From: Methylotenera sp. | Lineage (GTDB): Bacteria; Pseudomonadota; Gammaproteobacteria; Burkholderiales; Methylophilaceae | Reading direction: 5' to 3' | DNA length: 41,735 nt | Assembly: GCA_013140755.1 (NCBI GenBank) | Contig: JABFSF010000050.1 | Location: 1-41,735 of the forward strand | Shown: in pieces, positions 1 to 41,735 of the stretch | How the letters are laid out: every line of letters starts with the position of its first letter | Position numbering within the stretch: position 1 is the stretch's first letter | The notes under the pieces: model-generated | What the model was told of the DNA's origin: nothing | Databases searched by the model: none | What the model saw: only the letters and a program-made list of their open reading frames with translations | Program-made: the position numbers and the translations under genes

Positions 1-505
1 GGTGATCGGCCTTATTGGTAGTCGCCATTTCTATGCGCAAGCGCCTCCCCACGGTAATGGTGACTGTAAGCACATAAGGATACGAAAGCTGACGTTTCGC
101 TTCTGGCGTTTCCTGCATTTCTAACATAATACGTGTTGCCCCTGTGGGCGTTGCATCAATATCAATGATGCGCCAAGGAATAACGCGGGCAAAACCATGC
201 GGACAAAAAGTACTATCCGTTGGATGCGCACCAAACCATGGCCAACAAATAGGCACGCCACCTCTAATTGACCGCCCTTTTACAAAACGTGCATTGCTTG
301 ATAACCATAGCACAGGGTGCTCTAAAAACTTTGGATGCCAGCTAATCACATGTGCACCTTGCAGGGCAATCTTGGCTGTGGCAAGTGGATTATCTACTTC
401 TAAATATTGCAAACCATTTTCATCTTTAGTTTGCAGTACATGTGCATGTAACTTCAATTGCTTTTCTGTTTTATGTTCGCTTGCTACCAATGTTTCTGTG
501 TTCAT
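1..505 (-). CDS. D-hexose-6-phosphate mutarotase (YeaD-like), 3' end cut by window edge
   Basis: The reverse strand reads open for 168 codons from an ATG at 505 and leaves the window at position 1, so only the N-terminal part is visible. The protein contains GAHVISWHP, then RGGVPICWPWFG and HGFAR, the signature of the glucose-6-phosphate 1-epimerase branch of the aldose epimerase superfamily (galactose mutarotase-like beta-sandwich). The family interconverts alpha and beta anomers of hexose phosphates in the cytoplasm. No signal peptide is seen. It lies 38 bp downstream of ilvD on the same strand and could be co-transcribed, but no functional link is evident. The family call is firm; the exact substrate is inferred. 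Confidence 0.85.
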   Translation of the reverse strand, partial: MNTETLVASEHKTEKQLKLHAHVLQTKDENGLQYLEVDNPLATAKIALQGAHVISWHPKFLEHPVLWLSSNARFVKGRSIRGGVPICWPWFGAHPTDSTFCPHGFARVIPWRIIDIDATPTGATRIMLEMQETPEAKRQLSYPYVLTVTITVGRRLRIEMATTNKADH

Positions 506-543
506 ATTGTAAATATTATTCGACTAAGTAATTGATCAGGTTT

Positions 544-2394
544 TTATTTCTCAATCTGAGAAACATCGCGCACCGCGCCGCGTGCCGCACTGGTGCTCAT
601 GGCGGCATAGGCACGCAATGCAGGTGAAACTGCTCGTTGACGGTTGACTGGTTTCCAAGCATCTTTGCCTTTATCCATCATTTTAGCGCGACGATGCGAC
701 ATTTCTTCATCGCTCACCGCTAAATGAATCGTACGGTTGGGAATATCAATTTCAATCGTATCACCTTCTTCCACCAAACCAATAGCACCGCCTTCAGCTG
801 CTTCTGGCGATGCGTGACCAATACTCAAGCCTGATGTGCCTCCAGAAAAACGACCGTCTGTGAGTAATGCGCAATCTTTGCCCAAGCCTTTAGATTTTAA
901 GTAAGAGGTTGGGTAGAGCATTTCTTGCATACCAGGGCCACCGCGTGGGCCTTCATAACGAATCACCACCACATCTCCCGCCAAAATTTTATCTGCCAAG
1001 ATACCTTCAACTGCGGCATCTTGCGATTCAAAAATACGTGCGCGACCTGTGAACTTCAAAATGCTGTCATCCACGCCAGCCGTTTTAACAATGCAACCAT
1101 CCAGTGCGATATTGCCATAAAGTACCGCCAAACCGCCATCTTGGCTATAAGCGTGGGCTTTGTCGCGAATGCAGCCTTCACTTCTATCGTCATCTAAAGT
1201 CGGGTAAAGCATACTTTGGCTAAATGCGATGGTGGTGACGATGCCCGCAGGGGCTGCACGATAGAATTTTTTCACCGCTTCATCTTGCGTGACTTTAATG
1301 TCCCATTGGTTCAAAGCATCACCCAATGTTGGGCTATGTACTGTTGGCGTATCACGGTGAATCACACCAGCGCGGTCCAACTCACCTAAAATACCCATCA
1401 CGCCACCTGCATGGTGCACGTCTTCCATGTGATATTTTTGGGTGGCAGGCGCAACCTTGCACACACATGGCACTTTGCGTGAAATTTGGTCAATGTTGCT
1501 CATGGTAAAATCCACACCAGCTTCATGTGCGGCAGCCAGCAAATGCAACACCGTATTGGTTGAGCCGCCCATCGCCACATCTAACGCCATGGCGTTTTCA
1601 AAGGCTTTCATATTAGCGATTGAACGCGGCAAAACGCTGTAATCATCTTGCTCATAATGACGCTTGGTAATTTCAACAATTAAGCGCCCAGCTTTTAAGA
1701 ATAACTCTTTACGCGCACCGTGTGTGGCAAGTGCAGAGCCATTTCCTGGTAAGCTTAAGCCCAAAGCTTCGGTTAAGCAGTTCATAGAGTTTGCGGTAAA
1801 CATACCAGAGCATGAACCGCAAGTTGGGCAAGCAGAGCGCTCAATGGCTTCTGATTTTGCATCGCTCACTTTGCTATCCGCTGCAGCCACCATGGCATCG
1901 ACTAAATCGAGTTTTAACTCCTCGCCTTGCCAGTTTACCTTACCCGCTTCCATCGGCCCGCCAGAAACAAATACCACAGGAATATTCAAACGCAAAGCCG
2001 CCATCAACATTCCTGGCGTGATTTTGTCGCAGTTTGAAATGCACACCATCGCATCTGCGCAATGCGCGTTGACCATATATTCCACGCTGTCTGCAATTAA
2101 ATCGCGGCTAGGCAAGCTATACAACATGCCGCCGTGACCCATCGCAATGCCGTCATCCACCGCAATGGTGTTGAACTCTTTCGCTACGCCACCTGCGCGC
2201 TCAATTTCACGTGCGACTAACTGACCTAAGTCTTTTAAATGCACGTGCCCTGGCACAAACTGCGTAAATGAATTCACTACCGCGATAATTGGCTTATCAA
2301 AATCACCATCTTTCATGCCCGTGGCGCGCCAAAGCGCACGTGCGCCCGCCATGTTGCGGCCATGAGTAGTGGTATGAGAACGATAAACTGGCAT
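544..2394 (-). CDS. ilvD: Dihydroxy-acid dehydratase
   Basis: IlvD removes water from 2,3-dihydroxy-isovalerate and 2,3-dihydroxy-3-methylvalerate, the third common step of valine/isoleucine biosynthesis, in the cytoplasm. At 616 aa it has the usual length of the proteobacterial form. Visible marks are NCDKITPGM (cysteine 122) and the [18 protein letters not shown] stretch (cysteines 189, 192, 195), typical of the IlvD/Edd family and its iron-sulfur cluster. The C-terminal GPRGGPGM and GRFSGGTSG motifs are intact. The start is the ATG at 2394; the ribosome-binding site is weak. The 110 bp upstream separate it from rnfG on the same strand, so it may have its own promoter, although I could not identify a convincing one. 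Confidence 0.97.
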
Positions 2395-2504
2395 AGTAAA
2401 ATCCGTTAAAAATAAATAGTTAAATAATTAAAGTCTCATTCTAAGACTAGCTAAACAATATCAGTATTTGATAAGCACTTGCGCAGCGTTCTAATCAAAA
2501 TAAA

Positions 2505-3140
2505 TTATGCTAACAGCATTGCTTTATTTTGCTCAAAATAAAGCAATGCTCGGTGTACCGCTTTAACTACAGCTCGTGGCGTAATCGTTGCGCCCACCAT
2601 GTAATCAAATTTTCCACCATCTTTTTTTACTTGCCACTGTGTGACTGATGATTTTTGGATAGATTCATCATTGAAAAGTTTAATCCAATTACCGTGTGCA
2701 ACGTCAATGTAATCACCCAAACCAGGTGTTTCTTTATGCGCTAATACACGCACACCGCTGACTGAGCCATCCGCACGAATAGCAATGAGTAATTTAATAT
2801 CCCCACTGTAGCCATCATGCGCAATCGCTTCAAGTATCACGCCAGCGGCCTTACCATTGTGCCTTGCAATGTGAGCAGTACTTGTTTGTTGGTTACCTAG
2901 TTGCGTATTAGGTGCAATTTTTCTGGTTTCTTTAATCAAGTCATTATCATAGTTGCTACTGGGCAAAATCTGTTGAAATAACATCAACCGCGCCTCTCTC
3001 TCACTCGCCTCTATTGGAGCCTTGGTGATTTTAAAAACAGTCACGAGCATTAAAGTACCAACAAATGCAAAGACAATTAAAGTGAGTGCCGTTTTTGATG
3101 CATGTTTAAGGATAGGGTTTTTAATTAAATCGTCTGACAT
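2505..3140 (-). CDS. rnfG: Rnf electron transport complex subunit G
   Basis: RnfG is the FMN-carrying periplasmic-side subunit of the membrane-bound Rnf complex, which couples electron flow between ferredoxin and NAD (or feeds SoxR reduction in enterobacteria) to ion movement. The protein has one N-terminal membrane helix (about residues 17-37) followed by the FMN-binding domain. The flavinylation motif appears as VGATITPRAV, with Thr185 the expected FMN attachment site. I place the start at the ATG at 3140 (MSDDLIKN), 1 bp after the rnfD stop, rather than at an in-frame codon further upstream inside rnfD. It is the last gene of the cluster; the expected rnfE does not follow. Confidence 0.93.
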   Translation of the reverse strand: MSDDLIKNPILKHASKTALTLIVFAFVGTLMLVTVFKITKAPIEASEREARLMLFQQILPSSNYDNDLIKETRKIAPNTQLGNQQTSTAHIARHNGKAAGVILEAIAHDGYSGDIKLLIAIRADGSVSGVRVLAHKETPGLGDYIDVAHGNWIKLFNDESIQKSSVTQWQVKKDGGKFDYMVGATITPRAVVKAVHRALLYFEQNKAMLLA

Positions 3141-3141
3141 C

Positions 3142-4161
3142 TTACTTCTCGTGACCAAAAACGCGCGGTTGTGTGAGCGCATCAATAAGTGGCACACACA
3201 TGTTCATAATCAACACCGCAAAGGCTACTCCATCAGGGTATCCACCATACACGCGAATCAAATAAGTCAGCACGCCCGCCCCTGCTGCAAAATAAAGCTT
3301 GCCACGCGGCGTGGTAGGGCCGCTGACAGGGTCGGTAATAATAAAAAACGCCGCCAGCAATGATGCGCCTCCAACCAAATGAAACATTGGGTTAGCAAAA
3401 TGCGCTGGGTTAATTGCATAAAAAACCAGTGAAATGGCTGCTATTGCCGCTAAAAATGCCGTTGGCAAATGCCAGCTAATAATGCGTTGCTGTATTAAAT
3501 ATAAGCCACCAAGCAAATATGCCCCCGTCACCAGTTCACCACCTTTTGCGCCAAATGTGCCAAAAATTGGGGCTTGGGCAATGGCTGCCACCTCATGATT
3601 TAGCTTCAATTGCGTTTTTAAATAATCTAGTGGTGTAGCAGAGGTAATCGCATCTACTTTCACATCATTTGGCAATATATTGCTAAAAATGAAGTTAAGC
3701 TGGTCTAAAAAACTCAACTTAGTTTGTGCCAACAACAATGGCGCAGGCCATTTGGTCATAATGAGTGGAAATGAAATTAACAACACCGCATAACCCACCA
3801 TCGCAGGGTTAAACGGATTATAGCCAAGCCCACCATAAAGTTGCTTAGCAATAACAATCGCAAATAAAGTACCTACCACTATGAGCCACCAAGGGGCAAG
3901 GGGCGGCAAAGCCAGCGCGAGCAACCATGCGGTGACCACTGCACTTAAATCCATTAAATACGGCTTAACAGGGCGTTGACGAATTTTAAGTAACAATGCC
4001 TCTGCTAGCAAAGCGGTAACCGTAGCAAGCGTAATGGTCACCAAAATGCCGCCGCCATAAATCCACACATAAGCAAAAATGCCAGGCACGAGTGCAAGCA
4101 ACACCTTTAGCATAATGGTGCTGACCGATGGTGCGTTAGTAATATAAGGTGAACGGTTCAA
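3142..4161 (-). CDS. rnfD: Rnf electron transport complex subunit D
   Basis: RnfD is a polytopic inner-membrane subunit of the Rnf complex with a covalently bound FMN, homologous to NqrB. The 339-aa protein opens with SPYITNAPSVSTIM, the conserved family start, and has eight or more hydrophobic segments. The expected flavinylation site is in TSATPLDY, with Thr176 the likely attachment residue. GLGYNPFNPAMVGYA and TDPVSGPTTPRGK are strongly conserved in the NqrB/RnfD family. It is 15 bp from rnfC upstream and 1 bp from rnfG downstream, consistent with a single polycistronic message. Confidence 0.95.
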   Translation of the reverse strand: MNRSPYITNAPSVSTIMLKVLLALVPGIFAYVWIYGGGILVTITLATVTALLAEALLLKIRQRPVKPYLMDLSAVVTAWLLALALPPLAPWWLIVVGTLFAIVIAKQLYGGLGYNPFNPAMVGYAVLLISFPLIMTKWPAPLLLAQTKLSFLDQLNFIFSNILPNDVKVDAITSATPLDYLKTQLKLNHEVAAIAQAPIFGTFGAKGGELVTGAYLLGGLYLIQQRIISWHLPTAFLAAIAAISLVFYAINPAHFANPMFHLVGGASLLAAFFIITDPVSGPTTPRGKLYFAAGAGVLTYLIRVYGGYPDGVAFAVLIMNMCVPLIDALTQPRVFGHEK

Positions 4162-4176
4162 ATTAAACTTTCTCGT

Positions 4177-5991
4177 TTAGTCGTTTTTTTCTAGTTTCTC
4201 AGCTTCTTTTGCTGCTTTCATCGCTTTGGCGCGTTCAATGGCGGCAGCAATTTTTGCTTGTTTTTCTGCGTCAATATTAGAGCTAACATCTGCAGTTTTT
4301 TCTAAACCCACGCTTTTGCGTCTTGCATCAATTTCTGCGATTTCTTGTTGAACAGCAGGGTTAGTTGGCGCAACATTTTTTGGCGCATTGCCCGCTTGTT
4401 GGGAAGCAAGTTTTGCCGCTTTTGCACGATCAACAGCAGCAGCAATGGCGGCTTGTTTGGCTAGTTTTGCAGCATCCTCACTGCTTGCTTCTGGGGTAAC
4501 TGCTTCATTTTTTTCTGGTTCTGCTTTTGTCGCCTCCGCTTTGGCACCGTCTAATTTAGAACCCAGTGCACGTTCGGCATGTTTTTGCGCACGTTCTTGT
4601 TTTTCACGCTCAATTCTAGCGAGTCTAAACTCATTGCGTTCGCGCGCTAAGTCCGCTGCTTCTTTAGCTTTATCTTGCGCAATAATTTCACTCTTAGCAT
4701 AGCGATAATATTGCACCAGTGGAATACTACTTGGACAAACATAACTGCACACACCGCACTCAATACAATCAAATAAATTGTAATCACGCGCTTTTTCAAA
4801 ATTGTCTGATTTTGAAAACCAATATAACTCTTGCGGCTGCAATTGTATCGGGCAAGCATCCGCACAACGTGCACAACGAATACATGGCATAGCGGGCGGT
4901 GGTGGCGCAAATAAGGCAGGTGATGATGCAATAATACAGTTAGCCGCCTTGGTAATAGGCACATCGTGCGATGGCAAATCAAAGCCCATCATCGGCCCAC
5001 CCATAATAAAGTGTGTAGTGTTGGGTTTTTCACCCCCTGCAGCTTTTAATAACACGGGTAACGGTGTGCCAAATAACACTTCAAAGTTTTGTGGGTCTTG
5101 CACATTGCCCGTCACCGTCACCACGCGGTTAATAGCGGGTTCACCCAAGCAAAAAAAGCGATAAAGTGCTCGCACTGTTGCCACATTAAACACTTGTACA
5201 CCTAATTGCGTAGCACGCTTGTTGTGGGGAATTTCAATGTTCGCCACCAAACGTATCAACTGACGTGCATCGCCACTGGGATATTGCGTAGGCACTATGA
5301 CAATGGTGATATGCTTGCCAGCAGTGGCCGCTTGCATAGCGACAATCGCTTGCGGCTTGTTGTCTTCAATACCGATAATGCTTCTTTGCGCCCCTAACAA
5401 ATGCTGTGCAATGACAATCCCTTGCACAATTTCATCCGCATGTTCACGCATCAGCATATCATCACAGGTGATATAAGGCTCGCACTCTGCCGCATTGATA
5501 ATCAAGGTATGAATGTTCGATGCACTATCCGCACGTAGCTTAATATGTGTGGGAAAAGTCGCCCCGCCCAAGCCCACAATACCCGAATTACGCAAACTAG
5601 CGACGAGTGCATGTTTGTCTGCATGTTGCCAATCTTGCGGCTTACGTTCAACCCAAACATCTTTGCCATCAGGTATCAGCGTGATGCAAATATCAGGCAA
5701 GCCCGATGGGTGCGGAATTGTCGCTTCTGCAATTGCACTAACCGTACCAGAAGTAGGTGCATGGATGGCGGCAGATACCGCGCCCTCGGCCTCAGCAAGC
5801 AACTGCCCTTTAAGCACGTAATCACCCTCTTGCACTAACACTTTAGGTAAGTGCCCAATATGTTGTCGCAAGGGCAACACTAATGCTGGCGGTAACGGCA
5901 ATTTGGTTATTGGCAACTGCGTCGATTCGGCTTTATGCTCAGTCGGATGAACACCGCGCTTTGGTTTAAAAAAGTTAAGAATGGCGTTCAT
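4177..5991 (-). CDS. rnfC: Rnf electron transport complex subunit C
   Basis: RnfC is the membrane-associated NADH/FMN and iron-sulfur subunit of the complex, facing the cytoplasm. The 604-aa protein has the N-terminal RnfC barrel-like domain (about residues 25-110), the SLBB/NADH-binding region (GIVGLGGATFPTHIK at about 137-151), and two 4Fe-4S motifs: cysteines 370, 373, 376, 380 and 409, 412, 415, 419. From about residue 440 the chain becomes an Ala/Lys/Glu-rich, probably helical tail with two near copies of a KQA-IAAA-RAKA unit; such tails are common in proteobacterial RnfC. The stop is directly followed by the intergenic gap to rnfD, and the start abuts the rnfB stop. Confidence 0.95.
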   Translation of the reverse strand: MNAILNFFKPKRGVHPTEHKAESTQLPITKLPLPPALVLPLRQHIGHLPKVLVQEGDYVLKGQLLAEAEGAVSAAIHAPTSGTVSAIAEATIPHPSGLPDICITLIPDGKDVWVERKPQDWQHADKHALVASLRNSGIVGLGGATFPTHIKLRADSASNIHTLIINAAECEPYITCDDMLMREHADEIVQGIVIAQHLLGAQRSIIGIEDNKPQAIVAMQAATAGKHITIVIVPTQYPSGDARQLIRLVANIEIPHNKRATQLGVQVFNVATVRALYRFFCLGEPAINRVVTVTGNVQDPQNFEVLFGTPLPVLLKAAGGEKPNTTHFIMGGPMMGFDLPSHDVPITKAANCIIASSPALFAPPPPAMPCIRCARCADACPIQLQPQELYWFSKSDNFEKARDYNLFDCIECGVCSYVCPSSIPLVQYYRYAKSEIIAQDKAKEAADLARERNEFRLARIEREKQERAQKHAERALGSKLDGAKAEATKAEPEKNEAVTPEASSEDAAKLAKQAAIAAAVDRAKAAKLASQQAGNAPKNVAPTNPAVQQEIAEIDARRKSVGLEKTADVSSNIDAEKQAKIAAAIERAKAMKAAKEAEKLEKND

Positions 5992-6576
5992 TTAGTGAAG
6001 CCCTTCCTTTAACTCTAACTCATTCAATGGCATAGCGCGAATCGGAATGATTGGGTATTTCCACTTCCAATTATCGGGGGTTTCGGCAATTGGCTTCATA
6101 GTGATGCAATCCACAGGGCAAGGTGGCAAGCATAACTCGCAACCTGTACATTCACTACTGATAATAGTGTGCATGTGTTTGGCTGCACCTAAAATCGCAT
6201 CTACAGGGCAGGCTTGTATGCACAGCGTGCAACCTATACATGTTTGCTCATCAATCAACGCAACCGATTTTGGTTTAGGTGCACCATGTTCCGCATTGAG
6301 CGGCTTATACTCCACACCCATTAAATCGGCCAGCGCGTGTACTCCCGCATCTCCTCCAGGTGGACATTGATTAATATCTGCCTCACCTGCGGCAATCGCC
6401 GTGGCATAAGGCTTACAGCCTGGGTAGCCGCATTGCCCGCATTGGGTTTGTGGCAAAATTGCATCAATACGAGCCACCAGCGGGTCGCCCTCCACTTTAA
6501 ATTTAAGGGCGGCGTAGCCTAAACCTAAACCTAAAACAAGGGCAAGCCCCAACATAATCGTCAAAGCAGTCAGCAT
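5992..6576 (-). CDS. rnfB: Rnf electron transport complex subunit B
   Basis: RnfB is the multi-cluster ferredoxin-like subunit that takes electrons at the cytoplasmic face. The 194-aa protein has an N-terminal membrane anchor (about residues 2-23), a four-cysteine Fe-S domain (CGQCGYPGC with Cys46, 49, 54 and Cys71), and two 4Fe-4S ferredoxin motifs, [14 protein letters not shown] (Cys113-123) and [14 protein letters not shown] (Cys143-153). All cluster ligands are present. It follows rnfA after 1 bp and its stop codon touches the rnfC start, so the two are very likely translationally coupled. Confidence 0.96.
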
Positions 6577-6577
6577 T

Positions 6578-7171
6578 TTAGTATCTATCCAGCCCAGCGA
6601 AACCCATAAAGGCCAAACTCATCAACGCGGCTGTCACCATCGCAATCGCAGAACCTTGAAACACTTTTGGCACATCTGCCGCCTCTAAACGCTCACGCAT
6701 AGAGGCAAATAAAATCAGCACCAACGAAAAGCCCACCGCACCACCTAAACCAAAAAGTAATGACTCTACAAAGCTATGGCTGGCTTGCGCATTAAGCAAT
6801 GGAATACCGAGCACCGCACAGTTAGTCGTGATAAGTGGCAAGAAAATACCTAAACCTTGATAAAGCGGGGGAAAGTTTTTTTCCATCACCATTTCAGTCA
6901 ACTGCACTACACCTGCAATAATGACAATAAATGACAATGTCCGTAGATACAACAAGCCGTTAGGCTCAAGCAAATAATGATTCACTCCCCAACTGGTCAT
7001 AGAGCCAATGCTGAGTACCAATGCAGTAGCACCAGCCATACCGATAGAGGCTTCTAATTTTTTAGAAACCCCCATAAAAGGGCAAAGCCCTAAAATTTTA
7101 ACTAATACGATATTATTGACAAACACCGTGCCAATTAAAATCATAAGATAATGATGCCAATCGATTGCCAT
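6578..7171 (-). CDS. rnfA: Rnf electron transport complex subunit A
   Basis: RnfA is an integral membrane subunit of the Rnf complex, homologous to NqrE. The sequence contains [20 protein letters not shown] and [15 protein letters not shown], hallmarks of RnfA rather than of its paralog RnfE. Six membrane segments can be seen. The start is uncertain: a TTG at 7201 would give 207 aa, and ATG codons at 7177 and 7171 are in frame. I choose 7171 (197 aa) because family members begin only a few residues before the first helix, and because a good -10 box at 7212-7217 would put the transcript start near 7205, almost on the TTG. It is the first gene of the operon. Confidence 0.93.
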
Positions 7172-7211
7172 GACCATATCAATGGTGAAAAAAGTGCTCA
7201 ATTAAAGTCGC

Positions 7212-7240
7212 ATTATACCGCGTTTAAATTCAACTGAACG
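7212..7240 (-). promoter_or_regulatory. Putative sigma-70 promoter of the rnf operon
   Basis: On the minus strand a perfect -10 hexamer TATAAT occupies 7212-7217. Upstream of it, 17 bp away, lies CGTTCA (7235-7240), a moderate -35. The predicted transcript start near 7205 is just before rnfA. The -10 match is exact; the -35 is weak, so this is a sequence-based proposal only. Confidence 0.45.
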
Positions 7241-7333
7241 CGCTTTTTAGAGAACAAAGCACCTGCTATTGCGGTCAGCAAGGCAGTTATGTTAATTTGT
7301 ACTAACGCTAGATGTTAATGAAAGAAGCTTAAA

Positions 7334-7765
7334 TTGATTGATTGGACAAACTTTACACCTTGGAGTGCGCTTTGTGGCGGCATATTGATTGGCTTAGCTG
7401 CTTCATTATTGATATTACTCAATGGGAAAATTGCAGGCATTTCGGGTATTCTAGGCGGCTTGTTGCAAGCAAAGAAACACGACATCGCTTGGCGCATCAT
7501 GTTTATTCTAGGCTTGATTGCCTCACCTATGATTTGGCAAGCGTTTGCACATTTACCTGCTATGAGTATAGATGCTGATAACCACTTACTCGCAATCGCG
7601 GGAGTGCTGGTAGGCGTGGGAACGCGCTATGCTGCTGGCTGCACAAGCGGTCATGGGGTGTGTGGCATTTCAAGACTATCATTACGCTCTATCATTGCTA
7701 CACTTCTCTTTATGGTAACTGGTTTTATCACGGTATATCTCATGCGTCATGGGCTGGGAGTGTAA
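7334..7765 (+). CDS. YeeE/YedE (DUF395) family membrane protein, first half
   Basis: A 143-aa membrane protein with four hydrophobic segments and the family signature GVGTRYAAGCTSGHGVCG followed by SRLSLRS. YeeE/YedE proteins import small sulfur compounds such as thiosulfate, using conserved cysteines like the two in GCTSGHGVCG. The start codon is TTG (7334), preceded by an AAGAAG ribosome-binding site; no suitable ATG exists nearby. The next gene encodes the second half of the same family, as in known two-gene pairs. It faces away from rnfA across about 160 bp. The exact substrate is not shown by the sequence. Confidence 0.85.
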   Translation: MIDWTNFTPWSALCGGILIGLAASLLILLNGKIAGISGILGGLLQAKKHDIAWRIMFILGLIASPMIWQAFAHLPAMSIDADNHLLAIAGVLVGVGTRYAAGCTSGHGVCGISRLSLRSIIATLLFMVTGFITVYLMRHGLGV

Positions 7766-7768
7766 ACC

Positions 7769-8221
7769 ATGAAAAAACATTTAAATTCTCTTTGGGCATT
7801 GTGCGCTGCCTTATTCTCAGGGCTTATATTTGGTCTAGGTTTAATTTTAGCTGGCATGGCAAACCCCGCTAAAGTGCTCGGCTTTCTTGACATTACAGGT
7901 GCATGGGATCCCTCATTAGCACTGGTCATGTGTGGTGCAATTACCATTGGTGCAATTGCTTTTACAATTGCAAAAAAGCGACAAGTAACTTTTCTTGGAT
8001 TAAATCTGCACCTACCAACAGCGCACAAAGCGGATATACGCCTAGCACTGGGCAGTATTTTATTTGGCATTGGCTGGGGTTTATCTGGCATTTGCCCAGG
8101 CCCAGCATTAGTGTTACTGGGAACGGGGATTGCAAAAGGCTTTTATTTTGCAAGCTTTATGTTACTAGGAATGCTGATTTTTGCAGGGCTTGAACTTTGG
8201 CGTTCAAACAAACGGCGTTAG
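7769..8221 (+). CDS. YeeE/YedE (DUF395) family membrane protein, second half
   Basis: A 150-aa membrane protein with SGLIFGLGLILAGMANPAKV and FGIGWGLSGICPGPA, the typical C-terminal half of the YeeE/YedE sulfur-compound transporter family. It starts 3 bp after the stop of the first half and lies in the same frame, but has its own strong GGGAG site 8 bp before the ATG, so it is a true second gene and not the product of a nonsense mutation. The two probably form a heteromeric transporter. Its stop codon is 1 bp from the convergent end of the M48 peptidase gene. Confidence 0.86.
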   Translation: MKKHLNSLWALCAALFSGLIFGLGLILAGMANPAKVLGFLDITGAWDPSLALVMCGAITIGAIAFTIAKKRQVTFLGLNLHLPTAHKADIRLALGSILFGIGWGLSGICPGPALVLLGTGIAKGFYFASFMLLGMLIFAGLELWRSNKRR

Positions 8222-8222
8222 C

Positions 8223-9341
8223 TTAGTCTTCTTCATCTTCCTTTTTAAAGCGTGTTTTTACATCTTTTAAAATGGCAGTTTTATCCCATAGACTGGCTAC
8301 ACAACCTGTGCAGGGATGCTGCTTAATGAAAGCTTGCGTATTTTTGATGCGCTCTAAGGTTTCTGGATGTGAGCTTAACCAAGCAGGCATCTTCTCTGCT
8401 TCTTTGTACTCATCGGCAATTTTTTTGAAAAAGCTGGGCATTCCCTCGCGTTGCATCTGGTGCTTTTCAAGCAACTCTAGGCCTTTTATATCAGCTTCGG
8501 CTTCCACCTGCCTGCTAAAAAACTGTGCTGAAACTTGATGCGCAATAATCATCATCATTGCGTTTGCATCACCTAACACCAACAACACGACTGAAGCAAT
8601 CCCCGCACTGTTAATCATGTTTTTGAGCGAATGGCGTAGCTCTACATGTTGCACTTCATGTGCAAGTACGGCGGCCAACTCATTTGCGTTATCGGCTTTT
8701 TTGAGCAACCCCTTATTAACCACAATAATGCCGCTAGGCACAGCAAAAGCATTAATGCTATCGTCATTGGCAATCAACCAGCGATAGTGGTAGCGTGAGC
8801 CAGCAGTTAGCTTATTGCCGATGGCAGCCACTGCATCTACAGCCGCGCCTTCTTTAAGCAACTGACCTTCCGTATCAAGTGACTTTAAAACGGAATCGCC
8901 TATCTTTTTCTCGGTTTCAAGAGATACTTTTGAAGCTGTCCAGTCAAGCACACGGTCATATTGCCAAACAATTAAACCCACCACCAATAACAATGTCCCC
9001 GCACCTATCCATAAGCTTTTCCAAACGGTGCTTTGCGAAACTGTACTGGCTTTCCAGCCTTTTAGACCCACTATTTGCGCAACAGGCAACAACGCAACCA
9101 TTTGCTTTTGCGCTTGAGTGTTGGCTGGGCTTAGCATCCAATGCTGCCCGTCAGCCTGCCAATGCAGTTGCAATTGGTCATGGTGAAAACCACCCACTTC
9201 TGCCTTAATTTGGTTAAACGCAATGTGTAGTTGTGGCAGCTCATGCACAAGCAAAGCTGACTCAGTCACCGAACAACGCACAGGCTTACCACTATGTGGG
9301 TGCTGTGGGCTAAACAGTAGCGCATTCACTTCTTGCGTCAT
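8223..9341 (-). CDS. M48 family zinc metallopeptidase with N-terminal extension
   Basis: The 372-aa protein has a soluble N-terminal region of about 105 residues with no motif I recognise, one membrane helix (about residues 109-127), and an M48 (Ste24/HtpX-like) peptidase domain. The zinc motif LAHEVQHVELRH has H228, E229 and H232, with the third ligand expected in VEAEAD (about 280-284). SINAFAVPSGIIVVNKGLL is the usual M48 upstream block. The peptidase domain most likely acts in the envelope, but topology is not certain from sequence. The gene is 14 bp downstream of the AIM24-like gene, probably one transcript. The substrate is unknown. Confidence 0.88.
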   Translation of the reverse strand: MTQEVNALLFSPQHPHSGKPVRCSVTESALLVHELPQLHIAFNQIKAEVGGFHHDQLQLHWQADGQHWMLSPANTQAQKQMVALLPVAQIVGLKGWKASTVSQSTVWKSLWIGAGTLLLVVGLIVWQYDRVLDWTASKVSLETEKKIGDSVLKSLDTEGQLLKEGAAVDAVAAIGNKLTAGSRYHYRWLIANDDSINAFAVPSGIIVVNKGLLKKADNANELAAVLAHEVQHVELRHSLKNMINSAGIASVVLLVLGDANAMMMIIAHQVSAQFFSRQVEAEADIKGLELLEKHQMQREGMPSFFKKIADEYKEAEKMPAWLSSHPETLERIKNTQAFIKQHPCTGCVASLWDKTAILKDVKTRFKKEDEED

Positions 9342-9355
9342 GATTGGCTAACCGG

Positions 9356-10165
9356 TTAAGGTTTTTCACCTATAAAAAGTGAGGCAATCACAAACAAAAT
9401 AATTCCTATAACATAAAGCTTTCCAACCATTGAACCTTTACCACGTCCTGTAATTGCGGCACTCATCAACACGCTGCTCAAGCGATTCAATGGTAAAGAC
9501 TGTATCCACACGTCGCCAGGACCCGAAACAGTAGCAAAAAACAAGCCTTCACCACCAAAGAAACTGGTTTTTAAGCTACCAGTATATTTAATGTCATAGC
9601 GCACATTGTGCGACATGCCCACCAAACAACCTGTATCAATTTTAAGTGAGTCTGCTGAGCTTAATCGTATGGTTTTTAATGCACCAGAAGCATGAATAAA
9701 GACAGTGCCTGAACCAGAAATACGCTGCATGATGAAGCCTTCACCCCCAAACAAGCCCACACGAATGCGCTTTTGAAAAGCAAGCTCAATTTTCTGCCCC
9801 ACACCCCCTGCAAGATAAGCTCCTTTTTGGCAAATCACACTCCCACCTTGTTCATCTAGATTGATGGGAATAATGCTCCCTGGGGCAGGTGCTGCAATAG
9901 CAATTTGTTGCGGGGTGATGCCCGTATTTTTATAAACGCTACTAAAGAAAGACTCCCCTGTGAGTGAACGTTTAAACGCGCGCCAAAAACGACCAATTAC
10001 TCCCAAGCGTGATTGACTGCCATCGCCCATAATAGCTCGCATACTAATACTCGGATCCGTAAACATCATCGCCCCTTGCTCAGCAATAAACTCTTCATTA
10101 GGTTGCAGGGTGATATGAATATACTGCAAATCGCTACCTTGAATGCTGTACTGTAATGGTGACAT
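9356..10165 (-). CDS. AIM24 / TIGR00266 family protein
   Basis: A 269-aa protein with the AIM24 fold pattern: repeated beta-rich Gly segments, EEFIAEQGAMMF near the N-terminus, GGEGFIMQRISGSGTVFIHA, then FFGGEGLFFATVSGPGDVW, and a short C-terminal hydrophobic helix (about residues 247-264) that may anchor it. Homologs are widespread in bacteria; the yeast relative is a mitochondrial protein of uncertain role, and no enzymatic activity is established. An AGGA ribosome-binding site lies 9 bp before the ATG. It is the first gene of a two-gene unit with the M48 peptidase. Confidence 0.85.
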   Translation of the reverse strand: MSPLQYSIQGSDLQYIHITLQPNEEFIAEQGAMMFTDPSISMRAIMGDGSQSRLGVIGRFWRAFKRSLTGESFFSSVYKNTGITPQQIAIAAPAPGSIIPINLDEQGGSVICQKGAYLAGGVGQKIELAFQKRIRVGLFGGEGFIMQRISGSGTVFIHASGALKTIRLSSADSLKIDTGCLVGMSHNVRYDIKYTGSLKTSFFGGEGLFFATVSGPGDVWIQSLPLNRLSSVLMSAAITGRGKGSMVGKLYVIGIILFVIASLFIGEKP

Positions 10166-10243
10166 AGAGCGGAATCCTATCTTAATTGATAATTAGTTGG
10201 GTATTGAGTAGGCATTTGTTGTAAAATATTACCTTAAAAATCA

Positions 10244-10272
10244 AAATTAAGGCGCATTTCGCGCCTTAATTT
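10244..10272. repeat. Perfect 12-bp inverted repeat upstream of lepA
   Basis: AATTAAGGCGC and its complement flank the loop ATTTC, extended by one more A-T pair, giving a 12-bp stem with a 5-nt loop. It lies between two divergent genes and 26 bp before the lepA ATG. It has no clear T-run for a terminator on either strand. It may be a leader hairpin of lepA mRNA or an operator. Confidence 0.6.
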
Positions 10273-10298
10273 ATTCAAGCAATTGCAAAAAATCTAAC

Positions 10299-12092
10299 AT
10301 GAAAAACATTCGTAACTTCTCCATTATTGCTCATATTGACCACGGTAAATCTACCCTTGCAGACCGCATTATTCATTTGTGTGGCGGCTTGGCAGACCGC
10401 GAAATGGAAGCGCAAGTGCTTGACTCTATGGATATTGAGCGCGAGCGCGGTATTACCATTAAAGCGCAAACAGCCGCGTTGAGTTATAAGGCGGATGACG
10501 GTGAAACTTATCAACTCAACCTGATTGATACTCCAGGCCATGTGGACTTTAGCTATGAGGTTTCGCGTTCGCTTTCTGCTTGTGAGGGCGCATTGTTGGT
10601 GGTAGATGCCTCGCAAGGGGTAGAAGCACAAAGTGTAGCCAATTGCTATACCGCGTTAGATTTAGGCGTTGAAGTCACCGCGGTCTTGAATAAAATTGAT
10701 TTACCTTCAGCCGACCCTGAGCGCGTGAAACAAGAGATTGAAGATGTCATCGGCGTAGATGCGAGTGATGCTGTGCTGTGTTCGGCCAAAACAGGCTTAG
10801 GTATTCGTGATGTGCTAGAAGCTGTGATTAAAAAAGTACCCCCGCCACAAGGCAATCTGGATGCGCCTCTCAAGGCATTGGTGATTGATGCGTGGTTTGA
10901 TAATTATGTAGGCGTGGTGATGCTGGTGCGGGTGGTAGATGGCGCACTCAAGCCTAAAGATAAAATTCGCTTAATGGCGACACATAGCGATTATTTATGC
11001 GAACAAGTGGGGGTGTTTACACCAAAGTCACAACAAAGAACATCACTCTCAGCAGGCGAAGTAGGCTTTGTCATTGCAGGTATTAAAGAGCTGGCAGCCG
11101 CCAAAGTAGGCGATACTGTAACGCTTGCAAACAAACCTGCAAGCGCACCGCTGGCAGGGTTTAAAGAAGTCAAACCACAAGTGTTTGCTGGGCTTTATCC
11201 TGTGGAGTCTAACCAATTTGAAGCTTTGCGAACCGCATTGGAAAAGCTGAGTCTGAATGACGCAAGCTTGTTATTTGAAGCGGAAAATTCAACCGCGCTG
11301 GGCTTTGGTTTTAGATGTGGCTTTTTAGGTTTGTTGCACATGGAAATTGTGCAAGAACGTCTTGAGCGTGAATATGACATGGATTTAATCACCACGGCGC
11401 CTACGGTGATTTACGAACTCATGCTCAAAAACGGCGAAGTCACGCAAATTGAAAACCCATCTCGTTTACCAGAGCCATCACGCGTGGAAGAAATTCGTGA
11501 GCCTATCATTGTGGTGAATTTACTCATGCCGCAAGATTATGTAGGTCCAGTAATGACACTTTGCAACAATAAGCGCGGCATTCAACGCAATATGCAATAC
11601 ATGGGCAGACAAGTAATGCTCAGTTATGAAATGCCTTTGAATGAGGTAGTGCTAGATTTTTTTGATAAGTTAAAATCGGTTTCACGTGGCTATGCCTCAA
11701 TGGATTATGAGTTTTTAGAGTTCCGCGCGGCGGATTTAGTAAAGCTCGATATTATGGTCAATGGTGAGCGCGTAGATGCCTTAAGCATGATTGTGCATCG
11801 TTCAAACAGCGTGCATCGTGGGCGTGAAGTAGCGGCAAAAATGCGTGAGTTGATTCCGCGCCAAATGTTTGATGTTGCGATACAAGCTTCTATTGGAGCC
11901 AATATTATTGCGCGTGAAACAGTTAAAGCCATGCGTAAGAACGTGATTGCGAAATGTTATGGTGGCGATATTACGCGTAAACGTAAATTGCTAGAAAAGC
12001 AAAAAGAAGGTAAAAAACGTATGAAGCAAGTGGGCAGTGTGGAAATTCCACAAGAAGCATTTTTAGCAATTTTACGTGTAGAGGATAAATAA
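10299..12092 (+). CDS. lepA: Elongation factor 4 (LepA)
   Basis: LepA is a ribosome-bound GTPase involved in translation quality and ribosome biogenesis. The 597-aa protein has G1 AHIDHGKST (11-19), G3 DTPGH (77-81) and G4 NKID (131-134), followed by the EF-G-like domains and the LepA-specific C-terminal domain ending [18 protein letters not shown]. The length matches the family exactly. The ATG at 10299 has no obvious Shine-Dalgarno sequence and follows a strong hairpin. It heads a plus-strand run with lepB 3 bp downstream, an order conserved in proteobacteria. Confidence 0.98.
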
Positions 12093-12095
12093 GCC

Positions 12096-12875
12096 ATGAT
12101 GTTTGCATTATTCATGATTGTCATACTGCTCATTACAGGCTTAATTTGGCTGCTTGATATTGTTTGGTTGAGAAAAAAACGAGGTTTAAGCCAACAAGAG
12201 CCGATTTTGGTTGAATATGCCAAAAGCTTTTTTCCCGTAATTTTGGTGGTGTTTTTAGTGCGCTCATTTATTGTAGAGCCTTTTAAAATTCCATCTGGCT
12301 CCATGATGCCTACACTATTAGCGGGCGATTACATTTTGGTCAATAAATTCACGTATGGCTTGCGCGTACCTATCATCAATAATACTTTTTTTGAAATAAA
12401 CCAACCTAAACGCGGCGATGTATTTGTATTTCATTATCCACCAAACCCTTCTATAGACTACATTAAACGTGTGGTGGGTTTACCTGGAGATAAAATTCGT
12501 TATCAAGATAAACATTTAATCATTAACAACCAGCCCTTAGCCGTAGAGGCTTTGCCTGATTATGAGTATGTCATGTCTGGGCTTAACATCGTGACAGCAA
12601 AACAATATAACGAGCAACTGGGTGAAGTTAAGCATACCGTGTTAGTGCATGATGTTATCGGCAATTATGAAGTTGATACCATTGGTGCTAAGCTTGCTAA
12701 CAATGAAGAAATTGTTGTGCCAGATGGACATTATTTCGCAATGGGCGATAATCGCGACAACAGCTCAGATAGCCGAGTTTGGGGCTTTGTGCCTGCGAGA
12801 AATTTAGTGGGCAAAGCATTTTTTATCTGGATGAATTTTGACCAAGGCTCTAGAATTGGCAATACAATTCACTAA
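12096..12875 (+). CDS. lepB: Signal peptidase I
   Basis: LepB cleaves signal peptides from exported proteins at the periplasmic face of the inner membrane. The 259-aa protein has two N-terminal membrane segments (about 2-22 and 44-60), the catalytic Ser69 in PSGSMMPTL, and the general base Lys124 in YIKRVVGLPGD. The later box GDNRDNSSDSR is present. An adjacent in-frame ATG at 12099 is an alternative start. It lies 3 bp after lepA and 37 bp before the DUF4845 gene. Confidence 0.97.
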   Translation: MMFALFMIVILLITGLIWLLDIVWLRKKRGLSQQEPILVEYAKSFFPVILVVFLVRSFIVEPFKIPSGSMMPTLLAGDYILVNKFTYGLRVPIINNTFFEINQPKRGDVFVFHYPPNPSIDYIKRVVGLPGDKIRYQDKHLIINNQPLAVEALPDYEYVMSGLNIVTAKQYNEQLGEVKHTVLVHDVIGNYEVDTIGAKLANNEEIVVPDGHYFAMGDNRDNSSDSRVWGFVPARNLVGKAFFIWMNFDQGSRIGNTIH

Positions 12876-12912
12876 CTGTGAGAATCACTACTTGAGCTTT
12901 AAAGGAATTAGC

Positions 12913-13296
12913 ATGAAAAACGCTTCACCTCTAAACCGTCATCATCAAAAAGGTATTACCTTACTTGGCTTGCTGATTGTAGGGTCTTTCGTCGTTTTAA
13001 TGGCAATTGTTGGTATGAAAATTGTACCTGCCTACATTGATCATGCGTCAGTAATCAGCGCGATGAAATCATTAAAGCAAGAACGTTTAAACGATATGTC
13101 TAAACAAGAAATTATCACCGCTTTTGATAAACGCGCAGATACCTCTTACATTGAAGTCGTTAAAGGCAGTGACTTGAGTATTAGCAAAAACGATGAAGGT
13201 GGCACCAGTGTTTCTGTTGATTACCAAGTGATTACACCAATTTTTGGTAATTTAAGCGCACTAATTGACTTTTCAGCCTCTACAGATAGCGAATAA
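12913..13296 (+). CDS. DUF4845 family protein with pilin-like N-terminus
   Basis: A 127-aa protein with a short basic leader and KGITLLGLLIVGSFVVLMAIVG, one membrane helix resembling a type IV prepilin N-terminus but lacking the Glu usual at position 5 of the mature pilin. The rest is a small soluble domain typical of DUF4845. The start is fixed by AAGGA, 8 bp before the ATG at 12913; a longer reading inside lepB is unlikely. DUF4845 genes are regularly found between lepB and rnc in betaproteobacteria; the function is unknown. Confidence 0.85.
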   Translation: MKNASPLNRHHQKGITLLGLLIVGSFVVLMAIVGMKIVPAYIDHASVISAMKSLKQERLNDMSKQEIITAFDKRADTSYIEVVKGSDLSISKNDEGGTSVSVDYQVITPIFGNLSALIDFSASTDSE

Positions 13297-13322
13297 GTCG
13301 CGGGGCAGTGACACATTCAGTG

Positions 13323-14012
13323 ATGACTCAAGCAATCTCTAAGCAGTTAAATTACACGTTCGCCAATGCAAGCTTACTCACACAAGCATTAACTCACCGA
13401 AGCTATGGTGCACAAAATAACGAACGATTAGAGTTTTTAGGTGATGGCGCACTGAATTTTATGATTGCGCATCAGCTATATTTACGCTTTCCAAAAATTG
13501 CAGAAGGTGATTTAAGCCGCCTGCGAGCGCAACTCGTCAAAGAAGCCACGCTGAGTGAAATTGCCTTTTCTCTAAACTTGGGCGATGCGCTTAAAATGGG
13601 CGAAGGCGAACTCAAAAGCGCAGGCTGGCGCAGACCTTCAATTTTAGCAGATGCCTTAGAGGCTATGATTGGGGCCGTTTATTTAGATGGTGGCTACGCG
13701 GCGGCTGAAGCCGTAGTATTAACACTTTTTGGGCATAAGCTAGAAACCATAGATCCAAAAGCCATTGATAAAGACCCAAAGTCACGCTTACAAGAACTAT
13801 TGCAAAGTAAAAAAAATCCCATTCCTGAATATACGGTTACCCATACCAGTGGTGAGGCCCATGCGCAGCACTTTGTGGTGGAATGTGCCATCGCAAAACA
13901 CAACATTAGAACCGTTGGCGAAGGTGCTAGCCGTCGCATTGCTGAGCAGCAAGCCGCTCAACTTGCGCTTCAGGAATTTGAAAAAACACCTATTGGAAAA
14001 TCTAAAAAATGA
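13323..14012 (+). CDS. rnc: Ribonuclease III
   Basis: RNase III cuts double-stranded RNA in rRNA precursors and some mRNAs. The protein (229 aa from the ATG at 13323) has the catalytic signature [12 protein letters not shown] at about residues 33-44, the second acidic cluster in [18 protein letters not shown], and a C-terminal double-stranded RNA-binding domain (about 152-222). The start is ambiguous: GTG codons at 13308 and 13320 are also in frame, and no well-placed Shine-Dalgarno separates them; I prefer the ATG. The stop overlaps the era start in ATGA, which indicates translational coupling. Confidence 0.96.
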
Positions 14013-14923
14013 CAGAGATAGAGACTGAATCAAACCCAGCATCCAGCACTTTTAAATGTGGAACAGTTGCCATTGTGGGTCGCCCAAACGTGGGTAAATC
14101 AACTTTACTCAATCATGTATTGGGCATGAAGTTAGCAATCACTTCGCGTAAGGCACAGACTACGCGGCACCGCTTGCTGGGCATTCACACCACAGAAGAC
14201 ACACAGTTTTTATTTGTGGATACGCCTGGTTTTCAGCAAAAACACTTAAATGCTTTAAATAAAGGGTTAAATAAAACCGTCACCCAAGTACTCACAGAAG
14301 TAGATGTGGTGTTATTTGTCATTGAGCCGATGAAGTTGGGCGAGGCTGACCGCAAAGTGCTCAGTTTACTTTCAGACAAAACACCCACAATTTTAGTCGT
14401 CAACAAGCTTGATTTAATGGGCGACAAAGGGAATGTGTTGCCACTTATTCAAGATTTTGATTTGGAATTTCCATTTGCTGAAATCGTACCTGTAAGTGCG
14501 AAAAAAAGCCTCAATTTAGACGAGCTACTGAGTGCGATTCGTAAGTACTTACCTGAACAAGCCGCCATTTACTCAGATGATGAGCTCACGGATAAGAATG
14601 AACGTTTTTTAGCCGCAGAACTCGTGCGCGAAAAAGTATTTAGATTGCTTGGAGATGAAATTCCCTACTCTGTGGCAGTAGAAATTGAGAAGTTTGAAGT
14701 GGTTGGCAAATTACGCCGTATTTTTTGCGCAATTATTGTGGATAAAGATAGCCAAAAACCAATGCTCATTGGTAAAAATGGCGAAAAAATGAAGCAAATT
14801 TCTACCGAAGCACGTCAAGACATGGAAAAATTATTTGGCGGCAAAGTGTATTTAGAAACTTGGGTCAAGGTCAAAGGTGGCTGGGCTGATGATGAACGTG
14901 CGCTGAAATCGCTTGGTTACTAA
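14009..14923 (+). CDS. era: GTPase Era
   Basis: Era is an essential GTPase that assists 16S rRNA maturation and 30S assembly. The 304-aa protein has GRPNVGKS (24-31), [13 protein letters not shown] and a C-terminal KH domain with [19 protein letters not shown], which binds the 3' end of 16S rRNA. The N-terminus carries about 17 extra residues compared with short Era proteins. It overlaps rnc by 4 bp and is followed by recO, the standard proteobacterial order. Confidence 0.98.
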
Positions 14924-14954
14924 ATCGCAATAACCAGCTACGGCATCAAATGCT

Positions 14955-15674
14955 ATGGTAACGATTACGCACCGACAAGATAACCAGCCCGTGTATGTAT
15001 TACACACTTATCCTTTTAAAGAAACCAGCTTGGTGGTAGAGCTGTTTGCGCAAGGGGTCGGACGCGTTGCCACCACGGCTAAAGGCGCACGCCGCCCACG
15101 CTCTGCCATGCGTGGCATGTTGCAAGCGTTTCAACCACTCACTGCAACTTGGTCTGGTAAGCAAGAACTTAAAACCTTACACAGCCTAGATTGGGCGGGC
15201 GGCTTACTCATGTTGCAGGGCGAAGCACTCATATGCGGCTTTTATCTCAATGAGCTGTTGCTACGTTTATTACCACGTGAAGACCCGCATGATGCCTTAT
15301 TTGAGTACTATAGTGCCACCCTGAAAAATTTAGCGCATAGCCAAAATTTAGCCACAACGCTTAGACGCTTTGAACTCAAATTACTACAAGAATTAGGTTA
15401 CGCTGTGCCACTTATTACCGATGAACATGGTGAAATAATCACCTCAGAAAAACAATACCGCTACCAAGCTGAGCACGGCGCATGTGCGCCAAACCCACGC
15501 CAAAATGGCGTACAATTATCAGGTAAAACCTTGCTCGATATGGCAAATGATAACTACACCGATGCAACAACACAAAGTCAAAGCAAGCAACTCATGCGCT
15601 ATTTGCTCGCGCATTACTTGGGTGATAAACCATTACATACTCGGCAGCTTTTAATAGATTTACAAGGGTTTTAA
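14955..15674 (+). CDS. recO: DNA repair protein RecO
   Basis: RecO loads RecA on SSB-coated DNA in the RecFOR pathway. The 239-aa protein begins with an OB-fold ([20 protein letters not shown], then [20 protein letters not shown]), typical for RecO, followed by a helical C-terminal part ([15 protein letters not shown]). Length is normal. It sits 31 bp after era and 1 bp before pdxJ, in the conserved era-recO-pdxJ-acpS arrangement. Confidence 0.95.
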
Positions 15675-15675
15675 G

Positions 15676-16404
15676 ATGATTAAATTAGGCGTTAATATCG
15701 ACCACGTAGCCACCATCCGTCAGGCGCGTGGGACTAAGTACCCAAGCGTGGTGCAAGCGGCGTTACGTGCAGAGCAATCTGGCGCAGACAGTATTACTTT
15801 ACACTTGCGCGAAGACCGCCGCCACATGCAAGATGACGATGTTTTTGCATTGCGTAATTTGCTGCAAACCCGCATGAATCTTGAATGTGCGATTACAGAT
15901 GAAATGCTGGATATTGCACTAAAAGTCATGCCGCAAGATGTTTGCTTAGTGCCAGAAAGACGTGAGGAGCGTACTACAGAAGGCGGATTGGAAGTCGCTG
16001 GAAACTTTGCCAACGTGCAACATGCTGTGCAGAAATTAAGCGAGGCGGGTATTCGCGTTTCACTATTCATCGCCCCAGATATTGCGCAAATTGATGCTGC
16101 AAAGCAAACGGGTGCACCAGTGATTGAACTCCATACGGGTACATATGCCGATGCGGAAAATCCAACCAAAAAAGCACATGAATTGCAACGCATTAAAGAG
16201 GCTGTGGCGCATGGCTTGAGCTTGGGGCTGGTGGTGAATGCTGGTCACGGCTTGCATTATCACAATGTGCATGAAATTGCCTCGATTGAAGGCATAGATG
16301 AACTGAATATCGGCCATGCGATTGTGGCACATGCTTTATTTGTAGGCTGGGATAATGCGGTGCGTGAGATGAAAGCACTGATGAAAGAATTTTCCTTTAA
16401 ATAA
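15676..16404 (+). CDS. pdxJ: Pyridoxine 5'-phosphate synthase
   Basis: PdxJ condenses 1-deoxy-D-xylulose-5-phosphate with 3-amino-2-oxopropyl phosphate to make pyridoxine phosphate, the last ring-forming step of vitamin B6 synthesis. The 242-aa protein has the diagnostic start [20 protein letters not shown] and [17 protein letters not shown], with the active-site His and Arg, then [12 protein letters not shown] and [12 protein letters not shown]. Its length and TIM-barrel pattern fit. It is 1 bp from recO and 1 bp from acpS. Confidence 0.98.
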
Positions 16405-16405
16405 A

Positions 16406-16783
16406 ATGATTTACGGCATAGGTACAGATATTGTAGAAGTGGGGCGCATCGAAACCTCAATCACCAAGTTTGGTGATGATTTTGCTAAGCGCATTTTGGC
16501 TGAAAGTGAGTTGGCTAGCTATGCAAAATCTAATATCAAAGCGCGTTTTTTAGCCAAACGTTTTGCTGCAAAAGAAGCTTTTTCAAAGGCAATGGGCACA
16601 GGCTTGCGCGCCCCAGTTTTGTTAGAAAACATTGCCGTTACTCATGATGATTTAGGTAAGCCAATTTTAGTGCTGGCTCCAGAATTGAAAGCATTGATGC
16701 AAGCTAAAAACATCTCGGTAGCGCACATTAGCATTAGTGATGAAAAGAACTTAGCGGCAGCGTTTGTAGTGCTGGAGACTTAG
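16406..16783 (+). CDS. acpS: Holo-[acyl-carrier-protein] synthase
   Basis: AcpS transfers 4'-phosphopantetheine from CoA to acyl carrier protein. The 125-aa protein has the two magnesium-binding residues in GTDIVEVGRIE (Asp8) and FAAKEAFSKAMGTG (Glu57), and HISISDEKNLAAAFV near the C-terminus. Length is typical for the trimeric bacterial form. The gene ends the lepA-acpS run; 84 bp separate it from the dehydrogenase gene downstream. Confidence 0.97.
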   Translation: MIYGIGTDIVEVGRIETSITKFGDDFAKRILAESELASYAKSNIKARFLAKRFAAKEAFSKAMGTGLRAPVLLENIAVTHDDLGKPILVLAPELKALMQAKNISVAHISISDEKNLAAAFVVLET

Positions 16784-16867
16784 GCTTAATGAGCAACTCA
16801 AATTTTTAGCGTAAAAAAATAATCGTACTTATTTCTTAATTAAATTATTCACCAGAGCGAGCAACTG

Positions 16868-18763
16868 ATGATAAAAGTAACCATACCGCTACTTATTTTA
16901 TTTGGCTTCTCTAGCATCACCCAATCCGCGCCCGACCTAGACCGTGCCATGGCCAACCCCAACAACTGGGCATACCCGCGCGGGCAATACAACAACCAAG
17001 GCTATAGCGAACTCAATCAAATCAACACCAGCAACGTAAAAAACCTCAAACTCGCATGGACGTTCAGCACAGGGGTCAATCGCGGCCATGAAGGCGCGCC
17101 TTTGGTCATTGATGGCGTTATGTATCTGCACACGGCTTTCCCCAACAATGTCTATGCGCTTGATTTAAACAACGATCAAAAAATACTCTGGTCATACTTT
17201 CCAAAGCAGGAACCCAGCACGCAAGCGGTGATGTGCTGCGATAACGTCAACCGTGGTTTGGGCTTTGGCGATGGCAAGATTTACCTGCAACAGAACAACG
17301 GAATTTTAGTGGCGCTTGATGCCAAAACAGGCACAGTGGCTTGGCAAGTACAGGTCAACGACCCCAAAACAGGCGCAACCAACACCAATGCCCCACAAGT
17401 GATTAAAGACAAAGTACTCACAGGCTGTGCAGGGGGAGAGTTTGGCGTACGCTGCTTTATGGCAGCGTATTACTTAAAAGATGGTGCATTGGCTTGGAAG
17501 GCTTACAGCACAGGCAGTGATGCGGATGTATTGATAGGCAGTGACTTTAACCAAGCCAATCCGCAATACAGTGCCTTAAGTGTTTATCAAGACGTGAATG
17601 GTGGTAACAAACAAGGCGGCTCATTTACACCGCTGCCCAATGAACAGCTCAAAATCGGTGAAAAAGACTTAGGCATACGCACATGGCTTAAACCCCAACA
17701 AGAGAAAGATGGCTGGCAGAATGGCGGCGGTGCCGTCACTGGTTACTTCTCCTTTGACCCTAAAACCAACCTTGTGTATTACGGCACTGGCAACCCTGGG
17801 GTGTGGAACCCTGACGTAAGGCCTGGTGACAACAAATGGGCCAGCAGTGTATTCGCCAGAGATGTCGATACTGGTGAAGCCAAATGGGCCATGCAAACCA
17901 CCCCGCATGATGAATGGGATTACGATGCCACCAATGAGGTGATTCTGTTTGACCGTAAAGAGCATGACAAGACCAAAACCTACGCCACGCAAATCAACAA
18001 GAACGGCTTTATCTACACCTGGCAGGCGGATAACGGCACTTTGATTGCGGCAGAGAAGGTGCATCCGTTTGTGAATTGGGCGACCAGTGTGGATTTGAGG
18101 ACGGGCGTGCCTGCGAAGGATGCAAAGTATAGTACGCACCAAGATGTCAATATGAAAGGTGGATGCCCAAGCTCTAATGGAGCTAAAGGTATGAGCCCTG
18201 CTGCCTACTCACCAAAAACTAATTTAGTTTATACACAGCTTTATCATATTTGTATGACTTACGAGCCAGTTGAATCTAAATATGCGGCTGGTCAGCCTTG
18301 GGTGGGAGCAACACTCACGCAATTTAAAGGACCTGATAATGTTTTTGGTGGATTGGCTGCTTATAATCCACTCAACGGCAAAATGGCTTGGTATAACAAA
18401 GAAAAATACTTAACAACAAGTGGTATTCTAACCACTGCCAACAACTTAGCATTTTATAACGCAGGCGACCGTTGGTTTAAAGCGTTGCATGCGCAAACTG
18501 GCAAAGAATTGTGGCGGTTTCAAGCTGGCTCTCCGGCTGTTGGCAACCCATTCAGTTACAGCCACAAAGGCAAACAATTTATTGCATTAACAACAGGAAT
18601 AGGTAGGATTGCAACTGGCGTCTATAGCGGCTATGTTGATAGCCTTGACGGAAGTACCGAGCGCGGTTATGCGCAAATGTGGGATGCGTGGGGGCCATTT
18701 CTAGCATATCCTTTTTCAAATAGTAATTCATCTGGTGCAATGCTTCACGTCTTCAGTCTCTAA
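16868..18763 (+). CDS. PQQ-dependent methanol/alcohol dehydrogenase, XoxF-like (lanthanide type)
   Basis: A 631-aa periplasmic quinoprotein. A signal peptide is visible with likely cleavage after TQSA (residue 21). Features of the MxaF/XoxF family are the vicinal cysteine pair Cys123-124 in VMCCDNVNRG, the metal ligands Glu191 (AGGEFGVR) and Asn309 (YYGTGNPG), and Asp351 in HDEWDYDATNE. The second aspartate, Asp353, two residues later, is the mark of lanthanide-dependent enzymes; calcium-type MxaF has Ala there. The family oxidises methanol or other primary alcohols and passes electrons to a cytochrome c. Neither a cytochrome (xoxG) nor a binding protein (xoxJ) gene is adjacent. The XoxF subclade is not resolved, and a multi-carbon alcohol substrate remains possible. 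Confidence 0.85.
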   Translation: MIKVTIPLLILFGFSSITQSAPDLDRAMANPNNWAYPRGQYNNQGYSELNQINTSNVKNLKLAWTFSTGVNRGHEGAPLVIDGVMYLHTAFPNNVYALDLNNDQKILWSYFPKQEPSTQAVMCCDNVNRGLGFGDGKIYLQQNNGILVALDAKTGTVAWQVQVNDPKTGATNTNAPQVIKDKVLTGCAGGEFGVRCFMAAYYLKDGALAWKAYSTGSDADVLIGSDFNQANPQYSALSVYQDVNGGNKQGGSFTPLPNEQLKIGEKDLGIRTWLKPQQEKDGWQNGGGAVTGYFSFDPKTNLVYYGTGNPGVWNPDVRPGDNKWASSVFARDVDTGEAKWAMQTTPHDEWDYDATNEVILFDRKEHDKTKTYATQINKNGFIYTWQADNGTLIAAEKVHPFVNWATSVDLRTGVPAKDAKYSTHQDVNMKGGCPSSNGAKGMSPAAYSPKTNLVYTQLYHICMTYEPVESKYAAGQPWVGATLTQFKGPDNVFGGLAAYNPLNGKMAWYNKEKYLTTSGILTTANNLAFYNAGDRWFKALHAQTGKELWRFQAGSPAVGNPFSYSHKGKQFIALTTGIGRIATGVYSGYVDSLDGSTERGYAQMWDAWGPFLAYPFSNSNSSGAMLHVFSL

Positions 18764-18817
18764 ACTTAACGCCCATTTCACCTTAAAAAAATAAATCTGC
18801 CAATCAAGAAAGTTGTT

Positions 18818-18907
18818 ATGTTTCACATTGTGTTGTTTGAACCTGAAATCCCGCCCAACACGGGCAATATATGCTTATGCGCTAACACTGGCGCGCAGTC
18901 CGCATAG
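18818..18907 (+). pseudogene. trmL: 5' remnant of tRNA 2'-O-methyltransferase TrmL (YibK family)
   Basis: From the ATG at 18818 the frame reads MFHIVLFEPEIPPNTGNI and then LCANTGAQ before a TAG stop at 18905. This is the highly conserved N-terminus of TrmL, the SPOUT methyltransferase that modifies the wobble base of leucine tRNAs. About 27 recognisable codons remain of a protein normally near 155 residues. One codon is missing in the otherwise invariant GNIIRLCANTG block, where GNICLCANTG is seen, and the stop lies within an inserted palindrome. No continuation of the gene is found before tcdA, so it cannot be functional here. Confidence 0.85.
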
Positions 18908-18937
18908 GGCGCAATGCGCTATGCTATTGACGCCCTA
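18905..18937. repeat. Palindromic element at the trmL breakpoint
   Basis: TAGGGCGCAAT and ATTGACGCCCTA form an 11-bp inverted repeat with one bulged base, around a 10-nt centre. An inner perfect palindrome GCGCAATGCGC is at 18909-18919. The stop codon of the trmL remnant is the first triplet of the element. It resembles small mobile palindromes, but copy number cannot be judged from one window. Confidence 0.6.
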
Positions 18938-18945
18938 CTACTGAA

Positions 18946-18963
18946 TTACGACTTTTGTCGGAA
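18946..18963. repeat. REP-like hairpin
   Basis: TTACGAC and GTCGGAA pair around TTTT with one mismatch, and GAATGAC follows. The pattern resembles the widespread GTCATTCC-type extragenic palindromes that RAYT transposases spread in proteobacteria. The resemblance is from memory; no RAYT gene is in the window. Confidence 0.45.
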
Positions 18964-19005
18964 TGACAAACTCAAAGAATAAAGAATAAAGAAGCAAGCA
19001 TACCC

Positions 19006-19025
19006 GTTTACGGTATGCCGTAAAC
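19006..19025. repeat. Perfect hairpin GTTTACGG / CCGTAAAC
   Basis: An 8-bp perfect stem with the loop TATG. An overlapping alternative pairing GCATAC/GTATGC spans 18998-19018, so two mutually exclusive hairpins are possible. Confidence 0.55.
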
Positions 19026-19039
19026 AACATCTCCCATTC

Positions 19040-19063
19040 GGCGGACTGCTTCACGAGTCCGCC
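19040..19063. repeat. Perfect hairpin GGCGGACT / AGTCCGCC
   Basis: An 8-bp perfect stem with an 8-nt loop. The words GCAGTCCGC at 18896-18904 and GCGGACTGC at 19041-19049 are exact reverse complements, so this hairpin and the trmL breakpoint could be the two ends of one inserted unit of about 150 bp. Confidence 0.5.
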
Positions 19064-19128
19064 CTACAAATTGCAAATAGCATCACTAGTGCGATAAGGT
19101 ATGATGTTACGATAGCAGTTTTTGATAG

Positions 19129-19911
19129 ATGCAAATGGATAGCGATAAATTAGATTTTAACCGCCGCTTTGGTGGCGTTGCGCGGCTTTATGGTGCAGAT
19201 GGGCTAGCCAAGCTACAGGCTGCGCATATCTGTGTGATCGGCATCGGTGGCGTGGGGAGTTGGGCGGCAGAAGCAGTAGCGCGTAATGCCGTTGGCAAAA
19301 TCACACTGATTGATTTGGATAATATTGCAGAATCTAATGTTAATCGCCAGTTACATGCGGTGGATGGCGCATTTGGTAAAGCCAAAGTCACTGCCATGCG
19401 CGAGCGTATTTTAAGCATTAACCCTTTTGCTATCGTGCATGAAATTGAAGATTTTGTTACCGTTGAAAATGTGCATGAATTAATTAACCATCACTACGAT
19501 GGTGTGATTGATTGTATTGATGATGCGAAAGCCAAAGCTGCCATTGCCAATTTATGCAAACTAAACAATATACCTTTGGTGATGACAGGTGCCGCAGGTG
19601 GGCGACTTGAGCCTACCCGTATTAAACACGCTGATTTAAGCGCGGTAACACATGACAAACTACTTGCAAAAGTACGTGGCTTATTGCGTAGTGATTACGG
19701 TTTTGCGAGTGGGCACAATACAAAAAGCAAGTCACCTAAACTTGAAGTACTGTGCGTATATTCTGATGAACCTGTAACAATGCCAGACACTGTTTGCAAT
19801 AGCGATAGTGTGATTACTGGCTTAAATTGTGCAGGCTACGGCTCAAGCGTTTGCGTAACCGCACCATTTGGGTTTACTGCGGCAAGCTTGCTATTGCAGC
19901 AACTTATTTAA
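19129..19911 (+). CDS. tcdA: tRNA threonylcarbamoyladenosine dehydratase
   Basis: TcdA (CsdL) is an E1-like ATP-dependent enzyme that converts t6A at position 37 of tRNAs to its cyclic form. The 260-aa protein has FNRRFGGVARLYG at its N-terminus, the nucleotide-binding GIGGVGSWAAE (about 38-48), LIDLDNIAESNVNRQ with Asp62 and Arg73, and the C-terminal GYGSSVCVTAPFG, all typical for the family. The start is either the ATG at 19129 or the one at 19135; no strong ribosome-binding site decides. Immediately upstream is the remnant of another tRNA-modification gene, trmL. Confidence 0.94.
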   Translation: MQMDSDKLDFNRRFGGVARLYGADGLAKLQAAHICVIGIGGVGSWAAEAVARNAVGKITLIDLDNIAESNVNRQLHAVDGAFGKAKVTAMRERILSINPFAIVHEIEDFVTVENVHELINHHYDGVIDCIDDAKAKAAIANLCKLNNIPLVMTGAAGGRLEPTRIKHADLSAVTHDKLLAKVRGLLRSDYGFASGHNTKSKSPKLEVLCVYSDEPVTMPDTVCNSDSVITGLNCAGYGSSVCVTAPFGFTAASLLLQQLI

Positions 19912-19949
19912 AGAAGTTCCAATCCCAGCAAGTAAATTTTGGCAATAAA

Positions 19950-19979
19950 TTGTAATATTTACATTGTTTATGCAATAAT
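19950..19979 (+). promoter_or_regulatory. Possible promoter of the XRE-argA gene
   Basis: TTGTAA (19950-19955) and AATAAT (19974-19979) are spaced by 18 bp. Both hexamers are imperfect. The -35 would overlap the first operator-like site, and the second site would cover the expected transcript start. Confidence 0.35.
19951..19963 (+). promoter_or_regulatory. Candidate operator 1 (TGTAA-N3-TTACA)
   Basis: TGTAATATTTACA is a perfect inverted repeat with 5-bp arms and a 3-bp centre. It lies 45 bp before the start of the XRE-ArgA gene. An 11-of-13 match recurs exactly 30 bp downstream, which is close to three helical turns. Confidence 0.5.
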
Positions 19980-19980
19980 A

Positions 19981-19993
19981 TGTACAATTTACA
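19981..19993 (+). promoter_or_regulatory. Candidate operator 2 (TGTAC-N3-TTACA)
   Basis: TGTACAATTTACA matches the first site at 11 of 13 positions and keeps 4 of 5 arm pairs. It ends 15 bp before the ATG, a position suited to repression. Confidence 0.5.
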
Positions 19994-20008
19994 AATTGGT
20001 GTTATTTT

Positions 20009-21643
20009 ATGTCAATTGGTTACGCTATTCGCAATACGCGAAAATCACACGCAATGACTTTAACCCAGCTCGCGAGCATCGCCGCGATCGATGCTGGCAA
20101 TCTTTCACGCATTGAGCGCGGCGCATTAGGCATCTCCGAGGTGTTATTGCGCAAAATTGCCACGGCACTCAACACTACGCCTGCCGAGCTTTATGCGCTC
20201 AGTGACGCACTTAATCAGCCGCATCTAACCCAAACACCAAGTGAGCCATTGCGCGCTGCGCTACAACGCCCTTTTTACGGTAACTCGCCCACACAAAACC
20301 TGATTAACGCAAAAGATTTTGTGCAGTGGTTTCGTTCTGCCACGCCCTATATTCACGCGTTTGGCGGGCGCACGTTTGTCATTGCTTTTGGTGGCGAAAT
20401 TGTGGATGAAAAGCAGTTTATTGCACTCACACATGATCTTAACTTACTTGCCAGCCTTGAAGTGCGTTTGGTGCTGGTGCATGGCGCACGACCGCAGATT
20501 GAGCAGCGTTTACGGCGCGATAAAATCACACCTATGATGCATCACGGCTTACGCATTACCGATGATGCAGCGATGGAGGCTGTGAAAGAGGCTAATGGTA
20601 CAGTGCGGGTAGAGATTGAAGCACTGCTCTCTATGGGCATCGCAAATTCGCCCATGGCGGGGGCGGATATTCGTGTGGCAAGTGGTAATTTTGTCACCGC
20701 TAAGCCGCTGGGCGTACGCGATGGCGTGGATTTGCAGCACACGGGTGAAGTGCGAAAAATTGATGCCATCGGCATTCAAAAACGGCTGGATGATAACGAG
20801 TTAGTACTACTTTCGCCCGTTGGATATTCGCCCACAGGTGAAACATTCAACTTAAGCCTTGAAGATGTCGCAGTGAGTACAGCCATTGCGCTAGATGCGG
20901 ATAAGCTGATTTTCTTGATGGATTCGCAAGGCGTACAAAATCTACGCGGTGAATTATTGCGTGAAATGACAGCTGAAAAAGCCAAAAATCTACTCAAAAA
21001 TGTACAGATGAGCGATGAACCAATCTACTTTTCTGAAGATGTGAATTACTACTTGCCCGCCGCCGTGCGTGCATGTGAGCATGGTGTGGCGCGTACGCAC
21101 TTGATTAGCCGCCATATTGATGGGGCAATTATTCAAGAGCTATTTACGCATGAAGGCATCGGCACCATGGTGACAGAACTGCCACTAGAAACCATGCGCC
21201 AAGCCAATATTGATGATGTAGGTGGCATTTTAAAGTTGATAGAACCGCTTGAAAATGAAGGTATTTTAGTGCGGCGTGGGCGCGAGCGCATTGAGATGGA
21301 AATCAACTATTTTTATGTAATGGAACACGACAATCGCACCATTGGCTGTGCAGCACTTTATCCATTTGACTTAGATAATCCTGCTGAAAAAATGGCAGAA
21401 TTTGCGTGTCTTGCGATAGACCCACAATATCGCGGAGGTGGACGCGGCGATAAACTATTTAACTATTGCCAAACACAAGCCAAAGCACTGGGTTTTAAAC
21501 AGATTTTTTGCTTAACCACACGTACTGAACACTGGTTTTTAGAGCGTAGTTTTACCGAAAAAACAGTAGATGACCTACCTGCTGAGAAAAAACAAATGTA
21601 TAACTTTCAGCGAAAATCTAAAGTTTTTATTAAATCACTTTAA
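20009..21643 (+). CDS. argA: N-acetylglutamate synthase fused to an N-terminal XRE helix-turn-helix domain
   Basis: From about residue 102 this is a complete classical ArgA: FVQWFRSATPYIHAF, an amino-acid-kinase-like domain (about 119-375) with VLVHGARPQIEQRL, and a GNAT acetyltransferase domain (about 392-540) with the acetyl-CoA loop QYRGGGRG (473-480). ArgA acetylates glutamate in the first step of arginine synthesis and is typically inhibited by arginine. Residues 3-65 form a Cro/C1-type helix-turn-helix (TLTQLASIAAIDAGNLSRIE, recognition helix about 29-36), followed by a 35-residue linker. The frame is continuous, and no internal start with a ribosome-binding site precedes the enzyme part, so the fusion appears real. 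At 544 aa it is about 100 longer than usual ArgA. argB follows after 59 bp. Autoregulation is my inference. Confidence 0.92.
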   Translation: MSIGYAIRNTRKSHAMTLTQLASIAAIDAGNLSRIERGALGISEVLLRKIATALNTTPAELYALSDALNQPHLTQTPSEPLRAALQRPFYGNSPTQNLINAKDFVQWFRSATPYIHAFGGRTFVIAFGGEIVDEKQFIALTHDLNLLASLEVRLVLVHGARPQIEQRLRRDKITPMMHHGLRITDDAAMEAVKEANGTVRVEIEALLSMGIANSPMAGADIRVASGNFVTAKPLGVRDGVDLQHTGEVRKIDAIGIQKRLDDNELVLLSPVGYSPTGETFNLSLEDVAVSTAIALDADKLIFLMDSQGVQNLRGELLREMTAEKAKNLLKNVQMSDEPIYFSEDVNYYLPAAVRACEHGVARTHLISRHIDGAIIQELFTHEGIGTMVTELPLETMRQANIDDVGGILKLIEPLENEGILVRRGRERIEMEINYFYVMEHDNRTIGCAALYPFDLDNPAEKMAEFACLAIDPQYRGGGRGDKLFNYCQTQAKALGFKQIFCLTTRTEHWFLERSFTEKTVDDLPAEKKQMYNFQRKSKVFIKSL

Positions 21644-21699
21644 CTGATTGTTGGCTTTTTTCGCTACAATCTCACACATTAAAAACTCATGCAGGATAA

Positions 21700-22587
<888 letters not shown>

Positions 22588-22588
22588 C

Positions 22589-23230
22589 GTGCATACTCGT
22601 CAAAGCAATATCTGGATTTTTGACTTAGACGACACGCTACACAACGCTTCCGCGCATATTTTCCCCGTGATGAATCGTGCCATGACGGAGTACATCATGA
22701 ATCACCTTGCATTAGATGAAGCAGGAGCGCACCAATTGCGACAACATTACTGGCGCGTTTATGGTGCTACGCTTAAGGGATTAATGCGCCACCACGGCAC
22801 GAATCCACATCATTTTTTAGAAGAAACGCATCTTCTAGAAGATTTACCCAACATGGTGATTGAAACAAAACGTCTAAGGCAGGTGCTACAAAGCCTTAAA
22901 GGACGTAAGTTAGTGTTCACCAACGCACCACGTAGCTATGCAATGCGTGTACTAGAAATGCTGGGGATTGCTGATTTGTTCGAGCTAATTTTTAGTGTAG
23001 AATCGACTAAATTTCATGCTAAACCCTCTTTGCGCGGCTTTCAAATGCTACTCAAAACCATACGCGCCAAAGCCAGTGATTGCGTTATGCTTGAAGACAA
23101 CTTACCTGCCTTAATGACCGCAAAACGCCTAGGCATGAAAACTATTTGGGTAAGTAAAAAACTACAAAAACCCAATTTTGTAGATTACCGACTAAGCAAT
23201 GTGTTAGCACTCACTCACATTCGGCTATAA
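22589..23230 (+). CDS. HAD-family pyrimidine 5'-nucleotidase
   Basis: The 213-aa protein starts with a GTG one base after the argB stop. It has the HAD nucleophile motif IWIFDLDDTLHNAS (Asp12 and Asp14), KLVFTNAPRSYA (motif II), and CVMLEDNLPALMTAKRLGMK (motif IV). The arrangement and HIFPVMNRAM cap sequence fit the SDT1-type pyrimidine 5'-nucleotidase subfamily, which dephosphorylates UMP, CMP or related nucleotides. Such a gene next to argB and slmA is common in betaproteobacteria. The precise substrate is not fixed by sequence. Confidence 0.85.
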   Translation: MHTRQSNIWIFDLDDTLHNASAHIFPVMNRAMTEYIMNHLALDEAGAHQLRQHYWRVYGATLKGLMRHHGTNPHHFLEETHLLEDLPNMVIETKRLRQVLQSLKGRKLVFTNAPRSYAMRVLEMLGIADLFELIFSVESTKFHAKPSLRGFQMLLKTIRAKASDCVMLEDNLPALMTAKRLGMKTIWVSKKLQKPNFVDYRLSNVLALTHIRL

Positions 23231-23231
23231 T
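23204..23231 (+). promoter_or_regulatory. Putative sigma-70 promoter of slmA
   Basis: TTAGCA (23204-23209) and a perfect TATAAT (23226-23231) are spaced by 16 bp, inside and just past the 3' end of the nucleotidase gene. An AGGA ribosome-binding site and the slmA ATG follow within 30 bp. Confidence 0.5.
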
Positions 23232-23258
23232 ATCCACGCACTTCAATAGGAAAATGAT

Positions 23259-23816
23259 ATGGCAGGCGAACGCAGACAACAAATTTTAGAAACATTGGCG
23301 AAGATGTTGGAGTCTCCCAAACGCGAGAAAATTACCACGGCTTCTTTAGCGGCTAAACTAGAAGTAAGTGAGGCAGCACTCTACCGCCACTTTGCCAATA
23401 AAGCGCAAATGTTTGAAGGCTTGATTTTGTTTATTGAAGAAACCATTTTTGGTTTAATCAACAAAATCAGCACTGAAGAAACTGAAGGCTTAAGGCAAGT
23501 GCAACGCATTGTCACCATGCTATTAGTATTTGCAGAAAGAAACCCTGGCATGACGCGCGTTTTGATTGGTGATGCTTTAGTGAATGAAGACGATAAATTG
23601 CAACTACGCATTAACCAATTGTATGACCGCATTGAAGTAACCTTAAAGCAAAGCCTGCGTATCGCCACGACCCAAACAGGAAACCAAGACCATGCAGAAG
23701 CGCAAGCAAATTTGATTGTGTGTTATGTGATTGGTCGCTGGCAACAATATGCTAAAAGTGGCTTTAAACGCAAGCCAACTGAGTTTACTGAACAGCAGTT
23801 ACCACACTTGCTATAA
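23259..23816 (+). CDS. slmA: Nucleoid occlusion factor SlmA (TetR family)
   Basis: SlmA binds specific chromosomal sites and disrupts FtsZ polymers over the nucleoid. The 185-aa protein starts GERRQQILETLAKMLE and has a TetR helix-turn-helix (ITTASLAAKLEVSEAALYRH, about residues 26-45), both closely matching SlmA. The ligand-binding-like helical domain includes NPGMTRVLIGDALVNE. Its target, ftsZ, is in the same window on the other strand. The ribosome-binding site AGGA lies 7 bp before the ATG. Confidence 0.93.
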   Translation: MAGERRQQILETLAKMLESPKREKITTASLAAKLEVSEAALYRHFANKAQMFEGLILFIEETIFGLINKISTEETEGLRQVQRIVTMLLVFAERNPGMTRVLIGDALVNEDDKLQLRINQLYDRIEVTLKQSLRIATTQTGNQDHAEAQANLIVCYVIGRWQQYAKSGFKRKPTEFTEQQLPHLL

Positions 23817-23831
23817 CACTTGGAGAACATA

Positions 23832-24053
23832 GTGGAAGGCACAATTTTTGGTTTTACTGAAGCACAAATCACTGATTTTGGTATGACTTATGGCGTAACA
23901 GGCTTAATGTTGCTGATGATTTTTATCGTAGGGCATTTGGCGTGGCAATCTAAAGTTGGCAAATTTGGCACCTTTATTTTATTTTTAGGGCTTACTTTCG
24001 GGTTAGTCGGCTTTGTGGCTAAATTTTTTATTCAACGCTCGCTCAATATTTAA
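23832..24053 (+). CDS. Small DUF2788-like membrane protein
   Basis: A 73-aa protein with two hydrophobic segments separated by WQSKVGKFGTF, a pattern I associate with the DUF2788 family found downstream of slmA in betaproteobacteria. The start is the GTG at 23832, set by GGAG 6 bp before it; a TTG four codons earlier is in frame but is not preceded by such a site. It is 15 bp after slmA and probably co-transcribed. The function is unknown. Confidence 0.75.
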   Translation: MEGTIFGFTEAQITDFGMTYGVTGLMLLMIFIVGHLAWQSKVGKFGTFILFLGLTFGLVGFVAKFFIQRSLNI

Positions 24054-24106
24054 CCCACAAATAACCTCACATTTTTGTAGTGTCGGCTTTCACATGCAAA
24101 TAATGC

Positions 24107-24167
24107 GCTTCACCTAGAGGTGCCTACTTTCGGTAGCTCGTAAGAATTACGGGAAAGTTTGGTGAGC
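24107..24167. other. Unexplained branched stem structure between convergent genes
   Basis: An outer stem GCTTCACC/GGTGAGC (24107-24114 with 24161-24167, one bulge) encloses the hairpin CTAC-TTTCG-GTAG (24124-24136) and the hairpin CTCGTAA-GAA-TTACGGG (24137-24153, 7 pairs with one G-T). A competing small hairpin CACC-TAGA-GGTG exists. It may be a structured RNA, a processed terminator or a small mobile palindrome. I recognise no known RNA family. Confidence 0.35.
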
Positions 24168-24181
24168 AAGGACATATTATC

Positions 24182-24198
24182 CCCGTATTGCATACGGG
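24182..24198 (-). terminator. Hairpin directly after cca
   Basis: CCCGTAT and ATACGGG form a perfect 7-bp stem with loop TGC, touching the cca stop codon. No T-run follows on the minus strand, so it is at best a weak intrinsic terminator or an mRNA 3'-end stabiliser. Confidence 0.4.
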
Positions 24199-25446
24199 CT
24201 ATGCTTGTTGATTTAACAAAACCCATTTAACTTGTACTAGCCTTGCCTCAAACACCCCATGTTTAATGGCTTCTGGCGTAGCGTGTAATTGCGCTATTGC
24301 GCCTGCATCTACCGCACTTGCAGCTTGGTAGGCTTTGCGCAACAACTCCGTTGCGGGCATTGGGCAATTTTCCAACCCCGTTCTACCGCGTGAATCAGCT
24401 TCGCAGGCTTGAAAGAAAGCCTCTAAACGTTCTGGCTGGCGTATGGCATCAAGTTGCATTAAAAATTCTAACACCGTGCTGGCGCGCATTTGCGGCACGG
24501 CGTGGAGTTTGCCATGAAACTTTGCCACCATGATACCCAGCTCTTTGCAATCATTGGGTACACGCAATGTTTTACAAATATTTTTTAGTAAATGTTCACT
24601 ACGCTCTTCGTGCCCAATATGGCGCGGCAGCATGTCTTTAGGGGTAGTGCCTTTGCCTAAATCGTGCATGAGCGCGGCAAACCGCACTGGCAGGCTAAAA
24701 CCTTGCTTGGCTGCATAATCAATCACTAGCATCACGTGAATGCCTGTATCAATTTCAGGGTGATGCTGTGGCGGTTGAGGCACGCCCCATAGTTTATCTA
24801 AATCTGGCAGAATTCTTTGCAATGCGCCGCAATCGCGCAGCACGTTAAACATGCGCGATGGCTGCGCTTCCATTAAGCCTTTAGCTAGCTCTTGCCACAC
24901 ACGCTCGGCGACTAACGCATCTACTTCGCCTGCTTCTACCATTTGGCGCATCAATTGCATGGTTTCTGGTGCTACTTGAAAATCAACCAAACGCGCCGCA
25001 AACCGTGCAATACGCAAAATGCGTACGGGGTCTTCTGCAAAGGCTTCACTTACATGGCGTAGCGTTTTAGCTTGTATATCCGCAACACCATTAAACGGGT
25101 CTATCAACGTGCCGTCTTGCGCTTTGGCAATGGCGTTGATGGTTAAATCGCGGCGGGCTAAATCTTGCTCAAGGGTTACATCAGGTGCTGCGTGAACCAC
25201 AAAACCTTTGTAGCCTTTGGCAGTTTTACGCTCAGTGCGAGCAAGGGCATATTCATGCTGCGAAATAGGATGCAAAAAAACAGGAAAGTCTTTACCTACA
25301 GGCTTAAATCCTGCGGCAAGCATGGTTTCTACCGTACTGCCGATTACGACATAATCTTGATCTTTTACTTCGTGACCAAGTAGCTCATCACGCACCGCAC
25401 CGCCTACTAAATAGGTTTGCATGGGAGCAATGTTATGCAAAGTCAT
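24199..25446 (-). CDS. cca: Multifunctional CCA protein (tRNA nucleotidyltransferase with HD domain)
   Basis: The enzyme adds or repairs the 3' CCA of tRNAs. The 415-aa protein has the nucleotidyltransferase motif TYLVGGAVRDELLGHEVKDQ, with the metal-binding acidic pair in KDQDYVV, then ARRDLTINA and EDPVRILRIARFAARL. A C-terminal HD domain (FAALMHDLGKGTTP at about residue 260) gives phosphohydrolase activity in this proteobacterial class. I keep the ATG at 25446, which overlaps the upstream stop in ATGA; an ATG eight codons later (MQTYLVGG) matches the usual family start and is equally possible. Confidence 0.95.
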   Translation of the reverse strand: MTLHNIAPMQTYLVGGAVRDELLGHEVKDQDYVVIGSTVETMLAAGFKPVGKDFPVFLHPISQHEYALARTERKTAKGYKGFVVHAAPDVTLEQDLARRDLTINAIAKAQDGTLIDPFNGVADIQAKTLRHVSEAFAEDPVRILRIARFAARLVDFQVAPETMQLMRQMVEAGEVDALVAERVWQELAKGLMEAQPSRMFNVLRDCGALQRILPDLDKLWGVPQPPQHHPEIDTGIHVMLVIDYAAKQGFSLPVRFAALMHDLGKGTTPKDMLPRHIGHEERSEHLLKNICKTLRVPNDCKELGIMVAKFHGKLHAVPQMRASTVLEFLMQLDAIRQPERLEAFFQACEADSRGRTGLENCPMPATELLRKAYQAASAVDAGAIAQLHATPEAIKHGVFEARLVQVKWVLLNQQA

Positions 25447-26390
25447 CTCGCAGCATGGCGACGAAAAGCGTCATAAGCACCTCGTGCATTAGCGTCCACC
25501 AAATAGTCTGGCATCACCGCTTCTAGGCTTGCGCGCTGAATGCAAAAATCTTTTGAAAAATCATAGTCACTCACGCTACTCACCTGCATAGAACGAATAT
25601 TGTCACGCGACATCAACTTGATGGGGAGTAGCTCCATCAAAAACGCTTGCGCCATTGAAAAGGTGTCATTGAGACCGATAATTGGTCGCTGCACGCCCAA
25701 AATGGCCATGACTTGTTGCACAAGCGCACGAAATGTATAAACCTTAGGCCCAACAAGCGCGTAAGTTTTACCAAAAGTTGCAGTGTTTTCAAGGCTTTCT
25801 ACAAAGCAACTTGCAACATCTTCTACCCAAATAGGCTGAAATTTTGCATTCGGTTTTGCCAACAATACCACTGGTAAACATTTAACTAATGTAGCAAACA
25901 AATTAGTCAAACGATCTCCTCGCCCAAAAATAATAGAAGGTTGAAACACAGTAATATCAAGCTTGTGATTAAATTCAGTCAAGGCTTTTTCACCCGCCGC
26001 TTTAGAACGCAAATACTGGCTAGGCGCATGACCACTTGCTCTCAAGCTACTCATGTGAAGCAAACGCTTAATGCCTAAATCTGCACAGAGATTAGCCAAC
26101 TGCTCGGGTAATTGGTGGTGTGCTGTGTTAAAACTCAGACGAGTACTTTGATGCAAAATACCAATTAAATTGATGACAGCATCAGCCCCTGCAAGTGATG
26201 ACATGAGAGCCTGCTTATTAAAAACTTGGCACTCCACCACACTTACTTTGGGCAATAACAAGAGGTGTTTTGCCTTATCACGGTGACGCGTGAGTACAGT
26301 GACTGCATAACCTGCTTTGGCTAATTTAGCTACAATAGCACTCCCCATAAACCCTGAACCGCCTAAAACACATACTTTTTTCTCTTGCAT
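25443..26390 (-). CDS. NDUFA9-like NAD(P)-binding epimerase/reductase family protein
   Basis: A 315-aa atypical short-chain dehydrogenase. It has a Rossmann motif VCVLGGSGFMG (about residues 6-16), NLIGIL, and YLRSKAAGEKAL in place of the classical YxxxK. The sequence resembles bacterial proteins annotated as complex I NDUFA9 subunit family, which bind NADPH and whose reaction in bacteria is not established. The stop overlaps the cca start by 4 bp. It lies 24 bp downstream of the transglycosylase gene, so three genes probably share a transcript. Confidence 0.82.
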   Translation of the reverse strand: MQEKKVCVLGGSGFMGSAIVAKLAKAGYAVTVLTRHRDKAKHLLLLPKVSVVECQVFNKQALMSSLAGADAVINLIGILHQSTRLSFNTAHHQLPEQLANLCADLGIKRLLHMSSLRASGHAPSQYLRSKAAGEKALTEFNHKLDITVFQPSIIFGRGDRLTNLFATLVKCLPVVLLAKPNAKFQPIWVEDVASCFVESLENTATFGKTYALVGPKVYTFRALVQQVMAILGVQRPIIGLNDTFSMAQAFLMELLPIKLMSRDNIRSMQVSSVSDYDFSKDFCIQRASLEAVMPDYLVDANARGAYDAFRRHAAR

Positions 26391-26414
26391 ATTTAGCCTT
26401 TTAACCTTGTCTTC

Positions 26415-28424
26415 TTATTCGCTATCAGAAATGATAGGCTCTGCCACCACTTTACTTGGAATCACCCCCAAACGCGCTTTTAAGCTTTGTACGGGTAAGC
26501 CTAATTTAGGCGCATACATTTGCGCATTTGCCATTACTTTTTGCACATAGAGCCTTGTTTCTAAAAATGGAATAGATTCAATATAAATCGCGGCTTCAAG
26601 TGGTGTGCTAGCCATCCATTTTTTGGCACGTCCTGGCCCTGCATTATAGGCGGCTGTTGCCATCACAGCTTGCCCACTCATTAACTCTAAAGTGTAGCGC
26701 ATATAATATGTGCCAATCTCTACATTGGTGGATAAGTCATGAATTTGATCATGACGATAGCCATCCAAGCCCATACGCTTAGCTGCCCATTTGGCAGTTG
26801 CTGGCATCAATTGCATTAAGCCAGCCGCGCCCACGCCAGATTTAGCAAAATGCATAAAACGGCTTTCTTGGCGTACCAAGCCATAAATCCAAGCTTCATC
26901 TATATTTTCATTACGTGCAGAAGCGCGAAATAAATCGCGATAAGGCGTTGGGTAACGCAAACTGTAATTATGCAAACTCTTGGTGTTATCTGCAGTGCTA
27001 ATCGCGGTGTCATACCATTTTTGACGTTGTGCTAACTCCGCAGCCGCTAACAACTGCTTATCATCAAACTCGCGCATTGCCCATGCCCACTCTAACTTAG
27101 CCTCCCAACGCATTTCTAAATTATTAAACTCAAGTGCACGTTTAATGGCTGCTTGGCTGGCAATGGCCATCACCTCAGTATCTGTTGGGGTATATTCTTG
27201 AGGGGTATTACCTAGCATACTTTCTAGTTCTTCTGCCGCTAACCACCCATAATAATGACGTTCGTTTGCAAGTAGTGCAAAAATAGCATTGGCTTCTACC
27301 TGTAAGTTCTGCTCTTTTAAGGCGCGGGCTTTCCAATAACGCCAAGCACCTTCTTCTGCTTGTGCTTTAGACATCGCAGAAATCGTATTTTTAACCGTAG
27401 GCCAATCTGTTGCACGCAATGCGGCTCTTGCTTTCCAAGCAAGTTGTTCTTTATCTAGTGCAGTATCTTTTGCTAATGCATAAAACTCAAGTGCATTTGG
27501 GTGATGCCCACGTGCAGCATGGTAAGCAATACGCCCCCATGCGAACGCTTGGTTTTCTTCTGAAAACTCCTTTTTTAGTCGCCCAAATACAGCTACCGCA
27601 TTATCTACATTATTACGCGCTAAACGATCTAAAGCGTATAAATTAACCTCTGCACCATAGCGAGTATTGAAAGCGGCCGCATTCGTAACCGTTACTTTTT
27701 TACGTCCTTTTTTGACAAGTACGGGTTTGCTTTCCAGCAACGCTTGTGGGCCTTGGTACGCTAAATCAATCAACTTAAAGTTCATTTCTTCCACGTTTGA
27801 CAAACGCGAAGCAATGGCCTTAGCTAAAATCAACTTATTATCTTGTAAAGCGACTCTAAACCGTGCCCATATATCTTCATCGGTCAGCGTGCCTAATGCT
27901 TGCATCTTATCAAACAACGCATTACAACTACTCGGCAAGTCTGCACTTGTTAGCCAAAGCTCATGGGCTTGTGCATTGACATCGGCATCACCAATTTCTA
28001 AATGTCCTAATAAAGCATAACACTTCACGGCAACATCTTCGCGCTTGAAATTGGCATGTTCTTGAAAAAATGGACCCCAATTTTTTTGCTTCGCGAGTTT
28101 TTTTAGCCACTCAGCTCGTAACCGATCTGCAAATGCCATTTCTGCATATTGAGCAAGAAAGTTTTGAATTTCTTCATCCCGCGCTTGCTCCATTTTTAAG
28201 AGCATGAGCCAATAATCTGCATAAGGGGCGAGCATATATTGCTGTGCCTTTAACTGACTCACATCTTCAGCCAAGGCAATTTCATTTTTAGCATCATACG
28301 CATTTTTAGCATGTTTAAATAAGGCTTGATCGGACATTGCATAGACAAAATGCGTTGTCAACAATAAGCCCAGCATGGCACTCAATTGGATCAATCGGCG
28401 TAGTTTTTTAAACAGGCTAAACAT
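26415..28424 (-). CDS. Soluble lytic murein transglycosylase (Slt70-like)
   Basis: The 669-aa protein has a signal peptide (basic MFSLFKKLRRLIQ, hydrophobic core, likely cleavage after FVYA), a long alpha-helical superhelical region typical of Slt70, and a C-terminal SLT domain (about residues 505-625). The catalytic glutamate is in LVRQESRFM (about residue 520), followed by GAAGLMQLMPATAK and ATAAYNAGPGRAKKW. It cleaves peptidoglycan glycan strands to 1,6-anhydromuropeptides in the periplasm. Its start overlaps the end of a tiny membrane-protein gene by 8 bp. Confidence 0.93.
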   Translation of the reverse strand: MFSLFKKLRRLIQLSAMLGLLLTTHFVYAMSDQALFKHAKNAYDAKNEIALAEDVSQLKAQQYMLAPYADYWLMLLKMEQARDEEIQNFLAQYAEMAFADRLRAEWLKKLAKQKNWGPFFQEHANFKREDVAVKCYALLGHLEIGDADVNAQAHELWLTSADLPSSCNALFDKMQALGTLTDEDIWARFRVALQDNKLILAKAIASRLSNVEEMNFKLIDLAYQGPQALLESKPVLVKKGRKKVTVTNAAAFNTRYGAEVNLYALDRLARNNVDNAVAVFGRLKKEFSEENQAFAWGRIAYHAARGHHPNALEFYALAKDTALDKEQLAWKARAALRATDWPTVKNTISAMSKAQAEEGAWRYWKARALKEQNLQVEANAIFALLANERHYYGWLAAEELESMLGNTPQEYTPTDTEVMAIASQAAIKRALEFNNLEMRWEAKLEWAWAMREFDDKQLLAAAELAQRQKWYDTAISTADNTKSLHNYSLRYPTPYRDLFRASARNENIDEAWIYGLVRQESRFMHFAKSGVGAAGLMQLMPATAKWAAKRMGLDGYRHDQIHDLSTNVEIGTYYMRYTLELMSGQAVMATAAYNAGPGRAKKWMASTPLEAAIYIESIPFLETRLYVQKVMANAQMYAPKLGLPVQSLKARLGVIPSKVVAEPIISDSE

Positions 28425-28599
28425 AAATAATTCGTCTTAATACCAAAAGAATAGCCACAATGACTACAAAAAATAAGGTGTACTGAAGTGTTTTTTTGAA
28501 ATACAGCAGATACTTTTTATCATCTAACAATAAATACAAGCCTAGTAACACCATTGCGGCAATTACTAATAACACAAAGATTAGGCGAATCATCAACAC
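28417..28599 (-). CDS. Small two-helix membrane protein of unknown function
   Basis: A 60-aa protein made of two hydrophobic helices around DDKKYLLYFKKTLQ, ending LRRIIYV. The start is a GTG at 28599, only 6 bp after a full AAAGGAGG Shine-Dalgarno sequence, the best ribosome-binding site I noticed in the window; an ATG two codons later is in frame. It overlaps the transglycosylase start by 8 bp, which suggests translational coupling. I do not recognise a family. The ribosome-binding site and gene position support it as real. Confidence 0.7.
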   Translation of the reverse strand: MLMIRLIFVLLVIAAMVLLGLYLLLDDKKYLLYFKKTLQYTLFFVVIVAILLVLRRIIYV

Positions 28600-28605
28600 G
28601 GTGCG

Positions 28606-28613
28606 CCTCCTTT
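28606..28613 (-). promoter_or_regulatory. Strong ribosome-binding site of the small membrane-protein gene
   Basis: AAAGGAGG on the minus strand, 6 nt before the GTG start at 28599. It decides the start and argues that the short frame is translated. Confidence 0.75.
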
Positions 28614-28622
28614 ACATAAATT

Positions 28623-28662
28623 GCAGAACCTATTGCCCAACAGCCTAAAATGCTGGTTCTGC
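28623..28662 (-). repeat. 8-bp inverted repeat spanning the lpxC stop
   Basis: GCAGAACC (28623-28630) and GGTTCTGC (28655-28662) are perfect complements around a 24-nt loop that holds the lpxC stop codon and a nested CAGC/GCTG pairing. No T-run follows, so termination is uncertain. Confidence 0.35.
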
Positions 28663-29571
28663 TAGCATTTGCTTGGCGGTCATCGGTGCTATTTCTGCGC
28701 TTTGTTGCGCTTCAAATGTCGCATACTCCCAAGCAGCCTCATCTTGCATCAGTGCTCGTAATAATTGATTATTCAATGCATGGCCTGATTTATATGCATA
28801 AAATGCACCTAATATCGGGTGACCTAACATATATAAATCGCCAATCGCATCCAGCACTTTATGCTTAGCAAACTCATCGTCATAACGCAGACCATCCGCA
28901 TTGAGCACACGATACTCATCTAACACAATCGCATTGTCTAAACTTCCACCACGCGCTAACCCATTTGAACGTAAATACTCAACCTCGTGCATAAAACCAA
29001 ATGTTCGTGCGCGGCTAATTTCTTTAATGTAAGAGTCTGCAGAAAAATCAATTTTGACATTATTGCCAGAGTGCTCAAATACAGGATGATTAAACGCAAT
29101 GGTGAAGTCAATTTTGAATCCACTGTAAGGTTCAAATCGCACCCATTTATCGCCATCAACTACTTCCACAGTCTTTTTAACGCGGATAAATTTTTTAGGG
29201 ACTGCTTGCTCTTGCACACCAGCTTCTTGCAATAAAAATACAAACGGACCTGAACTTCCATCCATAATCGGGATTTCAGAAGCGTTGACTTCAACATAAA
29301 CATTATCAATACCTAAGCCAGCCAAGGCTGACATCACATGTTCAACAGTCGCAACGCGTGCGCCATTGGCCTCCAATGCAGAACATAGACGCGTGTCACG
29401 TACTGCATCAGGTGTTGCCAAAATTTCATTGGGTTGAGGCAGATCAACCCGTTTGAAAATAATACCAGTGTCGGGTGCAGCAGGCCGAAGGGTAAGAGTA
29501 ACCTTCTCGCCATTGTGCAATCCAACGCCTGTGGCACTAATCGCTTTTTTAAGTGTGCGTTGCTTTAACAT
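28645..29571 (-). CDS. lpxC: UDP-3-O-acyl-N-acetylglucosamine deacetylase
   Basis: LpxC is the zinc enzyme of the committed step of lipid A synthesis. The 308-aa protein starts [20 protein letters not shown] and has the zinc and active-site residues His78 (TVEHVMSAL), His237 and Asp241 (HKVLDAIGD), and His264 (KSGHALNN). [13 protein letters not shown] is intact. It lies downstream of ftsZ, the usual end of the division cluster in gamma- and betaproteobacteria, with a 148-bp gap that contains two hairpins. Confidence 0.98.
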
Positions 29572-29616
29572 GCTTATAACCTAACCATTCAAAACGTTTT
29601 AGCCATTCATTTTCAC

Positions 29617-29654
29617 TGGAGACGACTCCATATTTGCTTTATGAATCAAGCAAA
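29617..29654 (-). repeat. Two adjacent hairpins in the lpxC leader
   Basis: TGGAG-ACGA-CTCCA (29617-29630) and TTTGCTT-N8-AAGCAAA (29633-29654) are both perfect inverted repeats. They lie 46-83 bp before the lpxC start, within the only sizeable gap between ftsZ and lpxC. They could be mRNA structures or part of the ftsZ transcript end. Confidence 0.45.
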
Positions 29655-29719
29655 TAATAACATAATTCACCATCAGCAGTTTTAAGCCGACTAAATCGTT
29701 TAGCCTTAGCTAGACGGCC

Positions 29720-30895
29720 TTAGTCAGCTTGCTTGCGTAAAAATGCAGGAATGTCATACTCTTCCACACCCGACATTTTCATTGCTTCCACTTGTGCGCG
29801 ACGACTATTTGAGCCAAACACGGCTGGTGCTTCCTCCTCCACCATCACGCTACTACCCATAAATACGGGTTGCCCAGTGGTGCCATTACGCACGACTTCT
29901 TGCGTCATGACGCGTAGCTCTGGTTTTTGTTGGCGGCGTTGCGCGCCAGTTAAGCCTGTTGCTACCATCGTGACACGTAAGCCATCACCCATACTTTCAT
30001 CGAACACATTACCTACAATCACGGTTGCGTCTTCCGCGGTAAAGGCTTTAATGGTGTTCATCACATCGTAGTATTCTTTCATTTTGAAAGCACTTGAAGT
30101 AGTAATATTCACTAATACACCGCGTGCATTCGCCAAATTAACATCTTCCAGCAATGGGCTCGCAACGGCTTGTTCTGCAGCAATACGCGCACGCTCTGGG
30201 CCTGTAGCTAACGCCGAACCCATCATCGCCATGCCCATCTCACTCATCACAGTGCGTACATCAGCAAAGTCTACGTTGACCATACCAGCGCAGTTAATGA
30301 TCTCTGCAATGCCAGAAACCGCATTGTGCAATACATCATTGGCCGCTCTAAAAGCCTCTAAAAATGGCACATCTTCGCCCAAGACTTCCATCAATTTTTC
30401 ATTAGGAATCACAATGAGCGAATCAACATACTTTGATAACTCATCTAGACCATCAGAGGCCACTTTAGTGCGTTTCCCCTCAAAAGCAAAAGGTTTGGTC
30501 ACCACGGCCACAGTTAAGATACCCATTTCTTTAGCGATTTGTGCAATCACTGGCGCAGCACCTGTGCCTGTACCACCACCCATACCTGCAGTGATAAAGA
30601 GCATATCTGCACCATCAATCAGTTCGGCAATTGCGTCACGGTCTTCTAGTGCTGCTTCACGCCCAACTTCAGGCTTAGCACCCGCACCTAAACCACGCGT
30701 CATTGATTCACCAATTTGTAAAATGGTTTTTGCTTGGCTTTTCTTCAAAGCCTGCATATCCGTGTTTGCGCAAATAAACTCAACACCGCCGACGTTTTTT
30801 TCAATCATGTGTGCAACCGCGTTGCCGCCGCAACCGCCTACACCAATGACCTTAATCACGGCTTCTTGTGAATTTTTTTCCATAATTTCAAACAT
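29720..30895 (-). CDS. ftsZ: Cell division GTPase FtsZ
   Basis: FtsZ polymerises into the division ring. The protein (391 aa from ATG 30895) has KVIGVGGCGGNAV, the tubulin signature GGGTGTGAAP (about 106-115), and the C-terminal tail EEYDIPAFLRKQ that binds FtsA and ZipA. I choose MFEIMEK as the start, as in other betaproteobacteria; the GAGGAG site lies 8 bp before it, whereas a GTG and an ATG two and three codons earlier are too close to the site. It follows ftsA after 89 bp. SlmA, its antagonist, is encoded in the same window. Confidence 0.98.
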   Translation of the reverse strand: MFEIMEKNSQEAVIKVIGVGGCGGNAVAHMIEKNVGGVEFICANTDMQALKKSQAKTILQIGESMTRGLGAGAKPEVGREAALEDRDAIAELIDGADMLFITAGMGGGTGTGAAPVIAQIAKEMGILTVAVVTKPFAFEGKRTKVASDGLDELSKYVDSLIVIPNEKLMEVLGEDVPFLEAFRAANDVLHNAVSGIAEIINCAGMVNVDFADVRTVMSEMGMAMMGSALATGPERARIAAEQAVASPLLEDVNLANARGVLVNITTSSAFKMKEYYDVMNTIKAFTAEDATVIVGNVFDESMGDGLRVTMVATGLTGAQRRQQKPELRVMTQEVVRNGTTGQPVFMGSSVMVEEEAPAVFGSNSRRAQVEAMKMSGVEEYDIPAFLRKQAD

Positions 30896-30984
30896 ACTCA
30901 TCACTCCTCTTTTTAAACTTGCGATTTCTAAATTACTTCTGCCTTTTTACTGCGACTACCTAATACAACTACATTGCCTACTAC

Positions 30985-32223
30985 TTAAAAATTTCCCGCA
31001 AACCAACTTTTCATGCGTTCTAAAATTCTGGCAAACGAGCTTGATTCCATCTGCCCAGTCAAATGTCTTTCTAACTGCTGCTTACCCATGAGCACTAAGC
31101 CCACGGCTGTTGCATAACGTGGATTACTGACCACCTCAGACAATCCGCCTACATAACGCGGCATACCAAGGCGCACTGGCATATGAAATATTTCCTCACC
31201 CAATTCCACCATGCCACGCATCATGGCCGACCCACCTGTAATCACAATGCCTGAAGCAATCATTTCTTCCATACCACTACGGCGTAGTTCATTAAGCACT
31301 AGCTCATACAACTCAACCACACGTGGCTCTAATACTTCTGCCAAAGTTTGTACAGAAAGTTGGCGTGGTTCACGACCATCCACCCCTGGTACTTCAACAA
31401 CTTCACGTGGGTCTGCCAGTTGGCGTAATGCACAGCCATGTTTGATTTTGATATCTTCAGCCGATTGCGTAGGCGTACGGAAAGCCACGGCCACATCATT
31501 GGTCATTTGGTCGCCAGCAATGGGTACAACTGCCGTATGACGAATCGCACCTTGTTTAAATACGGCAATATCAGTCGTGCCGCCACCAATATCCACCAAA
31601 CACACGCCTAACTCTTTTTCATCATCGGTCAACACAGCGAGGCTTGATGCAAGCGGCTGTAAAATCAAATCACTCACTTCAATGCCGCAGCGTTTAATGC
31701 ACTTCACAATGTTTTGCGCCGCAGCTACTGCGCCTGTAACGATATGCACTTTGACCTCAAGCTTCATCCCGCTCATACCAAGCGGCTCGCGTACATCTTC
31801 TTGCCCATCAATAATGAATTCTTGTGTCAGTATATGTAGGATTTGTTGGTCTGCTGGCAGAGCAATAGCACGCGCAGTTTCTATCACGCGGTCAACATCC
31901 ATTTGTGAGACTTCTGCATCTTTAATTTTCACCATGCCATGTGAGTTCAAGCTCTTGATGTGGCTACCTGCGATACCCGTGTAAACATTGTTAATTTTGC
32001 AATCCGCCATGAGCTCGGCTTCTTCGAGCGCACGCTGGATGGACTGCATGGTAGATTCGATATTGACCACCACGCCTTTTTTGAGGCCGCGAGAGACATG
32101 CTGCCCCAAACCAATCACCTTCACTGTACCTTCTGGCTGTAATTCAGCAACGATAGCCACGATTTTTGATGTCCCAATATCGAGACCGACTATTAAGTTT
32201 TTATCTTCTCTGATTCTGCTCAT
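30985..32223 (-). CDS. ftsA: Cell division protein FtsA
   Basis: FtsA is the actin-like ATPase that anchors FtsZ to the membrane. The 412-aa protein starts NLIVGLDIGTSKIVAIVAEL (phosphate-1 motif), contains VCLVDIGGGTTDIAVF (phosphate-2) and GIVITGGSAMMRGM (adenosine motif), and ends with the amphipathic membrane-targeting helix FARILERMKSWFAGNF. AAGGA lies 7 bp before the ATG. It is 20 bp from ftsQ. Confidence 0.98.
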   Translation of the reverse strand: MSRIREDKNLIVGLDIGTSKIVAIVAELQPEGTVKVIGLGQHVSRGLKKGVVVNIESTMQSIQRALEEAELMADCKINNVYTGIAGSHIKSLNSHGMVKIKDAEVSQMDVDRVIETARAIALPADQQILHILTQEFIIDGQEDVREPLGMSGMKLEVKVHIVTGAVAAAQNIVKCIKRCGIEVSDLILQPLASSLAVLTDDEKELGVCLVDIGGGTTDIAVFKQGAIRHTAVVPIAGDQMTNDVAVAFRTPTQSAEDIKIKHGCALRQLADPREVVEVPGVDGREPRQLSVQTLAEVLEPRVVELYELVLNELRRSGMEEMIASGIVITGGSAMMRGMVELGEEIFHMPVRLGMPRYVGGLSEVVSNPRYATAVGLVLMGKQQLERHLTGQMESSSFARILERMKSWFAGNF

Positions 32224-32243
32224 AATTTATCCTTTGCGTAAAC

Positions 32244-33053
32244 TTAAGTTACGACTTCAGTCTTTTTAACTACATTGTTAATCTTTACTTCATTTGGTTT
32301 TGTTTGAGCTTGCTTAAATACCACCCCCGCTGGCTCTATACTCTTTTCCCGCTGCAATTCTGTTGGCTTGCGCACCGAAAATCCATTGGGATAACGCAAA
32401 TCTGCATAAGCAATTTTTTTATTCAACCCTGCAATGGTGTTGCGATAAACTGAAGTGAATTTTTCCAATCTCGATTGCATATCCGTTCTGCCCAACTCAA
32501 TCACCATTGCATTATTTGCCGTAATTTGCCATGCGCGACGCGGTGTCAGCGCGAGCGTTGCGATATGTAAATTTGCACGTTTTAGCACTTGGTTAAATGC
32601 ATCATATTGTGATGAAACTTCTATCACGCCATCTTCTGGCCCATAAAATACAGGCAAATCTCCACCTGATGCGGCATGAAACAATTCTCCGTGCGTATTT
32701 ACCAAAGCAGCAGCACCCCATCGCGCCATTGCTTGATGCTCCTCAATACTCACCTCTAGCTTATCTGGCCAGCGACGACGCACACTCACATTGCGTGCCC
32801 AAGGTAATTTCTCAAATGCATCACGCGCTTTAACTAAATCTAGCGTAAAGAAATTACCCTTTAAATGTTTAGCTACAATGAGTTTTATTTGTTCTCGACT
32901 CACATGCTGCAATTCACCCTCTACCTTGACTTCACGCAAAGGAAATATTGGCAAATGCACCACCACATAAAGTGTTGCATAAAGCATCGCCACTACACTA
33001 AGCGCATAAAGTAAGTTAGCAATCCAATTCAGCAGTGTAGGTTTATCCCACAT
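32244..33053 (-). CDS. ftsQ: Cell division protein FtsQ
   Basis: FtsQ is a bitopic membrane protein linking early and late divisome parts with FtsB and FtsL. The 269-aa protein has a short cytoplasmic N-terminus, one membrane helix (about residues 10-31), the POTRA domain beginning [20 protein letters not shown], and the beta domain with [20 protein letters not shown]. The C-terminus carries a Lys/Val-rich tail. It overlaps the ddl end by 11 bp and has GGAG 8 bp before its start. Confidence 0.95.
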
Positions 33054-33951
33054 GCGCTAACTCCAAAATACGCAACACCAGCGCATCAAAGCCAATCCCT
33101 GCCGCCTTTGCTGCCATTGGTACTAGGCTATGGTCTGTCATGCCTGGGCTCGTATTCACTTCTAAAAAATAATGTTTACCTGCTTCATCCATCAAAAAAT
33201 CTACGCGTCCCCAATCGCTACATCCAATGACATTAAACGCCTGCAAGGCCTCTTGCTGAATCTGCGCTTCTTTTTCACTACTCAAACCACTTGGGCATCG
33301 ATATTCAGTGTCATCACGCAAATACTTTGCCTCATAATCGTAAAACTCGTTTTTTGGCACGATACGCACAATCGGCAATGCGCTATCGCCCAATATCCCA
33401 ACGGTGTATTCACCTCCGCCCACAAACTGCTCAGCGATTACCAGTGGGTCAGATTCTGCTGCCAATTCATATGCTGCTTTTAACGCACCAGCCACTTTTA
33501 CTTTGCTAATACCGATGCTTGAGCCTTCATTGGCAGGCTTCACAAATAGTGGCAACCCCAGCTTTTTTTCAATCGCATCAAAATCTGAATCAGCATTCAC
33601 TAACTCAAATGCTGGAGTGCTTATCCCAGCAGCCGTCCACATCATTTTGGTGCGCCATTTATCCATACCAATGGCTGAAGCCATCACACCACTACCTGTA
33701 TAGGGGATGCCAAGAAGCTCCAATGCACCCTGCATAGCACCATCTTCACCAAAGCGACCATGCAAAGAAATCATGGCAAGGTCATAATCTTCCAAATCAT
33801 GCAATGGACGTGTGGCAGGATCAAACGCTTCTGCATTCACCCCTTGCCTCTGCAAGGCCGCCAGCACGGCACTGCCACTTTTGAGTGAAACTTCACGTTC
33901 ACCTGATTTTCCGCCGAATAACACGGCTACTTTTCCAAATTGATGCCTCAT
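33043..33951 (-). CDS. ddl: D-alanine--D-alanine ligase
   Basis: Ddl makes the D-Ala-D-Ala dipeptide for peptidoglycan. The 302-aa protein is an ATP-grasp enzyme with [52 protein letters not shown], and the C-terminal [18 protein letters not shown] with the metal ligands. It is of the DdlB type found in division clusters. The start ATG overlaps the murB stop (ATGA), and that junction lies in a 21-bp tandem duplication. Confidence 0.97.
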
Positions 33952-33989
33952 TTTCTAGCCCCTAGCTCCCAGTCTCTAGCCCCTAACTC
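33948..33989 (-). repeat. 21-bp tandem duplication at the murB/ddl junction
   Basis: On the minus strand the units 33969-33989 (GAGTTAGGGGCTAG then AGACTGG) and 33948-33968 (GAGCTAGGGGCTAG then AAAATGA) match at 17 of 21 bases. The second unit supplies the murB TGA stop and the first two bases of the ddl ATG. Confidence 0.8.
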
Positions 33990-34868
33990 TCCGATTACTT
34001 TCACTTCTTGTTGCAAAGTTACCCCATGTTTTTCCAACACTGTTTCACGGATATGTTTAATCAACAATTCAATATCTAACGCTGTAGCATTGCCCACATT
34101 CACAATAAAATTAGCATGTTTTTCAGACACTTGCGCCCCACCAATGATGTAGCCTTTCAACCCACTCGCCTCAATGAGCCTTGCTGCAAAATCTCCATCA
34201 GGATTTCTAAAAGTTGAACCTGCACTAGGCAAATTAAGGGGCTGTGAGGCTAACCTTTTGGCCAATAATGTTTTAATTTTTTGTGAGGACTCATTAACAT
34301 CACCATTTGCCAATATGAGCCAAGCAGCAACAAACCATTCATCTGCCACTGGCTTTTCAATATGGCGATAAGTTGGTACAAACGCACTCGCATCACGCGT
34401 TGTTAATTCACCCTGCTTGCCAATCGTAGTAACACGCCTCACCACATTCCAAGTTTCACTACCATAGCAACCTGCATTCATGGCAAGTGCGCCGCCCACC
34501 GTGCCTGGAATACCTGCAAAAAACTCAGCCCCAAACTTGGATTCTTTTGCACAAAATTTAGCGAGTTTGGCGCATGTTACGCCAGCTTCGGCATACACCA
34601 AGTCACCCTCCATTTTTAGTTCAGTCAATGCGTTGTGCATCAAAATTACCGTACCGCGTATGCCGCCATCGCGCACCAATAAATTTGAGCCTAAACCTAC
34701 AAAATAGACCGCTTCATCTTGCGGTAAATGTGCTAAAAATCCTTGTAAATCGGTTAAATCGGTTGGTACATAAAAACGATCCGCACAGCCGCCTACACGC
34801 CAGCTAGTGTGGCGCGACATGGGCTCATTGATGAGCAACTTGCCTTGATGTTGTGCGATTTGCTTCAT
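33948..34868 (-). CDS. murB: UDP-N-acetylenolpyruvoylglucosamine reductase
   Basis: MurB is the FAD enzyme that reduces UDP-GlcNAc-enolpyruvate to UDP-MurNAc. The 306-aa protein has [18 protein letters not shown] (FAD binding), [20 protein letters not shown] with the catalytic serine, and [20 protein letters not shown]. It is the type I class. The last 13 residues, [13 protein letters not shown], are encoded by two copies of a 21-bp unit and extend past the normal end EVKVIGE. It sits 3 bp after murC and overlaps ddl by 4 bp. Confidence 0.97.
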
Positions 34869-34871
34869 CTT

Positions 34872-36272
34872 TTATGCCTTATTTGCCATATTTTTAGTGT
34901 TAGTTGCTACTTGCCCAATAGAACCCGCACCCATCACAATCACCACGTCATCCGCTTGAGTAATATCCAAAATCGCTTGAGGCAATGCATCAGTCGTTTC
35001 TACAAATAAAGGCTCAACCTTGCCAGCCACACGTATTGCTCGAATGAGCGAACGCGTATCTGCCGCCACAATCGCAGCTTCACCTGCTGAATAGACTTCC
35101 GTGAGTAGCACCACATCAGCACCTGAGAGCACTTTGACAAAATCTTCAAAACAATCGCGTGTACGTGTGTAGCGATGCGGTTGAAACGCCATCACCAAAC
35201 GGCGATGCGGAAAAGCTGCACGTGCTGCCGCAATCACTGCTTGCATCTCTACTGGGTGGTGCCCGTAATCATCAATCAACGTAAATGTGCCACCTGCTTT
35301 AGCTGCCACTTCACCATAACGCTCAAAACGTCTGCCTACGCCTTTAAATTCTTTCAAGGCTTTAATCATGGCCTCAGGCGGTACATCTAACTCATCGGCA
35401 ATTGCGATTGCCGCCAGCGCATTGAGCACGTAATGATTACCTGGCAAGTTGAGTGTCACCCCAAATTGCGTGGTTTTGCCATTAATAATTTGTACAGTAA
35501 AGTGCATTTTTCCATCATCAGCACGTATATTTGTAGCGCGCACTTTTGCATCTTCACTAAAACCATACGTGGTCACTGGTTTAGTCACGCGCGATAAAAT
35601 TTCTCGCACATTCGCATCATCCACACACACCACCGCCATGCCCCAAAATGGTAATTGCTGTAAAAATTCTACGAACGCACTTTTGAGCTTTTCAAAACTG
35701 TGCTCGTATGTATCCATGTGGTCTTGGTCAATGTTGGTCACCACCGCCATCACGGGGGTTAAGTGTAAGAATGACGCATCTGACTCATCAGCTTCCGCCA
35801 CGATGTATTCACCTGTACCTAACTTGGCGTTGGTATTAGCGGCTTCTAACTTACCTCCAATCACAAAAGTAGGATCCATGCCTGCCTCGGCCAAAATGCT
35901 GGCGATTAAACTCGTGGTTGTGGTTTTGCCATGCGTACCTGCCACGGCAATGCCTTGCCTAAAGCGCATGAGCTCTGCCAACATCAAAGCACGTGGCACC
36001 ACTGGAATATTTTTAGCGCGCGCGGCTTTCACTTCAGGGTTTTCTTCATTCACAGCGGAAGACACCACCACGACATCCGCTGCTTTTACATTTTCTGCGG
36101 CATGACCTTGATACACCGTTGCGCCAAAGCTTGTTAAGCGTTTGGTGGTAGCGTTACTTGCCAAATCTGAGCCGCTCACATTGAAATCAAGGTTAATGAG
36201 CACTTCTGCAATACCGCTCATGCCTGAGCCGCCGATGCCTACAAAATGTATGTTTTTAACTTTGTGTTTCAT
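34872..36272 (-). CDS. murC: UDP-N-acetylmuramate--L-alanine ligase
   Basis: MurC adds L-Ala to UDP-MurNAc. The protein (466 aa) has [19 protein letters not shown] at the N-terminus, the ATP loop [12 protein letters not shown], and the C-terminal [16 protein letters not shown] with YSAGE. I choose the ATG at 36272 because it overlaps the murG stop in ATGA, has a GAGGTGG site before it, and matches the family start; an in-frame codon six positions upstream lies inside murG. Confidence 0.98.
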
Positions 36273-37333
36273 TTTGCCACCTCGATACAAACGGCTGCCA
36301 CATCTGCGGTTGCATTGGGCTTACCTAATTTTTTAGCTGCAATCGCCATTTCCAAACACTGTTCACGCGTTAATCCGCGCAAAATATCGGCTAATGCTTC
36401 AACACTGAGTGCCTTTTGTTGCACTAAGATTGCTGCCCCTGACTCTGCTAAATAACTTGCATTGGTAGTTTGGTGGTCATCCACCGCCGCAGGGAAAGGC
36501 ACCATCAATGCGCCTAAGCCAATTGCAGAAACCTCTGCCACCGTGAGCGCACCTGCGCGGCAAATCACAAAATCTGCCCATGCGTACATTTCTGCCATAT
36601 TTTCAATATAGGCACGTGCCTCCACTACCACATCAGCTAACGCATAATTTTTTTTCAATGTCTCGATGTGTTTAACCCCAGACTGGTGAATTACTTGAGG
36701 TCGTTGCATTTCTGGTAACTGTGCAATCGCCTTTGGAATCACTTCATTCAATGCCTGTGCGCCTAAGCTGCCACCTACCACAAGCAAACGTAATACACCT
36801 GTGCGCCCCGCAAAACGTTGCTCTGGTTGCGCCTGTACCGTAATATCATTACGTACTGGATTACCAAGCAACTGCGCATCATCACCAAATGCGGTAGGGA
36901 ACGCCGCCAAAATACGCGTTGCAAGCTTCGCCAGCACTTTATTGGTTAGTCCAGCCACTGAATTTTGCTCGTGAATCACCAATGGAATTCCCAACAATTT
37001 CGCCATTAACCCACCTGGAAATGCAGCAAAACCGCCCATGCCTAGTACCACATTAGGTTGATGTTGTCTTATCGCACTTACACTTTGACTAAAAGCCTTT
37101 ATCAATTTCACTGGCAATAACAACCAGCCTAGAAAGCCTTTGCCACGCACGCCTTGCATGGTAATCATGGCTTTATGATAGCCTTTGCCTTCAATAAGGC
37201 GATTCTCCATCCCGCCTTCTGTGCACAGCCACACAATGTGCCAGCCCTGTGCTTGTAAAGCATCAGCTACCGCCATGGCTGGATACACATGTCCACCTGT
37301 ACCTCCTGCCATCACCATTAGGGTTTTACTCAT
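36269..37333 (-). CDS. murG: Undecaprenyldiphospho-muramoylpentapeptide beta-N-acetylglucosaminyltransferase
   Basis: MurG converts lipid I to lipid II on the cytoplasmic face of the membrane. The 354-aa protein has the GT28 motif [58 protein letters not shown], and the donor site [14 protein letters not shown]. It overlaps ftsW upstream and murC downstream, each by 4 bp. Confidence 0.98.
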
Positions 37334-38493
37334 ACAGGTAATCCCTTCTGTAAGCGTCTGTTTTCAAAATCAATACGCAACAAAATCGCCATCGCAATAC
37401 AGTTAGCCAAAATGCCACTGCCGCCAAATGAGAGCAAAGGCAATGTCAGCCCTTTAGTTGGCAACAAGCCCATATTCACGCCCATGTTAATAATGCCTTG
37501 CACGCCTATCCACACACCTAAGCCTTGCGCCAATAAAGCACCAAAATAACGTTCGTTCTCTATTGCTTCTTTAGCAATGCCAAAAGCACGCATCACTATC
37601 CAAGCAAACAGTGCCACAACAGTGGTCACTCCAACAAAACCAAGCTCTTCCGCAATCACTGCCAATAAAAAATCAGTATGTGCTTCAGGTAAGTAAAGTA
37701 GCTTTTCAACGCTGGCACCTAAGCCCACACCAAGCCATTCGCCACGACCAAATGCAATTAGCGCGTGTGAAAGTTGGTAACCCTTACCATACGGATCTGC
37801 CCAAGGATCCATAAAACCAATTACACGTTCTAATCGGTACGGTGAGCTCCAAATCAAAAACACAAAACCTACCACGAGTAACACAATCAGCCCGCCAAAG
37901 ATACGTGCATTGATGCCACCCAACCAAAGAATAGAAATTGAAATAGCGGCAATTACAGCAAACGCACCAAAGTCTGGCTCACGTAATAACAATCCGCCTA
38001 CCACCAACATCACCATGAGCATTGGAAAGAAACCGTGCCTAAAGCTATCCATCACCGCCGCTTTGCGCACGGTGTAATCCGCCACGTACATCGCCGCAAA
38101 TAACTTCATCAACTCAGAAGGTTGCAGGTTAATCACAAACAATGACAACCAGCGGCGACTACCCCCAACCACACGACCAATGCCTGGAATCAGCACTAAA
38201 ACAAGCAATGCCAAGCCAATTAAAAATAAGTAAGGTGCCATTTTTTGCCACCAGGCCACGGGAATGTTAAACGCCACAAAAGCAGCACTTACGCTAATCA
38301 CAATAAAGACTGCTTGACGCACTAGGTAGTAACTGCTGTTATGCCCCACGGCTTTATCGGCCTCAGCAATGGCAATCGATGCGGAGTACACCATCACCAA
38401 GCCGATACCCAATAAAATCAGCGTAACCCAAAGCAAGCCCTGATCATAACTAGGTGCGTTTATGCGCTCGCGATTAAGCATGGTGGCAATCAT
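37330..38493 (-). CDS. ftsW: Septal peptidoglycan polymerase FtsW
   Basis: FtsW is the SEDS glycosyltransferase of the divisome. The 387-aa polytopic protein (about ten helices) has [34 protein letters not shown] with the SEDS signature, and [19 protein letters not shown], and ends with [15 protein letters not shown]. It overlaps murD upstream and murG downstream by 4 bp each. The partner transpeptidase gene ftsI would be expected beyond the right window edge. Confidence 0.97.
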
Positions 38494-39845
38494 GCGGCCT
38501 CCTTAATGCGGTTTACCGCATTCACAAACACCTCTGCACGATGCACATAGTTTTTGAACATATCAAAGCTGGCACAAGCGGGAGAGAGCAACACGGCATC
38601 GTCTTTTTGCGCCAGCTTTTTGGCGATATTCACAGCTTCAGGCAAATCGATTGCCCGATATAAGGCCACGCCCGTGCTCAACAACTCAGCCTCAATCAAT
38701 GGTGCATCCCGCCCAATCAGCACCACGGCACGAGCGTTATCTGCAACTGCTGCTTTTAAGGGAGAAAAATCTTGACCCTTACCATCACCCCCAGCAATGA
38801 GCACCACTTTTTGTGGCAAACCAGCCAGTGCCGCACAAGTAGCACCTACATTGGTGCCTTTTGAATCATCAAAATAATCCACATCATCAATATTGGCGAC
38901 CCACTCCACGCGATGTGGTAAGCCTTTAAAGTTGTATAGTGTTTGCATAATAGGTGCATAATCCAAACCGATACCACGACACAGTGCGATAGCAGCTAGG
39001 GCATTAGCAGCATTGTGTAAGCCTGCAATTTTTAAATCTTGCGTATTCATCAAATCATGTGTGCCGCAGCAAAGCCATGTAGCGTTTGCCACTTCGCGCA
39101 AACCGTAGCTCGTTTCATCTTCTGGAACATCTAATCCAAATGTCACTTGCACCAACTTAGGCCGCGCCATCAACATACTCCACGCATCATCGCGATTGAG
39201 CACTTGCAATTGAGCGTTATAAAAAATACGTGCTTTAGCAATAGCGTATTCCTGCATACCCGCATATCTATCCATGTGATCTTCAGATAAATTAAGCATG
39301 GTTGCAGCGTCAATGCGTAAGTTGCTGGTAGTTTCTAACTGAAAGCTCGATAGCTCTAACACGTAAACATCAGGTGTTTCCATACCAAGAGCCTCTAGCA
39401 CAGGCAAGCCAATATTGCCTGCTACAATAGTGTTTAAACCAGCCGCTTTACACATTTCACCTACCAAAGTAGTCACCGTGGTTTTACCATTAGCCCCTGT
39501 AATCGCAATCACCTTGGCATTGTGATTGCGATATTGTGCAAACAACTCCACATCACCAACCACTGTCACGCCTCGCGCAATCGCCGCTTGAATTTCAGGC
39601 TCAGCCAAAGGCACTCCAGGGCTCGCAACAACTAAATCTACATCTCTAAATAATGCCGCTGTGAATGCTCCCACGCTTACTTTTGCATCAGGAAACTCTG
39701 TTCTAAGTGCGTCTAAATTTGGCGGGTTATCACGTGAATCTGCCGCAGACAAGCGTGCGCTTTGCGCATGTAACCAGCGCAAAGCGGAGAGGCCTGTGTC
39801 ACCTAAGCCTAAAACCAACACGTTTTTGTCTTTAAGTTGCATCAT
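38490..39845 (-). CDS. murD: UDP-N-acetylmuramoylalanine--D-glutamate ligase
   Basis: MurD adds D-Glu to UDP-MurNAc-L-Ala. The 451-aa protein has [17 protein letters not shown], the ATP loop [28 protein letters not shown], and the C-terminal [20 protein letters not shown]. The start overlaps the mraY stop by one base (TAATG), and a second ATG follows immediately. All Mur-ligase motifs appear intact. Confidence 0.98.
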
Positions 39846-40954
39846 TACCTAATTTTTAAACTTGCCAAACCAATCAGCACCAACATCATGCTGATAATCC
39901 AAAAGCGCACCACAACTTGCGTTTCTTTCCAACCTTTTTGCTCATAGTGATGATGCAAAGGTGCCATCAAAAAAATGCGTTTGCCTACGCCTGTTTTCTT
40001 TTTGGTGTATTTAAAATAAGTGACCTGCGCGGCGACTGAGAAAGTCTCCATCACAAACACGCCACCCATGATGAATAAAATAATCTCTTGGCGCACAATG
40101 ACAGCCACCACGCCTAAAGCTGCCCCCAGTGCCAGCGCACCTACATCGCCCATAAACACTTCGGCTGGATAAGCGTTGAACCATAAAAAACCTAAACCTG
40201 CGCCCGCCATTGCTGCACAAAATACCAGCAGTTCACCTGCGCCCGCTACATAAGGAATACCTAAGTATTTTGAAAAATACAAATGCCCTGCCACATAAGC
40301 AAACACGCCCAAAGCACTCGCCACCATCACCGTAGGCATAATTGCAAGACCATCTAAACCATCGGTTAAATTCACCGCATTACTACTGCCTACAATCACC
40401 AAATAAGTCAGCACCATAAAACTCACCGCACTCAGTGGAATCACCCAGTGCTTAAAAAACGGCACAATAAGCGTAGTTTCAACAGGGGTTTTTGCCGTGT
40501 TATACAAAAATACCGCCACGATAATGCCAATCACACTTTGCCAAAAAAACTTCGCTTTTTCTGATAAACCTTTTGGATTTTTATAAACTACTTTGCGGTA
40601 GTCATCCACCCAACCAATTGCGCCAAAACCTAAAGTAGTCAACAGCACTACCCATACGAATCGGTTGTTTAAATCCACCCAAAGTAAAGTTGAAATGGCA
40701 ATTGCCACCAATATCAACGCGCCGCCCATTGTGGGTGTACCCGCTTTAATCAAGTGAGTTTGTGGGCCATCATCACGCACAGCTTGTCCGACCTTATACT
40801 CCGTAAGCTTGCGTATCATTGAAGGTCCCACAAGCAATGAAATAGCGAGTGCAGTGAGCATCGCCAAGACCGCGCGCAAGGTAATATAATCAAACACATA
40901 AAAGCCGCGTATATGCTGCGTTTTAGCCAACCACTGAAATAATTCCATTAACAT
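39845..40954 (-). CDS. mraY: Phospho-N-acetylmuramoyl-pentapeptide transferase
   Basis: MraY transfers phospho-MurNAc-pentapeptide to undecaprenyl phosphate, forming lipid I in the membrane. The 369-aa protein has about ten membrane segments, the aspartate motif [31 protein letters not shown], and [15 protein letters not shown]. The start at 40954 has a GAGG site 8 bp before it; an ATG two codons on is also in frame. It is directly adjacent to the murF stop. Confidence 0.98.
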
Positions 40955-41735
40955 TTAGTGTGCCTCTCCATTGTTTTGCTGTGTAGTAATAGCATTGACT
41001 ACGCGCTCCATTTTCATAAAGCGTGAACCTTTTACTAGCACCACCGATTTCTGATTCATTTCGTTTTTTATTGTATTGACCAACATGTCCACTTCGTTAA
41101 ATGCTTGTGCTTTTGCGCCAAACGCTTGCGCCGCTGCTTGACTGTTTTCACCCAGCGTATAAAAAACATCGATGCCTTTTTGCTTGGCATACGCGCCAAT
41201 TTCAGCGTGGAGCTTTAGGGCATCTACACCCAATTCCCCCATATCACCTATCACCAGTATTTTTGTGCCCGCTTGTATGGCAAGTACATCAATCGCCGCA
41301 CGCATGGAATCTGGATTAGCGTTATAAGTATCATCAATCACCACCGCATGATTTAAACCAGCCTTGCGTTGCAAACGCCCATTCACACCCGCAAAGTGTT
41401 CTAAGCCATATGCAATCTCTGCATTTGAAACACCTAGTGCATAAGCCACCGCGCTGGCTGCTAGCGCATTGCTAATGTTGTGTTTACCTTGCAGATGCAA
41501 CACAACACTATTTTTACCGTTTGGCGTGCTTAAACTCATTATGCCCAAACCATTATTTTCAACATGTTGTGCGCTAACATCCGCATTGATTTCAATACCA
41601 AATGTCACAATTTTTCTACTTGCATTTAAACCACACCAATATTCATCATAAGCATCATCCGCGTTAATGACCGCCACACCATCATGATCTAAGCCAGCAA
41701 AAATCTCCCCCTTAGCTTTGACAATATTGTCACGT
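40955..41735 (-). CDS. murF: UDP-N-acetylmuramoyl-tripeptide--D-alanyl-D-alanine ligase, 5' end beyond window
   Basis: MurF adds D-Ala-D-Ala to the UDP-MurNAc-tripeptide. The frame is open to the window edge: upstream of any internal start it reads DNIVKAKGEIFAGLDHDGVA, the known middle part of MurF. Further motifs are VINADD, LQGKHNISNALAASAVA, and VIDDTYNANPDSMRAAID, which place this as the central and C-terminal ligase domains, about 260 residues. The ATP loop lies outside the window. The gene order murF-mraY-murD is the standard division cluster. Confidence 0.96.
   Translation of the reverse strand, partial: RDNIVKAKGEIFAGLDHDGVAVINADDAYDEYWCGLNASRKIVTFGIEINADVSAQHVENNGLGIMSLSTPNGKNSVVLHLQGKHNISNALAASAVAYALGVSNAEIAYGLEHFAGVNGRLQRKAGLNHAVVIDDTYNANPDSMRAAIDVLAIQAGTKILVIGDMGELGVDALKLHAEIGAYAKQKGIDVFYTLGENSQAAAQAFGAKAQAFNEVDMLVNTIKNEMNQKSVVLVKGSRFMKMERVVNAITTQQNNGEAH

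Follow-up and report, generated by a model that had tools for sequence, protein, structure and literature searches.

Enzyme and DNA-binding domain are combined in one chain in PutA, NadR and BirA, which act as transcriptional repressors besides and exert feedback through a metabolite of their pathway. These proteins belong to other pathways and folds; to our knowledge, none of them is an arginine enzyme. ArgR, a hexameric protein, couples arginine to the transcription of arg genes. Classical N-acetylglutamate synthases (ArgA of Neisseria gonorrhoeae, 2r8v, of E. coli and of P. aeruginosa) consist of an amino-acid-kinase-like (AAK) and a GNAT domain, and a review of these enzymes (PMC4490483) nowhere mentions DNA binding or a helix-turn-helix. 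In the excerpts of that review used here, the N. gonorrhoeae enzyme (ngNAGS) forms a D3 hexamer with two-fold symmetric pairs of interlaced N-terminal helices; arginine binding moves the N-terminal helix and reshapes the hexamer.

The window, a stretch of 41,735 nucleotides from Methylotenera sp., encodes a protein, here XRE-ArgA, that has the AAK and GNAT domains, substrate residues and arginine-site motif of classical ArgA. It differs in about 100 extra N-terminal residues with a helix-turn-helix (HTH) of the XRE type (Table 1). The reading frame starts with ATG and runs through 544 codons with no interruption. HTH_3 (PF01381), by which XRE/Cro regulators are recognized, matches residues 7-61 above its cut-off in the Pfam scan (E 2.3e-5, 24.8 bits vs 23); HTH_26 also exceeds its own cut-off, and HTH_31 and HTH_19 stay below theirs. 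AA_kinase covers residues 122-367 and GNAT families match from residue 429. The amino-acid N-acetyltransferase equivalog NF003641 spans residues 100-544 (E 1.6e-206, 686 bits vs a cut-off of 344), and TIGR01890 scores 573 bits vs 203: in domains and equivalog score, this is a classical ArgA. The original prediction of an XRE-type HTH in one frame with a full ArgA, some 100 residues ahead of the ordinary enzyme, is confirmed by these matches. The genome (2.61 Mb, 99.6% complete) has a single argA; the only further match is the adjoining argB.

Table 1 Features of the xre-argA locus, in positions of the window.
Feature	Position	Strand	Basis
xre-argA: XRE/Cro HTH and full N-acetylglutamate synthase, 544 aa	20009..21643	+	ORF, Pfam, equivalog matches
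XRE/Cro HTH domain, residues 3-66	20015..20206	+	Pfam HTH_3 7-61; dN/dS 0.057
Variable linker, residues 67-102	20207..20314	+	dN/dS 0.225, mean pairwise identity 0.17
Amino-acid-kinase-like domain, residues 103-390; K299, E377, motif ELFTHEGIGT	20315..21178	+	Pfam, arginine-site residues
GNAT acetyltransferase domain, residues 391-544	21179..21640	+	Pfam, residue equivalents
argB (acetylglutamate kinase), 59 nt 3' of xre-argA, possibly co-transcribed	21703..22587	+	TIGR00761
Predicted operator 1, TGTAATATTTACA, overlaps -35 box	19951..19963	.	palindrome search, promoter layout
Predicted operator 2, TGTACAATTTACA, 30 bp from operator 1, over probable transcription start	19981..19993	.	
Predicted -35 box TTGTAA	19950..19955	+	read by family promoter layout
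Predicted -10 box AATAAT, 18-bp spacer, TG before	19974..19979	+	read by layout; family consensus spacer 17-bp

Elsewhere in the window, a 631-aa ORF at 16868-18763 (+) looks by eye like a PQQ-dependent alcohol dehydrogenase, which fits a methylotroph. The SlmA nucleoid occlusion factor (NF007015, 280 bits) is encoded at 23259-23816 (+), shortly 3' of argB and a HAD-family ORF, and the region 28645-39845 (-) holds ordinary cell-wall and division genes (LpxC, FtsZ, FtsA, a glycosyltransferase-28 protein and a Mur ligase).

The fusion is a family trait. At E <= 1e-60, 174 of 187 Methylophilaceae genomes have an ArgA match, with all 24 genera represented, and the fusion is in frame in every genus (24/24); named records include Methylotenera, Methylophilus, Methylobacillus, Methylovorus and Novimethylophilus (best 80 of 105 confirmed loci). 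HTH_3 matches all 41 aligned XRE-ArgA members (E <= 0.001). Outside genera g2 and g16, the matches listed start at residue 1-3, except those of G181, G056 and one of two G153 pieces. The small genomes of g2 and g16 (mostly 0.7-1.4 Mb) have a diverged HTH, for which reason their matches begin only near residue 90-100. Loss of the HTH in these streamlined genera, suspected from matches that start near residue 94, was rejected: a diverged HTH stands in the same frame in 21/21 loci read (13 genomes out of 24 with a match in g2, and 8 out of 16 in g16), and HTH_3 is above cut-off on the argA frame in 10/10 genomes tested from these genera. The two well-complete family genomes with no ArgA match at E <= 1e-60, G013 and G015 (both g2; 91 and 99% complete), have lost the gene or carry a strongly diverged one. 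In a single genome (G181; locus L162, contig C11), argA has a stretch of N and a disrupted HTH frame in its 5' part; this locus was left out of the operator and selection counts. The HTH-argA set contains only the best loci of the searches and is weighted to close relatives; exact duplicates were dropped, as were one truncated protein (selection and residue counts) and one upstream region shorter than 80 nt (dyad count). With the frame kept in 24 of 24 genera, chance, a local assembly error and a start-codon artefact are rejected; the sequencing or assembly error considered at the outset was looked for across the matching genomes and not found.

At the order level, 372 of 399 genomes match ArgA. 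Among the matches listed from this search, those outside the family start at residue 80 or later, save that of G501, which extends to residue 35 only by crossing two stops; the frame of this locus (L132) contains no HTH. At the class level (214 of 321 genomes match), none of the listed matches outside the family begins before residue 53; 13 begin at residue 53-77, six of them with internal stops. A profile of the 116 HTH sequences gave no match, even at E values as high as 10, in 58 argA loci without an HTH, and three positive controls matched. That search covered the loci, their open frames and six frames of about 600 nt 5' of argA; the 58 loci are the 23 best-scoring outside the family and 35 with open frames of at least 500 among the matches listed from the order search. 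Separate hth and argA genes in relatives, the arrangement that would have refuted the original prediction, were thus looked for in these 58 loci and not found. Among the loci examined, the fusion was not seen outside Methylophilaceae. In a quick tree, the outgroup splits from all HTH-ArgA rows with support 100; the tree has long-branch warnings for the streamlined rows, L183 was dropped, and only the outgroup split and change counts were used. One ancestral fusion event is the simplest reading of this distribution.

Selection distinguishes the HTH from the linker. Computed on 186 pairs drawn from 116 sequences, dN/dS amounts to about 0.057 in the HTH, 0.225 in the linker, 0.021 in the AAK domain and 0.038 in the GNAT domain, rough values (dS is near 1.2) that serve for region-to-region comparison only. 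The 116 sequences have a mean pairwise identity of 0.56 in the HTH and of 0.17 in the linker, and Arg11, Leu32, Ser33 and Glu36 are invariant (116/116). The HTH of XRE-ArgA is under purifying selection, so internal initiation is unlikely as the normal mode of translation. Codons 1 and 16 are the only Met codons ahead of the FVQWFR motif, where GTG/TTG codons are also present; a start near codon 100, named beforehand as a way in which the fusion could prove spurious, was looked for and not found. The HTH could still be a relic or a merely structural part of the enzyme, being less constrained (0.057) than AAK (0.021) and GNAT (0.038). But it is far more constrained than the linker, keeps four residues in 116 of 116 sequences, is retained in all 21 streamlined loci read and is accompanied by conserved operators, and we give this explanation almost no credence.

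The catalytic and arginine-site residues of ngNAGS are present as well. We took the residue roles (substrate/catalytic and arginine binding) from excerpts of PMC4490483. K299 and E377 (116/116 each) are the equivalents of the arginine-binding K201 and E270, and R423, E464, R535 and S537 (116, 116, 116 and 115 of 116) those of R316, E353, R425 and S427; the counterpart of S392 is Thr503 in all XRE-ArgA sequences. The arginine motif is kept in 115/116. To judge from these residues, the enzyme part looks active and arginine-sensitive.

Upstream of argA we found what is expected at the promoter of a self-regulating XRE/Cro protein: palindromic predicted operators. They are 13 bp long, of the form TGTA-N5-TACA (T-type) or TGC-N7-GCA (C-type), and usually come in pairs about three helical turns apart. 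The exact TGTA-N5-TACA occurs within 200 nt in 57 of 94 distinct HTH-argA upstreams (0.38 expected), twice in 26. The looser dyad TGYN7RCA is present within 120 nt at least once in 103/116 HTH-argA upstreams (16.0 expected) and two or more times in 87/116 (1.56 expected); for HTH-less argA, whose 23 outgroup upstreams are few and differ in base composition, the counts are 6/23 (3.1 expected) and 0/23 (0.32 expected). Pairs 29-31 bp apart occur in 70/117 loci (shuffle mean 0.1, maximum 1). The exact tandem site is found once each in 31 of 187 genomes, in 28 of these directly 5' of argA, and never in the reversed control. The three tandem sites away from argA belong to G142, G143 and G170.

In 47 non-redundant promoters with 30-bp operator spacing, the consensus reads TTGCAT, 17 bp, TATAAT, with the -35 box inside operator 1 and operator 2 beginning 2 bp past the consensus -10 box. 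In 23 of the 47, the best match to the -10 box falls at the consensus position, and in 11 it falls three bases further on. Since these rows were picked by the pattern, the information content of operator vs spacer was not used. Streamlined genera space their operators differently: 41-42 bp in five g2 loci, 52 bp in two g2 loci and 50-51 bp in g16, or 3.9-4.0 and 4.8-5.0 helical turns. That helical phasing is kept across changed spacings is suggestive only, with few lineages and some dyad pairs out of phase (e.g. 39, 45 and 48 bp).

The dyad is missing in 13 of 116 upstreams: three streamlined loci and ten Methylophilus-like ones (L023, L027-L031, L045, L065, L067 and L105), which have no canonical dyad within about 75 nt 5' of argA. 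These ten have TTTGCAAT...ACC and TTTTGCA at the same places, possibly a changed operator, and their HTH residue 30 is Ser where others have Gly. Across the set, Gly30 goes with a dyad in 100 loci, and Ser30 occurs without a dyad in 12 and with one in four, a pattern with two supported independent pairs only, from which we draw no conclusion.

Which protein binds these sites? Of 64 positions, HTH residue 40 goes best with operator type (T vs C): the two agree in 87 of 90 loci, C-type operators going with Gln. This association has 3-4 independent switches only, such that a sign test cannot reach 0.05. In the streamlined genomes G001 and G008 (99% complete each, one contig), the ArgA HTH is the sole HTH_3 match, and both operators are retained. 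A different regulator might bind the palindromes while the ArgA HTH acts elsewhere: the genome of the window has 18 HTH_3 matches, and ArgA is only the predicted binder. Yet nothing else resembles the ArgA HTH at E <= 0.01 in nine genomes, bar three weak matches in G054, and the window's own genome has no second such protein at this threshold. The covariation with residue 40, the operators of G001 and G008 and the lack of paired dyads in all 23 HTH-less argA upstreams likewise make a different regulator very unlikely. The ArgA HTH likely binds the paired operators; another regulator could share them where a genome has further HTH_3 proteins, as could a non-HTH_3 regulator.

Downstream, argB lies 3' of argA in 121 of 140 HTH-argA loci, a set with some redundancy, at gaps of -8 to 2752 nt (median 63 nt); none of the 23 outgroup loci has argB at this place. 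No conserved gene was found 5' of argA (thiF in 1/133 loci). A genome-wide search, which covered T-type operators, gave 41 TGTAN5TACA sites in the genome of the window vs 38 for the reversed control. Besides two at argA and one at window position 14992, 33 of the 38 remaining sites lie inside ORFs of at least 110 codons, and behind none of the 38 was an arg gene recognised, judged from first residues only. A second exact TGTAATATTTACA (L184:1368; G000 contig C82:19367) stands within a 209-aa ORF, about 35 nt past its start, with a 375-aa ORF ahead of it; by eye the two ORFs look like metW and metX, and the copy is possibly there by chance. A wider regulon is not supported in this genome, the T-type sites being about as many as in the reversed control and mostly inside genes. 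Because the paired operator is found essentially only at argA, the predicted target appears to be argA, plus argB by read-through where it follows. Of the regulatory role first proposed, one part stands: selection on the HTH, the paired operators and the G001 and G008 genomes support well that the fused HTH would be a working transcription regulator. Control of the whole pathway is not supported.

The C-terminal domain of ArgR (PF02863) has no match in 187 family genomes, that of the window included, nor in 150 order genomes (control 8/14). As the absence is order-wide, it was rejected as special support for the fusion. According to the excerpt of PMC5343134 used here, gammaproteobacterial groups have a conserved ArgR, which other classes lack.

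We propose that XRE-ArgA probably, at about 0.68, has two roles: it works as an N-acetylglutamate synthase and it represses its own argA(-argB), with arginine as the likely co-repressor. Standing before the N-terminal helix, its HTH domains could be displayed as two-fold pairs, a geometry that fits palindromes: where the N-terminal helices of the hexamer interlace, they would bring HTH domains together in pairs, which would bind each palindrome. One hexamer would have three HTH pairs, which suits two phased sites, and could hold both on one face of the DNA. Seated on both operators, it would block RNA polymerase. With arginine as co-repressor, the signal that inhibits the enzyme would also stop its synthesis.

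That the protein would repress and not activate is judged from site position only: operators on the -35 box and just past the -10 box form a layout usual for repressors. Activation of its own promoter by XRE-ArgA is compatible with where operator 1 lies, but that operator overlaps the -35 box and operator 2 follows the consensus -10 box after 2 bp; we deem activation highly improbable. The intact arginine site suggests that arginine probably sets DNA binding. Autorepression could also work with no arginine sensing, the HTH gauging the amount of ArgA and arginine acting on the enzyme alone. The operators do sit at argA itself, and the linker, which is long, under weak constraint and of variable length, may uncouple HTH and ArgA. 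Against this, the arginine site is intact, and the HTH directly precedes the helix that, according to the excerpts of PMC4490483, moves on arginine binding in ngNAGS; we consider such an arginine-blind repressor unlikely. Extended to the whole family, the autorepressor with arginine as co-repressor would be a self-contained device at the entry to arginine synthesis: an active hexameric ArgA with three HTH pairs on two phased operators, in which arginine, via the same N-terminal helix, controls activity and synthesis. For this picture in full, we hold the odds to be even.

Methylophilaceae include abundant streamlined aquatic methylotrophs, and in the planktonic members two-component systems and sigma factors are greatly reduced (excerpts of PMC6794327). 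Retention of the ArgA HTH is the more striking for it: if the proposal is true, even streamlined genomes in which no HTH_3 protein besides ArgA was found have kept the device. The fusion is a concrete candidate for transcription-level arginine control in one family in which the ArgR C-terminal domain was not found, and the operator sequences and spacings are immediate targets for binding assays. The open-access papers searched yielded no description of an XRE-ArgA fusion or of argA control in Methylophilaceae, in agreement with the original prediction, which knew of none.

Among known systems, XRE-ArgA resembles PutA, NadR and BirA in that enzyme and DNA-binding domain share one chain; at the level of sequence it has the residues of an intact enzyme, an HTH and a putative cognate operator, and it may be a bifunctional enzyme-repressor of this kind. 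As proposed, it would resemble ArgR in coupling arginine to arg gene transcription as a hexamer; ArgR differs in being a separate, unrelated protein, and its C-terminal domain is the one with no match in the 187 family genomes. BzdR of Azoarcus has a similar build, an N-terminal XRE HTH, a linker and an enzyme-derived C-terminal module (excerpts of PMC3602430), and the BzdR-like model NF006015 weakly matches XRE-ArgA, in the HTH part only. The C-terminal part here is ArgA, not the shikimate-kinase-like domain that marks the BzdR subfamily. According to the same excerpts, that domain of BzdR has lost its activity, BzdR controls benzoate degradation, and the bifunctional HTH-shikimate kinase chimera (Q1) is synthetic. 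Unlike BzdR, XRE-ArgA is the product of its genome's only argA and keeps the catalytic residues. It offers a natural test of how a still-active enzyme becomes a repressor, for which the BzdR case rested on a synthetic chimera (PMC3602430, as excerpted); if the proposal is true, XRE-ArgA would show in nature, with the enzyme still active, the step from enzyme to repressor that is presumed in the history of BzdR.
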